Of a DNA stretch of 64,000 bases, positions 1-64,000 are shown piece by piece; the first letter of the stretch is position 1, and each line of letters begins with the position of its first letter. The DNA comes from Porphyromonas sp. (GTDB lineage: Bacteria > Bacteroidota > Bacteroidia > Bacteroidales > Porphyromonadaceae), in assembly GCF_030529325.1 (NCBI RefSeq), contig NZ_JAUMXC010000004.1:1-64000 (forward strand), in the 5' to 3' direction. Both the position numbers and the translations under genes were made by a program. The notes beneath the pieces were generated by a model, which worked only from the letters and a program-made list of their open reading frames with translations, was not told the DNA's origin and ran no database searches.

Positions 1-277
1 TTATGCGTCCAAAGATCGGAGTATGCTGATTCCTTTTTTCGAGCGAAACAGAGGTCGTGGGGCAAAAGCGAACACAAAGTTTGGGCGGAAAATACGACCT
101 GAAGAGAAGCATAGCGAAACGCAAGTGTGGAGATTTTCCAGACCAACCGTAGGCTTGACCTTGGGGTAGCTCAAGCCCCGTACTACCTTTGCGAAGAAAA
201 AGAAACAGCATCCATCTGCCACGCATAGGGTGGAACGACAGGGCAAAGAAGCAAAAGTGCAACGCCAAAGCAGGGAA
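1..277. other. Element end region without a supported gene
   Basis: The minus strand is open for 81 codons here (1-246), but the translation is rich in Cys, Phe and Arg, shows no domain, and starts over a promoter-like sequence on the other strand. I do not call it a gene. The stretch has local inverted repeats around 152-178 (ggcttg with caagcc) that could fold as RNA. It lies inside the integrative element, downstream of its small membrane protein gene. Its left side is cut by the window edge. Confidence 0.4.
161..191 (+). promoter_or_regulatory. Bacteroidetes-type promoter facing right, no gene behind it
   Basis: TTG at 161-163 and TACCTTTG at 184-191 are 20 nt apart, matching the Bacteroidetes -33/-7 consensus (TTTG and TAnnTTTG). 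Transcription would start near 198 and run rightward, antisense to the element genes. No convincing plus-strand ORF follows, so if real it would make a non-coding or antisense RNA. A chance match is possible. Confidence 0.35.
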
Positions 278-314
278 ACAAAAAAGGTGACTACCTCCCG
301 AAGAGACAGTCACC
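278..314 (-). terminator. Intrinsic terminator after small membrane protein gene
   Basis: Inverted repeat ggtgact (286-292) / agtcacc (308-314). Read on the minus strand, the stem is followed by a T-run (the complement of the A-run at 279-285). It lies just downstream of the stop of the minus-strand gene ending at 342. Confidence 0.6.
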
Positions 315-341
315 CATAAAGATTATTTTCAATCGTCTACT

Positions 342-689
342 CTAAAAGACGAAGAGTAAAATTGCTGCTAAAACAGCCAGCCAGAAGAAGATGCTAAGTA
401 ACGTAAGTGTAACTCTTAGTATCGTACGTACAATGAAGCGTAGCACCAAGAAGCCAATAAAGATGCTAATAACGGTTATGACTTGAGGCGTAACGAGCTT
501 CGAGATGAAGTAGATTGCGCCGGTAACAACTGAGAGTAGAAGCACTAGTTCAATGATACGTCTCCAGTCGATAGAGCGAAAACGCTTCATTGGCTCTGCC
601 TTAGGCTTGTCGTTAGTAGTCTTAGCCCGAATGAAGATGGGGCTGTGTACATCGTGATTCATAACTTGAGTATTCATATCCGGGAGCAT
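342..689 (-). CDS. Small two-helix membrane protein, function unknown
   Basis: A 115-residue protein. The first half is polar and basic (residues 1-45). Two hydrophobic stretches follow, roughly residues 47-66 and 70-113, the second probably a hairpin of two helices, ending in a run of Leu, Val and Phe. I recognise no domain. It follows the DUF1896 gene on the same strand with a 125-nt gap and is followed by a good intrinsic terminator, which supports it being a real gene at the end of an operon. M1 and M5 (677) are both possible starts. Given its place it is probably an accessory gene of the integrative element. The function is unknown. Confidence 0.55.
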   Translation of the reverse strand: MLPDMNTQVMNHDVHSPIFIRAKTTNDKPKAEPMKRFRSIDWRRIIELVLLLSVVTGAIYFISKLVTPQVITVISIFIGFLVLRFIVRTILRVTLTLLSIFFWLAVLAAILLFVF

Positions 690-814
690 TTTAGAGTTTC
701 AAGAGCGTCCACAAGATAGTCCGACCGACAAAGACAAGAGCTTGCCTCTTGGCGTGTGGGAGCGGAGTGTATATCTTGGCTCTTGATGCTCCAATGCTCC
801 TGATAGGATTAAAG

Positions 815-1285
815 TTACTTCGATGTATCAGCCTTACCGACAGTAGGCAAGTTATTATTCTCGATAAGTTGAACAATCGTGCCCGTGAGTTCGGTGTAGA
901 GAGCCTCATACTCAGTGCTTCCGTCGAAATCGTCTGTAAGGTCATACTTTGCGAAAGCCGCTTGAATGAACTTGTTGCCAAGTAGAATAGGTGCAAGCTC
1001 TTGAGGTAACGAGTCGGGTAGTTCTTCAGCAAACTCGTTCTCTAAGATAGACACGAGATTATTGTATTTGGAAAAATGTAACCCTTGGTAGAGGACTTCG
1101 CTAGACATAGCCTCGGCTTCGAGATGGGAGAAGCCTTGTTCCACGGCATCGCAGTAAGCGGTGAGTGCTGCATCAACACGAGCCGAAATAAAGGCTGCGT
1201 CTGTCATTAACTCGGGGTGATAATCATTGAGGTAAGTTTCCAACTTCAGGCGGAAGTAAGAAAGCTCTTTCTTAGTCTGATTCAT
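815..1285 (-). CDS. DUF1896 family protein
   Basis: A 156-residue soluble, acidic protein. It has the features I associate with DUF1896: an N-terminal LSYFRLKLETYLNDYHPEL-like helix, a central LYQGLHFSKYNNLVSIL segment (about residues 88-104), and a C-terminal YEALYTELTGTIVQLIE segment (about 126-143). DUF1896 proteins are common on Bacteroidetes conjugative transposons and integrative elements, usually near the integrase; no biochemical role is established. Here it lies 35 nt downstream of the tyrosine recombinase on the same strand, so the two are probably co-transcribed. Family assignment is confident; function is unknown. Confidence 0.8.
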   Translation of the reverse strand: MNQTKKELSYFRLKLETYLNDYHPELMTDAAFISARVDAALTAYCDAVEQGFSHLEAEAMSSEVLYQGLHFSKYNNLVSILENEFAEELPDSLPQELAPILLGNKFIQAAFAKYDLTDDFDGSTEYEALYTELTGTIVQLIENNNLPTVGKADTSK

Positions 1286-1320
1286 AATATCATTCTGATT
1301 TTAGATGAAACAAGTCTTTG

Positions 1321-2547
1321 TTAGATGCCCATAGCAGTATTGAATTTATCAAGTTTTTCGGCGAGTTGCTCCATATCATGCTCTATTTTTTTGTTAGTGA
1401 TACGGGCATAGATTTGCGTAGCTCTGATATTGGTATGCCCAAGCATCTTTGATACACTCTCCATAGAAACCCCTTTACTAAGCGACATCGTTGCAAAGGT
1501 ATGGCGCGCCATATGAAAAGTCAGATTCTTTTTGATGCCACAGAGATCGGCTATCTCCTTGAGATAGGAGTTCGTTTTTTGATTTGATAGCATAGGGAAT
1601 ATCAGGCTTTCATCTGTGGACTCCTCAGTACGGTACTTACTGATAATCTGCTCAGGAATTTCCAAAAGAAGAATATTCGTTTCTACACTAGTCTTTTTCC
1701 GGTTGGTCATAATCCATTTTCTGTCATTCATGTTAACGATATTCCCATATCTGAGCATAGTGATATCAATGTAAGCTAAACCCGTAAAACAAGAGAATAT
1801 GAAGACATCTCGAACAAATGAGAGACGTTGCAAAGAAAACTCCTTTGTTATGATGCTCATCAACTCTTCATCGGTAAGAAACTCTCTATTATGAACAACA
1901 CTTTGAGGCTTATAACCAATAAATGGATCAGAACGAAAAAGCCCTAACTTACTGCCAAAGAGTATGATTGTCCGAAACGTTCTCATTGTCTTGTTGGCCG
2001 TATTGGGATTTTGTCTTGCTTTTGTCCTAAGGTAAACATCAAAATCAAGTACCGTCACATAGTTTACTTCCTTGACGAAAAGATCACTCCTTTTATAATT
2101 TTCCTCTATAAACTTTTTGAAGTGTCTCTTACAAACGTCATATTTTTTGATCGTTGTAGTGGATATGGAAATACCCACAAGTTTGTTTTGATTGGCAATA
2201 TAGGCATCAAAGAGGTCAATAATGCTATCCATCTCTGACTGCTTTCCCAGATATTTACTTTTGATAAGCTCGACAGACAAACTTTCATCGAATTCCATCT
2301 TCTTGTACATCGCAGATAAATGCGCTCTGATGTTTTCCAGTTGTAGATTTGCTTGCAAGGCTTCTGATGTTCGCCCTTTGATCTTGTTACTTTTGCTATC
2401 CCACAATTCTGGAGAAACAAATACACCACTGGCTCCAAGGGAAGTCCGTTCGCTGTTTAAGTAGATGCGAATCATCACTGAAGCCTGTCCATTTTTGTTT
2501 ACGTAATTGGAACGCAAATAAAAAACAACTCTGAATATACTTCTCAT
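1321..2547 (-). CDS. Tyrosine recombinase (integrase) of an integrative element
   Basis: A 408-residue site-specific recombinase of the Bacteroidetes conjugative transposon type. The N-terminal region (about 1-95) begins RSIFRVVFYLRSNYVNKNG, the arm-DNA-binding type fold. A SAM-like core-binding domain follows (about 100-205), then the catalytic domain. The HMARHTFAT box supplies the H-x-x-R pair and LGHTNIRATQIYAR the second His and the nucleophilic Tyr. The first catalytic Arg expected after TGL is absent (TGLAYID), as is known for IntDOT-type enzymes. I chose the Met at 2547 over one 17 codons upstream because MRSIFRV matches the usual N-terminus. The 3' end of tRNA-Phe lies about 315 nt upstream, with a repeat-rich region between that is a likely attachment/arm-site region. 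Confidence 0.9.
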   Translation of the reverse strand: MRSIFRVVFYLRSNYVNKNGQASVMIRIYLNSERTSLGASGVFVSPELWDSKSNKIKGRTSEALQANLQLENIRAHLSAMYKKMEFDESLSVELIKSKYLGKQSEMDSIIDLFDAYIANQNKLVGISISTTTIKKYDVCKRHFKKFIEENYKRSDLFVKEVNYVTVLDFDVYLRTKARQNPNTANKTMRTFRTIILFGSKLGLFRSDPFIGYKPQSVVHNREFLTDEELMSIITKEFSLQRLSFVRDVFIFSCFTGLAYIDITMLRYGNIVNMNDRKWIMTNRKKTSVETNILLLEIPEQIISKYRTEESTDESLIFPMLSNQKTNSYLKEIADLCGIKKNLTFHMARHTFATMSLSKGVSMESVSKMLGHTNIRATQIYARITNKKIEHDMEQLAEKLDKFNTAMGI

Positions 2548-2646
2548 ACTTAATGTTGTTGCTGCAGGTGATATAAAACTAATAATATCGCACTGCAAAG
2601 TTCTACATAATTAATTGAATAGCAACGAGATAAAGGTTGTCTAAAC

Positions 2647-2714
2647 GAACTCTGTACGAACTCTTGGCTACAGGCTTTGAAAAGGTCAATTTTGTGTAGC
2701 CAAATTGTAGCCAA
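2647..2714. repeat. Short direct and inverted repeats upstream of int: candidate integrase arm sites
   Basis: TGTAGCCAA occurs at 2695-2703 and again at 2706-2714, eleven nt apart (about one helical turn), and in inverted form (TTGGCTACA) at 2664-2672. GAACTC is also repeated at 2647-2652 and 2658-2663. The cluster lies between the integrase gene and tRNA-Phe, where attachment-site arm repeats would be expected. That these bind the integrase is an inference. Confidence 0.5.
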
Positions 2715-2773
2715 TTCAGAGTTTTTTGAGCGTATCTGTGTTCTCTGAAGAGTATCTCGAAAGAGGTGTATGA

Positions 2774-2814
2774 GAAAAGAAAAAGTGTCATAACTTGTTG
2801 AAGTTATGACACTT
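2774..2814 (-). terminator. Terminator of tRNA-Phe
   Basis: A perfect 12-bp stem, 2785-2796 with 2803-2814, and a 6-nt loop. On the minus strand it is followed by a T-rich tail (complement of 2774-2784). It lies 48 nt past the 3' end of tRNA-Phe, in the right direction to end that transcript. Confidence 0.85.
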
Positions 2815-2862
2815 AGATGTTTTAGAATGAACTCTCATTTTGTTGTTTCAGAGTTCCTTAAG

Positions 2863-2935
2863 TGGTGCCACCAGGAATCGAACCGGGGACACAAGGATTT
2901 TCAGTCCTTTGCTCTACCAACTGAGCTATGGCACC
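2863..2935 (-). tRNA. tRNA-Phe (GAA)
   Basis: A 73-nt cloverleaf on the minus strand. The acceptor arm pairs GGTGCCA with TGGCACC. The D-arm is GCTCAGTTGGTAGAGC, the anticodon loop is CTGAAAA with anticodon GAA, and the T-loop is GGTTCGATTCC. CCA is not encoded; the discriminator base is A. A consensus promoter lies upstream (2955-2984) and a strong terminator downstream. Its 3' end faces the integrase gene, a usual target arrangement for integrative elements. Confidence 0.97.
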
Positions 2936-2954
2936 ATTGTTTTCTTTTGCACTG

Positions 2955-2984
2955 CAAAGGTAACACTTTATTTTGATTCCACAA
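2955..2984 (-). promoter_or_regulatory. Promoter of tRNA-Phe
   Basis: On the minus strand TTG (complement of 2982-2984) and TACCTTTG (complement of 2955-2962) are separated by exactly 19 nt, fitting the Bacteroidetes primary sigma factor consensus. The mature tRNA 5' end is about 20 nt downstream of the -7 box. Confidence 0.75.
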
Positions 2985-3113
2985 GAGCCTTGACAAAAAA
3001 ATATTTGAAATCGACCTCCGAAAGCGAATATTTCAGCCGAGTTTCACACTTTTCTGAGAGTTCATTATCTCCCAAAGCCTCAACTATCTCAGAAAAGGCA
3101 GCCGTATCAATTT

Positions 3114-3179
3114 ATCAGTTAGACACATCAACTCATCAGGTTAGAGAGATTGATTCATCTACTTAGACATATCCGCATT
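3114..3179 (+). repeat. Degenerate copy of the 22-nt module element
   Basis: Three consecutive 22-nt modules (3114-3135, 3136-3157, 3158-3179), recognisable by their TCAGGTTAGA / ACTTAGACA cores. It is the most diverged copy in the window and has no clear inverted module. It lies between the tRNA-Phe promoter and the 3' end of a lipoprotein gene. Confidence 0.6.
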
Positions 3180-3286
3180 GACTCTTCTCAATCGCAAATA
3201 TTTATCAAGAGGGGACAAGGGTCTTCGTATGATAGAACATAAATATGGGAAAAGAGCAACAAAAAGAAGTAACTGATTTTGAGAGT

Positions 3287-4357
3287 CTATTCGTAATATT
3301 CTATATTTCGCGTGATGAAAGAGAGCAAGCGTGAAGATGTTTGTTCACCTCCGAAAGTATACTTTTCGATGCTTTTTATCCAGTTCCCCTTTTCGTCATA
3401 CTCATAAAGGATAGTTCTCATCGTCTTTTGCCCAACAATCTCATTACCGGTAGACTTTTCTATCAAATAATCATTTTCATCATACCGGTAGTTTGTTTGT
3501 TCGAAAAGTATGAGTGTCCCATCTTCTGACAAGTCATAAAGCGATTCTTCGAGCTTCTGTTGTAGATCATTGTAGGAAAATTTCTTTACTCTTTCAAGGA
3601 CAAATTCTCCGCCCCTCTCATCACTGTACATACGCTCCTCAAGCAAAAGGCCTTGATCATCATAGTCATAAACCGTCTTTCGACAGCCATTGGTCATCTT
3701 TTCATTAAGGTTTATCAGGCGCTGATTGGCATCATAGTTATAAACAACTTCAATAGTGGGATTATCCTCATCGGTACATGTCAAAGTCTTCGTCAGATTG
3801 CCCTCCTCTCCGAAAGTATAAGCGATTCTTGACATAACAACATCCATCTCTGAATAAGCAACCTCTTCGACCAATCTCTGCTCTTCATCATAAGCATATT
3901 CTATCCGACTGACCTGCTTATCCTCCTGATCTCGGACATAGGTCTCCATGCGCCTACCTTTTTTGTCATAACAGTGAATCTCCCTACGCTGACAACTATC
4001 TCCCCCTTCGACACTATATTTTTCTGTGAGTCGTCCCCTATTATCATATGCATATGAGGTCTCGATGGAGTAACCGTCGATATTATATGAGGTCTCAAAA
4101 GTAAGCTTTTCCTCCTCATCAAAGAAAAGACACTCTGAGATCACCAAGATGAGATCATCCTTCCGCACAGAGTCTCCGCTGAAATGATTGTAAGCATCTT
4201 GATGTTTGTAATAAAAACTCGTACAAGCCTTGACTCTCCCTGAAAGCGAATAATCGGATAAGTTGGAAACTCCTTTATACTCTCGACGTTTGGTATGTGT
4301 GCAAGCAACACAACCAAGCAACATTGCTACGACTATGAGACTAAATCTATTCATCAA
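3287..4357 (-). CDS. YD-repeat (RHS-like) lipoprotein
   Basis: A 356-residue exported lipoprotein. The signal sequence MMNRFSLIVVAMLLGCVAC ends in a lipobox, with Cys16 (LLGC) or Cys19 as the lipidated residue. The body is built of about ten short repeats with the core Y-x-Y/F-D/G-x-x-G/Q-x-L (YAYDNRGRLTEKY, YDYDDQGLLLEER, YEYDEKGNWIKSI), the YD-type beta-hairpin repeat also seen in RHS proteins. There is no RHS toxin tip or core cap. It lies 22 nt behind a paralogue (4380-5489) on the same strand, so the two are likely one operon and arose by duplication. A third paralogue lies at 21698-22642. Role unknown; binding of carbohydrate or cell wall is only a guess from fold type. Confidence 0.8.
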   Translation of the reverse strand: MMNRFSLIVVAMLLGCVACTHTKRREYKGVSNLSDYSLSGRVKACTSFYYKHQDAYNHFSGDSVRKDDLILVISECLFFDEEEKLTFETSYNIDGYSIETSYAYDNRGRLTEKYSVEGGDSCQRREIHCYDKKGRRMETYVRDQEDKQVSRIEYAYDEEQRLVEEVAYSEMDVVMSRIAYTFGEEGNLTKTLTCTDEDNPTIEVVYNYDANQRLINLNEKMTNGCRKTVYDYDDQGLLLEERMYSDERGGEFVLERVKKFSYNDLQQKLEESLYDLSEDGTLILFEQTNYRYDENDYLIEKSTGNEIVGQKTMRTILYEYDEKGNWIKSIEKYTFGGEQTSSRLLSFITRNIEYYE

Positions 4358-4379
4358 AATTGCTACTACTTAATAGGGC

Positions 4380-5489
4380 TTATTTATAATACTTCAGTTG
4401 ACGCTCGGTGACAATCCTTGTAGGATCTTGCTCTCCATCATTCAGATGAACAGTAGTCATACGAGTCCAATTCCCCTCCTTATCGTATTCGTATTCCATC
4501 GAAGCAACATACAAATGCCCCTCAATAGGAAATGAAGTTGACTCCTCTATAAGTCCCCCCATCTTGTCATACTTATACTTGCTATGCAGACTGATAACCA
4601 ATGTATCGTCCTCTGACATGGAGAAGTATACCGTCTCGGTGAGCCTGCCCATATCATCATAAGAACGTTGAGTCCTGGCAGAGATTTCACCGTCAGGGCT
4701 ATAAGTCTCCGAGAGTATCGGGTTCCCTTTTTCGTCAAGAGTCTCCAGATACCTATACTCTAAACCTCCACTATGATCATAGACCTTGGTTTCACTCCCT
4801 ACCCTTTTACCTTCAATATTACGGGAAACTATAAGTTCGCTTGCGAGCAAACCATCAGCATTATATGTCAAAGAGCCCACAAGGCTATCCTTATCGTTGT
4901 ATGAAAAGGACACACGACTCTCCGACCCATCACTCAAGGAGACGCGCTCTTCGATGAGAAGCCCTTTTGCATCATAGGCACGAGTAATTTTGTCTCTCCC
5001 ACCCTCTATCCGATAGGTCTCGGTCTCAATCAGATGGTTATTGCTGTCAAAAACGTGTGTGTCCCTCTGAGAGACGATAGAGTCTCCTGTCACAACTGAC
5101 ATTTCAATAAGATTACCGGAAACATCATAAACGTATTGCCTGACTTCAACGCGCTCATCCACATAAGTTAATTCTTCTCTCTGTAATCGCCCGAAATCGT
5201 CGTAGACATAGGAAATTGTACGTATGTCATCGTCACCATTCCTCTCATCAGACAAGATCTTTCCAACCTCATCAAACGACCGGACACCATCATAGTACGA
5301 CATTTTACTATCTTGACCATCCTCCGAACTTACAGCATAAGCTACTGTATGAACAGACTTCACCTGCCCGAAAAGGCCATACTCAGAGAGGTTTGAAGTC
5401 CCCCCTTGCGATGATTTTTTATTGCTCTGTGTACAAGACATACCCAAAATCAATATCATTGCCAGTAATCCACAAATCTTAACTTTCAT
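4380..5489 (-). CDS. YD-repeat (RHS-like) lipoprotein, paralogue
   Basis: A 369-residue lipoprotein with signal sequence MKVKICGLLAMILILGMSC; Cys19 is the likely lipidation site. After a Ser/Asn/Lys linker comes a conserved start (NLSEYGLFGQVKSV) shared with the neighbour (NLSDYSLSGRVKAC). YD repeats then run to the C-terminus, ending YEYDKEGNWTRM and a short tail in -YYK. Paralogous to the genes at 3287-4357 and 21698-22642, which share both the N-terminal box and the YDxxGNW ending. First gene of a probable two-gene operon. The upstream 230 nt carry no gene. Localisation is probably periplasmic or surface-anchored. Function unknown. Confidence 0.8.
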   Translation of the reverse strand: MKVKICGLLAMILILGMSCTQSNKKSSQGGTSNLSEYGLFGQVKSVHTVAYAVSSEDGQDSKMSYYDGVRSFDEVGKILSDERNGDDDIRTISYVYDDFGRLQREELTYVDERVEVRQYVYDVSGNLIEMSVVTGDSIVSQRDTHVFDSNNHLIETETYRIEGGRDKITRAYDAKGLLIEERVSLSDGSESRVSFSYNDKDSLVGSLTYNADGLLASELIVSRNIEGKRVGSETKVYDHSGGLEYRYLETLDEKGNPILSETYSPDGEISARTQRSYDDMGRLTETVYFSMSEDDTLVISLHSKYKYDKMGGLIEESTSFPIEGHLYVASMEYEYDKEGNWTRMTTVHLNDGEQDPTRIVTERQLKYYK

Positions 5490-5664
5490 ATACTGAACGC
5501 CTTGTTGAAATTGACCGCTGTTTTTATTTTCTCATGTACACCTTCAGACTTGAGAAGGATGAGATCACAACAAGTATATAAATTATCAGCACAAGCACCT
5601 CGGATTCTCTCTGATTTAGACAGGAGACTACGTATTTCTTGATTATTTCCACTTGCAATACAAA

Positions 5665-5710
5665 TAAAAAAGCAGAGCCAAAGCAGGTGCTTTGGCTCTG
5701 CTTTTTTATT
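5665..5710. terminator. Bidirectional-looking intrinsic terminator
   Basis: A perfect 14-bp stem, 5671-5684 with 5689-5702, and a 4-nt loop. It has T-runs on both strands: TTTTTTATT after it on plus, and the complement of AAATAAAAAA before it for minus. It lies 25 nt past the stop of the minus-strand phosphoglucomutase gene, which it most likely terminates. No plus-strand gene precedes it. Confidence 0.9.
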
Positions 5711-5726
5711 TATCAATTATTAGTCT

Positions 5727-7472
5727 TTAGATATCCAACTCCTTACAGATCTGAGCAATCTTTTCCTCGCATCTCTTTCGTGCCATACCAAGGTCAGCAG
5801 GAGAAGAAACAGGAGCTTGAACTTGAATATAAAACTTGATCTTTGGCTCTGTACCCGATGGACGGATAGAGAGCTTAGTCCCATCATTAGCCTTATATTG
5901 AAGCACATTGCTGGTAGTAGGCATATCGAGAGTAAAGACTTCTCCCTTGTCGAGCCACTGCCCCTTGAGATTTGAATAGTCAAGCACTTCTGTGATTGTA
6001 GAACCACCAAGAGACTTTGGAGGGTTGTTGCGGAAGTTTTTCATCATCGCATCTATCTCTTCTGCGCCGCTCTTACCGGGGCGCACGACAGATATACCCT
6101 TTTCAAGCGAGTAGCCATACTCGCAGTAGATCTTATCGAGCAATTGGTAGATGGTTAAGCCCTTATCCTTGGCCCAAGCTGCGATCTCTGCAAGGATAAC
6201 ACAAGCAGAAACGGAACTCTTATCACGGATGAAGTCTTCCCACAAGTAACCATAGCTCTCCTCTCCACCACCGAGGTATTCTTTTTTGCCCTCATTTTTA
6301 CGGATGACGTCAGCAATCCATTTGAATCCGGTGTAACAGTCATATAGTTCGACATTGTTACGCTCCGCAATATTGCTGATAAGATCTGTGGTAACGATCG
6401 TCTTGACAAGATACTGATTACCATTGAGGCGCCCTTGTTCGCGTCGTCTTTCGATAGCGTAGTAAGCGTATAGGAGACAAGTCTGATTTCCATTGACAAG
6501 AACCCACTCGCCCTCGTTATTTTTCACAGCAGCACCGATACGGTCACCATCAGGATCACTCGCCATTACGAGTTCGGCATCCACTTCTTTGGCTCTTTCG
6601 ATCGCCATCTTGAGAGCAGCAGGCTCTTCCGGATTAGGAGATTCTACAGTAGGAAAATTGCCACTGATGACATCCTGTTCAGGCACATTGAAGATATTGG
6701 TAAATCCCGCAGCTCTAAGAGCAGGAGGCACTATCTTTACGCCCGTCCCATGAATAGGCGTATAGACGATCTTTATGTCATGATGCTTCTTTACAATTTC
6801 TTGTGAGAGCATAGATCCAACGACAGCATCGATAAACTGCTCGTCCATCTCTGCGCCAAGGATGGTTATCATGTCTTTGGGACCATCAAACTTGATATCT
6901 GCCACCGATCTGATCTGATTGACCTCAGCGATGACATTACGGTCATGAGGAGCGATCATCTGTGCTCCATCACTCCAGTAAGCCTTATACCCGTTGTATA
7001 TCTTGGGGTTGTGCGAAGCCGTGATCATAACACCACTTTGACAACCAAGCTCACGAATTGCGTACGAGATTTCCGGAGTAGGTCTGAGATCTTCAAACAA
7101 AAAGACCTTGATACCATTGGCTGCAAAGATACCTGCAGCAATCTCCGCAAATTTTCGGCTGTTGTTGCGACAATCATGCCCAATGACCACCTTGAGATCT
7201 TCGTTGGCACACTCCTTGATGATATAGTTGGATAGACCTTGTGTTGCAGCACCGACAGTGTATTTATTCATACGATTTGTGCCGGCACCCATGATACCTC
7301 TGAGACCACCGGTCCCAAACTCCAAGTCTTTGTAAAAAGCCTCGATGAGCGCAGTCTTATCCTCGCTCTCCATCATAGCTTTCACTTCAGCTTGAGTCTC
7401 TTGATCATACTCATTGCCAAGCCAACCCTGAGCTTTTGCAACGACCGTCTTCAATAGTTCTTCTTGTGACAT
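5727..7472 (-). CDS. pgm: Phosphoglucomutase/phosphomannomutase
   Basis: A 581-residue cytoplasmic alpha-D-phosphohexomutase interconverting hexose 1- and 6-phosphates, linking glycolysis to glycogen and nucleotide-sugar synthesis. Visible family motifs: the catalytic phosphoserine loop TASHNP (Ser153), the metal-binding loop DPDGDRIG (about 308-315), the sugar-recognition loop GGEESYG (about 405) and the phosphate-binding RPSGTEPKIKFY near the C-terminus. The length fits the long PGM/PMM subgroup of Bacteroidetes. Substrate preference (glucose or mannose) cannot be read from sequence. A TACATTTG -7 box lies upstream (complement of 7541-7548), and a strong terminator follows. The glycogen phosphorylase at 38050 makes glucose 1-phosphate, a possible substrate. 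Confidence 0.93.
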   Translation of the reverse strand: MSQEELLKTVVAKAQGWLGNEYDQETQAEVKAMMESEDKTALIEAFYKDLEFGTGGLRGIMGAGTNRMNKYTVGAATQGLSNYIIKECANEDLKVVIGHDCRNNSRKFAEIAAGIFAANGIKVFLFEDLRPTPEISYAIRELGCQSGVMITASHNPKIYNGYKAYWSDGAQMIAPHDRNVIAEVNQIRSVADIKFDGPKDMITILGAEMDEQFIDAVVGSMLSQEIVKKHHDIKIVYTPIHGTGVKIVPPALRAAGFTNIFNVPEQDVISGNFPTVESPNPEEPAALKMAIERAKEVDAELVMASDPDGDRIGAAVKNNEGEWVLVNGNQTCLLYAYYAIERRREQGRLNGNQYLVKTIVTTDLISNIAERNNVELYDCYTGFKWIADVIRKNEGKKEYLGGGEESYGYLWEDFIRDKSSVSACVILAEIAAWAKDKGLTIYQLLDKIYCEYGYSLEKGISVVRPGKSGAEEIDAMMKNFRNNPPKSLGGSTITEVLDYSNLKGQWLDKGEVFTLDMPTTSNVLQYKANDGTKLSIRPSGTEPKIKFYIQVQAPVSSPADLGMARKRCEEKIAQICKELDI

Positions 7473-7556
7473 AGTCTATAATATTTCAGTGTGAGAATTA
7501 CCTAAGTCTAATGGAATATATCCAAATCAATCCTTAGACACAAATGTACCTATTTT

Positions 7557-8510
7557 TTATGAGATTAACTCTTTATAATACATTCCTTGTCGAATATCCT
7601 TTTCTTGAAGATAACGCAACACTTTGTGGGTAAAGACGTGATTCTTGATGTTCCATTTTGGCGCAATGAGAAGATCTGCCGGCGATGAAGACACAAACCT
7701 GTCGATGTATATATCCTCCCTCAGATGTGCGATGAGGTTCCCCAGGATCTCGAGATATTCGTCCGGAGAGAGCAGAGGGATAGAGGCAGGAGCTTTGAGG
7801 AACTCCTGTCCGAGGATAGTACCCTTAAGGATCTGGAGCTGGTGAAGTTTGATAGAGGTGATGGGCAACTTGGACAATTCAGATATATGATGTACAAAGT
7901 CTTCACGTCCCTCTCCCGGCAGTCCGATGATGAGATGAGCCCCCACGGGAATACCACGACGGGCTGTTTCCTCTATGGCATTGATGCTTGTCGCAAAGTC
8001 ATGTCCCCTATTGATACGCTCCAGCGATGGATCCAAAGTAGACTCGACTCCATACTCTATGTATACAAATGTCTGACAAGAAAGTGTTTCAAAATAATCA
8101 AGCAACGCAGCAGGCATGCAATCCGGACGAGTACCGATGATGATACCTACAACATCCGGCACACTGAGAGCCTCCTCATACTTGGCAATCATCGCATCGA
8201 TATCATCACCATAAGTATTGGTGTACGACTGAAAATAAGCAAGGTACTTCATCTCGGGGTATTTGTGGGAGAAGAACCTCTTGCCATCCTCTATCTGCTG
8301 TGTGATCGAGCCAAATTTTGATGTGTAGTCGGGAGTAAAAGATCTATTGTTACAATATGCACACCCTCCATGCCCGGACGCACCATCCCTATTGGGACAC
8401 GTAAAGCCGGCATTTATGGAGATCTTTTGTACTTTGAAGGGAAAGATGCTCTGAAAATATTCTGTGAAATCTCTGTATGGTTTTTGAGATGCAGGGCGAA
8501 AATCGCTCAT
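7557..8510 (-). CDS. Radical SAM protein, TIGR01212/YhcC family
   Basis: A 317-residue radical SAM enzyme. The cluster-binding Cys set is in GFTCPNRDGASGHGGCAYC (about residues 38-56), the distinctive long-spaced motif of the YhcC/TIGR01212 group. Other family marks are IIGTRPDC, VEYG and HLIIGLPGE segments. I start at 8510 (MSDFRPAS), since the 21 upstream codons overlap the leader hairpin region and do not match the family. The reaction of this family is not firmly established. It lies downstream of a probable small RNA/leader with its own promoter (8666-8695) and two hairpins, so it may be expressed by read-through from there. Phosphoglucomutase follows on the same strand, 85 nt on, with its own -7 box. 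Confidence 0.88.
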   Translation of the reverse strand: MSDFRPASQKPYRDFTEYFQSIFPFKVQKISINAGFTCPNRDGASGHGGCAYCNNRSFTPDYTSKFGSITQQIEDGKRFFSHKYPEMKYLAYFQSYTNTYGDDIDAMIAKYEEALSVPDVVGIIIGTRPDCMPAALLDYFETLSCQTFVYIEYGVESTLDPSLERINRGHDFATSINAIEETARRGIPVGAHLIIGLPGEGREDFVHHISELSKLPITSIKLHQLQILKGTILGQEFLKAPASIPLLSPDEYLEILGNLIAHLREDIYIDRFVSSSPADLLIAPKWNIKNHVFTHKVLRYLQEKDIRQGMYYKELIS

Positions 8511-8565
8511 TGTTGTACCTATGTATAGTTTATGTTTGAAACAACAAGTTACTGAAAAAACAAAA

Positions 8566-8586
8566 CCCCACAATATCCTTGTGGGG
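8566..8586 (-). terminator. Second hairpin upstream of radical SAM gene
   Basis: Stem CCCCACAA (8566-8573) / TTGTGGGG (8579-8586) with a 5-nt loop. On the minus strand it is followed by a T-rich tail (complement of 8555-8565). It lies 55 nt upstream of the radical SAM start and just after another hairpin, so the two form tandem terminators or an attenuator pair. Confidence 0.7.
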
Positions 8587-8598
8587 CATAAAAAGAAA

Positions 8599-8660
8599 AA
8601 GGCTGTCTCACGACAACCTTCAATCTAATATTAACCTAAAATCTAATACTATGAAAAACA
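8599..8660 (-). ncRNA. Candidate small RNA or attenuated leader
   Basis: A well-placed promoter (8666-8695) faces leftward, and about 45 nt past its start a hairpin with a T-run follows: stem 8599-8607 / 8612-8620 with one G-U pair, then TTTTTCTTTTT. That would release an RNA of about 60-75 nt, or act as an attenuator for the radical SAM gene 90 nt further on. On the opposite strand the same stretch contains a short MKNTMQR reading frame, which I do not think is translated. Structure is seen; the function is inferred. Confidence 0.5.
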
Positions 8661-8665
8661 CAATG

Positions 8666-8695
8666 CAAAGGTAGCAACTATTTTTGATTTGTCAA
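8666..8695 (-). promoter_or_regulatory. Promoter of small RNA/leader
   Basis: On the minus strand TTG (complement of 8693-8695, part of TTGACA) and TACCTTTG (complement of 8666-8673) are exactly 19 nt apart, a full match to the Bacteroidetes promoter consensus. Confidence 0.75.
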
Positions 8696-8798
8696 TACCA
8701 CAAATCAAAAAACATGCCTCCAAAGCCCATAATTTAACCTATTTTATATATTGAGATAACAAATCAGATGAAAAGAAGCATTTTTTAAGAGTAAAAAC

Positions 8799-9365
8799 CT
8801 ACTCAGTCAAGAAAATCGTGCACCAGGCATCAAATTTTACGACATCATCTTTTCCGTACTTTGCAAGCCCTTTGCGGATCTTTTCCAAAGATTTCTCTTT
8901 CATCTCACCAGACTTGGAGAAGAACTTGTCTGCAAAGCATACGATCTGCTCCTCTATGGAAACAGGACACATTTCTCTATGAGGCAGATCCCAACCATTG
9001 GCTATAATCATTTCGAGTGTAAGTCCCATACCGGTATGACGCTCGCACACGAGAGCATGATCATGCAATCCTAAAGCTCGAAGGCGCTCGGCCCCCAAGT
9101 ACCCGTGACGGATATATGGCGCCTCCCCATGACAGTCTATAGCAGGAGCGTGGCACGCATTGATCCCGATGTCATGGAGCATGGCAGACTCATAGACAAA
9201 CCTCCTATCCACATCCCAGTCGGGATGGGCATCCACAATCTCCAAAGCTTTCTCCGCGACCTTACGGCTATGTTTGACCAATATACGATAAGCCTCTGAG
9301 GTCGGATCATAAAATTTCTCTATGATCTCAATAGGATCTATACTGTGCTGCACATCTTTATCCAT
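8799..9365 (-). CDS. HD-domain phosphohydrolase
   Basis: A 188-residue protein with an HD metal-binding domain. His of HSRKVAEKAL (about residue 34), the HD pair in AMLHDIGI (about 67-71), and later His residues in RHGYLGAERL and CERHTGMG are typical of small HDIG/HDIB phosphohydrolases acting on nucleotides or phosphate esters. The substrate is unknown. It starts 7 nt after the stop of the DUF3108 gene on the same strand, so they are co-transcribed. Downstream (8566-8620) are two hairpins with T-tails that can end the transcript. Confidence 0.85.
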   Translation of the reverse strand: MDKDVQHSIDPIEIIEKFYDPTSEAYRILVKHSRKVAEKALEIVDAHPDWDVDRRFVYESAMLHDIGINACHAPAIDCHGEAPYIRHGYLGAERLRALGLHDHALVCERHTGMGLTLEMIIANGWDLPHREMCPVSIEEQIVCFADKFFSKSGEMKEKSLEKIRKGLAKYGKDDVVKFDAWCTIFLTE

Positions 9366-9372
9366 AGCCTAC

Positions 9373-10188
9373 TTACTGTCTTGTCACAGACGTAAGGACG
9401 CACTCGGCATAACCGACCTTGAGTTTTGCCCTCACTTTGAGCGGTATCAAGAACTCATCGTCTGTAACCCAGAGTTCCGCGGACTGATTCTTTTTCGAGA
9501 AAGCCTCATCTTCTATATTCAGAAACAGATGGATGACCTCCTTGTCCTGTCCGTCAGGCATACGCATCACATCCTTACCGGAGTAGACGATCTCACAAGG
9601 CACGATATCGTGTCCCACAGGGATGAGGAACCTCTCTCTGTAGTTGAGTCTCACCTTGGAGCGATCTATCCCGCGCACAATGTTAAATGCTGACTGCATA
9701 TCCGCGACGACCTTATTGGAGTTTACTTGCAAGACAGTATCAATACGCAATTCATCGGAGGCATAGCGTTTCATCCTCACACGAGTTTTATTCGCCTCAT
9801 AAGTGTAAGTCATCTCGTCAATAGAGTAATAACCTCCATCATCCGTCCTCTTCTCTGATCTCAGAGGAAGATTTTTATCACCATACAGGACTTCGAGGGT
9901 ATCTCTCATCGAAAAAACGCTCTCAAATATCCCGGTCGTCCTAAACCTCACCTGTTGGAACCACTGTTCGTGCTTGGAGACTTTACTCGTCTTGATGACG
10001 GCAGTACCGGCAGTACCCTTGATGATTCCCCATCTGAAGTAGACATTATAGTGAAGTTGTTCGGGATTTTTGAACGTCGCAGATCTCTCATAGAGAGCAG
10101 CTCTATTGTCCTGAGCAACGATAGAACCTGCGAGAAACAAATTGCCAAAAAGAAGAAAAAGAATATTGAATATGTATCTTGATTTCAT
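9373..10188 (-). CDS. DUF3108 exported protein
   Basis: About 271 residues from the Met at 10188; the preceding Met at 10191 is equally possible. A 17-codon upstream extension has no family support. The N-terminus KSRYIFNILFLLFGNLFLAGSIVAQ is a signal peptide with a likely cleavage after AQ. The remainder is beta-rich and matches the DUF3108 pattern (LHYNVYFRWGIIKGTAGTA near the start of the mature part, SAELWVTDDEFLIPLKVRAKLKVG near the end), a family of periplasmic or outer membrane-associated proteins in Bacteroidetes. Function unknown. Head of a two-gene operon with the HD protein. Confidence 0.82.
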   Translation of the reverse strand: MKSRYIFNILFLLFGNLFLAGSIVAQDNRAALYERSATFKNPEQLHYNVYFRWGIIKGTAGTAVIKTSKVSKHEQWFQQVRFRTTGIFESVFSMRDTLEVLYGDKNLPLRSEKRTDDGGYYSIDEMTYTYEANKTRVRMKRYASDELRIDTVLQVNSNKVVADMQSAFNIVRGIDRSKVRLNYRERFLIPVGHDIVPCEIVYSGKDVMRMPDGQDKEVIHLFLNIEDEAFSKKNQSAELWVTDDEFLIPLKVRAKLKVGYAECVLTSVTRQ

Positions 10189-10659
10189 CATGATCAATGT
10201 TGAGTGAATAGCCAATACTACCGGGAGACTCCGACTCATGAGAGCAAACAGAGGGCCTCCTTGGGATAGTGACTTATCGCAAAGATATCATATTTTTTCA
10301 ATATCCGTCTGTCAGGAGACATCTCAAAGGGTCTGAAAAAGGTTGTCTAACTTGCATTATCAAGTTAGACAACCTTTTTCATCAAGTTAGACACATTCAT
10401 TTCGATGGTTCTATATCCTCCTCAAAACATCACCTGAAAAGGAGTCGAAAAAACGCTGGGCACTTTGTAAAAATAGACTAATCAAATAAGATATAAACAC
10501 CGGAAGCATCGATGTGTACGAACCGACATTTTCGACTACGTGGCACTAAATCATACTCCCTATATGCCCAAGATTTATTATATTAGCAAATCTTTAGCCT
10601 TTCGGGACTAAGGAGAGATAACAGTCTATCAATATTATATTAACATTTTAAGTAATACA
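10189..10659. other. Divergent intergenic region
   Basis: A 470-nt stretch between the minus-strand DUF3108 gene and the plus-strand C69 dipeptidase. It carries one 22-nt module element (10336-10403) and otherwise AT-rich sequence. Promoters for both flanking genes must lie here, but I see no full consensus match. Short ORFs in it show no support. Confidence 0.5.
10336..10403 (+). repeat. 22-nt module element with 19-bp hairpin
   Basis: A perfect 19-bp stem, 10336-10354 with 10361-10379, starts AAAAAGG and ends CCTTTTT, so it also looks like a terminator on both strands. The right arm is module one (10360-10381); a second direct module, CAAGTTAGACACATTCATTT, fills 10382-10403. Same family as the copies at 3114, 17949, 21473, 28705, 40865, 47109, 51955 and 58020. 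Confidence 0.85.
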
Positions 10660-12309
10660 ATGAAAAGATTATTTCTATCTGCAGTCCTACTGCTTATGGG
10701 GATCAACCTGTCTCAAGAAGCACAGGCTTGTACCGACCTCATAGTGGGACGCAAGGCTTCGACCGATGGTTCGGTCATCGTTAGTTATGCGGCAGACAGC
10801 CACACTCTCTATGGAGCACTCTACCACTGGCCTGCAGCCGTATGGCAACAGGGAGCTATGCTCAAGGTCTACGAGTGGGATACCGGTGCATACGGAGGAG
10901 AGATCGCTCAGGCAGGTCGCACCTACAATGTCATCGGCAACATGAATGAAAAACAGGTTGCCATCACCGAAAGTACATTCGGCGGTAGAGACGAGCTCCG
11001 AGGCACCGAGGGTATCATGGACTATGGAAGTCTCATCTATATTGCACTCCAACGCTCTGCCACAGCTCGTGAAGCGATCAAGGTGATGACCGGACTCGTA
11101 GACAAATATGGCTACAAGAGCAGCGGTGAGACATTTACCATAGCAGACAAAAATGAAGTCTGGGTAATGGAAATGATCGGTAAAGGCAAGGGTGAAAAGG
11201 GTGCTGTATGGGTGGCTATCCGTATCCCTGATGATTGCATATCTGCTCACGCCAACCAAGCTCGTATCCAACAGATACCGTTCAATGACAAAGAGAACTG
11301 TATGTACTCCAAGGACGTCGTAGAGTTTGCTCGCAAAAAAGGTTTCTATAATGGCAAGGACAAAGACTTCAGCTTCCAGAAGGTTTATGCACCATACGAC
11401 TTCGGTGCTCTCCGTGGTTGCGAAGCTCGTGTATGGTCATTCTTCAACCGTTTTGCTGATGGCATGGACAAATACCTTCCTCTTATCACAGGCCATAATC
11501 CTGAAAACGAGCCTATGCCACTTTACGTAAAGCCAAACCGCAAAGTATCTGTGGCAGATGTCCGCGATATGATGCGTGACCACTACGAAGGCACACAGCT
11601 CGATATGACCCAAGACATAGGAGCAGGCCCTTATGCATGCCCTTACCGTTGGAGACCTATGACTTACAAAGTCGACGGTCAGGAGTATGTCAACGAACGT
11701 GCCATTGCGACTCAGCAATCAGGTTTTGTGCTTGTAGCTCAACTCCGCAATCACCTACCCGACTATGTAGGAGGTGTGTTGTGGTTCGCTGTCGATGATG
11801 CGGACATGGCTGTATTCACACCGATGTATGCATCTATGACTCGTGTACCTGAATGTTACAGCGAAGCCAACGGTGACTTGCTTACATTCTCATGGACTTC
11901 GGCATTCTGGATGCACAACTGGGTAGCCAACATGGCTTACAATAAGTACAGCTACATGATCAAGGATATCCGTAAGGTACAGAGCGAACTCGAGTCTAAG
12001 TTCTTGACCATGCAACCGATGATCGAAAAGTATGCTATGGAGCTCGGTCAGAAGGACGAAAAAGCTGCTGTAGACTTCCTCACCGGATACTCTTGCACCG
12101 AAGCCGACATGGCTACTGCTCGTTGGAAAGATCTCGGAACTTATCTCCTTATAAAATATATCGACGGTAATGTGAAGAAGGAAAAAGATGGCAAATTTGA
12201 ACGCACAAGTGACGGCATGCCTGTCTCTCCACATCAGCCGGGCTATGACCAAGAGTACTACAGACGTATCGCTGAACAGACCGGTGACCGCCTGAAAGTG
12301 AAGAAATAA
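10660..12309 (+). CDS. C69 family dipeptidase (PepD-like), exported
   Basis: A 549-residue Ntn-hydrolase of peptidase family C69. The signal peptide is MKRLFLSAVLLLMGINLSQEAQA, and Cys24 directly follows, so removal of the leader would expose the catalytic N-terminal Cys (CTDLIVG), as the family requires. Other family features are GNMNEKQVAITESTFGGR and GETFTIADKNEVWVMEM. It probably cleaves dipeptides in the periplasm, fitting an asaccharolytic, peptide-using lifestyle. It stands alone on the plus strand; the next gene is 186 nt on. Exact specificity is not readable from sequence. Confidence 0.9.
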   Translation: MKRLFLSAVLLLMGINLSQEAQACTDLIVGRKASTDGSVIVSYAADSHTLYGALYHWPAAVWQQGAMLKVYEWDTGAYGGEIAQAGRTYNVIGNMNEKQVAITESTFGGRDELRGTEGIMDYGSLIYIALQRSATAREAIKVMTGLVDKYGYKSSGETFTIADKNEVWVMEMIGKGKGEKGAVWVAIRIPDDCISAHANQARIQQIPFNDKENCMYSKDVVEFARKKGFYNGKDKDFSFQKVYAPYDFGALRGCEARVWSFFNRFADGMDKYLPLITGHNPENEPMPLYVKPNRKVSVADVRDMMRDHYEGTQLDMTQDIGAGPYACPYRWRPMTYKVDGQEYVNERAIATQQSGFVLVAQLRNHLPDYVGGVLWFAVDDADMAVFTPMYASMTRVPECYSEANGDLLTFSWTSAFWMHNWVANMAYNKYSYMIKDIRKVQSELESKFLTMQPMIEKYAMELGQKDEKAAVDFLTGYSCTEADMATARWKDLGTYLLIKYIDGNVKKEKDGKFERTSDGMPVSPHQPGYDQEYYRRIAEQTGDRLKVKK

Positions 12310-12495
12310 GACCGAGCGGTCGGTTCGACACAAACCCGTAAAAGAGGTTGCACAGAGGATATATACCCTGCGTGACCTCTTTTCTGTTGAGGTAAAAGAC
12401 ATATAGAAGTTCCAAAGTTAGAGAAAGACAGATTGCGTATTTTATAACAATTTGTTGTACCTTAGTCTGTTCAAAATATTGATTCGGAAAATGTC

Positions 12496-13080
12496 ATGAA
12501 AGAAGAGCAGTTTGTTTATACCAAAGAAGATATACAGGCAGCACTCGAAGCTCTCCAACGTGGAGAGATCATCCTCTATCCGACCGACACGATATGGGGT
12601 ATAGGCTGTGATGCAACCAACACAGAGGCAGTAAAAAAGATCTACGCCATCAAGCAACGTGAAGATGCAAAAGCACTCATAAGCATAATAGACAGCAATG
12701 CAAAATTGCAGGGGCTGATGGATGAGGTTCCGGAACTGGCCTACGATCTCACGGAGCTTGCGACCGAACCTCTCACAATCATCTATCCCAATGTGAGAGG
12801 CTTGGCCCCTAATCTATTGGCCGAAGACGGCAGTGCAGGCATCCGCATCTGCAATGAGCCCTTTTGCAAGGTTCTGTGCCAACGCTTCAAAAAGCCGATT
12901 GTCTCGACATCAGCCAATATTTCGGGAGAAACTGCGCCAAGATTTTTTACAGAGATCTCACCCGCCATCATCGAGGCAGTAGACTATATAGTTAGGTATC
13001 GCCGGGACGATAACCGCCCTCACAGTGCGTCAAAGATCATGAAGTTGAATATCGATGGGTCGTTTGTCCTCATCCGTTAA
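12496..13080 (+). CDS. YrdC/Sua5-type L-threonylcarbamoyladenylate synthase
   Basis: A 194-residue single-domain YrdC protein. Motifs are YPTDTIWGIGCDATN (about 27-41), the KREDAKALISI variant of the KRxxxKP loop, and the STSANISGE nucleotide-binding loop (about 137-145). Members make threonylcarbamoyl-AMP from Thr, bicarbonate and ATP for the t6A37 modification of tRNAs reading ANN codons. It lacks the C-terminal Sua5 domain, so it is of TsaC length. It precedes the ClC gene by 24 nt and probably heads an operon with it and fmt, joining two tRNA-related genes around an ion channel. Confidence 0.88.
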   Translation: MKEEQFVYTKEDIQAALEALQRGEIILYPTDTIWGIGCDATNTEAVKKIYAIKQREDAKALISIIDSNAKLQGLMDEVPELAYDLTELATEPLTIIYPNVRGLAPNLLAEDGSAGIRICNEPFCKVLCQRFKKPIVSTSANISGETAPRFFTEISPAIIEAVDYIVRYRRDDNRPHSASKIMKLNIDGSFVLIR

Positions 13081-13104
13081 TGCCTCCCGTCAATACTGAA
13101 AAGC

Positions 13105-14916
13105 ATGAAAAAAGTTTTAGAAGATAAGTTCTTTACATTTTTGAAATGGAGAGAGGAAAACATCAAAGAGCCTGTCTTTATAAGTATCCTCAGTCTCGTC
13201 GTCGGGATAGCTTGTGCTCTTGTGGCTGCTCTGCTCAAGGGAGCAATCCATCTCATACAGAATTTTGTGACGTCCCGGCTGGTTTTCGATGGTTTGGATC
13301 TTGGCTTTTTGATCTTTCCGGTCATAGGGGTACTGCTTGCAGGACTTTTTGTCAAGTACATCGTCAAAGATGATATAAGCCACGGGGTAACCAAGATACT
13401 TTATGCCCTCTCCCAACGAAAGAGCCGTATCAAGCCACACAATATGTGGACCTCTCTTGTAGCCTCTTCAGTCACAATAGGTATGGGGGGATCGGTAGGA
13501 GCCGAAGCTCCGATCGTCCTCACGGGCTCTGCTATCGGGAGCAATATAGGGCGTCTCTTCCGTCTTGATCAAAGGAATCTCATGTTGCTTGTCGGCTGTG
13601 GAGCGGCAGGAGCAGTCTCAGGAATCTTCAAAGCTCCTATTACAGGACTTATCTTCGTCATCGAGGTACTGATGCTCGACCTGACATTGACCTCTGTACT
13701 GCCTTTGCTGATCTCATCGGTGACGGGAGCGACGATGGCATACGTCCTGTTTGGCACAGATGCGATGTTCTCATTCAGTATGTCGGAGACTTTTGAATTG
13801 GATAGCATACCTCTTGTACTACTGCTCGGTATCTGCTGCGGGCTGGCATCTCTATACTTCACCAAGATATCCTTTTCACTTGAAAAGAAGATGAAATCCA
13901 TCTCCATCTATCGACGTCGCTATCTTATATCTGCATTTATGCTCAGTATCCTCATCTTCATATTGCCGTCGCTGTATGGGGAGGGATACCAGACAATCAG
14001 CAGTCTGATAGATGGAGATCCACAGGACGTCATGACGGGATCGTTCTTTGCTCTCTTGGGCGACGGTCTATGGGTACTCCCGCTGTTTGTCTTGCTCAGC
14101 TTGCTTTTCAAGGTCTTTGCAACCGTGGCAACGAACTCCGGAGGCGGAAGCGGTGGAGTCTTCGCACCTTCGCTCTTCGTGGGAGCTTTGGTAGGGTTTC
14201 TTTTTGCCCATCTTATAGGCTTGCTCAATGGAGTGGATGCACTGAGCTTTATCTTCCCCCACCTCTCAACAAAGAACTTTGCCCTCATGGGCATGGCAGG
14301 AGTAATGGCAGGGGTCATGCACGCTCCGCTCACAGGGACGTTCTTGATCGCTGAACTTACGGGTAGCTATTCGCTCTTCTTACCGCTCCTACTCGTTTCG
14401 ATCAGTTCGTACGCTACCATCAAAGTCTTTCTACCCCACAGTATATATTCGTTGCGTCTTGCTGAAAAAGGTAAACTTCTCACACACCACAAGGACAAGG
14501 CCGTCCTCACCCTTATGCAGGTGGACAACGTCATCGAAGAAAACTTCAGCCGCCTACATCCCGATATGACACTCGGAGATATGGTACGTGTCTTCAGCGA
14601 AAGTCAGCGCAACATCTTCCCTGTGATCAACGATAACAACGAAATAATGGGAGTCGTTATGTTGGACAACATACGAAACATCATGTTCAGATCTGAGTTG
14701 TATGATAGATTCAAGGTTTCGAAGTTCATGACATCCCCCCCCGCCAAGATTGTCTCGGACATGAACATGGAAGAAGTCATGGATATCTTTGATGATGTCA
14801 ATGCATGGAATCTTCCGGTTATAGATACCGATGGCAAATACCTTGGTTTTGTCTCCAAGTCAAGAATATTCAACACCTACAGAAACGTCCTTATCAATAA
14901 CTTCAACGGAGACTAA
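13105..14916 (+). CDS. ClC family chloride channel/transporter with CBS pair
   Basis: A 603-residue integral membrane protein: a ClC core of about 440 residues followed by two CBS domains (about 475-600). The gating Glu is present in GGSVGAEAP (Glu134), and the GGVFAPSLFVG loop (about 350-360) is the second anion-binding motif. At the position of the internal proton glutamate of antiporters (EE in E. coli ClC), the sequence reads FVIEVLM: the second Glu is Val, as in ClC channels. This suggests a channel or an uncoupled protein, an inference from alignment by eye. The CBS domains may bind adenine nucleotides. Lies 24 nt after the YrdC gene and 12 nt before fmt. Confidence 0.9.
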   Translation: MKKVLEDKFFTFLKWREENIKEPVFISILSLVVGIACALVAALLKGAIHLIQNFVTSRLVFDGLDLGFLIFPVIGVLLAGLFVKYIVKDDISHGVTKILYALSQRKSRIKPHNMWTSLVASSVTIGMGGSVGAEAPIVLTGSAIGSNIGRLFRLDQRNLMLLVGCGAAGAVSGIFKAPITGLIFVIEVLMLDLTLTSVLPLLISSVTGATMAYVLFGTDAMFSFSMSETFELDSIPLVLLLGICCGLASLYFTKISFSLEKKMKSISIYRRRYLISAFMLSILIFILPSLYGEGYQTISSLIDGDPQDVMTGSFFALLGDGLWVLPLFVLLSLLFKVFATVATNSGGGSGGVFAPSLFVGALVGFLFAHLIGLLNGVDALSFIFPHLSTKNFALMGMAGVMAGVMHAPLTGTFLIAELTGSYSLFLPLLLVSISSYATIKVFLPHSIYSLRLAEKGKLLTHHKDKAVLTLMQVDNVIEENFSRLHPDMTLGDMVRVFSESQRNIFPVINDNNEIMGVVMLDNIRNIMFRSELYDRFKVSKFMTSPPAKIVSDMNMEEVMDIFDDVNAWNLPVIDTDGKYLGFVSKSRIFNTYRNVLINNFNGD

Positions 14917-14928
14917 ATACATACCAAC

Positions 14929-15912
14929 ATGAATATATCTTCTGCAAAGGACCTCAAGATTGTTTTTCTTGGGACCCCTGACTTTGCCACACATATTCTC
15001 CGCAGACTCGTAGAAACGGAGCACAACATCGTCGCAACCGTCACAATGCCGGACAAGCCTGCAGGTAGAGGACACAAGCTACAGCCATCATCAGTGAAGA
15101 TGTATGCAGTGGAACAGGGCATCCGCGTACTCCAACCCGAAAGACTCAAGGATGAGGTATTTCTATCCGAACTTCGTTCTCTGCAAGCAGACCTGTTCAT
15201 CGTTGTAGCTTTCCGTATGCTTCCCGAAGAAATTTGGGCCATGCCTCCACGTGGGACATTCAACCTTCATGCCTCACTACTTCCGAAGTACAGAGGCGCA
15301 GCCCCCATACAACACGCCATACTGAATGGAGAATCGGTCACCGGCGCAACTACATTTTTCCTGGACAAAGAGATCGATACCGGAAGGGTACTCATGCGTC
15401 AAGAAGTACCATTGGCTCCGAATGAGACTGCAGGAACACTCCATGACAAACTTATGGAAATCGGAGCCGAACTCGTCGTAAAGACAGTTGATCTCATTGC
15501 CACAAACAAGGAGGTTCACTCTACACCTCAAATGGAGATGTGCGAAAACATTGCTCAGCTACCAACGGCGCCCAAAATATTCAAGGAAGATAGACTACTT
15601 TCGTTCTCCTCCTCTATAGCCATAGAGATCGACAGGCGGATCCGTGCAATGTCTCCCTACCCCACAGCCATAGCAAGATGGGAAATGTCCGACGGTGCAT
15701 TCGTAGAGGTCAAAGTCTTTGATGCCGAACTGATCAACGCAACCCAATGCCTGCCCGCAGGTAAAATACAAGCCTCTAAAGAAGGAATACTCATCGGGAC
15801 AAAAGAAGGTGACATTTTACTAAAAACAATACAGTTACCCTCGAAGCGTCCTATACCGGCCAAGGATCTTGTAAACGGGTTCGATCTTGCTACGATAGTG
15901 AAAGTTCATTGA
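14929..15912 (+). CDS. fmt: Methionyl-tRNA formyltransferase
   Basis: A 327-residue cytoplasmic enzyme that formylates initiator Met-tRNA with 10-formyl-THF. The N-terminal Rossmann domain begins KIVFLGTPDFAT (about 9-20). The family signature LLPKYRGAAPIQHAILNGE (about 116-134) contains the catalytic Asn/His region with preceding NLHASLLP. The C-terminal OB-type domain starts near 210. Length is normal. It follows the ClC gene by 12 nt, suggesting co-transcription, and is closed by a shared terminator at 15943-15985. Confidence 0.96.
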   Translation: MNISSAKDLKIVFLGTPDFATHILRRLVETEHNIVATVTMPDKPAGRGHKLQPSSVKMYAVEQGIRVLQPERLKDEVFLSELRSLQADLFIVVAFRMLPEEIWAMPPRGTFNLHASLLPKYRGAAPIQHAILNGESVTGATTFFLDKEIDTGRVLMRQEVPLAPNETAGTLHDKLMEIGAELVVKTVDLIATNKEVHSTPQMEMCENIAQLPTAPKIFKEDRLLSFSSSIAIEIDRRIRAMSPYPTAIARWEMSDGAFVEVKVFDAELINATQCLPAGKIQASKEGILIGTKEGDILLKTIQLPSKRPIPAKDLVNGFDLATIVKVH

Positions 15913-15942
15913 CATTGGTAAGTCCCCTCGTAATTCATACAC

Positions 15943-15985
15943 AAAAAAGGCATCGGTGGTTATCACCGATGCCTTTTTTATTTTT
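15943..15985. terminator. Shared terminator between fmt and pckA
   Basis: Stem AAAAAAGGCATCGGTG (15943-15958) with its complement at 15964-15979, flanked by A and T runs on both sides. It sits between convergent genes (fmt plus, pckA minus) and can serve both. Confidence 0.9.
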
Positions 15986-15997
15986 GGAATAACTCTA

Positions 15998-17605
15998 TCA
16001 GAGTTTAGGTCCTGCAGCAACGAGAGCCTTACCGGCGTCATTACCTGTAAACTTATCAAAGTTCTTGATAAATCTCTGAGCAAGATCCTTAGCCTTTTCT
16101 TCCCATTGAGAAGCATCTGTATAAGTGTCACGAGGATCAAGGATAGCCGGATCAACTCCAGGAAGAGCTGTTGGCACCTTGAAGTCGAAGTATGGTATTG
16201 ACTTTGTCTCTGCCTTGTCGATAGAGCCATCAAGGATAGCATCGATAATACCACGAGTATCCTTGATAGAAATACGCTTGCCTGTGCCATTCCAACCTGT
16301 ATTGACAAGATAAGCAGTAGATCCGTTTGCCTCCATCTTCTTCACGAGTTCTTCAGCATATTTTGTCGGATGAAGTGATAGGAACGCTGCACCGAAACAA
16401 GCCGAGAATGTAGGAGTGGGCTCTGTGATACCACGCTCTGTACCCGCAAGTTTTGCAGTAAATCCTGAAAGGAAGTAGTACTTGGTCTGCTCAGGAGTAA
16501 GAATAGATACCGGAGGAAGCACACCAAACGCATCGGCAGAAAGGAAGATCACCTTCTGTGCGTGACCTGACTTGGATACAGGTTTAACAATATTGTCGAT
16601 GTGATAGATAGGATAAGACACACGAGTATTCTCAGTCACAGACTTATCAGTGAAATCGATCTTACCATCCTTATCAACAGTCACATTTTCGAGAAGGGCA
16701 TCACGACGGATAGCATTGTAGATGTCCGGCTCATTTTCCTTGCTTAGATTGATCACCTTAGCGTAGCAACCACCCTCGAAGTTGAAGACACCATCATCAT
16801 CCCAGCCATGCTCGTCATCACCGATGAGCTGACGCTTAGGATCGGTAGAGAGAGTTGTCTTTCCGGTACCTGAAAGGCCGAAGAATATCGCAGTCTCCCT
16901 GCCATCCATGCTTGTGTTTGCAGAGCAGTGCATAGCCGCCATGCCATTGAGAGGGAGGAGATAGTTCATGTAAGAGAACATACCCTTCTTCATCTCACCT
17001 CCATACCAAGTGTTGATGATGACCTGCACCTTTTCGGTAAGGTTGAAGACGACTGCAGTCTCACTATTGAGACCAAGTTCTTTATAGTTTGTGACCTTCG
17101 CCTTAGAAGCATTCATGATGACAAAGTCCGGTTCACCGAAATTCTTCAACTCTTCCTCGGTAGGACGGATAAACATGTTGGTCACAAAGTGAGCCTGCCA
17201 TGCCACCTCCATGATAAACCTGAGTTTGAGACGAGAGTTTGGGTTCGCTCCGCAGAAAGCATCGACGACAAAAAGCTTTTTATCAGAAAGTTCCTTGGTC
17301 GCAATCTTCTTGATTTCCTTCCAAGCCTCTTCCGTCACCGGCTTGTTATCATTGGTATACTCAGGAGAAGTCCACCAGATGGTATCTCTCGTAGTATCGT
17401 CCATGACGAAGAACTTGTCCTTGGGTGAACGCCCTGTATAGTCGCCGGTCATGACGTTCACTGCGCCCAATTCAGTCAATTGTCCTCTTTCAAAACCCTG
17501 AAGGTCTGGTCTGGTTTCTTCATTATAAAGAGTATCATACGAAGGATTGTAGATGATCTCCTTCACCCCTGTGATACCATACTTGCTTAGATCGATAGTT
17601 GTCAT
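15998..17605 (-). CDS. pckA: ATP-dependent phosphoenolpyruvate carboxykinase
   Basis: A 535-residue cytoplasmic enzyme. In anaerobic Bacteroidetes it commonly runs toward oxaloacetate, fixing CO2 and making ATP on the way to fumarate or succinate. The P-loop GLSGTGKT is at 243-250, the metal site [15 protein letters not shown] follows (about 261-275), and the substrate region [13 protein letters not shown] precedes. Length matches the ATP-type family (GTP-type enzymes are longer and different in sequence). The gene is monocistronic, with a consensus promoter about 105 nt upstream (17710-17739) and a shared terminator with fmt. Confidence 0.96.
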
Positions 17606-17709
17606 AGTAAAACGATAAAATCTATTTAATGATTATTTAGTTACAAATTTCTTCTAAATATAGAAAAAAAGCCGGAGCAAACACTACTCGTTTGTAATAT
17701 CAGTAGAAA

Positions 17710-17739
17710 CAAAGTTAAGTTTTTTTCATCATAAAGCAA
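17710..17739 (-). promoter_or_regulatory. Promoter of pckA
   Basis: On the minus strand TTG (complement of 17737-17739) and TAACTTTG (complement of 17710-17717) are 19 nt apart. The start site would be near 17703, giving a leader of about 100 nt before the pckA ATG. Confidence 0.75.
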
Positions 17740-17948
17740 GCGCAATATAGAATTATTTCTACATTAAATCCTCGATCTATCCATTCGTTTCTCAAGATAT
17801 ATCGCACTTGTTTACAACAGGATGTTTCACCACACGAAATGACATCAAAATGGCTTATAAATCCTCCCTAAACAATCAAAGATCAGCAAGAGAGATACAA
17901 CGTTTAGTTGAGGAACAGCCTCATTATATGCACTGTTGAGAACGCTGA

Positions 17949-18015
17949 AAAAGGTCGTCTAACTTGAAGTATTAATATGGCTACCTTGACTCATCAAGGT
18001 AGCCATATCGATTTT
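17949..18015 (+). repeat. 22-nt module element with hairpin
   Basis: A perfect 15-bp stem, 17975-17989 with 17994-18008 (core CTACCTTGA / TCAAGGTAG), with an additional inverted module (GTCTAACTTGA) at 17956-17966 before it. The direct module is 17994-18015. Same family as the other dispersed copies. Confidence 0.8.
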
Positions 18016-18149
18016 TAGGGTTAGAGACTTGCCATTTATCCCTTGCTCAAGACAAAGACGAACAAGATCGAGAAGTTTTGACAAATATCACATTTATCAT
18101 AAGTGATTTCAGTCTCTCACGAACGCGCTCTATCACTTCATCATTTCGC

Positions 18150-18198
18150 AAAAAGTAAAGCGCAACGACAATCCGGTCCAACGGAATCGTTGCGCTTT
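18150..18198 (-). terminator. Terminator of korAB
   Basis: A 12-bp stem, 18157-18168 with 18187-18198, continued by an inner TCCG/CGGA pair. The minus-strand exit side is T-rich (complement of AAAAAG at 18150-18155). It lies about 30 nt past the korB stop. Confidence 0.75.
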
Positions 18199-18228
18199 GC
18201 AATATTTTTTCCTTACGTAATTACTCGC

Positions 18229-19266
18229 TTACTTTACTTCCCAAGTTGCGATGCGATTGAGATGCTGTTGAAGCGTTTCTTTACCGCTCTTTGCCTGTAC
18301 TTCTGCAATCTGTTGAGCAACCGCCACTTCGTATGATGGAGCTGCAACATCACGAATGACACCCATAGCAAGAGGCATATCATCTTGCATCATCGCAAGC
18401 ATGGTGTGTAGGACAGGCGATGGTTCGTGTGCATCATGCACCAAGATATCATCCATAGTGTATCCATCCTGGCCGATAGTCACAGCCTTGAGCTGAAGAC
18501 CTTCGAGGACAATACCCTTATCCTTATTCTTACCATAGATCATCTTTTCGCCATGGCGGAGATAGATCGTACGTTCTTCACGGATCTCGCGGTCAGAGTA
18601 CTCTCTGTGGATACCGTTGTTAAAGATGACACAGTTAACAAGGACCTCAAGCACCGCGGCACCTTGGTGCTTCGCGGCAGAGATCATACACTCTTGAGTC
18701 ATCTTCATATCCACATCAAGTGAACGAGCGAAGAACTTACCACGAGCACCGAAAACAAGTTCAGCCGGGATGAATGGATCTTCGACAGTACCGAAAGGTG
18801 AACTCTTTGTCACAAATCCACGAGGAGATGTAGGAGAGTACTGTCCCTTGGTAAGACCATAAATCTTGTTGTTCATCAACACGATATTGAGATCGATATT
18901 ACGTCTCAATGCATGGATGAAGTGGTTACCACCGATAGCAAGACAGTCACCGTCACCTGTGATGAGCCATACACCAAGATCAGGGTTAGCAGTCTTTACA
19001 CCGGTAGCTATGGCAGCCCCACGTCCATGGATAGAGTGGAAGCCATAGGTATTCATGTAATATGGAAGACGTGACGAACATCCGATACCTGAGACTACAA
19101 CAGTATCTTCAGGAGCGACACCGATCTCAGCCATAGCCTTATGCAAAGATGCCAAGACAGCGTGGTCACCACAACCGGGACACCACTTTACGAGCGAATC
19201 ATTCTTAAAGTTCTTTGCCTCGTACTTTACTCCTTCAAGAGTAGCTTTATCTATTTTTCTTTCCAT
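18229..19266 (-). CDS. korB: 2-oxoglutarate:ferredoxin oxidoreductase beta subunit
   Basis: A 345-residue thiamine-diphosphate-binding subunit. Cys29 and Cys32 in KWCPGCGDH help bind the iron-sulfur cluster. The ThDP motif runs from GDGDCLAIGGNHF to VLMNNKIYGLTKGQYSPTSP (about 100-145). With KorA it oxidatively decarboxylates 2-oxoglutarate (or runs reductively) using ferredoxin. It starts 14 nt after korA on the same strand and is followed by a terminator. Specificity for 2-oxoglutarate over other 2-oxoacids rests on overall resemblance and the two-subunit arrangement. Confidence 0.9.
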   Translation of the reverse strand: MERKIDKATLEGVKYEAKNFKNDSLVKWCPGCGDHAVLASLHKAMAEIGVAPEDTVVVSGIGCSSRLPYYMNTYGFHSIHGRGAAIATGVKTANPDLGVWLITGDGDCLAIGGNHFIHALRRNIDLNIVLMNNKIYGLTKGQYSPTSPRGFVTKSSPFGTVEDPFIPAELVFGARGKFFARSLDVDMKMTQECMISAAKHQGAAVLEVLVNCVIFNNGIHREYSDREIREERTIYLRHGEKMIYGKNKDKGIVLEGLQLKAVTIGQDGYTMDDILVHDAHEPSPVLHTMLAMMQDDMPLAMGVIRDVAAPSYEVAVAQQIAEVQAKSGKETLQQHLNRIATWEVK

Positions 19267-19280
19267 TGTCGATGTCCAAA

Positions 19281-21146
19281 TTATGCATTATTATCCATAA
19301 TCTTACTAATCTCTTCAACAAGGCGTGTCACCTTGAATGGCTGTCCCTTCACGCGGTTAAATCTGATGATATTGAGGTGTGGAAGCTCGCCACCAAGATA
19401 CTTGGCAAACTGACCCATGCTCTGTTCACAGACAATGACATTCTTGAAGCGTGACAACACCTCATTTGTATTGAGAGGCAGAGGCTTGATAAACTTAAAC
19501 TGAGCAAACGCAACCTTGCGACCGGCTTTGCGCAACTGGGTCATAGCCGAATGAAGGTGGCCATAAGTGCTACCCCATCCTACGATGATATTGTCTGCAT
19601 CTTCATCTCCAAAGACCTCGAGCTGAGGGATGTCATAAGCGATACGGCGTACCTTCTCTTCGCGGAGGTTGACCATGAGTTGGTGATTGTCAGGATCAGT
19701 AGAGATCACACTTGTCACGTTATCTTTTTCAAGACCACCGACTCTGTGCTCAAATCCCTTCATGCCTGGGATACCCCAATAACGCACCTTTGTTTCTTCG
19801 TTACGGAAATATGGTTTCCAAGGCGCTTCACCCTTATATTGATCTGCATATGGAGGCTTGATCTCAGGATAAGATGCGATTTCAGGTACTCTCCAAGCAG
19901 TAGCACCATTTGCCACGTAAGCATCCGAAAGCATGATGACAGGAGTCATGTGCTCAAGGGCTATCTTAGCCGCCATAAATGCTGTATCAAAACAGTCTGC
20001 AGGACTGAGAGAAGCAACGACAGGGATAGGCGACTCACCATTACGACCATATAATGCTTGTAGGAGATCAGACTGTTCACTCTTTGTAGGAAGACCTGTA
20101 GATGGACCACCACGCATGACGTCCACGATGACAAGAGGGAGCTCAGTCATCATTGCAAGACCGAGGGCTTCGCTCTTGAGCGCAAGACCGGGACCGGAAG
20201 TTGTAGTCACAGCAAGGTCACCGGCATAAGAAGCTCCGATAGCGGTACAGATACCTGCGATCTCGTCTTCAGCTTGAACTGTCTTGACTCCCATTGCTTT
20301 GAACTTCGATAGTTCGTGCAAGATGTCAGTAGCAGGAGTGATAGGATAACTACCGAGGAAGAGGTCACGACCGGACTTTTCCGATGCTGCGACAAGTCCG
20401 AGAGCAGTAGCCTTGTTACCATTTATATCTACATAGTGTCCGGGGAGGGCCTTCTTTTCATTGGCTTCGATGCGATAAGTCTTGGCAGAAAGATGGGTAT
20501 TCGCACCATAATTGTATCCATCCACGAGGGCCTTGATGTTTGCACGGAGGACATCCTGCTTCTTGCCGAACTTCTTGGACAACATATCCTCTGCCGGAGT
20601 TATATCCTTGCTGAAGAGCCAGCAAATGAGACCGAGGGCAAACATATTTTTACATCTCACGATACCCTTCATATCGAGACCCGAATCCTTGAGCGAATCT
20701 TTGATCATCGTTGTGACAGGGACAGAGAGCACCTCTACGCCATTGAGGCCAAGTTCCAAAAATGGATCTCCGGATGTAAACAAAGCCTTCTGCAGATCAT
20801 TTGCAGCAAACGAATCCTCATCGATGAGTACGATAGCGTTTTTCTTGATCTGTAAGGCATTCACTTTGAGTGCTGCCGGGTTCATAGCCACAAGTACGTC
20901 AGCGTAATCACCGGGAGTTAGGATACCCGATGTACCTATACGCACTTGGAAGCCCGACACACCGGAGAGTGTACCCTGCGGGGCTCTGATTTCTGCAGGA
21001 TAGTCCGGAAATGTTGAAATCTCGTTACCTAAGATAGCAGACACGTCAGAAAAGAGGCTTCCTGTAAGCTGCATCCCATCACCTGAGTCACCCGAAAATC
21101 GTATTACGATTTCCTCACGACTCTCGATCATTGGTTCTTGATTCAT
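19281..21146 (-). CDS. korA: 2-oxoglutarate:ferredoxin oxidoreductase, fused gamma-alpha subunit
   Basis: A 621-residue protein. Residues about 1-190 are the gamma-type domain (IVIRFSGDSGDGMQLTG, FPDYPAEIRAPQGT), and the rest is the alpha (pyrimidine-binding) domain with GSYPITPATDILHEL and QAEDEIAGICTAIGASYAG. The gamma-alpha fusion is the known form in Bacteroidetes and other anaerobes. It forms the enzyme with KorB, encoded 14 nt downstream. A -7 like TAACTTTG box (complement of 21220-21227) lies about 75 nt upstream, with no good -33 partner. Confidence 0.92.
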   Translation of the reverse strand: MNQEPMIESREEIVIRFSGDSGDGMQLTGSLFSDVSAILGNEISTFPDYPAEIRAPQGTLSGVSGFQVRIGTSGILTPGDYADVLVAMNPAALKVNALQIKKNAIVLIDEDSFAANDLQKALFTSGDPFLELGLNGVEVLSVPVTTMIKDSLKDSGLDMKGIVRCKNMFALGLICWLFSKDITPAEDMLSKKFGKKQDVLRANIKALVDGYNYGANTHLSAKTYRIEANEKKALPGHYVDINGNKATALGLVAASEKSGRDLFLGSYPITPATDILHELSKFKAMGVKTVQAEDEIAGICTAIGASYAGDLAVTTTSGPGLALKSEALGLAMMTELPLVIVDVMRGGPSTGLPTKSEQSDLLQALYGRNGESPIPVVASLSPADCFDTAFMAAKIALEHMTPVIMLSDAYVANGATAWRVPEIASYPEIKPPYADQYKGEAPWKPYFRNEETKVRYWGIPGMKGFEHRVGGLEKDNVTSVISTDPDNHQLMVNLREEKVRRIAYDIPQLEVFGDEDADNIIVGWGSTYGHLHSAMTQLRKAGRKVAFAQFKFIKPLPLNTNEVLSRFKNVIVCEQSMGQFAKYLGGELPHLNIIRFNRVKGQPFKVTRLVEEISKIMDNNA

Positions 21147-21697
21147 TGGTCGAAAAAATTAGTGTATATATTAGATGGTTGTTTTTGTCCAACAATAGTA
21201 CTTGTATTCAATTTCGCGTCAAAGTTAGTCATTAAAATGATATATAAGCACTAATCTTCAAGAATTTAATATCAACCAAAAAATTCTTCTATTTTTCCCC
21301 GATTATTTTTACACTTTTCTGCTTGTCCCGGACCTCTTTATCGACACTTTGGATTTAGTTTATAGCACTTTAGAGGGGATTGACTCCAATACTCACCATC
21401 CGAGAGCATCGATAAGAGCACAAAGACTCCGAGGTCAAAACCGCACTCCCTCACACAATTCTCTACGCTCACAAAAAGGTTGTCTAACTTGAGATGTCAA
21501 GTTAGACACATTGATTCATCAAGGTAGGCACATCGATTTCGAAGGTTCTACTTCTTGTTTTTTTGCACAGACCGACTCACGAGACTCAGACGGGCATACA
21601 CTCATGCCGGTTTCCGCCTCAAAAGCAAGAAAACAGCTATATTTGCTGCAAGAAAATAAAATAAATTCTCACGAAATTTCAAAATCCAATCATCCGA
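21147..21697. other. Divergent intergenic region korA / YD lipoprotein
   Basis: 550 nt with the korA leader on the left, a 22-nt module element at 21473-21540 and AT-rich sequence before the lipoprotein gene. No gene is supported; a 108-codon plus ORF overlapping the lipoprotein start is a frame shadow. Confidence 0.5.
21473..21540 (+). repeat. 22-nt module element
   Basis: An inverted arm TGTCTAACTTG (21481-21491) pairs with CAAGTTAGACA (21498-21508). Two direct modules follow in exact register: 21497-21518 (GTTAGACA type) and 21519-21540 (GGTAGGCA type). It ends with GAAGGTTCTA, as several other copies do. Confidence 0.85.
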
Positions 21698-22642
21698 ATG
21701 AAATCCAGAATCCTTTCGGGCCTATCATATGCCCTTGTCACAACAATCCTCGCCGGAGGATGCACCGGAAAGACCAATCAAGACAACGCTCATACCGGAG
21801 AACTCAAAGGAAATGTAAAATCGTTCACGGAGAGTGAATACTTCGTGAACGAAGAGATCGACAAGGCAGAGATAGAAAATCTTATGGAGAAGGGATCCTA
21901 TGCCTACGATGCTCAGGGCAATATCCTTGAATACATCTCATACGACGGCCAAGGAGACATCATCTATAAGATGATATATACTTATGACGAAAGAGGTAAT
22001 ATGATTGAGGTAGCATCTATCCTACCCGACAAGACTCTGAGTGAAAAGGAGACTTACATCTACAATGAGAATAATAAAGTCATCGAGAAGCACATATATA
22101 CCTCCGATAACATTATAGACGAAAAGAGAGTATATACTTATGACAACAAAGGGATCTTGATCAAAGAAATGGCTTATGACAAGGATGGCTCTGTGAGTGA
22201 AAAGATCATCTTCGTCTATGACGACAAAGGCAATGAGGTCGAGAGAAGTTATCATAATTACGATGGGTCGACTGCCAAACAAACATCCATCTATGACGAA
22301 AGAGGCTATAAGATTGAGACTGTCTATTACACTTCTGAAAACGGATATGAGGGCAAGACACACTTTAAGTATGATGATGCCGGCAACGAAATCGAGTGGA
22401 GATATTATGAAGCTGATGACTCCTTCGGCAAAACGATAAAAATGGGCTATGATGACAAAGGCAACAGAACGGAAGAGACAGAATACGGGGCTGACGGCTC
22501 AGTGAGATACAAAAACATCTGCAAGTACGAATACGATGAGAAAGGAAATTGGATCAGACGCCAGAGGTTCACTCAAGATTCAGAGAACCAAAAGCTCATA
22601 CCTCAATCTATCACCGAGCGTACAATAGAGTACTGGAATTGA
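21698..22642 (+). CDS. YD-repeat (RHS-like) lipoprotein, third paralogue
   Basis: A 314-residue lipoprotein. The signal sequence ends LAGGC, with Cys23 as the lipidation site. It has nine or so YD repeats (YAYDAQGNILEY, YTYDERGNMIEV, FVYDDKGNEVER, YEYDEKGNWIRR) in near-regular register of about 23 residues. The N-terminal GELKGNVKSFTE box and the YDEKGNW ending match the tandem pair at 3287-5489, so the three are paralogues, this one 16 kb away and on the opposite strand. The repeats here are the most regular. Function unknown; the family is not a complete RHS protein and has no toxin domain. Confidence 0.8.
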   Translation: MKSRILSGLSYALVTTILAGGCTGKTNQDNAHTGELKGNVKSFTESEYFVNEEIDKAEIENLMEKGSYAYDAQGNILEYISYDGQGDIIYKMIYTYDERGNMIEVASILPDKTLSEKETYIYNENNKVIEKHIYTSDNIIDEKRVYTYDNKGILIKEMAYDKDGSVSEKIIFVYDDKGNEVERSYHNYDGSTAKQTSIYDERGYKIETVYYTSENGYEGKTHFKYDDAGNEIEWRYYEADDSFGKTIKMGYDDKGNRTEETEYGADGSVRYKNICKYEYDEKGNWIRRQRFTQDSENQKLIPQSITERTIEYWN

Positions 22643-22809
22643 TATCATCTCCCGTCTCAAAATAAGAGAAGCCCGCGGTATCACAGAAGGCTCTAACCAC
22701 GTTAATACAGTCGATAGTTTACATAAAGTCTTGACCATGGGCTATTAGCTCTTTTTGAGTATATTTGTACGATTTTTCACCTTAGAACTAACACATATAA
22801 TATATAGCA

Positions 22810-24108
22810 ATGAAAATCAACTTTGTAGAAGAGCTCCGTTGGAGAGGGATGATCAGCGACATGATGCCCGGCACTGAGGAGATACTCTCCAAGGAAATGG
22901 TCTCTGCTTACGTGGGTATAGACCCTACCGCAGACTCTCTGCACATCGGACACCTCGTAAGTGTCATGATGCTTAAGCATCTACAACGTGCCGGACACCG
23001 TCCCATCGCCGTCATTGGCGGTGCGACAGGTATGATCGGCGACCCATCTATGAAATCTGCCGAACGCAATCTCCTTGATATCGAGACGCTCCGCCACAAC
23101 CAAAGGGCTATCGGTGAGCAGCTCAAGAAGTTCCTCGACTTCGACAGTAAGGAGCCCAATGCGGCAAAGCTGGTAAACAATTACGATTGGATGAAGGACT
23201 TCTCGTTCCTTGACTTCATTCGTGATATCGGTAAGCACATTACTGTCAACTATATGATGGCAAAAGACTCTGTGAAGAAGCGTCTATCGGGCGAAGGCAA
23301 CAGCGGTTTGTCATTCACTGAATTTTCGTACCAACTCCTCCAAGGGTACGACTTTCTCTACCTCTATGAGCATGAGGGTGTCAGACTTCAGATGGGTGGT
23401 TCTGACCAATGGGGTAATATCACCACCGGCTCTGAACTGATCCGTCGCAAGATCCAAGGGGAAGCCTATGCTTTGACTTGTCCTCTGATCACAAAAGCTG
23501 ACGGTGGAAAGTTTGGCAAGACAGAGAGCGGCAATATATGGCTTGATCGTCGTTATACATCGCCATACAAGTTCTACCAATTCTGGCTCAATGTCAGTGA
23601 CGATGATGCTGCAAAGTACATCAAGATATTTACAACCCTTACACGGGAAGAGATAGTTGCTCTTGAGGCAGAGCAGACCGCTGCTCCACACCTACGCCCA
23701 CTACAGAAGCGTCTGGCGGAAGAGGTGACGATCATGGTACACTCTCGTGAAGACTACGAGACAGTAGTCAAAGCATCGGAAATACTCTTCGGCGCAGGTA
23801 CAAAGTCTACCATGAGAGAGATAGATGAGGAGACCTTCCTTTCCGTCTTCGAAGGAGTGCCAATGGCTGAAGTCTCTACGGATAAGTTTGATGGAGAGAC
23901 CTCCCTCTTGGATTTACTCGTGGAAGACTGCGGATTTTTCCCCTCCAAGGGAGAGCTTCGCAAGCTCATTAAGAGCGGAGGGGTGAGTCTCAACAAAGAA
24001 AAGATACAAGATGAGCGTTATAACGTCACTAAGGAAGACTTGATCAACGGTAAGTACATGATCGTACAGCGCGGTCGCAAAAACTACTTCCTCGTCAAAG
24101 TCGCCTAA
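22810..24108 (+). CDS. tyrS: Tyrosyl-tRNA synthetase
   Basis: A 432-residue class I aminoacyl-tRNA synthetase. The HIGH motif is HIGH at 45-48, the KMSKS equivalent is KFGKT at about 237, and the Tyr-binding region is [27 protein letters not shown]-terminal S4 RNA-binding domain is about 365-430 ([27 protein letters not shown]). Length is normal. TATATTTG at 22760-22767 is a -7 box about 43 nt upstream of the start; no -33 element stands at the usual distance. Followed by a hairpin and the permease gene. Confidence 0.96.
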
Positions 24109-24147
24109 GATCTTGAGGTCACGTATGACACAAAAATCAATATGAGT

Positions 24148-24192
24148 CAAGGGGTGGTGCAGTTACAATGGTAACTACATCACCCTTTTTTA
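24148..24192 (+). terminator. Terminator after tyrS
   Basis: Imperfect inverted repeat AAGGGGTG..CAGTTAC / GTAACT..CACCCTTTTTT, stem ends near 24149 and 24190. It lies 40 nt after tyrS and 40 nt before the permease gene. Confidence 0.7.
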
Positions 24193-24230
24193 CAGCACCA
24201 AAATAAATACCTGAATATATCGCAGATAAA

Positions 24231-25481
24231 ATGGAACAACACGAAACGACAGTGAAACTGACTCCTGTCCGCAAAGGCATAGTCGGGGTACAGTTTTTAT
24301 TTGTAGCTTTTGGGGCTACTGTACTTGTCCCACTCCTGGTGGGATTGGATCCCTCGACAGCTCTCTTCTCCGCAGGGATTGGTACTCTGATCTTCCACAT
24401 GGTTACAAAGGGCAAAGTCCCCATCTTTTTGGGGAGTAGTTTTGCTTTCATTGCGCCGCTTATCAAAGCAACAGAACTTTATGGTCTCGAAGGTGCTCTT
24501 TTTGGCATTTTAGGTGTGGGGCTGGTGTACCTTGTCATGAGCGCTTTGGTGAAAGCTCAAGGGGTCAATGTTGTGAGAAGACTCTTCCCTCCCGTAGTTA
24601 TCGGACCGGTCATCATCCTCATAGGTCTGAGTCTCTCTTCGGCAGGAGTCAACATGGCAAAGAGCAACTGGATACTTGCGCTTATCTCCCTGACAACTGC
24701 CGTTATCGTGACGATATATTCCAAAGGATTGCTGAAACTGATACCGATCTTTTGTGGTATAGCCGTAGGTTGTATTGTAGCTGCAGTAATGGGCAAGATG
24801 GATATGTCTGCGGTTGCGGATGCTCCTTGGTTTGGACTCCCCAAGCTGGCAATACCCAAAACGTTCTCTTGGGAACCAATCCTATTTATGATACCGGTGG
24901 CAATCGCTCCGGTGATCGAACACATAGGAGACGTCTATGTCGTGAATACAGTGACAGGCAAAGACTTTATCAAAGATCCGGGTCTACATCGGACTCTCCT
25001 CGGAGACGGACTCGCATGTATGGCAGCCAGCATCATGGGAGGACCTCCCGTAACTACTTATTCGGAGGTTACAGGTGCAATGTCGCTAACTAAAGTAACC
25101 GACCCTGCTGTCATACGTATCGCAGCGGTGACGGGCATAGTCTTCTCCCTCATCGGCAAGGTAAGTGCTCTTCTCAAGAGTATACCTGAGGCCGTATTGG
25201 GGGGTATAATGCTTCTCCTTTTTGGAACGATCGCAAGTACGGGGATTGTCAACCTCATGCACAATAAGATCAACATGACCGACACCCGTAACATCGTCAT
25301 CGTATCGATCACCCTCACGTTGGGCATCGGTGGTGCAGTAGTCAACTACGGTAATTTCACCCTCTCCGGCATCGGTCTGTCAGCCGTGGTAGCTGTACTA
25401 CTCAACCTCATCCTACCGAAACCCTGTAAAGACAAATCAAAAACAAAAGAGGAGTCAAAGGCAGAAGAGCAAGCAAAATAA
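24231..25481 (+). CDS. NCS2 family uracil/xanthine permease
   Basis: A 416-residue inner membrane nucleobase:cation symporter with about 14 predicted membrane segments. Family features are [29 protein letters not shown] (TM1-2), [10 protein letters not shown] (TM3 substrate strand), the conserved Glu in [11 protein letters not shown] (TM8) and [18 protein letters not shown] (TM10). The overall pattern resembles UraA-type uracil permeases more than xanthine permeases, but the substrate is an inference. The C-terminal tail is short, Lys- and Glu-rich, and cytoplasmic. It stands between two terminator-like hairpins, so is probably monocistronic. Confidence 0.88.
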
Positions 25482-25510
25482 ACAGAGCTTTTTCGGGCAC
25501 TGAAAAATAT

Positions 25511-25560
25511 ATCCCCCTTGGAAAAAAGATAACCATTCTCTTCAAGGGGGATTTCTCTAT
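25511..25560 (+). terminator. Hairpin after permease gene
   Basis: Stem ATCCCCCTTG (25511-25520) / CAAGGGGGAT (25543-25552), then TTCTCTATTCT. The T-tract is weak and the loop long (22 nt), so termination efficiency is uncertain. Confidence 0.55.
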
Positions 25561-25667
25561 TCTACAAGTAGCCTGAAGAAGGCTTTATAAAGAATCGGGA
25601 GAAAGAGCAATACGAAGAGTTTTTCCTATCTTTGGCGAAATACAAAACTGCAAGGGACTTATTTACT

Positions 25668-28661
25668 ATGCGATATACATATATACTTTTCTCTCTACTC
25701 CTTTCAATATCAACTGCATGGGCGCAAAGGATGCCCAACCTTCTGGCAGATGTCCAATCCCGAGCTTTTGAATATGCAGATTCGGTAATGAAAGGGATGA
25801 GTGATAAGGAAATACTTGCGCAATTTATCATGCCCATGGTATGGCCGACAACAGACCCCAAAGCGCTCAAAGAATGGGATGACATGGTAAGTAACAAAAA
25901 GTATGGAGGGGTACTCTTCCAAAAGGGAGATCCCAAAGTACAACTATCTATGATCAACCACATGCGCAAGAAAGCAAAAATCCCCATGCTCGTATCGGCA
26001 GATGCCGAATGGGGGCTTTCCATGAGACTCTCAAACACGTTGCGCTACCCCAAAAACACCATGCTCGGAGCAGCAGACGACACTTCTCTCACCTACCGAT
26101 ACGGCAAGGCTGTTGCTTATGAGATGAAGCGTATGGGAATACATATCAACTTTGCTCCGACAATAGACGTCAACAATAATCCCAAAAATCCCGTCATAGG
26201 TGTGCGGAGCTTTGGCTCTGATCCGGAGAAAGTTTCGGCTCTCGGGATAGCTTTTTCGATGGGGTTGGAGAGTGAAGGAGTACTTTCTTGCGCCAAACAT
26301 TTTCCCGGTCATGGCAATACGGACGTAGACTCCCACAAAGGGTTACCAACGATCAAAGGCTCGAGAGAAGCTCTCGATGAGATCGAGTTAGCTCCGTTCA
26401 AGCAGTACATAAACAAGGGGCTTGGGGCGATTATGGTAGGTCATCTCAAAGTGCCTGCCCTCAAAACCGGAGCACGTCCTACCTCCCTCTCAAAAGCCGT
26501 GGTAACGGATCTACTAAAGCATGAAATGGGATTTAAGGGGCTCGTTGTCACCGACGGACTTGGTATGGAAGGAGCCCTTACAGATAAGTCTCTCTCGGTA
26601 GCAGTAGAGGCCTTCAAGGCAGGGAATCATGTACTCTTGGCATCTGTAAATCCAAGTAAAGATCTATCCTCCCTTCATGTAGCGTTGATGAGTGGAGAGA
26701 TCAATCGCGAGGAGATGATCCAACGTTGCCGAGAACTGCTTGCCATCAAATGGGCGGTAGGAGCACATATTGCAACACCATTGACTGCTGAAAGACTTTA
26801 TGAAGACCTATCTCCCACAGCTCACAAGGCATTGATAGAGGAGATCAATGACAAAGCGATGACTTTGCTGAAAAATGAGTCCAACACCATACCTCTTCCC
26901 TCTCCAAAAAGCGGAAAAGTAGCGCTTCTCAGATATGGATCACAAGCCTGTGGCACTTTGCTAAAAACAATGAAGAAGCATTCACAGATAGCCACATTCA
27001 CTCTGACACCCACATCCTCTCAGGCTGAAAAGGACAATGTATATTCACAACTAAGAAAGTATGAGACAGTGATCATCGCCTTGACATCAGACAAACTCAA
27101 AGGTGAAGGTGAGCTGGTAGCTCTTGCAAAGGCGACCCGAACCGTATTGGTATGCATGGCATCACCGTACACCCTACTCTCTTTTGACAAGGTCATTCCA
27201 CATTGTAAAGCCATCGCCGTGGGGTATGAGTTGACGACGGGAGCTCAACGGTCTATGGGAGACGCCTTATGGGGAGGCAAAACCTTTGAGGGGAAGCTAC
27301 CCGTAGACCTCACCCCTCTTTTCAGATCAGGCATGAACAACACTACTCCCGAGACACGACTTGGAGAGTCTGAACCGGAACGTGTCGGTCTGTCCTCGTC
27401 GAGACTCAAAGAGATAGACAATATCGCTCTCGAAGGGCTCAAGAAAGGAGCATATACGGGTTGTCAGGTTTTGGTAGCCAAAGAGGGAAAGATCATCTAC
27501 AATAAAGCCTTTGGAGTCAAAGGCAAGACAGACAAGGACAGTGTGACGACAGAGACATTGTATGACCTGGCATCAGTAACCAAGGCCATAGCCACGGTAC
27601 CTCTGACGATGATAGCCTCAGATGCAGGGCTTGTAAATACGGATATCCCGATAGCACACTACCTGCCCTACCTCAAACACAGCGATAAAGACAGGATCAA
27701 GGTCTCAGATCTTCTTCACCACACAGGGGGGATGCCCGCAGGCATCCTTTTTTATCAGTCTCTCATAGATCCATCGTCATACACCCCACCCCTGATATCT
27801 CATCGTCGCAAGAAAGGCTACCCCACACAGATCGGACGTCGCAGCTATGCTCGCAAGGGCTTCAAGTATCTGAAACATCTCGTCTCCAAAGACTCTTCGG
27901 CCATATATCCGATACGCTTTGCTCCGAATATGTACCTACATTACAGTATGAGGGACACCATACGTGCGGCAATCAAGGAGGCAGAAATCAATCATTCAAA
28001 AAAGAAGTATAGGTACAGCGACCTTGACTTCCTATTGCTTCAGGATATACTTGAAGCTCAACAAGGGAAAAGGCTGGATACCCTTTTTGCAGAACAGCTT
28101 GCACAACCTCTCGGTCTGCACAGATTGCTGTACAGGCCTTATACGAGATTTGCAAGGAAGGAAATTGCTGTCGGGCAGAAAGACAACTTCCTACGACATA
28201 TGGATTTGCGCGGGGATGTTGATGATGAAGCAGCAGCAATGCTGGGAGGGATAGCGGGCAATGCCGGTCTTTATGGCAACGCAGAAAGCATTGCAGTACT
28301 GCTCCAAATGTTACTCAACCAAGGACAATATGGGGGAGCAAAGATCATCCGCCCGGAGACAGTGAAAAAGTTCACGACAGCTCGACATCCACACTCTCCG
28401 TACGCTTTGGGCTTCGACAGACAACGAGCCAAAGGGGAGCAAAGTCCCATAACAGAGCTTGCGCCTGCGTCCACCTATGGGCATCAGGGATTCACCGGCA
28501 CTTGTTTTTGGGTCGATCCTCAAAACAAATTGATCTATGTCTTCCTCAGCAACCGGGGAGCTCCCAAACGTTGGAATTCTCTTCTCCTCCAACTCAACAT
28601 CCGCCCTCGTATCCAAGAGGTCATCTACCGATCATTTATAGCCCCCTATCCACATACGTAA
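25668..28661 (+). CDS. Exported GH3 glycosidase fused to serine beta-lactamase-like domain
   Basis: A 997-residue protein from the Met at 25668. Upstream ATG and alternative codons overlap the probable TATCTTTG promoter box at 25627-25634. Signal peptide MRYTYILFSLLLSISTAWAQ. Residues about 30-380 are a glycoside hydrolase family 3 domain of NagZ type: KHFPGHG (210-216) with D219 and H223, and the nucleophile in VVTDGLGM (Asp296). Residues about 385-560 are a GH3 C-terminal-like alpha/beta domain. Residues about 570-997 are a penicillin-binding/beta-lactamase-like serine hydrolase with SVTK (636-639), YSD (783-785) and HQG (939-941), all catalytic motifs intact. A known Bacteroidetes fusion, probably for peptidoglycan turnover in the periplasm; substrates are inferred. 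Confidence 0.9.
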   Translation: MRYTYILFSLLLSISTAWAQRMPNLLADVQSRAFEYADSVMKGMSDKEILAQFIMPMVWPTTDPKALKEWDDMVSNKKYGGVLFQKGDPKVQLSMINHMRKKAKIPMLVSADAEWGLSMRLSNTLRYPKNTMLGAADDTSLTYRYGKAVAYEMKRMGIHINFAPTIDVNNNPKNPVIGVRSFGSDPEKVSALGIAFSMGLESEGVLSCAKHFPGHGNTDVDSHKGLPTIKGSREALDEIELAPFKQYINKGLGAIMVGHLKVPALKTGARPTSLSKAVVTDLLKHEMGFKGLVVTDGLGMEGALTDKSLSVAVEAFKAGNHVLLASVNPSKDLSSLHVALMSGEINREEMIQRCRELLAIKWAVGAHIATPLTAERLYEDLSPTAHKALIEEINDKAMTLLKNESNTIPLPSPKSGKVALLRYGSQACGTLLKTMKKHSQIATFTLTPTSSQAEKDNVYSQLRKYETVIIALTSDKLKGEGELVALAKATRTVLVCMASPYTLLSFDKVIPHCKAIAVGYELTTGAQRSMGDALWGGKTFEGKLPVDLTPLFRSGMNNTTPETRLGESEPERVGLSSSRLKEIDNIALEGLKKGAYTGCQVLVAKEGKIIYNKAFGVKGKTDKDSVTTETLYDLASVTKAIATVPLTMIASDAGLVNTDIPIAHYLPYLKHSDKDRIKVSDLLHHTGGMPAGILFYQSLIDPSSYTPPLISHRRKKGYPTQIGRRSYARKGFKYLKHLVSKDSSAIYPIRFAPNMYLHYSMRDTIRAAIKEAEINHSKKKYRYSDLDFLLLQDILEAQQGKRLDTLFAEQLAQPLGLHRLLYRPYTRFARKEIAVGQKDNFLRHMDLRGDVDDEAAAMLGGIAGNAGLYGNAESIAVLLQMLLNQGQYGGAKIIRPETVKKFTTARHPHSPYALGFDRQRAKGEQSPITELAPASTYGHQGFTGTCFWVDPQNKLIYVFLSNRGAPKRWNSLLLQLNIRPRIQEVIYRSFIAPYPHT

Positions 28662-28704
28662 AGATCAGGAGGAGAGAGCTTCCATCTCCACAAAAAAGAT
28701 CACA

Positions 28705-28773
28705 AAAAGAAGATGTCTACCTTGATGAGTCAAGGTAGGCATCTTCTTTCATCAAGGTAGGCACATTGTTTTG
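28705..28773 (+). repeat. 22-nt module element with ~20-bp hairpin
   Basis: Left arm 28706-28725 (AAAGAAGATG then TCTACCTTGA) pairs with 28730-28749 with one G-T wobble and a 4-nt loop. Direct modules are 28730-28751 and 28752-28773. It lies between convergent genes. Confidence 0.85.
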
Positions 28774-28893
28774 TTACCTTCTATATCTTTTGTCAGATAC
28801 CCAATAGACATCCCGATACTATTAGATCCGAAAAAGGAGACTCTTGAAGAAAGAAAGCTGATGCTTCACAAGGAAATTGTCGAGAGTCATTAC

Positions 28894-28936
28894 AACAAAA
28901 AGGCGATGGACAAGCCATAAAGACTTATCCATCGCC
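28894..28936 (-). terminator. Terminator of the OmpA-domain operon
   Basis: Stem GGCGATGGA (28902-28910) / TCCATCGCC (28928-28936). The minus-strand exit is T-rich (complement of 28892-28901). It lies about 40 nt past the stop of the gene at 28975. Confidence 0.7.
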
Positions 28937-28974
28937 GGGATTGTTTACTGAGTATCTCTCTATACTTTCGTTTC

Positions 28975-29856
28975 TTATCGGACAGTGCGGAGTTCGACAC
29001 GGCGAGCTTCCTTCAACTGATCCTTCATGCTATCGATACCTGCTGGCACAAGGACAAGGCGATCTGCGTTGACACCCTTACTCTGCAGGTATTTAGCAAC
29101 ACTTTCGACTCTCCTCTGAGACAATCTGTTGTTGGCTGTCACATTACCTTCGGGCGAAGCATAGCCCTTGAGTTGCAGTTTCATTGAAGGATGCTGAGTC
29201 ATAGTGAAGGCAACGTTGTCCAAGTCTGACTTAGCCATGTTAGAGAGTGTATGGCTACCGACATTGAAGAAAACCTTGCTGTCTATGACTACAAAGCTTG
29301 TAGCAGCATCGACCTCCTTCACGGCAGATACATTGTCTTCGGGGACCACATTGCTCTTTTGCAACTCGTCTGTAGCAGACTCAAGTGCAGAGATCAACTC
29401 TTGTATATTCTGTGAAATGCCCGGATCACTCACGCGTGCAGGCACACTGTCCGAAATGCGTAGGACCGGAGTAGTACCGGTGCTTCCTTGAGTGATGATA
29501 TTTTGTATCACCGTAGGATCTACCTTTCCATTGGACTGTGCCAAGATTAGCGTCATGAGCATCTTCTCCATACGATCCATGCGAACTTTGTATTCATCTA
29601 TGTATGAGTCTCGGAGCGCTTGATCAAGTAGACGACGCTTGAGAGTCTCTATCTTGAAGCTCTGCACCATGCGATCGGTGGCTCTCGCCTTGATATGAGG
29701 CGCACGAGCTTCGATGATCATCTTAGTGATGAGCATCTCTGCTTGCTCGCGTGTGATGGGCAAGTAGCGATCGTCATCGTTACGCTCCACCTCTTGGGCA
29801 AAAAGCCCAAGAGATGATAGCGTTATTGTGATAAGTATAATGGCTAACTTCTTCAT
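28975..29856 (-). CDS. OmpA-domain (peptidoglycan-binding) protein without barrel
   Basis: About 293 residues from the Met at 29856; the Met four codons earlier is possible. Signal peptide MKKLAIILITITLSSLGLFAQ. Residues about 35-130 are helical and charged. A low-complexity linker follows, then the C-terminal OmpA-like domain (about 185-293; VFFNVGSHTLSNMAKSDLD, LKGYASPEGN, NNRLSQRRVESVAKYL), the domain that binds diaminopimelate of peptidoglycan. It has no N-terminal beta-barrel of its own. The gene follows a barrel protein gene by 20 nt on the same strand, so the two probably act together as a split OmpA anchoring the outer membrane to the wall. Confidence 0.85.
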   Translation of the reverse strand: MKKLAIILITITLSSLGLFAQEVERNDDDRYLPITREQAEMLITKMIIEARAPHIKARATDRMVQSFKIETLKRRLLDQALRDSYIDEYKVRMDRMEKMLMTLILAQSNGKVDPTVIQNIITQGSTGTTPVLRISDSVPARVSDPGISQNIQELISALESATDELQKSNVVPEDNVSAVKEVDAATSFVVIDSKVFFNVGSHTLSNMAKSDLDNVAFTMTQHPSMKLQLKGYASPEGNVTANNRLSQRRVESVAKYLQSKGVNADRLVLVPAGIDSMKDQLKEARRVELRTVR

Positions 29857-29876
29857 AATTCTATACATACTGATGA

Positions 29877-32009
29877 TTAGAATTTGAATCTATAACCTAC
29901 TGCCAACTGATTGTGCTTGAATAGATTTCTTGCTGAATAGTCAACGAAAAGGGCACCGTTGCCAACAGTCTTGACGTTTGCACCAACGATGATGTTTGTA
30001 CCTGGATCGACACCATTACCATGGTTGAAGAGTCCAAGACCAAAACCTACGTATGGAGTAAACTTATCAGACTTGACGAAGTCCATGTTGTAGATCACGT
30101 TGCCTGATAAACCATATCCGGTCTTGCTGCCAAGGCCGAGATAAAGCTCAGGCATGAAGTCGAACGCAGAGTTACCTATCTGCATGAACCCACGTACACC
30201 GAGATTCACATTAAATGCACCTCCAACATTGACACCACCGAATACAGCATAACGATTCATCAAGTAAGAAGAGCCATCCTGAACATCAACCTTGACTGCT
30301 TCAGCAGAGGTTGCTGCAGGCGCAGCTGTAGTGTGTACAGGCACCACGGTTTGTGTTCCGGGGGTGACAACAGTGGTAGTTGTAGTCGCACCTGAACCAG
30401 ACTTCTTCACCATCTCGCTGTGATTACGATCAAGCTTAGCGGAGATCTCAGTGAGGATCTTAGCGATTTCAGGAGTGTTGTCAATAGAAGTCTTTTGCTC
30501 CTTGCCCTTTGCTGTCATGGCAGAAAGGAGGACACTTGTTTCATCCTGAGTAAGTCTTGCTGTGATGAGATCCTCTTCCTTGCGTACCTTTTGGAGGATA
30601 CGCTCTACCATTTCCTCAAATTCCTTTTGAGTCATACGATCATTAGCTCGCTCACGGCGCTCAACTTCCACTCGTTCTACTCTTTCTCTTTCCACTCTAT
30701 CTACAACCATCTCACTTCTCATTTCATTGATACGATCATTATCGTACTCAGAAGTTGCCTCAGTTGCCCTGCCATAGATAGGAGCCTTTGCAGGAACACC
30801 AAGGTTGAAACGAACGCCGGCAGTATACATGTGGTTATTGATAAGTTCAGAAGGCTTTGACACCTTTGTCACGTCCTCTACTTCAGCACGGTTAGTCATC
30901 AACATAGCGTTGTATGTACCATAAAGAGCGATGAAACGAGATACCGGGATCTCAATACCTGCTCCTGCAATGGCCATAAGGTTGCTCTTCTTGAAAGCCT
31001 TGTCGCCCTCAACGTCCAAGTAACCGACACCAAGGCTGAGATAAGGAACAATACCACGTGGGTAATTGAGACGAGTGATGATATTAGCCCCATACATCTT
31101 CATGTCCTTGTTGAAGTCGATGTTGAGAGTGTTAGGTTCCTTTGTTGCTTGGTAGTAGAAACCACGGATACCAACAAGTGAAGAGAGATCAAAACCTGCA
31201 GCCCCCCCGACAAACCATTGGTCAGCACGATCGATCTTGCCGCTGAAATCCACAAATGCTACGCCCGGCTCAAGGACAAACTTTGGCCCGCGGAAACCAT
31301 CTGTGAAGAGGCTATAATATGCACGACCTTGCTTGTCCCTTGGGGTAGTGTTTCCACCCAAATAGAAATCAAGTGATGCCAATGCTGCCCAATTGCCCCA
31401 TCTCGCATCTTTGTCTGTTTCTGTAGGATTGAAGTAGGTATTATCTGCATCCATGTTAAAGCGGATGTTGCGTGCTTCAAGAGACAAAGCCATACGATCA
31501 GAGAGGCTTAGCTTGAGACCGGCACCGAGACTTACATAAATCTGCTTCTCCTTGACATCTGCATCAGAAATAGCACCACCAAGGTTGTCAGACTTAAACG
31601 GAGTGTAGTCAAATATCTGCACACCTGTACCGGCTGTGACATAAGGAGAGAAGAGTGCATTACCAAAAAGATTAATCTTTGCTTCACCACCGATACGAGT
31701 GATATCGATCTTTGAGCCTTCAAGTTTATTGAGGGTTTCTTCGTTAAATACGTTCCATGACTTATCTTGAAGAGCGCTCTTTGGATCAAGGGACTTTTCA
31801 AATGTTCCTCTCAACTCGAAGAATCTACCGAAACCAAAACCAACCCTTGCACCCCAAAATGGAGTGTTCTTCAACGCGATATTACTATTCCACCAATTGT
31901 ACTCAACAAATGGAGATACAGTAACACTCACATCCTTCACCTGAGCTTGCGCTCCGGTAAGCGCTAGCGTTGCCAGCGCACTTGCTAATAAAAATTTTCT
32001 CTTTCTCAT
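29877..32009 (-). CDS. Large outer membrane beta-barrel protein with central coiled coil
   Basis: About 710 residues from the Met at 32009, where a clear signal peptide begins (MRKRKFLLASALATLALTGAQAQ); the longer ORF adds an unlikely 29 residues. Residues about 25-430 contain alternating hydrophobic beta-strands and Gly-rich turns typical of Bacteroidetes outer membrane barrels, apparently in two successive blocks. Residues about 450-560 are highly charged and helical (ERVERVEVERRERANDRM, EEMVERILQKVRKEEDL), a probable coiled coil. A Thr/Ala linker (about 580-605) leads to a second barrel-like region ending GYRFKF, with the aromatic C-terminal residue expected for barrel insertion. There is no OmpA domain; that is encoded next door. 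Function is probably structural or porin-like. Confidence 0.75.
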   Translation of the reverse strand: MRKRKFLLASALATLALTGAQAQVKDVSVTVSPFVEYNWWNSNIALKNTPFWGARVGFGFGRFFELRGTFEKSLDPKSALQDKSWNVFNEETLNKLEGSKIDITRIGGEAKINLFGNALFSPYVTAGTGVQIFDYTPFKSDNLGGAISDADVKEKQIYVSLGAGLKLSLSDRMALSLEARNIRFNMDADNTYFNPTETDKDARWGNWAALASLDFYLGGNTTPRDKQGRAYYSLFTDGFRGPKFVLEPGVAFVDFSGKIDRADQWFVGGAAGFDLSSLVGIRGFYYQATKEPNTLNIDFNKDMKMYGANIITRLNYPRGIVPYLSLGVGYLDVEGDKAFKKSNLMAIAGAGIEIPVSRFIALYGTYNAMLMTNRAEVEDVTKVSKPSELINNHMYTAGVRFNLGVPAKAPIYGRATEATSEYDNDRINEMRSEMVVDRVERERVERVEVERRERANDRMTQKEFEEMVERILQKVRKEEDLITARLTQDETSVLLSAMTAKGKEQKTSIDNTPEIAKILTEISAKLDRNHSEMVKKSGSGATTTTTVVTPGTQTVVPVHTTAAPAATSAEAVKVDVQDGSSYLMNRYAVFGGVNVGGAFNVNLGVRGFMQIGNSAFDFMPELYLGLGSKTGYGLSGNVIYNMDFVKSDKFTPYVGFGLGLFNHGNGVDPGTNIIVGANVKTVGNGALFVDYSARNLFKHNQLAVGYRFKF

Positions 32010-32064
32010 AATATTCTTTAAATTCGTTCTGTGGATTAGGGCTACGTTTTTACATGGCCTGAAA

Positions 32065-32096
32065 CAAAGATAGGAATAAGAGTCTGAAATATACAA
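32065..32096 (-). promoter_or_regulatory. Promoter of the barrel/OmpA operon
   Basis: On the minus strand TTG (complement of 32094-32096) and TATCTTTG (complement of 32065-32072) are 21 nt apart. The start would fall about 45-50 nt before the barrel ATG. Confidence 0.6.
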
Positions 32097-32436
32097 TTAT
32101 TTTGACCTTTCTTTTAAATCGTACATATCAAACCTGACAGAATTAATATCTTTTTGCTATTTTTTATCTTATTTATTGCCTGTTTTAGCCAATCACCCTC
32201 TCTAAACATGAAAGAATAAGGATAAAGATCACAAAAAGTAGGTATGATTATCAGATATCCTTAGGCATCTTTCAGCCATTCTTTAACAACAGATCGGTAT
32301 AGGAACTCAAAGGAATAGTTCTACATTTAGCCTTAAAGAATTAAAACAATGACATAAGTAAATACAACACGGCATGCTCGGGAGATCTCTAAAGGACATC
32401 GGGCAAAAAGACACAAAAGCCAATATTCCGATATGA

Positions 32437-32456
32437 GTGCACGCTTTCGCGTGCAC
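32437..32456. promoter_or_regulatory. GC-rich palindrome upstream of TonB operon
   Basis: GTGCACGC-TTTC-GCGTGCAC, an 8-bp perfect inverted repeat, in otherwise AT-rich sequence 123 nt before the TonB receptor gene. A further CACGTG/GTGCGAACAC stretch follows at once. It has no T-tail, so an operator or RNA hairpin is likelier than a terminator. The regulator is unknown. Confidence 0.4.
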
Positions 32457-32578
32457 GTGTGCGAACACTTTATATATGTAAAACTTTGAAAATCGGTGAA
32501 AAAGGTATTACTTTGTAGGAGTATTAGGTAAGTTATTGCGCGGATATTCTCTATCCGCCTTCACACTAAACATTTTAT

Positions 32579-35113
32579 ATGAATATCAAACAAGGATTAC
32601 TTCTGCTGAGCATCTCCGTCGGCATACTGGCGCATATTGATGCAACAGCTCAAGAAGTCAAGACTTCAGACTCTGAAACATTGAAGAGGGAAGTCTCTCA
32701 GTTGACACAAGAGGAACTCGAGCTTGAGTTTGACCCCGGTATGAATATGGAGTTACCAGCACTCCTCAATGCTTCGAGAGATCCATTCGGTGCGGCAGTT
32801 GCCTACAACCTGAGTCCATTCAGATATAGACTGAGAGGTCTTGATGGCATGTACACCAACACCTTGATCAATGGAATCAAGATGAATGACATGAACACAG
32901 GATTCACGGCATGGTCTCTTTGGGGAGGACTCAACGACATCACTCGTAACCAAGAGACGGTACTCGGTCTCTCTGCATCGGCATTTGATAGCGGGAATCT
33001 TGGTGGGACACAAGCCCTTGACTTTAGGGCATCAGCCTTTAGCAAAGGAGTAAAGTTGACTTACTCAAATAGTAACCGTACGTACTTACATCGTGCCATG
33101 ATAACGGCATCGACAGGTCTGCGCACCGATGGTTGGGCAGCAACAATATCTGTCGGCACAAGACTTGGTAACAGTGGATATACACTCGGCACATTTTATG
33201 ACGCTCAAGCCATCTTCTTGGGGATTGAAAAAAGACTTGATCAGGGACATGCCCTTGCCCTCTCAGCATTCGTTGCTCCGACTCGCCGTGGAGTGGCTAT
33301 GGGATCGACCCAAGAGGCTTATGACCTTGTAGGCAGCAACCACTACAACCCCAATGTAGGATACCAGAACGGCAAGGTGCGCAATGCTCGTGTGAGACAA
33401 AGCTTCGAGCCCGTTGTTCTCCTTACCCACGACTGGAAGATCAGCAGGTGGAACAAACTGTCGACTTCGGTGATGTTGAGGGCTGGACATAATGCATATT
33501 CGGGAATGAACTGGATAGGCCAAGATCCTCGTCCGGACTACTACCGCAACCTGCCAAGCAACTATGAAGGGATCAAAACGGTGCAAGACGCACTCACAGA
33601 GCTTTGGGAGTCCGGAGATCGTAGCACTCTGTACATAGACTTTGACAGGATGTACCGCTCCAATCTCAATAACCAACAAATTATCCTCGATGACAAGGGA
33701 AATGTCGTAGCTGACGGCAAAAGGGCAATGTACATCATAGAGGATCGTAGAAACGACCAAAGACAATTGTCGTTAGCATCGACTCTCAATAGCAAACTCT
33801 CAGAAATGTTTTCTCTCGATGCAGGGGTACGCTTTGCAGCTAATAAGACATCAGGCTTCACAACGGTCAAAGACCTTCTCGGAGGAGACTATTGGTACGA
33901 CATAGATAAATTTGCGGAAAGAGATTTCTCTCAAGATCCTCTAAAGGCGATGAGCGACCTCAACAATCCTTATCGTGTCGTCAAAGAAGGAGACAAGTTC
34001 GGTTACGACTACGATACTCATATCATAAGACCGGAAGTATGGGGTGTCCTTCGCCAGGAAACTTATCGATTTGACAACTACCTCGCTCTTCAGCTCGGCC
34101 ACGCGACAATGTACCGCGATGGTAAGATGAAAAGAGGCTTATTCCCCGACAACTCATACGGCAAGTCTGATGTGCTCAAGTTCTTTGAATATGATGCCAA
34201 GTTAGGATCTACGTTCAAAATCTCAGGTCAGCACTATGTCTCTGCCAATATCAGTGTAGGTCAGCGTGCACCTCTCATGAGAGACATCTTTGTTTCTTCT
34301 CGCTCTCGCAACACGATCGTCGAAGGACTCAAAGCAGAACGTTCCCTTGCCGGAGACTTGAGCTATGTCTACCGTTCGCCTTTCGTAAAAGCAAGATTGA
34401 GCGGATTTTTCACCCGTATAGACAACAAGAGCAAGACAATATCATTCTATGATGACGAAAAGAGAACCTTTGGTCAATACGTAATGACAGGCATAGGCGA
34501 ACAGTATGTCGGAATAGAAGCCGGTGCAGAAATAAAGTTGTCTCCGACATGGACGCTCAATGCGGCAGGATCGATCGGGGACTTCTTCTACCACCAAAAT
34601 GCGAACTACTCACACTATGTGGACAACACGGAAAAACTCCTCGGTAGTGGTACGGTCTATTGGAAAGACTATAAAATATCAGGCACCCCTCAAAAGGTGG
34701 CAAGCCTCGGAGTGAATTATCGTTCGCCAAAGTACTGGTATGCAGGACTGACAGTAAACTACGCTGCTGACTCGTACATCAGCATGAACCCCACATTGAG
34801 GACAACAGAGCTATATGAGGCGGATGGATTCAAACCTGAGTTTGCTCACCAAGAAAACTTCGGTAGTTACTGGATCCTTGATGCTAACATAGGTAAATCT
34901 TGGAGGTTTGCTCGCAAATACACGCTTGCAGTCAACCTTTCGGCTTCCAATGTGCTAAACAACAAGGCCATCAAGACCGGAGGATTTGAACAGATGCGCA
35001 ACCGATTCACTACGGATGACTCCGGTAAGAGAGTATTTGAAAGACCCTTCGACAAAAAGTACTTCTACATGTTTGGCATGAACTACTTTGCGAACATCAG
35101 CTTCCGCTGGTAA
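32579..35113 (+). CDS. TonB-dependent outer membrane receptor
   Basis: An 844-residue outer membrane receptor. Signal peptide to about ATAQ (residues 1-25). There is no carboxypeptidase-like N-terminal domain. A plug domain starts near residue 50 (PFRYRLRGLDGMYTNTLINGIKMNDMNTGF). The remainder is a 22-strand-type barrel ending in an aromatic -NISFRW. First gene of a probable operon with a DUF5689 lipoprotein (38 nt on) and a BACON lipoprotein. This suggests a surface uptake or binding complex in which the lipoproteins capture a ligand for the receptor. The ligand cannot be read from sequence; this is not a standard SusC/SusD pair. Confidence 0.88.
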   Translation: MNIKQGLLLLSISVGILAHIDATAQEVKTSDSETLKREVSQLTQEELELEFDPGMNMELPALLNASRDPFGAAVAYNLSPFRYRLRGLDGMYTNTLINGIKMNDMNTGFTAWSLWGGLNDITRNQETVLGLSASAFDSGNLGGTQALDFRASAFSKGVKLTYSNSNRTYLHRAMITASTGLRTDGWAATISVGTRLGNSGYTLGTFYDAQAIFLGIEKRLDQGHALALSAFVAPTRRGVAMGSTQEAYDLVGSNHYNPNVGYQNGKVRNARVRQSFEPVVLLTHDWKISRWNKLSTSVMLRAGHNAYSGMNWIGQDPRPDYYRNLPSNYEGIKTVQDALTELWESGDRSTLYIDFDRMYRSNLNNQQIILDDKGNVVADGKRAMYIIEDRRNDQRQLSLASTLNSKLSEMFSLDAGVRFAANKTSGFTTVKDLLGGDYWYDIDKFAERDFSQDPLKAMSDLNNPYRVVKEGDKFGYDYDTHIIRPEVWGVLRQETYRFDNYLALQLGHATMYRDGKMKRGLFPDNSYGKSDVLKFFEYDAKLGSTFKISGQHYVSANISVGQRAPLMRDIFVSSRSRNTIVEGLKAERSLAGDLSYVYRSPFVKARLSGFFTRIDNKSKTISFYDDEKRTFGQYVMTGIGEQYVGIEAGAEIKLSPTWTLNAAGSIGDFFYHQNANYSHYVDNTEKLLGSGTVYWKDYKISGTPQKVASLGVNYRSPKYWYAGLTVNYAADSYISMNPTLRTTELYEADGFKPEFAHQENFGSYWILDANIGKSWRFARKYTLAVNLSASNVLNNKAIKTGGFEQMRNRFTTDDSGKRVFERPFDKKYFYMFGMNYFANISFRW

Positions 35114-35151
35114 GCCACCCATGTCATAACTGTATATAAAGCAATATCGAT

Positions 35152-36672
35152 ATGAAACAAAAGGTAAATATACTACTCAAGGGGCACGTGTTGCTGCTGG
35201 TGCTACTAGGCGGATTCCTTTCCGCTTGCAACTTTTACGACAAGCATGATCCCGTGGCTCCACTCAATGAAGAACTACCAAAAGCAACCATCACCATTGC
35301 TGAAGTAAAAGCGATGTACAAAGAAGGTGGAAACTTCATCACCGGAGATAAGCCACTCATCATCCGAGGACAGGTTATTTCGTCTGACAGATACGGCAAT
35401 TTATACAACGAACTGTATGTACAAGACGAGACCGGAGGAATAAAACTATCACTTAGTTCGTCAGCCCTCCATGGCTCATACCCTCTCGGTTCTGAAGTTG
35501 CGATGACTATCAACGGACTGAAGCTGGGCAAAGCCGCAAATAATCTCTCAATAGGAGTAGATAGTAATCGTGTCACAAAGAGAGGAGACAAGTATGAGAA
35601 TGATCGTATCCCATTACCGATAGTACACAACGTATTGAAGTGTGATGGCGTAAGTAAAGCTTTAGTTGCAAAAACAGTGACAATCAAGGAAATCGATGAA
35701 AGCCTGAACGGATCACTTGTGAAGATTAAGGATGTACAGTTTGTGTCACCTGATGAGACTTGGGCGACCCCCACAAAAGACAACAAAAGTGGCGAGAGTA
35801 GAGACTTGCAAGACAAGAGTGGCAATACAATCATCGTTCGCAATAGCGACTATTCGACATTTGCAGGCACAAAACTCCCGAATGGCAGTGGCGAAATAGT
35901 AGCAATAGTCACCTATTTTCTCAAGACAAAACAGCTTGTCGTATCTTCCCCTGAAGATGCAAAATTCACAAATCCTCGCTTTGAGGTTGGCGGAGGAGAT
36001 GGTCCTGCCCCCAAAGTGACATCTACTGTATCTGCGATCAAAGCTCTTTACACCAACGCACCTGTAGAGCTCCCAGCAAAAACAGTCTTCGAGGCAACCG
36101 TCATTTCTTCGGACAAAGACGGTAACTTCTACCGTGACTTGTATCTGCAAGACAGTGAAGAACAAGGCATAAGTATAAAGATCAACAGAAAAAACATCTT
36201 CCAAACTTATCCAATCGGTACAAAACTGATCATAGATGTATCCGGACTCACCTTAGGTCGAGACAATAACAGACTCTCAATAGGAACAAAGGGTTCCGGC
36301 AACTACCAAACAGCATTCGTTGACTGGGATGCATTTATCAAAATAGCCTTCAAAAATGGCACTGAAAGTGTCCAAGCCAAGGTCGTAACAATCCCTGAGA
36401 TCACACAATCCATGTGGTGTACTTTCATAGAAATAAAGGGCCTTACAGCTGTCAATGGTGGCAAAAAGAAATGGGTCGAAGAAGGCAAAGACACCAACAG
36501 CACTTTCAAAGATGAAGCAGGCAATGAGATCATCATCCGTTGCAACAAATTTGTCCCTTACAAGGACAAGCTTCTCCCTACAGGAAAGGTCAACATCAAG
36601 GGGGTGCTTTCAGGATTTAACACGACCAATCAGATATTCCTCAACACAATCGAGGATGTCGAAGAACAATAA
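35152..36672 (+). CDS. Lipoprotein with two DUF5689 domains
   Basis: A 506-residue lipoprotein; LGGFLSAC provides the lipobox (Cys25). Two homologous halves are visible. Residues about 45-275 contain TIAEVKAMYKEG, IIRGQVISSDRYGNLYNELYVQDETGG, and SYPLGSEVAMTINGLKLGK. Residues about 285-505 contain TVSAIKALYTNA, FEATVISSDKDGNFYRDLYLQDSEEQG, and TYPIGTKLIIDVSGLTLGR. This is a tandem duplication of the DUF5689/OB-like module. It sits between a TonB receptor and a BACON lipoprotein, all on one strand with 38-nt gaps, so likely a surface partner of the receptor. Ligand unknown. Confidence 0.82.
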   Translation: MKQKVNILLKGHVLLLVLLGGFLSACNFYDKHDPVAPLNEELPKATITIAEVKAMYKEGGNFITGDKPLIIRGQVISSDRYGNLYNELYVQDETGGIKLSLSSSALHGSYPLGSEVAMTINGLKLGKAANNLSIGVDSNRVTKRGDKYENDRIPLPIVHNVLKCDGVSKALVAKTVTIKEIDESLNGSLVKIKDVQFVSPDETWATPTKDNKSGESRDLQDKSGNTIIVRNSDYSTFAGTKLPNGSGEIVAIVTYFLKTKQLVVSSPEDAKFTNPRFEVGGGDGPAPKVTSTVSAIKALYTNAPVELPAKTVFEATVISSDKDGNFYRDLYLQDSEEQGISIKINRKNIFQTYPIGTKLIIDVSGLTLGRDNNRLSIGTKGSGNYQTAFVDWDAFIKIAFKNGTESVQAKVVTIPEITQSMWCTFIEIKGLTAVNGGKKKWVEEGKDTNSTFKDEAGNEIIIRCNKFVPYKDKLLPTGKVNIKGVLSGFNTTNQIFLNTIEDVEEQ

Positions 36673-36710
36673 AAACAGAATGTTGAACACTAACTAAAAC
36701 ATTTACCAAT

Positions 36711-37631
36711 ATGAAACTATCAACAAAATTATTCGCTTTAGCAACACTACTTATCGGACTTTCGATAGTATCTACGTCATGCTCCAAAGATAATCCAGAG
36801 CCTCCGGTGACTCCAAAGCTCGACATCACAGATAAAACCATCTCCATAGCTGCAGAAGGTGAAGAGAAAAGTGCGGTTTTTGAAACCAATGTAGATTGGA
36901 CAGCTTCTGTGCCAACAGATGCAAAGTGGCTTTCTATTACTCCAACAAGTGGCACTTCAGGTAAGATTACTCTCAAAGTAACAGCAATGAAGAACGAAGG
37001 AGCAGAACGCACTGCAGAAATCACAATCATGGCAGGTACAAAATCAGATAAGATAACTGTAACCCAGGCTGCAAAGGCTGTAGCAGAGAAAGAACTTCTT
37101 TTCCTGGGCTCTGACTTCGAAGATGAGGCTGCATTCAAGGGCGCATTGAATAACTATGGCCTAACAAATGCTACTATCGCTGACGGTGGTAAAAATGGCA
37201 AGGGCCTTAAAGTACAGCTTGAGAACCTTGAAAAGAACTCTTATATGTTCACGGCGACATTCCCCAAGGGCAAGAGCCTTGAAGGCAAAAAGAGCATTGA
37301 ATTCTACATCAAGGGAAATTCAGCAAAGTCTTTCTCAATCCAGGTATTTAGAAAGGACGGCAAGTATGACGCATTCAACGTAGGCACTATCACCAACGAT
37401 AAGACTGAAGTAATAATCAAGCCTACGACAAAGGCAAATAACACTACCGGAAGTGCTCAAAATGATTACAAAGGTACCATTGATACCGGTAACAAATGGG
37501 TGAAAGTAACTTTAGACCTCACTCCGATTTTGAGCAATGTCGGTACTACTGAAGGCAAAGATTTCTTCACGTTCAAGTTGGGCAACAAGTCTAAGTATGA
37601 CATAATGATCGACGAAATCACTCTACAATAA
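36711..37631 (+). CDS. BACON-domain lipoprotein with C-terminal jelly-roll-like domain
   Basis: A 306-residue lipoprotein; IVSTSC gives the lipobox (Cys24). A BACON-type Ig-like domain runs about 36-122 (FETNVDWTASVPTDAKWLSITPTSGTSG, ending KITVTQAA). The C-terminal 180 residues (FLGSDFEDEAAF, GKNGKGLKVQL, WVKVTLDLTPIL, YDIMIDEITL) look like a carbohydrate-binding-module jelly roll. BACON domains are known from surface glycan or mucin binding proteins. Last gene of the TonB-DUF5689-BACON set and followed by a hairpin. Surface ligand binding is an inference. Confidence 0.82.
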   Translation: MKLSTKLFALATLLIGLSIVSTSCSKDNPEPPVTPKLDITDKTISIAAEGEEKSAVFETNVDWTASVPTDAKWLSITPTSGTSGKITLKVTAMKNEGAERTAEITIMAGTKSDKITVTQAAKAVAEKELLFLGSDFEDEAAFKGALNNYGLTNATIADGGKNGKGLKVQLENLEKNSYMFTATFPKGKSLEGKKSIEFYIKGNSAKSFSIQVFRKDGKYDAFNVGTITNDKTEVIIKPTTKANNTTGSAQNDYKGTIDTGNKWVKVTLDLTPILSNVGTTEGKDFFTFKLGNKSKYDIMIDEITLQ

Positions 37632-38049
37632 AGACTAAAGTTATTTGACAGACTAACATGGAGAGTAGAGAAATGTGTCATCATATTTCTCTACTCTCTG
37701 CTCTTTACCCATCCTGCCGAAGACGACAGTCGAGTATGCAACAAGTATCGCCTGTAGCAAAATCAATAGGGCATACCCCTGAACTCATAGAATATAGCTA
37801 AAACTCGTGTAAGCACTTGGCCTAGAACTCAAATGACGCAACTAAAAGAATACTCAACCTGTAAAGCTTAATATAAACCTCCGAAAAATATTTCGACAGG
37901 GAATAAGACCCTAAAAAAGGGAAATATCAGATAAAAAGTGAACTACAAAAGGTTGACATCTCATTTTTTCTTGAAAGAAATCAAACAAAATGCTGATTTA
38001 GATGTTTTTACATCGTAGTTTATATTCTTTTCAAGATTATTATCCAAAA
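37632..38049. other. Intergenic region before glycogen phosphorylase
   Basis: About 420 nt. The left part has the hairpin at 37661-37698. The rest is AT-rich with no module element and no clear promoter. It includes 16 in-frame codons upstream of my chosen start for the phosphorylase. Confidence 0.45.
37661..37698 (+). terminator. Hairpin after BACON lipoprotein gene
   Basis: Stem GAGAGTAGAGAAAT (37661-37674) with its perfect complement at 37685-37698, loop 10 nt. The following T-tract is weak (TGCTCTTTA), so this may be a 3' stabilising stem rather than a strong terminator. Confidence 0.6.
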
Positions 38050-40644
38050 ATGATACAATCAAAACGAACCAACGAGCCCTTATGGCACGATGTATATACC
38101 TACTCCAGTCTTCCGGAGTCATTGTCACAACTCGAGGAAATTGCCCATAACCTTTGGTGGGTATGGGACAGTGATGCCAGGAGCCTATTTCACGGTCTCA
38201 ATGAAGAAGTCTGGGAAGAAACAAACGGCAACCCCGTAAAAGTGCTGAGAGCTCTCACACAGAAGAAACTGAAAGAGATTGAGGCGGATGATTCTTTCAA
38301 AGCAAAGATTGCCAGAGTCTATGCCAGATTTAAGGCATATATGGAAGGACCATACCGCACAGATGCTCCATCTGTTGCATACTTCAGTATGGAGTATGGT
38401 CTCACCAACATCTTAAAGATATACTCCGGAGGTCTTGGTGTGCTCGCCGGAGACTTTATGAAAGAAGCAAGTGACTCCAATGTCGACATGGTAGGCGTGG
38501 GTTTCCTATACCGCTATGGATACTTTGACCAAGTCATTGCCAATGACGGTCATCAGATGGCCGAGTACAAGGCACAACGCTTCAATGAGTTGCCCATAAC
38601 ACAAGTAAAAACTTCAGAGGGCAAACCCTTGATGATAGCTGTACCCTATCCTGAACGTACTGTATATGCCAATGTATGGCAAGTTGCGATCGGTCGCGTG
38701 ACCCTCTACCTCTTGGATACAGACGTGGCGGACAACTCCGAATGGGATCGATCCATCACGCACCAACTTTATGGAGGGGACTGGGAAAACCGCATGAAAC
38801 AAGAATATCTGCTCGGGATAGGCGGTATCCTCATGCTTGAGCAGTTGGGGATCAAAAAAGACATTTATCACTGTAACGAAGGGCATGCTGCATTCATCAA
38901 CGTTCAGCGTTTGGCACATCTGATAGAAAAAGAAGGACTGAACTTCAACGAAGCTCTCGAAGTTGTAAGAGCCTCCTCCCTATATACCGTGCACACTCCG
39001 GTTCCTGCGGGACATGACTACTTCGATGAAGCATTATTTGGCAAGTACATGAACGGCTTCCACAATAAGCTGGGTATCACTTGGCAAGAGTTTGTCGACA
39101 TGGGGAGAGAAAATCCCGGAAGTAACGAGAAGTTCTCAATGAGCGTCTTTGCACTCAACACATGCCAAGCAGCCAATGGAGTAAGTCTGCTTCACGGCGC
39201 AGTGTCCCAAAAGATGTTTGCTCCCGTATGGAAAGGCTTCTTCCCCGAAGAACTTCATGTTGGTTATGTGACCAATGGGGTCCACCTACCCACATGGATG
39301 GCATCAGTATGGAAACCCTTTGTACAAAAACATATTTCTGAAGACATCATCCACTTGCAAGACAAGGAAGAAGTATGGAATAAGATTCAGGAAATCCCGG
39401 ATCATGAACTTTGGGAAATGCGTAAATTGATGAAACAAAGATTCATCGACTATGTCAAGACCACCTATTCACGCCACCCGGTAAATAGTAAGGGAGAACC
39501 ATCCAGCACAATGGCAGTGATAGACAAGATCAATCCGGAGGCTTTGCTGATAGGTTTTGGACGTCGCTTTGCCACATACAAGAGAGCCCATCTACTCTTT
39601 ACCGATCTGGATAGATTGGCAGAGATTGTCAACAACGAAAAGTTTCCTGTCCAGTTTATCTTCACCGGGAAAGCTCACCCTGCCGATGGCGGAGGGCAAG
39701 GTCTCATCAAACACATCGTTGAGATATCCAAACGTCCTGAGTTTGAGGACAAGATCCTTTTCTTGGAAAACTACGATATACGTCTTGCTCAGCGCCTCAT
39801 TGCAGGTGTTGACGTGTGGATGAATACTCCTACCCGACCACTTGAGGCCTCAGGGACCTCCGGCGAAAAAGCCCTCATGAACGGGGTGCTGAATCTATCA
39901 GTCCTTGACGGATGGTGGTACGAGGGTTATAGAGAAGGTGCCGGGTGGGCTCTTACGGACAAGCGTACCTATACCAACCAGCACTTCCAAGATCAACTTG
40001 ATGCTGAGACAATCTATGATCTTCTCGAAGATGAGATCGTCCCGCTCTACTACGAGAGACCAGAAGATTCAGAGTTTTCACCCGGATGGGTAAAGACGAT
40101 CAAAAACTCGATGAACTTCATCCTCCCTCACTATACAATGAGACGGATGATGAATGATTACATCGAGAGGTTTTATCGCCCACTCAAAGAGAGGAGTGCC
40201 CGCCTCAATGCCAATAATCATAACCTCGTCCGAGATATTGTAAAATGGAAAGAGGCAGTTTCAGCGAACTGGCATATGATTCAGGTCTTGGACACCCAAA
40301 TATTCACTCAAGACGGAGATACCACCACCTTTATAATTGGCGAACTTGCCAAGATATCCCTGACCCTCGACAAGCACCTATTGTCATGTGATCTGGATGT
40401 CGAACTTGTCGTTGCAGAGGAAGTCGAGGATAAGAGCCTCAGGCTCCAAAATGTACTACCATTCCAACTCATCAGTCACGAAGGCTCGAGAGTTGTCTAT
40501 GAGTTGGAGAGAGTCGTTGACATCCCCGGCTATCAAAAAGTTGCCATAAGGATTACACCTCGATATGGCATGCTCCCTCACAAGATGGACTTTGCTTATG
40601 TCACCTGGGTACCCCTACCCTGTGTGCGCAAAGCTCACTCATAA
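38050..40644 (+). CDS. Alpha-glucan (glycogen) phosphorylase, TIGR02094 type
   Basis: About 864 residues from the Met at 38050 (MIQSKRTNE); the longer form adds 16 unlikely residues. GT35 family phosphorylase releasing glucose 1-phosphate from alpha-1,4-glucan in the cytoplasm. Features are YFSMEYGLTNILKIYSGGLGVLAGD near residue 110, HCNEGHAAF, VTNGVHLPTW, and the pyridoxal phosphate site ASGTSGEKALMNG with Lys607. The short TIGR02094 form lacks the N-terminal regulatory part of classical phosphorylases. The usual GTSGMK is GTSGEK here. No glycosyltransferase is fused to it, unlike many Bacteroidetes homologues. It is monocistronic with a strong terminator; product would feed phosphoglucomutase (5727). 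Confidence 0.9.
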   Translation: MIQSKRTNEPLWHDVYTYSSLPESLSQLEEIAHNLWWVWDSDARSLFHGLNEEVWEETNGNPVKVLRALTQKKLKEIEADDSFKAKIARVYARFKAYMEGPYRTDAPSVAYFSMEYGLTNILKIYSGGLGVLAGDFMKEASDSNVDMVGVGFLYRYGYFDQVIANDGHQMAEYKAQRFNELPITQVKTSEGKPLMIAVPYPERTVYANVWQVAIGRVTLYLLDTDVADNSEWDRSITHQLYGGDWENRMKQEYLLGIGGILMLEQLGIKKDIYHCNEGHAAFINVQRLAHLIEKEGLNFNEALEVVRASSLYTVHTPVPAGHDYFDEALFGKYMNGFHNKLGITWQEFVDMGRENPGSNEKFSMSVFALNTCQAANGVSLLHGAVSQKMFAPVWKGFFPEELHVGYVTNGVHLPTWMASVWKPFVQKHISEDIIHLQDKEEVWNKIQEIPDHELWEMRKLMKQRFIDYVKTTYSRHPVNSKGEPSSTMAVIDKINPEALLIGFGRRFATYKRAHLLFTDLDRLAEIVNNEKFPVQFIFTGKAHPADGGGQGLIKHIVEISKRPEFEDKILFLENYDIRLAQRLIAGVDVWMNTPTRPLEASGTSGEKALMNGVLNLSVLDGWWYEGYREGAGWALTDKRTYTNQHFQDQLDAETIYDLLEDEIVPLYYERPEDSEFSPGWVKTIKNSMNFILPHYTMRRMMNDYIERFYRPLKERSARLNANNHNLVRDIVKWKEAVSANWHMIQVLDTQIFTQDGDTTTFIIGELAKISLTLDKHLLSCDLDVELVVAEEVEDKSLRLQNVLPFQLISHEGSRVVYELERVVDIPGYQKVAIRITPRYGMLPHKMDFAYVTWVPLPCVRKAHS

Positions 40645-40665
40645 AAAAAGAACCTATACCAAGAT

Positions 40666-40707
40666 AATCCCCCTTCTGCTAGTATCCTTTGCAGAAGGGG
40701 GATTTTT
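40666..40707 (+). terminator. Terminator of glycogen phosphorylase gene
   Basis: Perfect 14-bp stem, 40666-40679 with 40691-40704, then TTTT. It lies about 20 nt past the stop codon. Confidence 0.9.
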
Positions 40708-40864
40708 CGTACACACCTCTGATCGGTTGACTTTATCAGGACTTGACAACGAAAAAAAATCAAAGTGATTGGGTTCTGACACTGATCTTCCTCTCCGGCA
40801 AAGGCACTATGCCACGATATCAATTAAGAGTGTCAGACAAAGAAAGAAAAGATGTACATCTCTC

Positions 40865-40910
40865 CAAATCGATGTGCCTACCTTGAGAAATGAAGGTAAA
40901 GATCTTTTTC
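40865..40910 (-). repeat. 22-nt module element, reverse orientation
   Basis: One clear module on the minus strand (complement of 40865-40886, core CAAGGTAGGCACATCGATTT) preceded by a diverged inverted arm (40889-40910, GAAGGTAAAGATC). A short, partly decayed copy. Confidence 0.7.
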
Positions 40911-41109
40911 AAACCACTTCACTTACTCTACCTTCAGAGGAAATACAATATGCTGTTTACATCAAACTCACTAAAAAAACGATACCCGCATCCAACGAAC
41001 TAATAAATCTCCCCTTTTCTATCTACTTAGATTCGGGAGACAGGAATAAAAAAATATGTAAACATAATCAATATTCGCCTTGCAAATTTTAAAATTATGA
41101 AAATAAATG

Positions 41110-41117
41110 TATATTTG
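41110..41117 (+). promoter_or_regulatory. -7 box of the cas operon
   Basis: TATATTTG, a full match to TAnnTTTG, 34 nt before the cas6 start. No TTG stands 19-21 nt upstream (only T-rich sequence), so the -33 element is weak or absent. Confidence 0.5.
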
Positions 41118-41151
41118 CATATACTGACAATAATGAAGAAAATTCCATAAT

Positions 41152-41859
41152 ATGAGAATACATACAAGGATTGAAACCAACAAAAGAACCGCAATCACCT
41201 TCGATCATCAGCCTGCTCTTGTAGGAGTCATACATAAGTGGCTTGGAGAAAACAAACTACACGGAGAGACTTCTCTTTTCTCTTTTTCTCCTATACGAGG
41301 AGGGCGTTTCGACAAAGATCAGGGAGGACTCATATTTGAGGGACAAGCCTTTCTCTCCATCGCAGCTCATGACCCTTCGATACTTTTGAGACTGATCAAA
41401 GGAATACAAGAAAGCCCGGACTTGTCTATAGACACTCCAAACGGTTGGCAAAGCAACCCTTTTGACGGGTTCAGAGCCGTGGATGTTGTCATCGAAGAAG
41501 ATCCCGAAGATTTGACTCAACAGGAGCAGTTTTCGCTATACAGCCCTATTTTTCTCAAAAAACAGTTGCCTGATGGGTCATTCAAACACATACTGTATGA
41601 TCATCCGGAAGCAGGCGAGCTGATGACGACTCTACTACGCCGTAAAATGGAAATCGCAGGATTGTCGGACCCTACCCTTGATGTGAGGTTCGATCTCTCC
41701 TACCCTACCCCTAAATCTTGTCTGATCTCATACAAAAAGGTAAAAAACAGAGCGAGCCTGTGTCCGGTTCTGATCAGGGGGAGTCATGAGAGCAAAGTTT
41801 TTGCTCGAAATGTAGGACTGGGGCACTCCACAGGTATAGGCTTTGGAACACTCAAATAA
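41152..41859 (+). CDS. cas6: CRISPR-associated endoribonuclease Cas6
   Basis: A 235-residue RAMP protein that cuts pre-crRNA within each repeat and usually stays on the crRNA 3' hairpin. The N-terminus MRIHTRIETNKRTAITFDHQPALVGVIHKWL has the RRM-like start with a possible general-base His (H21 or H28). The Gly-rich loop typical of Cas6 ends the protein (GHSTGIGFGTLK, 224-235). First gene of the cas operon, 9 nt before cas5. Since no array lies in this window, its substrate would have to be encoded elsewhere in the genome. Confidence 0.92.
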   Translation: MRIHTRIETNKRTAITFDHQPALVGVIHKWLGENKLHGETSLFSFSPIRGGRFDKDQGGLIFEGQAFLSIAAHDPSILLRLIKGIQESPDLSIDTPNGWQSNPFDGFRAVDVVIEEDPEDLTQQEQFSLYSPIFLKKQLPDGSFKHILYDHPEAGELMTTLLRRKMEIAGLSDPTLDVRFDLSYPTPKSCLISYKKVKNRASLCPVLIRGSHESKVFARNVGLGHSTGIGFGTLK

Positions 41860-41868
41860 TCGATAGCC

Positions 41869-42447
41869 ATGGAATATTTTGTCGTAAAGTACACAGGCCC
41901 TTTCGGCTTCATCAAGCCATGGTCGGCGGTGAGAGACGGTGAGACTTACTCTCAGCAGTTTCTTTCTCCATCCATTGTCGAGGGCATGGAGAAAAAACTG
42001 TTCCCCGAGCTCTTGTCCCAAAAAGGAATATACAAGATCGCACGCCACAAACTCTCTTACAACGGCATAAGTGTACAACAGGAAAAGACACAGACTCAGG
42101 GATACAAACCTCTGAATAGAGGAAAAAGCTACATAAGAGAGAACTCCATCATAAAACGTGGGGTGATGCTTGAACCTAAGTTGCTGCTGGCTTTCACTGC
42201 CGAAGAAGATGCTCTCGTGGCATCTCGCCAACATCTGTGTCTGTGTCGCAATGAAGATGTCGTACTTCCGGATCCTAAGATTATAAGGATGACAGAGAAG
42301 GAGTTTGATGACCTGGTGGGCTTTGAGCTACGATTTGAAAGCAATAAATCAGACTCTTTCATGGTCGGGCTCAATAGATTTGATGACTATGCCCCCATGT
42401 ACGGACGCATCGAAATAGGTGGAGAGGCAGTCTTGTCTACAGAATGA
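41869..42447 (+). CDS. cas5: Cascade subunit Cas5
   Basis: A 192-residue protein recognised by its N-terminal RAMP strand MEYFVVKYTGPFGFIKPWSAVRDGETYSQQFLSPS and its place between cas6 and cas3. Cas5 binds the 5' handle of crRNA and caps the Cas7 backbone. It is short for Cas5, and its stop overlaps the cas3 start by 4 nt. The divergence and size fit the Porphyromonas-type I-B systems, perhaps those TIGRFAMs named subtype PGING (Cas5p); that needs an HMM search. Alternative: another RAMP with an accessory role. Confidence 0.75.
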   Translation: MEYFVVKYTGPFGFIKPWSAVRDGETYSQQFLSPSIVEGMEKKLFPELLSQKGIYKIARHKLSYNGISVQQEKTQTQGYKPLNRGKSYIRENSIIKRGVMLEPKLLLAFTAEEDALVASRQHLCLCRNEDVVLPDPKIIRMTEKEFDDLVGFELRFESNKSDSFMVGLNRFDDYAPMYGRIEIGGEAVLSTE

Positions 42448-44612
42448 ACGAGTACAACCACATATTGGCAAAGAGCGAAGGAACTCCGCTCGTCCGACAT
42501 CTGCAGGATGTAGCTATGACAGCAGAAGTCATAGCCGGTCATCTCGGGATGAATACCGACCTTGCACGGAAAGGCGCTCACCTTCATGATATAGGGAAGG
42601 TATCCCCATTGTTTCAAAAAAGGCTGAAGGAGCAGGACATAATGCCGTTATTCACATTTAGGCATGAGATAGCATCACTGTTCTTTTTGTCCCTTGTTCC
42701 CCAAAAAGAGGATCGAAAGATCCTTATAGAGATGATCGTAGCTCACCACAAATCCGTGTATCAGGATTCGGGAGAAAAGGGACTACTGGACTTGTATGGT
42801 AAAGATCCGAAATGCTTTGACCGTCATGTACAAGGATTTGAGGAATGGAGCAAAAATGCTCTGGGAATACTTACTGAGCTTGGCTGGGAAACACATCCCA
42901 TAAGTATAGAGGAGGCAAGGCAAAGTTTTGAAGAAGCTGTGGATTACTGTTCGCCTCTGCCACCAGACTGCTCAGAATGGAAAGGCCTACTGATGGCTGC
43001 CGATCACTTGGCATCCGGGATGGAGGAGTATACAGAAGATGCGTTGTCCAAACTTTTCATCACACCGGACCTCTCACACTACAGTAGCAGAAAGAGTGAT
43101 CTCTATCCTCTCTCCATGCTCTCGACCGATGATCCACGGCTACATACGATCGTAACGGCACCCACAGGGGCAGGCAAGACAGACTTCTTGCTCCGTCGAT
43201 GCAGGGGACGAGTCTTTTACACTCTACCCTTTCAAGCATCAATCAATGCAATGTATGACCGACTAAAGCAAGATTTGAGCTCCACCGATGCTCAGATATA
43301 CCTCTTGCACGCAGCTTCGGTACTAAAAGTTGCAGAGGAAACAAAGAAGAGAAAACTATTTGGAGCAAAAGGCCCACGGATAGAGATATACGAGCAATTC
43401 CTGCCCCGACATATCGGAGCTTCGATCAAGGTCCTCACTCCACATCAAATGGCAGCAGTGGCATTCGGGCTGAAAGGATATGAAGCCATAGCTCTTGACC
43501 TTAAGGGTTGTGATGTTATTTTGGATGAAATCCACACCTATAGTGGTGTTACGCTGGGTATGGTCACCAAGATAGTAGAGATCCTTATTGTATTGGGCTG
43601 TCGTGTACATATCGGTACAGCCACAATGCCAAGTATCTTGTACCGGAGGATTTTGGATCTCCTTGGAGGAACGGAAAATGTGTACGAAGTAAAACTATCA
43701 GAAGAGAAATTGATGTCTTTTGATCGCCACATCATACATAAAGTGCCCTCCATCGAAACAACAGACAAGGAGGTAGGAGAAGCCATAGCTCGTGGAGAAA
43801 AGATACTCTTTGTCTGTAATCAAGTCAAACGGGCCCAAGCTCTATATAAATCTCTATCGGAAAAGTATCCAAGTGTACCAAAGATGCTTATCCATAGTCG
43901 CTTCAAACGTAAAGATCGAGCGCGATTGGAATGCGACCTGAAAGAGATTTATAACCAAAGTAAAGAGGCTTGCATAGTAGTCTCTACTCAAGTAGTCGAA
44001 GTCAGCCTCGATATCAGCTTTGATATGATGGTTACCGAGTGTGCACCTATAGATGCGCTGATACAGCGCTTTGGTCGTATCAACCGCAAGAGAACAAAAG
44101 AAGGGATAGGTCACTATCGCCCGATCTTTGTGATCGCCCCACCGGACTCTGAGAGCGATGCCAAACCGTATACGCGAGAAACTTTGCAAAGGACTTTTGA
44201 AGCCTTACCCGACAACGAGATTTTACACGAGGTAGATATACAAAGCCTCCTGGATAGAGTATATACAGAGATTCCGAATGTCGACGTCTCCCTGCATTCG
44301 GCATACCATGGTGGACAATGGGCGCTCAAGTCTCTTACACACGTTGCAAAATCTACCCTCCTGAGCTTACTTGACATCAATGCAGCTTGTGGAGTGACAG
44401 AGAGTGACGAAGATGCTTATGCACAAGGCTCTTATATCACGAGGACAGAGATGGAGATCCCTACATCGGCATCTATATGCTACAAACGTCTGAAGCCATT
44501 AGAGGTAGGACACAGGCCTTTCGTAATCCCTGACAAAGCATATAGCGTGGAGCTCGGGATCCTCGAAGAGTATAACTCTCCGGAGTACTACAACACTTTT
44601 GATTTTCTATAG
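42444..44612 (+). CDS. cas3: Cas3 helicase-nuclease (HD fused to DExH helicase)
   Basis: A 722-residue protein that degrades target DNA after recruitment by Cascade. The N-terminal HD nuclease domain (about 1-215) has HLHDIGK with His48-Asp49, plus MIVAHHKSV (His101/102) and AADHLASG (Asp187). The superfamily 2 helicase follows with Walker A APTGAGKT (239-246), DEIH (361-364), the GTATMPS motif III (391-397) and QRFGRINR motif VI (541-548). All key residues are intact, so it looks functional. Start codon overlaps the cas5 stop (ATGA). HD and helicase in one chain is usual for type I-B. Confidence 0.95.
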   Translation: MNEYNHILAKSEGTPLVRHLQDVAMTAEVIAGHLGMNTDLARKGAHLHDIGKVSPLFQKRLKEQDIMPLFTFRHEIASLFFLSLVPQKEDRKILIEMIVAHHKSVYQDSGEKGLLDLYGKDPKCFDRHVQGFEEWSKNALGILTELGWETHPISIEEARQSFEEAVDYCSPLPPDCSEWKGLLMAADHLASGMEEYTEDALSKLFITPDLSHYSSRKSDLYPLSMLSTDDPRLHTIVTAPTGAGKTDFLLRRCRGRVFYTLPFQASINAMYDRLKQDLSSTDAQIYLLHAASVLKVAEETKKRKLFGAKGPRIEIYEQFLPRHIGASIKVLTPHQMAAVAFGLKGYEAIALDLKGCDVILDEIHTYSGVTLGMVTKIVEILIVLGCRVHIGTATMPSILYRRILDLLGGTENVYEVKLSEEKLMSFDRHIIHKVPSIETTDKEVGEAIARGEKILFVCNQVKRAQALYKSLSEKYPSVPKMLIHSRFKRKDRARLECDLKEIYNQSKEACIVVSTQVVEVSLDISFDMMVTECAPIDALIQRFGRINRKRTKEGIGHYRPIFVIAPPDSESDAKPYTRETLQRTFEALPDNEILHEVDIQSLLDRVYTEIPNVDVSLHSAYHGGQWALKSLTHVAKSTLLSLLDINAACGVTESDEDAYAQGSYITRTEMEIPTSASICYKRLKPLEVGHRPFVIPDKAYSVELGILEEYNSPEYYNTFDFL

Positions 44613-44642
44613 CCTACTACAATGTACAAATGAGCAAGTGAT

Positions 44643-45959
44643 ATGGTAACATCTGTCATAGGCAAGATATTCCTCGAAGCATACAACAAGAAGAACGGCA
44701 CGGACTATGATCCCAAACGTTTCTTTGTCGAAGTCTACTATCCTCTTTTCTTCAATCAGGAAAAGTACATGATGACAGCGGGTAACTCTCCGTTTGAGAA
44801 CCCCAAAATATCATGGACGGATATGATATTGGGAAAGAAGCCCTTCGAAACTCCCGAAAAGAGGCAAGAGAGATTTGACCGATTTATTGAAAAAACAGAT
44901 GGGTCTCTTTGTGATGCAAGTATCGCTATCGGCTATCCGACAGTAGATTTTTTCTCAACGACATCAGGGCAAGTATCTATTCCTCAAAAAGAAAACAATC
45001 CGGAGGAAGCCTATCTATCTTGGATCGGAGCCGGCTTGGGGGTGGGCGTTCAAGGGGGGATGTCTATACTCTTCAGCCATACGGACATACTGCTCGATAT
45101 CTTCGAGGGATGGAAGGTTTACCGTAAATATCTGAATGAGACACCCAACATGAAGGGCAATCAAATCAACACATGGAATGGTCAATGGCTTAAAAAGCTC
45201 TATGATAAGATTGATACTTCCCAAAACTTTCTATCTGCCCTGTCAGAAAAGGACGGCATCATCAGTGTTGAAACCATCCCATGGGCCGAACTGCTCATAG
45301 CCATCAGCTCTCACCTCCAGAACCCGAAAGTCATGGGTTATGTATACAATATAGGGCAGACCAACACTACCATCGGGTTTATACCCTTTGCTCTCTCCCA
45401 TATTCGCATACCGTATGAGCTCTATATCGACTATTTCGGGGCAGATGATATCGAGGACGCCTCAGAGCTGTTCGGGACCGCCATAGGATTTACGATGGCC
45501 TGTCGAGAAGGTGTCATCGGCATCAAAGCCCTCGAACCAAAGGGGCTGAGACCTTATATGGAGAAAGGCAAGATGCCATCATTCAAGAATGATAATAAAG
45601 AACAAACAATACAATTTCGAACCTATCAAATTTGGCTATTAGCTATGTTAAACAATGATCAACTGTGGGATAAGTCAACCCAATTTGCCAACTTCCTAAG
45701 CACCTACACAAAGGGAGGGAAGTCCGGTAGGACCGGCAGGAGCAATGAAGTCAAGAGTCTGCTGACAGCGGTCAATCAAAGGAGCTTCATTGAAAAGCTA
45801 ATTCCTATTGTCGAGGAAGCTGAGAATAAAGAAGAGATAACAGAAATCGCAGGTCTCATTAATAAGATGCCTGCCGACAATGTTCCATACTTTTTGACTC
45901 TGCTACGTTTTCATTATGCCGCAATAAATAACAATCAAATAGATTCCACACAATTATGA
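44643..45959 (+). CDS. Probable Cas8 (type I-B large subunit)
   Basis: A 438-residue protein whose position, between cas3 and cas7 in a type I locus, is that of the Cascade large subunit, which recognises the PAM and recruits Cas3. The sequence is diverged: I see no zinc-binding Cys cluster, and residues about 40-100 are aromatic and charged (VEVYYPLFFNQEKY, ILGKKPFETPEKRQERFDRF). It is short for Cas8b (commonly over 500). It could be a Porphyromonas-type Cas8b/Csp protein. The C-terminal 120 residues are mostly helical and might do the work of a small subunit. Call rests mainly on context. Confidence 0.6.
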   Translation: MVTSVIGKIFLEAYNKKNGTDYDPKRFFVEVYYPLFFNQEKYMMTAGNSPFENPKISWTDMILGKKPFETPEKRQERFDRFIEKTDGSLCDASIAIGYPTVDFFSTTSGQVSIPQKENNPEEAYLSWIGAGLGVGVQGGMSILFSHTDILLDIFEGWKVYRKYLNETPNMKGNQINTWNGQWLKKLYDKIDTSQNFLSALSEKDGIISVETIPWAELLIAISSHLQNPKVMGYVYNIGQTNTTIGFIPFALSHIRIPYELYIDYFGADDIEDASELFGTAIGFTMACREGVIGIKALEPKGLRPYMEKGKMPSFKNDNKEQTIQFRTYQIWLLAMLNNDQLWDKSTQFANFLSTYTKGGKSGRTGRSNEVKSLLTAVNQRSFIEKLIPIVEEAENKEEITEIAGLINKMPADNVPYFLTLLRFHYAAINNNQIDSTQL

Positions 45960-47020
45960 ATCCTTACATTTACCTCAGAGCACTCAAACGTGCAGAGCAC
46001 ACAGTCTTTTGTGTTGAAGACGGACAAAAAAAATACTACGATCCGCAGTTTGGGAGATATGTATCCTACTCCAGCGGACAACAAGTTAAAAGATCTGTTC
46101 TCGAAGCCTTGACAGACCGTCTCAACGTACAAATGGCTCCCATAACATTCAACTACGAGATCACTGCCAAACAAGAGCTATCATACAAGGAACCATGGTC
46201 TCCCTGTGATCCCCGATATGTAGACCAATTGGTCGGAGGTTGGATGCGTGCCGGAGACGGCGTCACAAAAAAACGCCGGAGCCCACTATCCATATCCGCG
46301 ATGAGAGCACTACATCCTCTTCTCGTAGATGTAAGTCAAGAGAATGCGACTTTTGACAGAAGTGATCGCCCCGAAAATCATCCGGTGAATGTACGTGTGG
46401 CAGGTAAAAAAGAGCTTCTCACGGAAGAGGAGATCGAATCATTCCTCACAAAGACCAATAGCACCTTGGGACGACGCAACTGGATCCCTGATCTCCGACG
46501 CACATCCGGACTCTTTGTTTACGACGTTGCCATAGATTTGCGTACACTATTTTGTGTCTCCACCAATCAACACGAGCCGGAGATTGACAAAGAGATGATC
46601 GAAAAGCTCAAGAATGCGGGCTGGGTAGAGAGCGAAAATGTCTTTGGCAAATGCCTTGTATTACCTAAGGAGGAACGCGACAAGATCATTCCCGCATTGG
46701 CCCACGCCCTCATCAACTGGCGTATCACTTCCAATCAAGCCCGGACATTCAGCCTCATGGAAACACTGGCAGTGGCTATCAGTGACAATGCCAACGCACA
46801 AGCGGGAGCCATCAGAGCAAAGCTCATAGATGATGGTAGCGACAAACCAAAAGTGAAGCCCATCGTGGATGAGACTGCAGGTGCAGACGTATACATCACG
46901 TTGCCATGCGCCGGCTATGTAGTAGTCCAAAACGAAAGTGCAGATGCACTAAAATCTGCTGAAAATCAACTCATAGAGATGATGAAGGCCTTTGACTATG
47001 AGGGTCAGATGAAGCAATAA
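45956..47020 (+). CDS. cas7: Cascade backbone subunit Cas7 (I-B/DevR-like)
   Basis: A 354-residue protein. The segment GRYVSYSSGQQVKRSVLEALTDRLN (about 40-64) resembles the conserved N-terminal block of Cas7 family RAMPs, and ISAMRALHPLL and FVYDVAIDLRTLF fit the RRM core. Cas7 forms the helical backbone along crRNA. It overlaps the Cas8 candidate stop by 4 nt and is the last gene of the effector part of the locus, which then ends in a 347-nt gap. Identity rests on both motif resemblance and context. Confidence 0.78.
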   Translation: MNPYIYLRALKRAEHTVFCVEDGQKKYYDPQFGRYVSYSSGQQVKRSVLEALTDRLNVQMAPITFNYEITAKQELSYKEPWSPCDPRYVDQLVGGWMRAGDGVTKKRRSPLSISAMRALHPLLVDVSQENATFDRSDRPENHPVNVRVAGKKELLTEEEIESFLTKTNSTLGRRNWIPDLRRTSGLFVYDVAIDLRTLFCVSTNQHEPEIDKEMIEKLKNAGWVESENVFGKCLVLPKEERDKIIPALAHALINWRITSNQARTFSLMETLAVAISDNANAQAGAIRAKLIDDGSDKPKVKPIVDETAGADVYITLPCAGYVVVQNESADALKSAENQLIEMMKAFDYEGQMKQ

Positions 47021-47367
47021 ACCCAAATACAGATGCCAAGAGTCTCGACCCTTCGACTCTTGGCATCTGTGTTTCATAGGGCTTTGAGCCAAAGGGGGTG
47101 CATCCGTCAAAATCAATGTGCCTACCTTGGTCAATCGATATACTTACCTTGATGTATCAAGTTGGACAACTTTTTTGTGCCTTTGACAACCTCATTCTCA
47201 AGTCAGAAACACCCATGAAAACGCACTTAAGATTAGTCTGAACAAGTTATGGCAAGGTGAGAGAAAAATACAGACAAAGCCTCAGACCGGAGCCCCTCAA
47301 CTTCAACAAAGAGGAGGCTTGACAACTTCTTGACATTCTCCAACATCCAAATAAACAACCATGACAG
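47021..47367. other. Gap separating effector and adaptation cas genes
   Basis: 347 nt with no gene and no CRISPR repeat. It contains a 22-nt module element on the minus strand (47109-47176). Two ribbon-like short inverted repeats just after cas7 (GCCAAGAG 47036-47043 with CTCTTGGC 47057-47064) form a possible terminator stem, but without a T-tract. Confidence 0.55.
47109..47176 (-). repeat. 22-nt module element inside the cas locus
   Basis: Two direct modules on the minus strand, the complements of 47109-47130 (CAAGGTAGGCACATTGATTT core) and 47131-47152 (diverged, GGTAAGTATATCGATT). An inverted arm (47155-47170, ATCAAGTTGGACAAC) makes the usual hairpin with the adjoining module. T-run at 47171-47176. 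Confidence 0.85.
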
Positions 47368-47883
47368 ATGAATATAACCGGTACACATATCAATTATCAC
47401 CAAGTTTGCCGGAGGAAGCTGTGGCTGTTCGGAGCGGGTATCCTCATGGAGCATACTTCCGACCTCGTAGCAGAGGGGAAAGTGCTACATGACACCACTT
47501 ATCTTCAAAGGTCAGAGCGATATTCGGAGTTTTCGATAGAAGGCATCAAGATCGACTACTACGACGCCACCAATAGGATAGTCCACGAGGTAAAAAAATC
47601 GAATAAGATTGAAGACGCACATGTCTGGCAGGTCAAATATTATCTCTATGTACTTCAAGAGCATGGGATCACGGATGCGACGGCCGTCATAGAGTACCCG
47701 ACCTTGAGGCATACGGTGGATGTCCGGCTGACGGAAGAGGACTGTACCACCATCAGAAAGATGAAAGCAGAAATAACATCCATCATCAACTCTGATCACT
47801 GCCCTCCGAGGATAGACTCAAAAATATGCAAAAACTGTAGTTATTATGAATTTTGTTATTCGGGAGAAGAAGAGAAACCATGA
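47368..47883 (+). CDS. cas4: Cas4 exonuclease
   Basis: A 171-residue RecB-family Cas4 protein that helps process PAM-containing prespacers. The four cluster Cys are Cys14 ([12 protein letters not shown]) and Cys154, Cys157 and Cys163 near the C-terminus ([15 protein letters not shown]). Nuclease motifs are IKIDYYD (Asp near 64), VHEVKKS with the Glu-x-Lys pair (about 75-78), and QVKYYLYVL. Overlaps the cas1 start by 4 nt. First gene of the cas4-cas1-cas2 block. Its promoter is unclear; the 347 nt before it has no full consensus. Confidence 0.95.
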
Positions 47884-48896
47884 AGAAGACATACTATTTA
47901 TTCAACTCGGGAGAACTGTCTCGAAAAGACAATTCGTTGAAGTTTGTCCCATTTACTGAAGATGACAATGGGCAAAGTGTATCAGGACAACCTCGATATC
48001 TGCCGATAGAGGCTGTGGGAGATATCTATGCCTTTGGTAGTCTCAAGGCCAATAGTTCTCTTTACAATTTCCTGGGACAAAATGGGATCTCCCTACACTT
48101 CTTTGACTATTATGAAAATTATACCGGCTCGTTTATGCCCAAGGATGGGCTCCTTTCAGGCAAGATGATCATAGCCCAGGTCGCAGCTTATCAAGATCAC
48201 AAGAAGCGTATGGGGATAGCCCGAAAGTTTATTGACGGGGCAGCATTCAATATGCTCAAAAACCTGAGGTACTATGCCAATAGAGGAAAAGAGGTAAGTG
48301 AGATGACAAGCCTTGTGGAAAAATATGTGGAAGCCATACCGACAGCATCATCGATCGCAGAACTCATGGGGATAGAGGGCAATATCCGTCAGGCTTACTA
48401 TATGGCTTTTGACGAGATTATAGACACCTTCGATATGGTAAAGCGTAGCAAACAGCCACCTCAAAATGAGGTAAATGCGCTGATATCTTTTGGCAATATG
48501 ATGTGCTACTCTTTGTGTCTGAAGATGATACACCAAACCCAACTCAATCCGACCATCAGCTACCTGCATAGTCCCGGAGATAGGAGATACTCCCTCTGTC
48601 TTGACATCTCGGAAGTCTTCAAACCTCTCCTCGTGGACAGAACAATCTTCAGAGTGCTCAATAAGCGTGAAATACAGGCAAGACACTTCGAATTTAAGCT
48701 CAACAGCTGTGTACTCAACCCCGCCGGAAAAAAGATCTTTGTTCAAGCCTTCGAGGAGCGGCTTAACGAAACAATAAGGCACCGCAAGCTCGGACGAAAT
48801 GTGAGCTACAAACATCTTGTGAAGCTTGAGTGTTACAAACTTGCCAAGGATATACTGAACATAGAAGATTATCAACCCTTTAAGATGTATTGGTGA
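47880..48896 (+). CDS. cas1: Cas1 integrase
   Basis: A 338-residue protein from the Met at 47880 ([23 protein letters not shown]), which overlaps the cas4 stop as ATGA; the longer ORF adds nine residues antagonistic to this. Cas1 carries out spacer integration together with Cas2. The catalytic set is Glu166 ([11 protein letters not shown]), His230 ([11 protein letters not shown]) and Asp242 (LDISEVFKP), all present. Length is normal for type I-B. Its stop overlaps the cas2 start by 1 nt. Confidence 0.96.
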
Positions 48897-49156
48897 TGTA
48901 TATTATATTGGTCTATGACGTAGGTGAAAAAAGAGTGGGTAAAATGCTCAGGCTATGTCGTAGATATCTGAACTGGATACAAAACTCTGTCTTTGAGGGT
49001 GAAATAACTCCTTCAAGCTTACTCGAACTGAAACATGAAGCCAAGATGATAATGAAAGAGAAGGACAGCATGATCATCTTCTCAACCCGGCAAGAAACAT
49101 GGCTGAATAAAGAGATCATCGGGGATGAAAGAGCTTCGATAGATAACTTTCTTTGA
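48896..49156 (+). CDS. cas2: Cas2
   Basis: An 86-residue protein from the ATG at 48896, which shares one base with the cas1 stop (TGATG); upstream TTG or GTG starts would overlap more. The N-terminus [17 protein letters not shown] is the beta1 strand with the conserved Asp of the V-x-Y-D motif. QNSVFEGEITPSS and SMIIFSTR match the ferredoxin-like core. It forms the integration complex with Cas1. No CRISPR array or leader-like AT-rich block follows. Confidence 0.95.
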   Translation: MYIILVYDVGEKRVGKMLRLCRRYLNWIQNSVFEGEITPSSLLELKHEAKMIMKEKDSMIIFSTRQETWLNKEIIGDERASIDNFL

Positions 49157-49293
49157 TCAACAGTCCCCCCCTATTTGAGCAGCATTCCTACAAGAAAGGA
49201 AAGACACTTCGCTCAAAGACGCCGGACAAAAGACTTAAAATCAATACCGTGACACACTCTTAAGGAGCTACAAACATCTTTAAGCTTCCGGCA

Positions 49294-49328
49294 TTTGTTG
49301 TAAATTCAATCGGTCTTTTATACCTTTG
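49294..49328 (+). promoter_or_regulatory. Promoter of TPP-controlled TonB receptor
   Basis: TTTG at 49294-49297 and TTG at 49298-49300 stand ahead of TACCTTTG at 49321-49328; the 49298 TTG gives a 20-nt spacing. The start would lie about 15-20 nt before the riboswitch aptamer. Confidence 0.7.
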
Positions 49329-49351
49329 TAGGGATTTAATGATCAAATCAC

Positions 49352-49430
49352 TTAGGGGTGCTGTACGTTGTACGGCTGAGAACAAACCCTTGGAACCTGA
49401 GCGGATAATCCCGGCGTAGGAAAAGTAATG
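49352..49430 (+). promoter_or_regulatory. TPP riboswitch (THI element)
   Basis: The hallmark blocks are all present in order: TTAGGGGTG, CTGAGA (49376-49381), ACCCTTGGAACCTGA (49386-49400), CGGATAATCCCGGCG, and GTAGGAAAAG. This is the thiamine pyrophosphate-binding aptamer, which in bacteria reduces expression when TPP is plentiful. The aptamer's 5' strand TAGGGGTG (49354-49361) has a perfect complement CACCCCTA at 49480-49487, a candidate partner for switching. A small stem, TGAGGG/CCCTCA (49445-49462), lies between. No clear T-run terminator follows. Confidence 0.93.
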
Positions 49431-49582
49431 CAACATATCGGCCATGAGGGCAGAGTCCCTCACACCTTTCTAAAAAACTCACCCCTACATCATATATCTT
49501 CGTCAGTATCACAGGGTACCCTGCGTGTTGGAGGTCATTTGGATCGTCCATTACTAACAAACTAAAAACATTACTGACAATA

Positions 49583-51826
49583 ATGATCAAAAGAAGTATC
49601 TCTTTGCTTTCCCTCTCTCTCCTGATCGGAGCCATGAGCCTGGGAGCAAAGGCACAAGACATCAAGCACTACACATCGGAGGAAGTCGAGATCCTTGGCA
49701 CTCGTCCGGGAGAAAAGACGCCTGTCACCCAGCAACGTATCAAGGTCGATGATCTAAGCAAAAAATCTATTACATGGGATGTTCCAAGCCTCCTTCAAGG
49801 CACACCTTCACTCGTGATGACAAGCGATGGAGGTATCATGGGCGGATACACTTCGTTCTCTATCCGCGGAGTGGATGCTTCTCGCATCAACATCACCAAC
49901 ATGGGGATACCTCTCAACGATAGTGAAAGCCAAACAGTCTTTTGGGCAAATATGCCTGACTATGCATCACGTCTCGATGACATCGTGATCGTAAGAGGTG
50001 CGGGCTCTTCAACCTTTGGAGCAGGAGCTTTCGGGGCAACAATGGATATGAGGGGAAGAAAGCCGGCCAACGAAGCAGGTGTAAGATTGGCGACCTTTGG
50101 GGGCTCGTATGGCCTCAATCGCAATTTCGTAAGCCTTGAGTCCGGACGTCTCTCGAGCGGATGGGCATTCAGTGGTTATCTCTCAAGGATCAAGAGCGAC
50201 GGATATGTAGATCGCTCCGGAGGTAAGGCGACGGCTTACTATATCCATGCCTCTCACAGGGGAGAAACAACCAGCCTCGATATCATCCATAACTACGGTG
50301 ATCAAGAGACCGGAATTGCTTGGAGGGGGATCTCGGATAAAAATCAAGAACTGTTCGGCCGCAGATTCAACGAATCCGGTCTCATCAATCCTGATGAGGC
50401 GAAGAAAGACCCTTCGGTAGCAAAGTATTTCCGCAACACCGACAACTACAAACAGGGGCACACCTACGTCATCTTCAAACAAGAACTCATGCCGGGGCTC
50501 AAGTATGGCGCCACTCTACACTATACCAAGGGTGATGGCTACGCACAAGAATACCGTACAGGGCGAAAGTTCAAAGACTACGCTCTACCCTCGGTGGATG
50601 GAAAAAAGAGGACTTCCCTCATCCGCAACAAACACTTATCCAACGACTTCTATGGTGCGATCTTGAGTCTTGACTACAAGAGAGACGCTCTACACTTGTC
50701 TGCAGGCTTGGCGGGCAACAACTATGTCAATCACCACTTCGGCACACTTGACTTTGTCCTCGACAAGTCACCTGAGTTCACTCCCGGGCAAGAGTACTAT
50801 CGCAACAAGAGCAACAAGTCTGACTACTCGGCTTATATCAAGGGCGAATACTCTATCTTTGACCAAACACTATTGTACGCAGACCTTATGTATCGCCATA
50901 TCACTCACGACATGAACGGTACGACAGATGCCTACAACGATGTCACAGGGGCGTTGGATGTACTTGACTACAAGCTCAACTACAACTTCTTCTTGCCTAA
51001 AGTAGGGATACACCAGACTTTCAACAACAACTTCAGTGCCTATGCATCATTTGCCATGGCAGGTAAGGAGCCTACGCGCAAGGCCTACACAGAGAGTATG
51101 AAGATCGAGAACGGCATCAAGTCAAACCCGAAACCTGAATTCTTGATGGACTATGAACTCGGAGTCAATTGGAGAGTGAAAAACTTCTCTCTCAATGTCA
51201 ACGGATACTTCATGGACTACAAAGATCAGCTCATCGTGAGTGGTAAGCTCAGCGATGTGGGCGAACCCATCCATGTCAACGTCCCCAAGAGCTATCGCGC
51301 AGGTATCGAGACATCTGTATCGTGGGACATCCTACCAAGCCTTTTTGTACAGTCCAACCTCACCCTCAGCCGCAACATCATCAAGGACTATGAGTTGACC
51401 GAGAGTGATGAGAACTGGGATAACGCTCTCTCTGTGACTCTTGGATCGACACCTATTGCAATGAGCCCTTCGGTCATCTTCAATCACACCATCGGCTGGA
51501 GCCCTATCAAGGCACTACAACTCTTCCTCACAGGTAACTATGTAGGCAAAAGACACATGGACAACTCCGGAGTTGAAGATCGCACCCTCCCGGGCTATTA
51601 CACTTCGAACCTCAAGCTCAACTATACACGCAACCTCGGTATAGGCCGTAGCGTCACACTTTCGTTCCAAATCAACAACCTCTACAACAAGACCTATGCA
51701 ACAACAGGCTATGTAGAGACCTACTACAAGAAGAACGGTGAAGAGATCGAAAGGCTGACCTCTAAGCGAGTCACTTGGCCTGCTGCACCTATCCACTTCG
51801 TTGGAGGAGTCACAATAGACTTCTAA
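49583..51826 (+). CDS. TonB-dependent receptor, probable thiamine/TPP uptake
   Basis: A 747-residue outer membrane receptor. The signal peptide is MIKRSISLLSLSLLIGAMSLGAKAQ. The plug domain (about 35-150) carries the SIRGVDASRINITNMGIPLND signature and VRGAGSSTFGAGAFGATMDMRG. The rest is a barrel of the BtuB-like size, ending -GGVTIDF. The gene lies 150 nt behind a TPP riboswitch with no other gene in the unit, and a strong terminator follows. Regulation by TPP strongly suggests transport of thiamine, TPP or a precursor, as known for Bacteroidetes receptors with the same arrangement; the exact ligand is an inference. Confidence 0.88.
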   Translation: MIKRSISLLSLSLLIGAMSLGAKAQDIKHYTSEEVEILGTRPGEKTPVTQQRIKVDDLSKKSITWDVPSLLQGTPSLVMTSDGGIMGGYTSFSIRGVDASRINITNMGIPLNDSESQTVFWANMPDYASRLDDIVIVRGAGSSTFGAGAFGATMDMRGRKPANEAGVRLATFGGSYGLNRNFVSLESGRLSSGWAFSGYLSRIKSDGYVDRSGGKATAYYIHASHRGETTSLDIIHNYGDQETGIAWRGISDKNQELFGRRFNESGLINPDEAKKDPSVAKYFRNTDNYKQGHTYVIFKQELMPGLKYGATLHYTKGDGYAQEYRTGRKFKDYALPSVDGKKRTSLIRNKHLSNDFYGAILSLDYKRDALHLSAGLAGNNYVNHHFGTLDFVLDKSPEFTPGQEYYRNKSNKSDYSAYIKGEYSIFDQTLLYADLMYRHITHDMNGTTDAYNDVTGALDVLDYKLNYNFFLPKVGIHQTFNNNFSAYASFAMAGKEPTRKAYTESMKIENGIKSNPKPEFLMDYELGVNWRVKNFSLNVNGYFMDYKDQLIVSGKLSDVGEPIHVNVPKSYRAGIETSVSWDILPSLFVQSNLTLSRNIIKDYELTESDENWDNALSVTLGSTPIAMSPSVIFNHTIGWSPIKALQLFLTGNYVGKRHMDNSGVEDRTLPGYYTSNLKLNYTRNLGIGRSVTLSFQINNLYNKTYATTGYVETYYKKNGEEIERLTSKRVTWPAAPIHFVGGVTIDF

Positions 51827-51875
51827 GGCACGGCCGCATATAGACCTGAACAAGGTCGTCGATAAGAGAAAGTAA

Positions 51876-51910
51876 GCCCATCCGATATTTAGTATCGGAT
51901 GGGCTTTTTT
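51876..51910 (+). terminator. Terminator of TonB receptor gene
   Basis: Perfect 12-bp stem GCCCATCCGATA (51876-51887) with its complement at 51893-51904, 5-nt loop, then TTTTTT. It lies 50 nt past the stop. Confidence 0.9.
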
Positions 51911-51954
51911 CGATATGAATCAGACTCAGAAAAGTGACAAGCAAATATCCGGAG

Positions 51955-52037
51955 AAAAAGTTGTCTAACTTGATGTCGCAAGGTAGGCATATCGATTCGT
52001 CAAGGTAGGCACATTGATTTCGAAGGTTGTCTACCTT
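51955..52037 (+). repeat. 22-nt module element
   Basis: An inverted module GTTGTCTAACTTGA (51960-51973) is followed by two direct modules in register, 51978-51999 and 52000-52021, of GGTAGGCA type. GAAGGTTGTCTACC closes it, another partial inverted module. The copy lies between two convergent terminators. Confidence 0.85.
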
Positions 52038-52062
52038 TTTGAGATAAGCAGTCCAAAGACAT

Positions 52063-52101
52063 AAAAAAGAAGAGGTTGATATAAGTAATATCGACCTCTT
52101 C
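52063..52101 (-). terminator. Terminator of Na+/Ca2+ exchanger gene
   Basis: A 14-bp stem, 52069-52082 with 52088-52101 (one G-T pair), loop 5 nt. On the minus strand a T-run follows (complement of 52063-52068). It lies about 57 nt past the stop of the gene at 52159. Confidence 0.85.
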
Positions 52102-52158
52102 TTCATCTATGATCAGTCCCGACTCAGTATCGGGCGAATGCCCCCCTCAATGACAGGA

Positions 52159-53136
52159 TCAGGCTCCTATAGCTGAAGAAATAATATACCAGTTGTACGC
52201 AACAAAGACGGCAAAGAGCACCGCCCCCTCAGAGCGAGACAAGGTCCCGATAGAAAGGAAGCGAGCAAAAACAAAAAGCAACACGGGAGCTAAGAGTTGA
52301 GCAAAAAGATCAACAAAGGTGAATGCCAAGCCGGTCTGATTGTGCACCAATCCTGTACAACCAAGCACAAGGAAGATGTTGAAGATGTTACTTCCCACGA
52401 CATTACCTATCGCAATGTCCGCGTTTTTCTTGAATGCTGCGACGATAGAGGTAGCGAGTTCGGGCATCGATGTCCCCCAAGAAACAAGAGTAAGACCTAT
52501 GAGTGTCTCACTTACACCGAGAGTACGTGCAATCTCTGAGGCAGAGTCTACAAACAAACGTCCTCCAAAGACAAGTCCGGCAAGACCTCCGACAATGTAT
52601 ATGATCGACAACCAGACCTTCATGAGTTTCGCAGGTTGTTGTTCTTCTTTGGCGTCATTTTTACCCTTCGTTCCCATGTAGATGGTATACAGTAGAAAGA
52701 GAAGTCCAAAGGTAAGCAAAGTAGCCCCCTCGGAGCGTGTCAGTTCTGCAACATCTTTCCCATCTATAAAAATATCCCCGATGACAAAGAGCAAAACAAG
52801 AGCCGTCAGGATAGCCATGGGAATCTCGATGTTTCGTGATGATTTGCCGATGGGAAGAGGAGCTATGAGGGCGGTAAGTCCGAGTATGGCCAAGATATTG
52901 AAGATATTGCTACCGATGACGTTACCGACCGCCATGCCCCCGTTCCCCGACAATCCGGAGAGGACACTCACGGTAAGCTCGGGAGCCGAGGTACCAAAAG
53001 CCACCACAGTAAGGCCTATGACAATCTGAGAGATTTTGAACCTCGTAGCCAGTGCCGAAGCTCCATCTGTGAGGAAGTTTGCCCCCGCTATGATGAGAGC
53101 CGAACCTATGATTACAAATAAGATATGTAATAACAT
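52159..53136 (-). CDS. Calcium/sodium antiporter (CaxA/TIGR00367 type)
   Basis: A 325-residue inner membrane cation exchanger of the CaCA superfamily with about ten membrane segments. The two inverted alpha repeats are obvious: GLTVVAFGTSAPELTVS with GNVIGSNIFNI (about 43-85), and GLTLVSWGTSMPELATS with GNVVGSNIFNI (about 215-260). The conserved Glu in each PEL motif and the Asn/Ser of GSN are the ion-binding residues. It likely exports Ca2+ in exchange for Na+; some homologues accept K+. It is followed by the M3 peptidase gene only in the upstream direction (33 nt), so both may share a transcript. Confidence 0.9.
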   Translation of the reverse strand: MLLHILFVIIGSALIIAGANFLTDGASALATRFKISQIVIGLTVVAFGTSAPELTVSVLSGLSGNGGMAVGNVIGSNIFNILAILGLTALIAPLPIGKSSRNIEIPMAILTALVLLFVIGDIFIDGKDVAELTRSEGATLLTFGLLFLLYTIYMGTKGKNDAKEEQQPAKLMKVWLSIIYIVGGLAGLVFGGRLFVDSASEIARTLGVSETLIGLTLVSWGTSMPELATSIVAAFKKNADIAIGNVVGSNIFNIFLVLGCTGLVHNQTGLAFTFVDLFAQLLAPVLLFVFARFLSIGTLSRSEGAVLFAVFVAYNWYIISSAIGA

Positions 53137-53169
53137 ATTTAGGAATAAGTTTTATTGTTTGTTACGTTG

Positions 53170-55179
53170 TCAGTCCTTGAGACCGGATCTTTTCTTTAGG
53201 GCAGCAACAGTGGCATCTTTCCCCTTGAAGCGTCGATACAGTACATCTGCATCCACGGCATCCCCTTGCTGAAGAATATTCTCCTTGAAGCGGAAGGCTG
53301 TTTCTTTGTCCCTGAGACCGTTCTTATGAAACTCTTCAAAAGCATCGGCATCAAGGATCTCCGCCCATTTATAACCATAGTATCCTACGGCATAGCCTCC
53401 ATTGAAAACGTGCGAAAAGCTACAACTTATGCAACCTCCTTCAACTCGAGGAAGGAGAGAGGTACGTTCTCCGACAAGACGCTCAAAGGCTTCGATGTCT
53501 CGTGTCCCCAGCCTGTCCGCTTCTCCTGTATGCCAAGCCATGTCGAGGTATCCGAAACTGAGCTGACGGATACAAGCATAGCCTTCGAGGAAAAGAGCAT
53601 TGCGCTCAATGGCAGAAAGGAGTTCTTCGGAGATGGATTGGCCCGTTTGATAATGCACCGCAAAACCCTTGACAAACTCGGGACTGCGCATCCAATTTTC
53701 CATGATCTGTGAGGGAAGCTCAACGAAATCTCGGACGACATTCGTCCCACTTAGAGAGGCATACTTGACTGTCGTGAGGAGTCCGTGCAGACCGTGTCCA
53801 AATTCGTGGAAAAGGGTCGTAGCCTCATCAAAGGTAAGCAGAGAAGGTGTACTATTTGTGGGAGGAGTGAAGTTCATCACCAAGCTCACCACCGGTCTTA
53901 CATTGTCATAAGCCTCGACATAATTGGTCATCCAGGCACCGGACTGTTTGCCCTTGCGGGGGAAAAAGTCCGTCATCAATATGCCGATCTCCGATCCGTC
54001 CTTAGCCTTCACATCATAGATCTCCACATCTTTGTGATATTTCGTCAGTGTGTAATTGGGGACAAAAGTAATGTCATATAGATCCGCAGCAAGGGAAAGC
54101 ATGGCTTCCATCACCTTGTCAAGAGCAAAATAAGGACGGGTCTCTTCCTCATCATAGTCCAATGTCTCCACCTTGTACTGCTCGGCATAATAGCTCCAGT
54201 CCCAAGGCATGATATCGCCGGTCTCGAGAGGAGCATACTTCGCAGTCTTGGCAAAGTCTTGAACAGCTCTGACTTCCTCGCGTGCAAGCCCTATATAAGC
54301 ATCATACAAGTCATCGAGCATCTTGTAGACATTCTCCTTTGTCTTTGCCATTCGCTCCTTGAGGACATAGTCTGCATACGTTGTATATCCGAGAAGAGAA
54401 GCAATCTTTGACCTAAGCTCTACAATCTTGAAGACGATATCGACATTGGCAGTCTCCTTATTCATGTCAAAACAAAGGGCCTGTCGATCACGATACATCT
54501 TCTCCCTTGTAGCCCTGTCATCGCAATATTTCATGATTGCCATATAAGAAGGAAAGCTGAAATCAAACAGATACCCTTCCTCTACACCCTTCTCCTTGGC
54601 CTTACTCTGAGCGACCTCCAAGGCAGCTTGTGGAAGTCTGCTGATGAGGGCTTTATCCAAGACTTGGAGCGTATACTCATTCTGTTCCCTGAGTACATTT
54701 TGGCCAAACTTCAAAGTTGTCAGGCTAAGTTCCTTTCTCAAGGCTTTCAATTCCTCCCGTTTGTCCTCCTCGAGAAATGCCCCTCTGTCTCTGTAACCCT
54801 CATAAGTACGCTGGAGGAGACGCTTATCTATCCCTGTAAGGACATGATACTCATTGTTGTATACCTGCTCTATATTCTTCGCCAGTCGGATATCCATATT
54901 GATCTCATTGTTGAGATCGGAGAGCAATGGCGTGAGTTCTTCCGATAAGCGCATGAAGTCGTCATCGGCATCACAATGAAGCAAGTTGAAAAATACCGAA
55001 GTGTGCAAATCAAGGGTCTTCCCTGACTGCTCAAGAGCAAGCACGGTATTGGCAAACGTGGCCTCTTCGGGCTTTATGCTTTTGATGCCATTGACTTCGG
55101 CTCTATGAGCCTCAATCTCTTGCTTGATAAGCTCTGAAAGATGCTGAGCACTTCTATTTTGAAAGTCCGGATAAATCAT
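53170..55179 (-). CDS. M3 family metallopeptidase (oligopeptidase A/Dcp-like)
   Basis: A 669-residue zinc peptidase. The active-site helix is HEFGHGLHGLL with HEFGH at 458-462, and the third ligand Glu lies about 25 residues on (VVRDFVELPSQIMENW), giving the usual M3 pattern. No signal peptide is visible, so a cytoplasmic oligo- or dipeptidyl-carboxypeptidase is likely, cutting peptides taken up by the cell. Assignment to M3A is firm; Dcp versus OpdA is not resolved. The gene follows rpiB/tkt with a 133-nt gap and precedes the exchanger by 33 nt. Confidence 0.92.
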   Translation of the reverse strand: MIYPDFQNRSAQHLSELIKQEIEAHRAEVNGIKSIKPEEATFANTVLALEQSGKTLDLHTSVFFNLLHCDADDDFMRLSEELTPLLSDLNNEINMDIRLAKNIEQVYNNEYHVLTGIDKRLLQRTYEGYRDRGAFLEEDKREELKALRKELSLTTLKFGQNVLREQNEYTLQVLDKALISRLPQAALEVAQSKAKEKGVEEGYLFDFSFPSYMAIMKYCDDRATREKMYRDRQALCFDMNKETANVDIVFKIVELRSKIASLLGYTTYADYVLKERMAKTKENVYKMLDDLYDAYIGLAREEVRAVQDFAKTAKYAPLETGDIMPWDWSYYAEQYKVETLDYDEEETRPYFALDKVMEAMLSLAADLYDITFVPNYTLTKYHKDVEIYDVKAKDGSEIGILMTDFFPRKGKQSGAWMTNYVEAYDNVRPVVSLVMNFTPPTNSTPSLLTFDEATTLFHEFGHGLHGLLTTVKYASLSGTNVVRDFVELPSQIMENWMRSPEFVKGFAVHYQTGQSISEELLSAIERNALFLEGYACIRQLSFGYLDMAWHTGEADRLGTRDIEAFERLVGERTSLLPRVEGGCISCSFSHVFNGGYAVGYYGYKWAEILDADAFEEFHKNGLRDKETAFRFKENILQQGDAVDADVLYRRFKGKDATVAALKKRSGLKD

Positions 55180-55311
55180 TATTTGTTACAATCTTTAAGT
55201 CTAAAACAGATGAGTGCTACCAACTACTTCTTTTGATGAAGAAGAGTGTGATAGCACTCATTAAGCTTATTGTCAGGAGTCTATTATTTTCTATCAGCTC
55301 GCTCCGACAGA

Positions 55312-55761
55312 TTATCTTTGGGGTGCTATCTTGTCCACTCTACGTTGGTGTCGCCCACCCTCAAAGTCTGTCAAGAGAAAGATATCGACCATCTCCAGGC
55401 CCTTGTCCCGAGAGATAAAGCGAGCGGGGAGAGAAAGGACATTGGCATCATTGTGTTGGCGTGCAAGAGCTACAAGCTCATCATCCCAACAGAGGGCTGC
55501 CCTCACACCATCATACTTATTGAGCACCATAGAGATACCATTACCGGATCCACAAATGGAGATACCTCTGTCTACCGAACCATCACACACAGCCTGCGCA
55601 AGAGGATGTGCGTAGTCAGGATAGTCGCAACTATCTGTGCTGTCCGTCCCAAAGTTAGTCACAGCATAGCCTTTGGCTTTGAGGTGTGCTATGACAGTCT
55701 CTTTGAGTTCATATCCTGCATGATCCGCAGCAATACCTATTGTCATTATTTCCTTTGACAT
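55312..55761 (-). CDS. rpiB: Ribose-5-phosphate isomerase B
   Basis: A 149-residue RpiB/LacAB sugar isomerase interconverting ribose 5-phosphate and ribulose 5-phosphate. Motifs are IGIAADHAGYELK (about 8-20), ISICGSGNGISM with the catalytic Cys (about 68-79), and the NDANVLSLPARF loop. It begins 7 nt after the transketolase stop and shares its function in the non-oxidative pentose phosphate pathway, so they form a two-gene operon. The start at 55761 (MSKEIMTIG) is preferred; a Met five codons later is possible. Confidence 0.94.
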   Translation of the reverse strand: MSKEIMTIGIAADHAGYELKETVIAHLKAKGYAVTNFGTDSTDSCDYPDYAHPLAQAVCDGSVDRGISICGSGNGISMVLNKYDGVRAALCWDDELVALARQHNDANVLSLPARFISRDKGLEMVDIFLLTDFEGGRHQRRVDKIAPQR

Positions 55762-55768
55762 TATATTT

Positions 55769-57796
55769 TTATTTCTTTTTGAGCATTTTAGTCACCTGCT
55801 TCACCACGTTTTCAGGAGTAAAGCCGAGTTTTTCATCGAGGACCTTGTATGGCGCCGAGAAGCCGAACGACTCAAGTCCCCAGATACTACCCTGACCTGC
55901 TACCAAGCCTTCGAGTGTGACAGGCAGGCCGGCAGTAAGACCAAAGCGAAGCACACCCTTAGGAAGCACTGCATCCTGATACTTGGCACTTTGATTTCTG
56001 TATAGCCCTTCTGAAGGCACAGAAACCACCTGGGCTTTGATTTTCTTCTTGGCAAGGAGATCTGCTCCCGCCACGAGTGTAGAAACTTCCGAACCACTTG
56101 CAAGGAGCACGACATCCGGATTCTCTACCTCACGCACGACATACGCCCCCTTGGCAACTCTCTTTGACTTGCTATAAGTATTGCCGGGCAGGTCATCGAT
56201 ATTTTGACGCGAAAGGATGAGAGCCGTAGGAGTCTTGGTATTTTCCATTGCCAACTGCCAAGCCACTGTAGTCTCATAGACGTCTGCAGGACGGAGGGCA
56301 AGCAACGAATTATCTCCCGAGTGATTTTTGAGTTTTTCAAGGAGTCTGATCTGTGCCTCTTGCTCTACAGGCTCGTGTGTAGGGCCATCCTCTCCGACAC
56401 GGAAAGCATCGTGAGTCCACACAAACTTTACAGGGACTTCCATGAGGGCCGCCATACGAGCAGCAGGCTTGATATAATCCGAGAAGACAAAGAACGTACC
56501 ACAAGCGGCAATGACACCACCATGGAGAGCCATACCTATACAGAGACAAGCCATCGTAAACTCGCTTACACCTGACTGGAGGAAACCTCCGGAGAAGTCA
56601 TTGCGCATGATGACCGAAGTATTTTTCAAGAATCCATCGGTCTTATCGGAATTGGACAAGTCCGCACTTGAGACCACCATATTAGGAACTTGCTGAGCAA
56701 GATAACCGAGCACTGTTGCCGAAGCTGCACGGGTAGCTTGATTGGGCTTTTGTACAATCGACTTCCAATCTACCTTAGGAGCCTCATCTGAGAGCCAAGA
56801 GTCCAACTCTGCAGCAAGAGCAGCGTTGCTTTTTCTCCACTCGTTGTATTCCTTTTGCCACTGTTTGCACTCATCTTTGAGAGCTTTTTGTCTGTCAGCA
56901 TACATCTTTTTGACATCATCAAAGATGACAAACGGATTGTCGGGATTTCCTCCCATACCCTTGATTGTAGTCGCAGCACAAGCTCCGGCAGCAGACAAAG
57001 GCTGTCCGTGAGTTGAAACCTTATTTTCGAAAGACTGCCCTTCAGCACCCTTTGCGCCCTTACCCATTACGGTCTTACCGATGATGAGGGTAGGCTTGCC
57101 TACCACTGCGATAGCCTTGTCAAGAGCCTTACGTATCTGGTCATGATCGTTGCCATCTATTTCGATGATCTCCCAGCCCCAAGCTCTGTACTTCATCGCC
57201 ACATCTTCTGAGGTCACTTCATCTACTGTGGTAGAGAGCTGGATATTGTTGGCATCATAAAACATCACGAGGTTGTCGAGGCCCAAGTGTCCTGCGATAC
57301 GTCCCGCGCCCTGAGATATCTCTTCCTGTATCCCACCATCGGAGATAAACGCAAATATGCGTTGTCTCATGATCTTGCCAAACTTCGCCTCCATCTTCTT
57401 CGCTGCGATTGCAGCCCCGACGGCATACGTATGCCCCTGACCAAGAGGACCTGAAGTGTTTTCTACTCCTCTTTTGACATCTCTTTCAGGGTGTCCGGGA
57501 GTGACACTCTCCCACTGACGGAAGTTCTTGAGGTCATCCATACTATACTTACCATGCATGGATAGTGTCGCATAGAGCATCGGCGACATGTGCCCGGGAT
57601 CGAGGAAAAATCTATCACGAGCAAACCACTCAGGGCTCTCGGGATCAAAGACCATGTACTCTGCAAAAAGCACTTGTGCAAAGTCCGCACCTCCCATGGC
57701 ACCACCCGGGTGTCCGGATTTTGCCTTCTCCACCATCGAAAGAGCGAGGATACGGATGTTGTCCGCCGCCCTTAGACTAAGTTGTTTTTTATCCAT
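55769..57796 (-). CDS. tkt: Transketolase
   Basis: A 675-residue ThDP enzyme from the Met at 57796 (MDKKQLSLRAADNIR); a further 23 codons upstream look untranslated. It moves two-carbon units between sugar phosphates. Motifs are SGHPGGAMGGADF (residues 26-38), GPLGQGHTYAVG, the ThDP motif from SDGGIQEEISQGA to NLVMFYDANNIQLS, and THDAFRVGEDGPTHEPVEQ near residue 455. Full length. It heads an operon with rpiB. A TAAATTTG box (complement of 57876-57883) lies 80 nt upstream. Confidence 0.95.
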   Translation of the reverse strand: MDKKQLSLRAADNIRILALSMVEKAKSGHPGGAMGGADFAQVLFAEYMVFDPESPEWFARDRFFLDPGHMSPMLYATLSMHGKYSMDDLKNFRQWESVTPGHPERDVKRGVENTSGPLGQGHTYAVGAAIAAKKMEAKFGKIMRQRIFAFISDGGIQEEISQGAGRIAGHLGLDNLVMFYDANNIQLSTTVDEVTSEDVAMKYRAWGWEIIEIDGNDHDQIRKALDKAIAVVGKPTLIIGKTVMGKGAKGAEGQSFENKVSTHGQPLSAAGACAATTIKGMGGNPDNPFVIFDDVKKMYADRQKALKDECKQWQKEYNEWRKSNAALAAELDSWLSDEAPKVDWKSIVQKPNQATRAASATVLGYLAQQVPNMVVSSADLSNSDKTDGFLKNTSVIMRNDFSGGFLQSGVSEFTMACLCIGMALHGGVIAACGTFFVFSDYIKPAARMAALMEVPVKFVWTHDAFRVGEDGPTHEPVEQEAQIRLLEKLKNHSGDNSLLALRPADVYETTVAWQLAMENTKTPTALILSRQNIDDLPGNTYSKSKRVAKGAYVVREVENPDVVLLASGSEVSTLVAGADLLAKKKIKAQVVSVPSEGLYRNQSAKYQDAVLPKGVLRFGLTAGLPVTLEGLVAGQGSIWGLESFGFSAPYKVLDEKLGFTPENVVKQVTKMLKKK

Positions 57797-58019
57797 AACT
57801 GTCTGGTAAAATGTATAGTATATTTGACAATAATTTGCTGAGTCGGAATAATCCGATGTCACCACAGACTATGGCACAAATTTACTAAAAAAACATGACT
57901 ACCTATGTAGAGACTCGATAGCTTAACCGCAAAACCGTTCTCTACCCCTCTACCATAATATTCGGACTCATCAAATGGCATAAAAACGACAGTTTCAAAA
58001 AACAATCCGATCTGATACA

Positions 58020-58129
58020 CCAAGGTAGGCACATTGATTTATCAAGTTAGACAACTTAATTCGTCAAGGTAGGCACGTTGATTTATCAGGTTAGACAACT
58101 TAATTCATCAAGGTAGGCACGTTGATTTG
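58020..58129 (+). repeat. Five-module 22-nt tandem array (longest copy)
   Basis: Five modules of exactly 22 nt: 58020-58041, 58042-58063, 58064-58085, 58086-58107, 58108-58129. They alternate in type: modules 1, 3 and 5 carry GGTAGGCAC(A/G)TTGATTT; modules 2 and 4 carry GTTAGACAACTTAATTC. The block is followed by GAGTTGTCTGAC, a partial inverted module. There are no unique spacers between modules, so it is not a CRISPR array. Confidence 0.9.
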
Positions 58130-58443
58130 GAGAGTTGTCTGACGTCTATGAAAATGAAGAGCAATCATAAAAAGAAAGGAGAGAAGTCTACAATAATCAT
58201 AAGCTGAAAAATCCATTACCATCCATCATTAAGACCAAACACTGTAGCTAAAGAAGAAGTAAAAAGCAAACAACATCTAACAACTCTTAAAAAATATTTC
58301 ATTCAAATATCTTGCTTCTATCATCACCACCATTTTGGTGCACCACCCTTAGGTTCAATCTATTATAGAGACATTGACACGAAAATCAGCGTACTCGATA
58401 GGAGTACAGATGAATCTGGAGACTATAAATAGTGGCACAAATG

Positions 58444-58475
58444 TTTGGAAATTTGAGATTTTTGTGCGAACTTTG
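58444..58475 (+). promoter_or_regulatory. Promoter of tRNA-Cys
   Basis: TTTG at 58444-58447 and GAACTTTG at 58468-58475 (7 of 8 matches to TAnnTTTG) are 20 nt apart. The tRNA starts about 40 nt after the -7 box. Confidence 0.6.
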
Positions 58476-58514
58476 CAGTGCAGTTGAGTAAGACTTGATG
58501 TTTGCATTTTGTTT

Positions 58515-58585
58515 GGTTCCTTGGCCGAGTGGTTAGGCACCGGTCTGCAAAACCGTTTACGGCGGTTCGAGTCCGCCAGGAACCT
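58515..58585 (+). tRNA. tRNA-Cys (GCA)
   Basis: A 71-nt cloverleaf with acceptor GGTTCCT / AGGAACC, anticodon loop TCTGCAAAA giving anticodon GCA, T-loop GGTTCGAGTCC, and discriminator T as expected for Cys. CCA is not encoded. A hairpin terminator follows at 58598. Confidence 0.96.
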
Positions 58586-58597
58586 CCCCTCCCCCCG

Positions 58598-58654
58598 GAA
58601 GGCTTTGAGATATGAATTTCGTATGAAATCGGCTCAAAGCCTTCATTCTTTTTA
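58598..58654 (+). terminator. Terminator after tRNA-Cys
   Basis: Stem GAAGGCTTTGAG (58598-58609) with its perfect complement at 58633-58644, followed by ATTCTTTTTA. The 23-nt loop can form a smaller inner stem. Confidence 0.8.
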
Positions 58655-58737
58655 CTCCCCCCCGATACCCATTCTATGCGGGATATTCGTTAACTTTGAG
58701 GGTTAAGAAAATATCAACACATTAAATATATAAAAGT

Positions 58738-59355
58738 ATGTTTTCCGGAATAGTAGAGAGTGCTGCCGTAGTACGTGCAATCAAGACCGAAGCGGGAAGT
58801 GACAATGTAGATCTTACACTACACTGTCCATTTGTCCACGAATTGAAGATCGACCAAAGCGTGGCTCACAATGGTGTGTGCCTCACAGTCGTACATATCT
58901 CCGAAGACAAAAGCGAGTATACCGTGACAGCTATCAAAGAGACTCTTGAGAGATCAAACCTCGGAGATCTGAAGGTGGGTGATCAGGTCAATCTCGAACG
59001 CAGCATGCCTGCCAATGGCCGCCTTGACGGACATATCGTCCAAGGACACGTAGACACAACAGGCGTCTGTACCAAGATAGAAGATGCTGATGGCAGCACA
59101 TACTTCACTATCGAATACGATGTCGATGCAGAAATGGCTCGCAAAGGATATGTGACGGTCGAAAAAGGATCTGTCTGCATCAACGGTGTCAGCCTCACAG
59201 TATGCGACTCGACAAAAAATTCTTTCAGAGTGGCAATCATCCCTTACACATTGGCTCACACCAACTTTGGGACATTGACAGTCGGCAAGAGGGTCAATCT
59301 GGAGTTTGACATCGTAGGCAAATACCTTGCCCGGATGATGGACTTTGTGAAGTAA
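58738..59355 (+). CDS. ribE: Riboflavin synthase alpha subunit
   Basis: A 205-residue enzyme made of two lumazine-binding domains that converts two 6,7-dimethyl-8-ribityllumazine molecules to riboflavin. The start MFSGIVESAAVV is the classical N-terminal motif. The first domain has HNGVCLTV, and the second (about 97-190) has GHIVQGHVDTTG and INGVSLTVCDS. Normal length. A TAACTTTG -7 box lies at 58691-58698. It precedes a nitroreductase gene (13 nt) and hisS on the same strand. No FMN riboswitch is apparent upstream. Confidence 0.95.
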   Translation: MFSGIVESAAVVRAIKTEAGSDNVDLTLHCPFVHELKIDQSVAHNGVCLTVVHISEDKSEYTVTAIKETLERSNLGDLKVGDQVNLERSMPANGRLDGHIVQGHVDTTGVCTKIEDADGSTYFTIEYDVDAEMARKGYVTVEKGSVCINGVSLTVCDSTKNSFRVAIIPYTLAHTNFGTLTVGKRVNLEFDIVGKYLARMMDFVK

Positions 59356-59368
59356 AAGTCGCCCACAC

Positions 59369-59914
59369 ATGAGTATCTACGACCTTATACGCAAAAGACA
59401 GAGCGATCGCAAGTATGATCCCGACCGAAAGGTATCGAGGGAAGTTATCGAGCGTATCATAGAGGCAGGGATGTTGGCGCCTTCGGCATGTAATTCCCAA
59501 CCATGGAAATTTGTGGTTGTTGAGGAGGAAAGTACACGTCTCGAGGTTGCCCATGCCACGACTTCGGTAGCGACAGGTACGATGAACAAGTTTGTCGCAT
59601 CAGCGCCTGTACTCATCGTCATTGTTGAGGAGTCAGTCAATATAGCATCTCGGATAGGAGGATGGTTGCTCAATCAACACTTTGCTCATCTTGACATCGG
59701 CATAGCTGCAGAGAACATGGTGCTTGCAGCTACAGAAGAAGGCTTGGGAAGCTGTATGATAGGCTGGTGCGATGAGAAAAGAGTACGAAAAGCACTTGAC
59801 ATCCCTCGAGGCAAAAGGATACCTCTCATCATCGCTCTCGGGTATTCGCTTGAAGGACCCAAGAAAAAAGTACGTAAACCTATCGACAAGGTCGTATCTT
59901 ACAACAAATATTAA
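59369..59914 (+). CDS. Nitroreductase family flavoprotein
   Basis: A 181-residue FMN-dependent oxidoreductase. The N-terminal SIYDLIRKRQSDRKYDPDRKVS holds the FMN-phosphate-binding Arg pair. LAPSACNSQPWKFVVV (about 36-51) and GIAAENMVLAATEEGLGSCMIGW (about 110-132) are family motifs. It probably reduces quinones or nitro-compounds with NAD(P)H; the substrate is unknown. It lies 13 nt after ribE, which makes the precursor of its cofactor, and 18 nt before hisS, so the three are likely one transcript. Confidence 0.9.
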   Translation: MSIYDLIRKRQSDRKYDPDRKVSREVIERIIEAGMLAPSACNSQPWKFVVVEEESTRLEVAHATTSVATGTMNKFVASAPVLIVIVEESVNIASRIGGWLLNQHFAHLDIGIAAENMVLAATEEGLGSCMIGWCDEKRVRKALDIPRGKRIPLIIALGYSLEGPKKKVRKPIDKVVSYNKY

Positions 59915-59932
59915 ACCTGACACAAGAAAAGT

Positions 59933-61300
59933 ATGGCACAAAAACCATCCATACCAAAAGGGACAAGAGACTTTTCGCCCGAAGAAATGGCGAAAAGAAA
60001 CTATATATTCGATACCATTAAAGAAGTCTACAAATCATACGGATTCAGAGAGATAGAAACTCCGGCAATGGAAAATCTGTCTACATTGACAGGGAAGTAC
60101 GGCGAAGAAGGGGACAAGCTGCTCTTCAGGATACTGAACTCAGGCGACAGCCTCAAGTCCTTTGATCGGAACGAGCTGCTCACTATCTCACCGACAGAAT
60201 TTGCTGCAAGGGCTTGTGAGAGAGGTCTGCGCTATGACCTCACCGTGCCTTTCGCAAGATTCGTGGTACAACATAAAAATGAGCTGACATTTCCATTCAA
60301 AAGATACCAGATACAGCCGGTCTGGAGAGCTGACCGACCTCAAAAAGGCCGATACAGAGAGTTTTTCCAATGCGATGCGGATGTCATCGGATCGGATTCT
60401 CTACTCCATGAAGTGGAACTGACACAGATCATCGATAAAGTATTCGGTCGTCTGGGTATCCGTGTCTCGATCCTCATCAACAATAGAAAACTCCTCTCCG
60501 CCATAGGAGAAGTGATCGGAGCAGAGGACAAAATCGTAGACCTGACTGTGGCAATAGACAAGTTGGACAAAATAGGATGGGAAGGTGTACACCAGGAGCT
60601 ACTCTCAAAGGGTATCACCGAGGAAGCCATAGACAAGCTAAAACCAATCCTTGAGTTCTCAGGCTCGAATATGGAAAAGCTTGACACCCTTGAACGTGTC
60701 TTGGCGGGATCGGAGATAGGCAAGAAGGGGATAGAGGAACTCAGGTACATCATGCGTAAGCTAAAACTCACACCTCTCCAAAATGAAGTCAAGCTGGATC
60801 TTTCTCTCGCAAGAGGACTCAACTACTATACCGGTGCGATCTTTGAGGTAAAAGCCCTCGATGTACAGATAGGAAGCATCACAGGGGGCGGACGCTACGA
60901 TGACCTCACGGGAGTCTTTGGAGAAAAAGGCATGTCCGGTGTAGGTATATCGTTTGGGGCAGATCGTATATTCGATGTACTGAACACCCTTGACTTGTAT
61001 CCGGAAGAGGCTAAGAGTGGTAGCAAACTTATGTTTGTAAACTTTGGAGAGCAAGAGGAAGAATACATACTCCCCCTACTCTACAAGATAAGAGAATCGG
61101 GGATGGCTGCTGAAATATATCCGGAGTCTGTAAAGATGAAAAAGCAGATGAACTATGCCGATCAACTCCACATCCCTTATGTGGCATTTGTGGGAGCTGA
61201 CGAAATGGCTAACCAAACGGTAACGATAAAGGACATGAAGTCGGGTGAACAAACAAGCTACACGATAGATGCCATGCTTGACTTTTTACACACAAACTAA
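59933..61300 (+). CDS. hisS: Histidyl-tRNA synthetase
   Basis: A 455-residue class II aminoacyl-tRNA synthetase. It begins [19 protein letters not shown]. Motif 2 is in [24 protein letters not shown] (about 123-146). The His-specific loops are [14 protein letters not shown] (about 297-310) and [14 protein letters not shown]. The anticodon-binding domain occupies about the last 95 residues. Length is normal. Third gene after ribE and the nitroreductase, and closed by a strong terminator shared with galE. Confidence 0.96.
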
Positions 61301-61318
61301 AGACATCACCCAAAGAAT

Positions 61319-61362
61319 AAAACCGGGCGACCTAAATGCAAAGAATTAGGTCGCCCGGTTTT
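61319..61362. terminator. Shared terminator between hisS and galE
   Basis: A perfect 17-bp stem, 61319-61335 with 61346-61362, 10-nt loop, beginning AAAACC and ending GGTTTT. It lies between convergent genes and can end both transcripts. Confidence 0.93.
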
Positions 61363-61389
61363 GTTACAAGTATTGAGTGTATTTGATAT

Positions 61390-62409
61390 CTACATCAGTT
61401 TCTTCTGCCACTTCCAAGCACTTTTTAGAGTTTCTTCAAGAGTACTCTGAGCGTACCAGCCAAGGCGTTGATTGGCGCGCGTAGGATCTGCCCAAACAGA
61501 CACGATATCTCCTTCTCGACGTGGAGCGATGGAATAAGGCACAGTCACACCGGTCGCTTTTTCAAACGTACGTATGAGTTCGAGCACACTTACCCCTCGA
61601 CCTGTCCCGATGTTAAAGATTTCGAGAGATTCGGATTTGGGAGAAAGGACATGTTCGATGGCCTTTACGTGAGCTTTGGCGAGATCCACAACATGAATAA
61701 AATCTCTGATACACGAACCGTCAGGTGTATCATAGTCATTCCCGAATATTCTAAGCTCGGGATAGACACCTGCGGCTGCGCCCGTGAGATATGGGATGAG
61801 ATTTTGTGGGATACCGAGAGGAAGCTCTCCGATATGTGCCGATGGATGCGCTCCGATAGGATTGAAATACCTGAGCAAAACGGCCTTGAATGGGGCTCCT
61901 GAGGCAATAGTATCTCGGATAATCTCTTCGTTGATCTGCTTGGTATTACCGTAAGGAGATATGGCCGGAAGGATGGGATCTTCTTCTGTCACAGGGAGAC
62001 GTTCAGGCTCTCCATAGACTGTACATGATGATGAAAACACAAAGCCTTTTATCTGCTTAAACTCATCAAGTAGCTGAAGCAGATTGAGCATTGGTACAAT
62101 ATTGTTGCGATAGTAAAGGAGAGGGTTTTCGACCGACTCCCCGACAACCTTACTTGCAGCAAAGTGTATGATTCCCTTGATACCGGGATGAGACTTGAAG
62201 AGACCTCGCAGAGCTTCTTTATCATTACAATCCAACTCGTAAAAAACAGGAATGCTTCCCGTGATCTTTTCGATCCCGGAAAGCACATCCTTATTCGAGT
62301 TTGATAGATTGTCTACCGAAATGACTTCGTAGCCTGCCAGCTGCAACTCAACAGTGGTATGAGATCCGATATAACCGGTACCACCCGTGACTAAAATTTG
62401 CGGCTTCAT
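61390..62409 (-). CDS. galE: UDP-glucose 4-epimerase
   Basis: A 339-residue short-chain dehydrogenase-type epimerase interconverting UDP-glucose and UDP-galactose (some also the N-acetyl forms). NAD-binding GGTGYIGSH is at 8-16, the catalytic SSSCTVYG (about 122-129) precedes YGNTK with the Tyr-x-x-x-Lys pair (about 149-153). I use the Met at 62409 (MKPQILVTGG) since the nine residues before it are not typical. It begins 30 nt after rnfA on the same strand and may be co-transcribed with the rnf genes, although it is functionally unrelated. Confidence 0.93.
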   Translation of the reverse strand: MKPQILVTGGTGYIGSHTTVELQLAGYEVISVDNLSNSNKDVLSGIEKITGSIPVFYELDCNDKEALRGLFKSHPGIKGIIHFAASKVVGESVENPLLYYRNNIVPMLNLLQLLDEFKQIKGFVFSSSCTVYGEPERLPVTEEDPILPAISPYGNTKQINEEIIRDTIASGAPFKAVLLRYFNPIGAHPSAHIGELPLGIPQNLIPYLTGAAAGVYPELRIFGNDYDTPDGSCIRDFIHVVDLAKAHVKAIEHVLSPKSESLEIFNIGTGRGVSVLELIRTFEKATGVTVPYSIAPRREGDIVSVWADPTRANQRLGWYAQSTLEETLKSAWKWQKKLM

Positions 62410-62439
62410 AGCATAGACTTTTATACCATCTCTCAACCA

Positions 62440-63012
62440 TTAAACCAAACCGGAGAAGCCCATAAATGACATCGCCAATATACCTGCAGTAATAAGAGCA
62501 ATAGGTGTGCCGGCAAGAGATTTGGGGACCTTTGTCATCGCGAGCTGTTCGCGGATAACAGCAAAGATAATCAGTGCAAGCGCATATCCGACAGCGGTAG
62601 AGAGAGCATAGATGATAGATGATGCGAGGTTATAATCCTTCTGAATAACAAGGATAGCCACCCCAAGGATACAACAGTTGGTCGTGATAAGTGGCAAGAA
62701 AACCCCCAATGCCTGATAAAGAGCGGGAGAAACTTTCTTGAGCACGATTTCAACCATCTGAACGAGAGATGCAATGACGAGGATATAGGAGATCGTCTGC
62801 ATGAATGAAAGTCCGTATGGATCAAGAACAAACTTCTGAATAGCGAAAGTCACCAATGTTGCCAGCGTAAGGACGAATGCCACAGCTGCACTCATACCTA
62901 CAGCGGTACTGAGTTTCTTAGAGACACCAAGAAATGGACAAATCCCCAAGAACTGAGAGAAAACAACGTTGTTGACAAATATTGCGGATATAAATATAAC
63001 TAAGTATTCCAT
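62440..63012 (-). CDS. rnfA: Ion-translocating ferredoxin:NAD+ oxidoreductase subunit RnfA
   Basis: A 190-residue integral membrane protein with six predicted helices (MEYLVIFISAIFVNNVVFSQFLGICPFLGVSKK at the start). NNVVFSQFLGICPF and ITTNCCILGVAI contain the conserved Cys and Asn of RnfA/NqrE, which bind an iron-sulfur cluster within the membrane. Rnf couples ferredoxin oxidation to NAD+ reduction and Na+ or H+ pumping. It lies 39 nt downstream of rnfE and is the last rnf gene of the operon (order G-E-A). Confidence 0.95.
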   Translation of the reverse strand: MEYLVIFISAIFVNNVVFSQFLGICPFLGVSKKLSTAVGMSAAVAFVLTLATLVTFAIQKFVLDPYGLSFMQTISYILVIASLVQMVEIVLKKVSPALYQALGVFLPLITTNCCILGVAILVIQKDYNLASSIIYALSTAVGYALALIIFAVIREQLAMTKVPKSLAGTPIALITAGILAMSFMGFSGLV

Positions 63013-63051
63013 AATAAAAATGCAATGGGTCTAATTGTCAAATCCAAGTAC

Positions 63052-63636
63052 TTAAGCCTTACGGAGCTTGTTCATAATACCGATAAGATAACCGAGTACG
63101 ATGAATGCACCGGGAGCAAGGATGAAAATAAGCGCTCCGTATTCTTCGGGAATAAGACTCATATCAAAAGCCTTACCTGTTCCCAAAAACTCTCGCACAA
63201 GACCAAGGATGGTCAGTGCCAAAGTAAAACCGAGCCCCATCCCTATACCGTCAAGAGCAGAGTTGAAAAGATTGTTCTTCGCAGCAAAAGACTCTGCTCG
63301 ACCAAGAACAATACAGTTCACCACAATAAGTGGGATGAAGAGACCCAAAGAGGCATACAAAGAGGGTAGATAGGCCTCCATACAGATCTGGATTACCGTA
63401 ACAAATGTCGCAATAACGACAATGTATGCAGGAATACGGACCTTGTCCGGAATAAGGTTCTTGATCAAAGAGATCACCATATTGGAGCAAAGCAACACAA
63501 AAGTAGTCGCCATCCCCATGCTAAAACCATTTATTGCCGATGATGTAGTACCGAGTGTCGGACACATCCCCAAAAGAAGGATCAACACCGGATTTTCAGC
63601 AATGATACCATTGGTTATGATCTTTAGTTTATTCAT
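63052..63636 (-). CDS. rnfE: Rnf complex subunit RnfE
   Basis: A 194-residue membrane protein with six predicted helices, the inverted homologue of RnfA. NPVLILLLGMCPTLGTTSSAINGFSMG (about 15-41) and FIPLIVVNCIVLGRAE (about 98-113) carry the conserved Cys that help bind the intramembrane iron-sulfur cluster. It follows rnfG by 24 nt. Subunit of the membrane ferredoxin:NAD+ oxidoreductase. The KorAB genes earlier in the window would supply reduced ferredoxin for it. Confidence 0.95.
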   Translation of the reverse strand: MNKLKIITNGIIAENPVLILLLGMCPTLGTTSSAINGFSMGMATTFVLLCSNMVISLIKNLIPDKVRIPAYIVVIATFVTVIQICMEAYLPSLYASLGLFIPLIVVNCIVLGRAESFAAKNNLFNSALDGIGMGLGFTLALTILGLVREFLGTGKAFDMSLIPEEYGALIFILAPGAFIVLGYLIGIMNKLRKA

Positions 63637-63660
63637 AGCGGGTTACTTTTATTTTTTGTG

Positions 63661-64000
63661 TTATTGCAACTGATTCAAAGACTCTTTATAAGCGTCTTGT
63701 GCCTTATTCACTGCATCCAAAAATGCACGACTGGAAATCGTGGCAGCAGTGATAGCATCGATAGATCCACCATCTTTAGTGACTTTGAGATGCCCACCGT
63801 TGATATCATATCCGATAATAGACTGTTTGCCCTTATCAGTCTTGAACCAGTGAAACATCTTATCTCCGAGTCCTGGAGTCTCCACCATCTGTAAGACAGA
63901 GTAATTTACAACTTTTCCTTCGGTATCAATACCTACCAATACCTTGACGTCTCCACCAAAACCATTATGGGAAACACTCTCGATGGCAGCACCAACAAGA
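63661..64000 (-). CDS. rnfG: Rnf complex subunit RnfG, C-terminal part (cut by window edge)
   Basis: About 113 C-terminal residues; the reading frame stays open to the window's right end and continues beyond it. The fragment includes NGFGGDVKVLVGIDTEGKVVNYSVLQMVETPGLGDKM and the FMN-attachment region DAITAATISS, the variant here of the usual S/T-G-AT motif in which FMN is bound covalently to the Thr. The residue before AT is Ala instead of Gly. RnfG is a periplasm-facing anchored subunit. First of the visible rnfG-E-A run on the minus strand. Confidence 0.92.
   Translation of the reverse strand, partial: LVGAAIESVSHNGFGGDVKVLVGIDTEGKVVNYSVLQMVETPGLGDKMFHWFKTDKGKQSIIGYDINGGHLKVTKDGGSIDAITAATISSRAFLDAVNKAQDAYKESLNQLQ

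Follow-up and report, generated by a model that had tools for sequence, protein, structure and literature searches.

What is a phased array of five short modules doing beside a tRNA gene in a Porphyromonas genome? Positions 58020-58129 of the window, by which we mean the whole stretch of 64,000 nucleotides analyzed here, hold five contiguous 22-nt modules in the order A-B-A-B-A, all on the forward strand. The array is real: Tandem Repeats Finder reports periods of both 44 (95% matches, score 195) and 22 (67% matches, score 111) at 58021-58128, and the 22-nt register is kept without any indel. Over a 20-nt core, the type A units 1 (58020-58041), 3 (58064-58085) and 5 (core at 58108-58127) are identical to each other at 18-20 of 20 positions and the type B units 2 (58042-58063) and 4 (58086-58107) at 19 of 20, against 13-15 of 20 between A and B units; successive 44-mers agree at 40/44 and 41/44 positions. 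The register and the distinction of modules 1, 3 and 5 from 2 and 4 thus stand as given in the initial annotation of this DNA, as do the flanks, namely an ORF at 55769-57865 (reverse strand), which was read as a transketolase from its sequence without a family search, and tRNA-Cys at 58515-58587 (forward strand).

The array is not a CRISPR array, as its 20-nt cores are parted by 2-nt linkers only, without unique spacers. Rfam 15 gives no match at the gathering score at the array, and none at E<=1 in 57900-58300; elsewhere in the window it recovers FopS, a family of paralogous Bacteroidetes small RNAs (8589-8661, reverse strand, 69.8 bits), and a TPP riboswitch (49344-49439, forward strand, 63.1 bits). 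Matches to viral contigs comprise 26 stretches with one exact 16-mer each, which we take as chance, and at least 20 of 41 phage records match solely over tRNA-Cys (20 being those among the matches listed).

A modular element dispersed through the genome

With up to 3 mismatches allowed, the A pattern has 12 matches in the window against an expectation of 0.01, which excludes chance and makes the array a member of a family. Genome-wide, the same threshold yields 194 matches to the A pattern and 251 to the B pattern, the two sets overlapping, and none to a reversed control pattern. At up to 4 mismatches, the first 464 kb contain 139 units forming 55 groups (reversed control, 2), and 32 of these groups share a single plan, in which two direct units follow an inverted one, or the mirrored arrangement. 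We aligned 30 of the 32 with 120-nt flanks, leaving out two that lay too near the end of a stretch; conservation is limited to column 1 to about 86, with little outside. The consensus of the 30 copies runs AAAAARGTTGTCTAACTTGA (the inverted arm), a 4-nt loop, TCAAGTTAGACAACTTNATT, CA, TCAAG(T/G)TAG(A/G)CACATTGATT and a 20-nt tail. The plan of the element is thus an inverted arm, a 4-nt loop, n direct 22-nt units and a 20-nt tail, with n=2 (86 nt) in most well-matched copies and with both A- and B-type units occupying the two unit slots. Other spans fall on a 22-nt ladder: 64 nt with one unit (six cases), 108 nt with three (three cases) and, for the focal element, 152 nt with five. Off-ladder spans of 60, 74, 79, 81, 85, 87 and 88 nt are seen among weaker matches.

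A covariance model, R1, built from the aligned standard copies and used to search the genome (2.18 Mb in 93 contigs), returns at least 148 matches; at least seven of those listed are the second strand of another match, leaving, as a lower bound, about 140 or more loci. In the window it finds 86-nt copies at 10336-10421 (92.0 bits), 21473-21558 (95.1 bits), 28706-28791 (93.0 bits) and 51954-52039 (83.4 bits) on the forward strand and at 17928-18013 (70.0 bits) and 47091-47176 (69.1 bits) on the reverse strand, together with a 64-nt copy with one direct unit at 40847-40910 (reverse strand, 46.9 bits). The family is confined to a narrow lineage. The sister species genome (G002) has 20 model matches and ten other genomes of the genus have none; riboflavin synthase marks G002 as the nearest relative, at 90% identity versus 67-75% in the rest. 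The named genomes that match best at this gene belong to Porphyromonas (67%), which places the organism near that genus. Across the family's other genus (26 genomes), one match to the B pattern at 2 mismatches stands against two for the control, that is, nothing above chance. The element is short, non-coding, repeated, intergenic and able to fold, all of which are traits of miniature inverted-repeat transposable elements (MITEs). Several contigs of the present assembly (G000) begin or end inside a copy, e.g., C73:1-51, C79:1-50, C90:1-78 and C5:99405-99462, implying that some copies break the assembly.

The focal array as an expanded copy

The initial annotation overlooked that the sequences on both sides of the array are parts of the same element, which spans 152 nt in all (57996-58147, forward strand). 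Model R1 matches it in two pieces, 57998-58059 (33.9 bits) and 58063-58147 (44.1 bits). A decayed inverted arm (57996-58015, reverse strand) is followed by a loop (58016-58019) reading TACA; arm and loop together (57996-58019) agree with the consensus at 13 of 24 positions (P 0.0034 against random 24-mers of the same DNA) and with the corresponding segment of another copy of this genome, C4:14161-14268, at 17 of 24, a level reached by 0 of 20,000 random 24-mers. Downstream of the unit 5 core, two bases previously counted as a linker open the tail (58128-58147), which ends at model position 86 (58147) and is identical to that of the C4 copy at 13 of 20 positions, the first 11 bases included.

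This C4 copy, an A-B-A version with the same GATACA motif at its loop, also bears on how the array grew. With one 44-nt AB pair removed, the focal element is identical to it at 91 of 108 positions, compared to 57 and 62 of 108 for two other 108-nt copies. The earlier proposal that growth proceeded by a 44-nt AB pair rather than by a single unit is therefore supported, and a 44-nt AB duplication in an ABA copy is the likely origin of ABABA, to judge from the sequences compared. The accompanying expectation of AB pairs elsewhere in the genome holds in that A/B pairs occur, but A-A and B-B copies are also common. At the orthologous site opposite L060:6605, the sister has 42 nt with no direct unit against 86 nt with two units here, both lengths being counts made by eye on the alignment and on the model match. 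This site and the spans of 64-152 nt indicate that unit number changes in 22- and 44-nt steps, which are usable as length markers.

Hence, we read the focal array as a module block that has expanded within a single copy of a dispersed, modular intergenic element specific to this lineage. Our confidence, which applies jointly to the whole explanation developed below, somewhat exceeds an even chance.

A predicted hairpin between the arm and the first unit

The inverted arm and the first direct unit, which meet at a junction of 24 rather than 22 nt, form a predicted hairpin of 16-20 bp. In the 30 aligned copies, two-sided changes that keep the pairing fill 16 cells, whereas shuffles average 5.9 and none of 500 reaches the observed number, and all slid controls lie below the observed covariation; on one of the five measures, the number of pairs with a two-sided change, the observed 6 against 3.8 was reached by 27 of 500 shuffles. 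These shuffles ignore relatedness, and arms and units fall into A and B subfamilies. The pattern supports a constrained arm/first-unit hairpin short of proof, and template-switch correction of imperfect palindromes would yield the same pattern. If the arm is paired with the second unit rather than the first, the signal does not rise above shuffles. Self-hairpins of single units do so on some measures only, a result that largely reflects the A/B subfamily split and to which we give little weight. The units themselves are 7-4-7 palindromes whose arms vary together (TCAAGTT..AACTTGA, TCAAGGT..ACCTTGA), with T-A at positions 6/13 in 66 and G-C in 34 of the 139 units. Folding z-scores are -3.2 to -7.7 in five standard copies and -4.0 in the focal copy.

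Such stable predicted hairpins, with an A-tract on one side and a T-rich end on the other, would also suit transcription terminators or RNA-level elements that end transcripts or stabilize mRNA. This reading we consider very improbable, given the lack of an Rfam match, the loss of the arm in the focal copy and the genomic placement of the family as a whole.

Placement relative to genes

In 837 kb, 101 model matches at E<=0.05 and 62 at E<=0.01 reduce to 92 distinct copies once those that overlap are merged by hand. Nine copies at stretch ends were left unclassed; 79 of the remaining 83 lie between predicted genes, although intergenic DNA makes up 11% of the sequence, and the other four overlap predicted ORFs of 107-159 aa, taken as spurious (genes were called with a simple ORF picker instead of a trained gene finder). 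The 79 intergenic copies comprise 46 between codirectional, 22 between divergent and only 11 between convergent genes, against 104, 27 and 20 gaps without a copy (p=0.19), and between codirectional genes 24 copies point with the genes and 22 against them. The absence of bias in context or orientation argues against a general promoter or terminator role.

It also bears on the proposed significance of the focal locus. A local multi-site operator for transketolase or tRNA-Cys could be envisaged, as the array sits in a divergent gap and its five units keep a register of roughly two helical turns. However, the same units recur at about 140 or more loci; moreover, the sister locus (3.6 kb), where tRNA-Cys and the riboflavin synthase gene stay together and transketolase fails to align, was found to hold no unit. 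We regard such an operator as extremely unlikely. With the array belonging to a family of about 140 or more loci that shows no preference for context or orientation, there is no support for a special importance of the setting between transketolase and tRNA-Cys, nor for the suggestion that the array as such would be a multi-site protein-binding platform. The argument that 22-nt spacing places all units on one face of the helix is likewise weak, as the inverted junction measures 24 nt and the direct units number only two in the majority of well-matched copies.

Copies exclude each other over about 3.5 kb

An unexpected result is that the copies avoid each other. The smallest of the 73 neighbor spacings within contiguous stretches of the 837 kb is 3,545 nt, and none falls below 3,000. 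When gaps are picked at random, a mean of 17.7 spacings fall below 3,000, with none of 5,000 runs giving less than 7; the corresponding mean and lower limit are 15.2 and 6 (3,000 runs) if gaps are weighted by their length, and 21.9 and 10 (5,000 runs) under uniform placement. If a minimum gap length of 100, 150, 200 or 250 nt is required, the element itself being subtracted, 11.1, 9.4, 8.1 and 5.7 are expected against 0 observed (p at most 0.0005, 2,000 runs), the signal fading at floors of 300 nt (3.0 expected, p=0.04) and 400 nt (0.5, p=0.57). The same exclusion can be restated by counting gaps 150 nt or longer: among those within 3.5 kb of another copy, 76 of 77 are empty and 1 is filled, as against 75 of 117 filled farther away. 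A model-free scan for units gives a minimum spacing of 3,525 nt with no control hits at 3 mismatches; a looser scan at 4 mismatches has one close pair at 1,738 nt, which we take as chance because the reversed control gave 6 hits at 4 mismatches and 0 at 3. Among the matches listed genome-wide, 27 further spacings have a minimum of 3,614 nt, some of which missing copies could have enlarged. Some close pairs could be hidden at contig ends of the draft assembly, but most of the expected pairs would have to be so hidden.

Unusually for repeats of this type, then, the copies examined exclude each other over a distance of about 3.5 kb. It is an exclusion and not a ruler: the spacings minus 3,500 nt, an offset picked after seeing the data, are near exponential (CV 0.89, KS p=0.15). 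Two sister matches lie about 100-250 nt apart (L255:19683-19974) and two others 1,581 nt apart, beside a transposon, so the exclusion is claimed for the present genome only. The literature covered, which left aside most subscription journals and all preprints, yielded neither a 22-nt family of this kind nor an exclusion distance in such repeats. The available main text of a review on MITEs is without the words 'immunity', 'evenly' or 'spacing' and has pneumococcal repeats bunched together (PMC10969869).

One way to obtain such an exclusion is to purge close pairs of a selfish repeat by selection or recombination instead of by target immunity. Since modules of both orientations are present in every copy, any two copies do share matching modules in direct as well as inverted arrangement. 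Nevertheless, the limit is sharp at about 3.5 kb, and neighbors in the same and in opposite orientation (32 and 41 pairs) have equal spacing, with medians of 8,048 and 8,046 (p=0.93), a point weakened by the mixed modules of each copy. We hold purging to be improbable. A second and better alternative is that the copies are functional chromosome-wide sites, whose palindromic units are bound by a host protein such as a nucleoid, topology, partition or DNA-uptake factor, with about one copy per several kb being useful and crowded copies being lost. The exclusion distance combined with high occupancy outside it (75/117 vs 1/77 gaps), the 7-4-7 palindromes with arms varying together and the conserved arm/first-unit hairpin are all in line with this. 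On the other hand, usefulness alone sets a largest distance and not a smallest one, no orientation or context rule is apparent, ten of the twelve genomes of the genus are without a match while the sister has few, and copies are absent at 9 of 11 orthologous sites. Such sites accordingly strike us as a doubtful but by no means negligible explanation.

Comparison with the sister genome and the question of mobility

The 11 sites come from the 57 copies that lie in the first 464 kb, which were compared with the initial 400 kb of the sister genome; most of the sites have a single anchored flank. At nine of them the sister has no unit-like sequence within 400 nt, the best 12-mers having 2-3 mismatches as in shuffled sequence, and at two it holds a copy. 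For one copy (L063:15514) two anchors point to different places in the sister, both empty; another (L049:7682) was left out of the count, its expected sister position being outside the compared stretch. The enlarged set of 92 copies (800 kb) was compared with the sister for two-sided anchors only. Sister stretches taken at regular steps contain 3 matches in 400 kb, compared to 35 copies in 373 kb here, some of the latter stretches having been picked with knowledge of hit positions. Both comparisons indicate that most tested copies were gained in this lineage or lost in the sister.

The gap L062:15599-15684, with its two-sided anchored ortholog L290:11887-11950, falls outside the 11-site count, as an element-like hairpin occurs in both species and is too different to count units. 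In the present genome its arms make up another long palindrome (AAGGAACGGAACTTT / AAAGTTCCGTTCCTT) and look as though they had been rewritten jointly. Gene order relative to the sister breaks at two gaps holding copies, L063:15388-15783 and 57866-58500 of the window.

The 30 aligned copies give no signal of a target-site duplication, and no clean empty site was found: two copy-free sister sites anchored on both sides are not clean, the best-anchored one differing by about 200 nt instead of 86. The ends of the element, AAAAAGGT and ACCTTTTT, form an inverted repeat of only about 8 bp, and no transposase with ends matching the element was found. Loci for DDE_Tnp_1 and mutator transposases are present, mostly cut by contig ends, and for none of them could element-like ends be shown. 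Transposase fragments lie near some copies; copies occupy a large share of big gaps anyway. In the sister, at L149:5264-7097, two copies flank an IS256-family transposon, a lead that was set aside, as the transposon's own ends (AAAAAGTGTGTAAG) differ and the copies lie outside it. They are part of a direct repeat of 253 nt (96% identical) that borders this transposon on both sides almost to the base, resembling an unusually long duplication; besides the element in its sister version, the repeat contains a second perfect hairpin. A separate MITE-like repeat, about 145 nt long, is present in five 89-96% identical copies (L281:5075-5219, L052:10910-11054, L050:14430-14573, L060:1688-1832 and L272:12341-12488), with inverted ends GGGCAACCACATCAAAA / TTTTGATGCGGTTGCCC as read in L281 and no Rfam match. 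Four of these five lie 37-150 nt from an element with 22-nt units, a proximity biased by the search having begun at element flanks.

A proposed history of the family

Mobility of the element we infer from these patterns. The element would have spread as a non-autonomous, MITE-like repeat whose spread or retention was barred near an existing copy, most simply by a rule resembling target immunity. The predicted hairpin of at least 16 bp between the arm and the first unit may be recognized by the spreading machinery or by the host. Once at a locus, the element could gain or lose units through slippage or unequal recombination, in steps of 22 or 44 nt, and the focal ABABA would have arisen from an ABA copy through one 44-nt AB duplication. 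Target immunity is known from Tn3, Mu and Tn7 as a cis-acting bar on nearby insertion that creates an exclusion zone. By analogy, immunity of this kind would be the simplest mechanism here, with no transposase linked to the element.

In sum, we modestly favor a modular dispersed element of the BOX/BrickBuilt kind, whose spread or retention is barred near another copy. More tentatively, the copies can be viewed as chromosome-wide intergenic landmarks, with a sharp exclusion of about 3.5 kb and most larger gaps outside it filled; this would point either to a host chromosome-organizing or DNA-recognition system recruited from a repeat, or else to a tiny repeat under target immunity of a few kb. 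Should target immunity be at work, a hidden transposition machinery can be sought; should the copies have a function, they would point to a chromosome-scale site in a Porphyromonas-like lineage.

Relationship to known repeat families

REP/BIME elements, which are associated with RAYT transposases, share with the present family short palindromic units, inverted pairs and more than a hundred intergenic copies; they differ from it in that the units here are 22-nt direct tandem ones. Mobilization by a RAYT was considered and rejected, as the Y1 transposase domain (PF01797), detected in 5 of 14 control genomes, has 0 matches in the present assembly, which is 94% complete. To Tn3-derived miniature elements we find no link, be it to such a transposon, its ends or its target duplication.

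BrickBuilt of P. gingivalis, as described in the available text of its report, is strictly intergenic and confined to one species group, with tandem 23-nt units in variable number between a leader and a tail (PMC4596501). Its bricks were our first lead. The 23-nt brick, AGAYCATARTATCCTCTCRTRTG, matches the units at best at 10-11 of 23 positions, where shuffled units average 11.1-11.7, and has two lone 4-mismatch hits only in 837 kb; the IS5-type GAGACC.../...GGTCTC terminal inverted repeats occur in 0 of 30 copies when the stretches beside the ends are inspected. The family is thus ruled out as BrickBuilt by brick sequence and ends, and tandem units in variable number between a leader and a tail at intergenic sites constitute a likeness of plan only. 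The dimensions differ as well, with 19 BrickBuilt copies of up to 22.8 units and long leaders and tails, as opposed to about 140 or more copies of mostly 86 nt here; the same text also cites an earlier genome report for 22-nt tandem repeats of P. gingivalis W83 whose location is not given (PMC4596501).

The BOX elements of Streptococcus pneumoniae, in the available account, also place end modules around a middle module in variable number, with more than 100 intergenic copies, predicted hairpins and a lineage-restricted distribution (PMC3049150). The likeness is drawn from the plan and not from the boxA-boxB-boxC sequences, and the two probably differ in sequence and in module sizes; moreover, pneumococcal repeats cluster and insert into one another (PMC3049150), whereas the copies here exclude each other. 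Modular dispersed repeats such as BOX and BrickBuilt are already known; a family of about 140 or more loci with a hard spacing of about 3.5 kb was not encountered in the literature covered.
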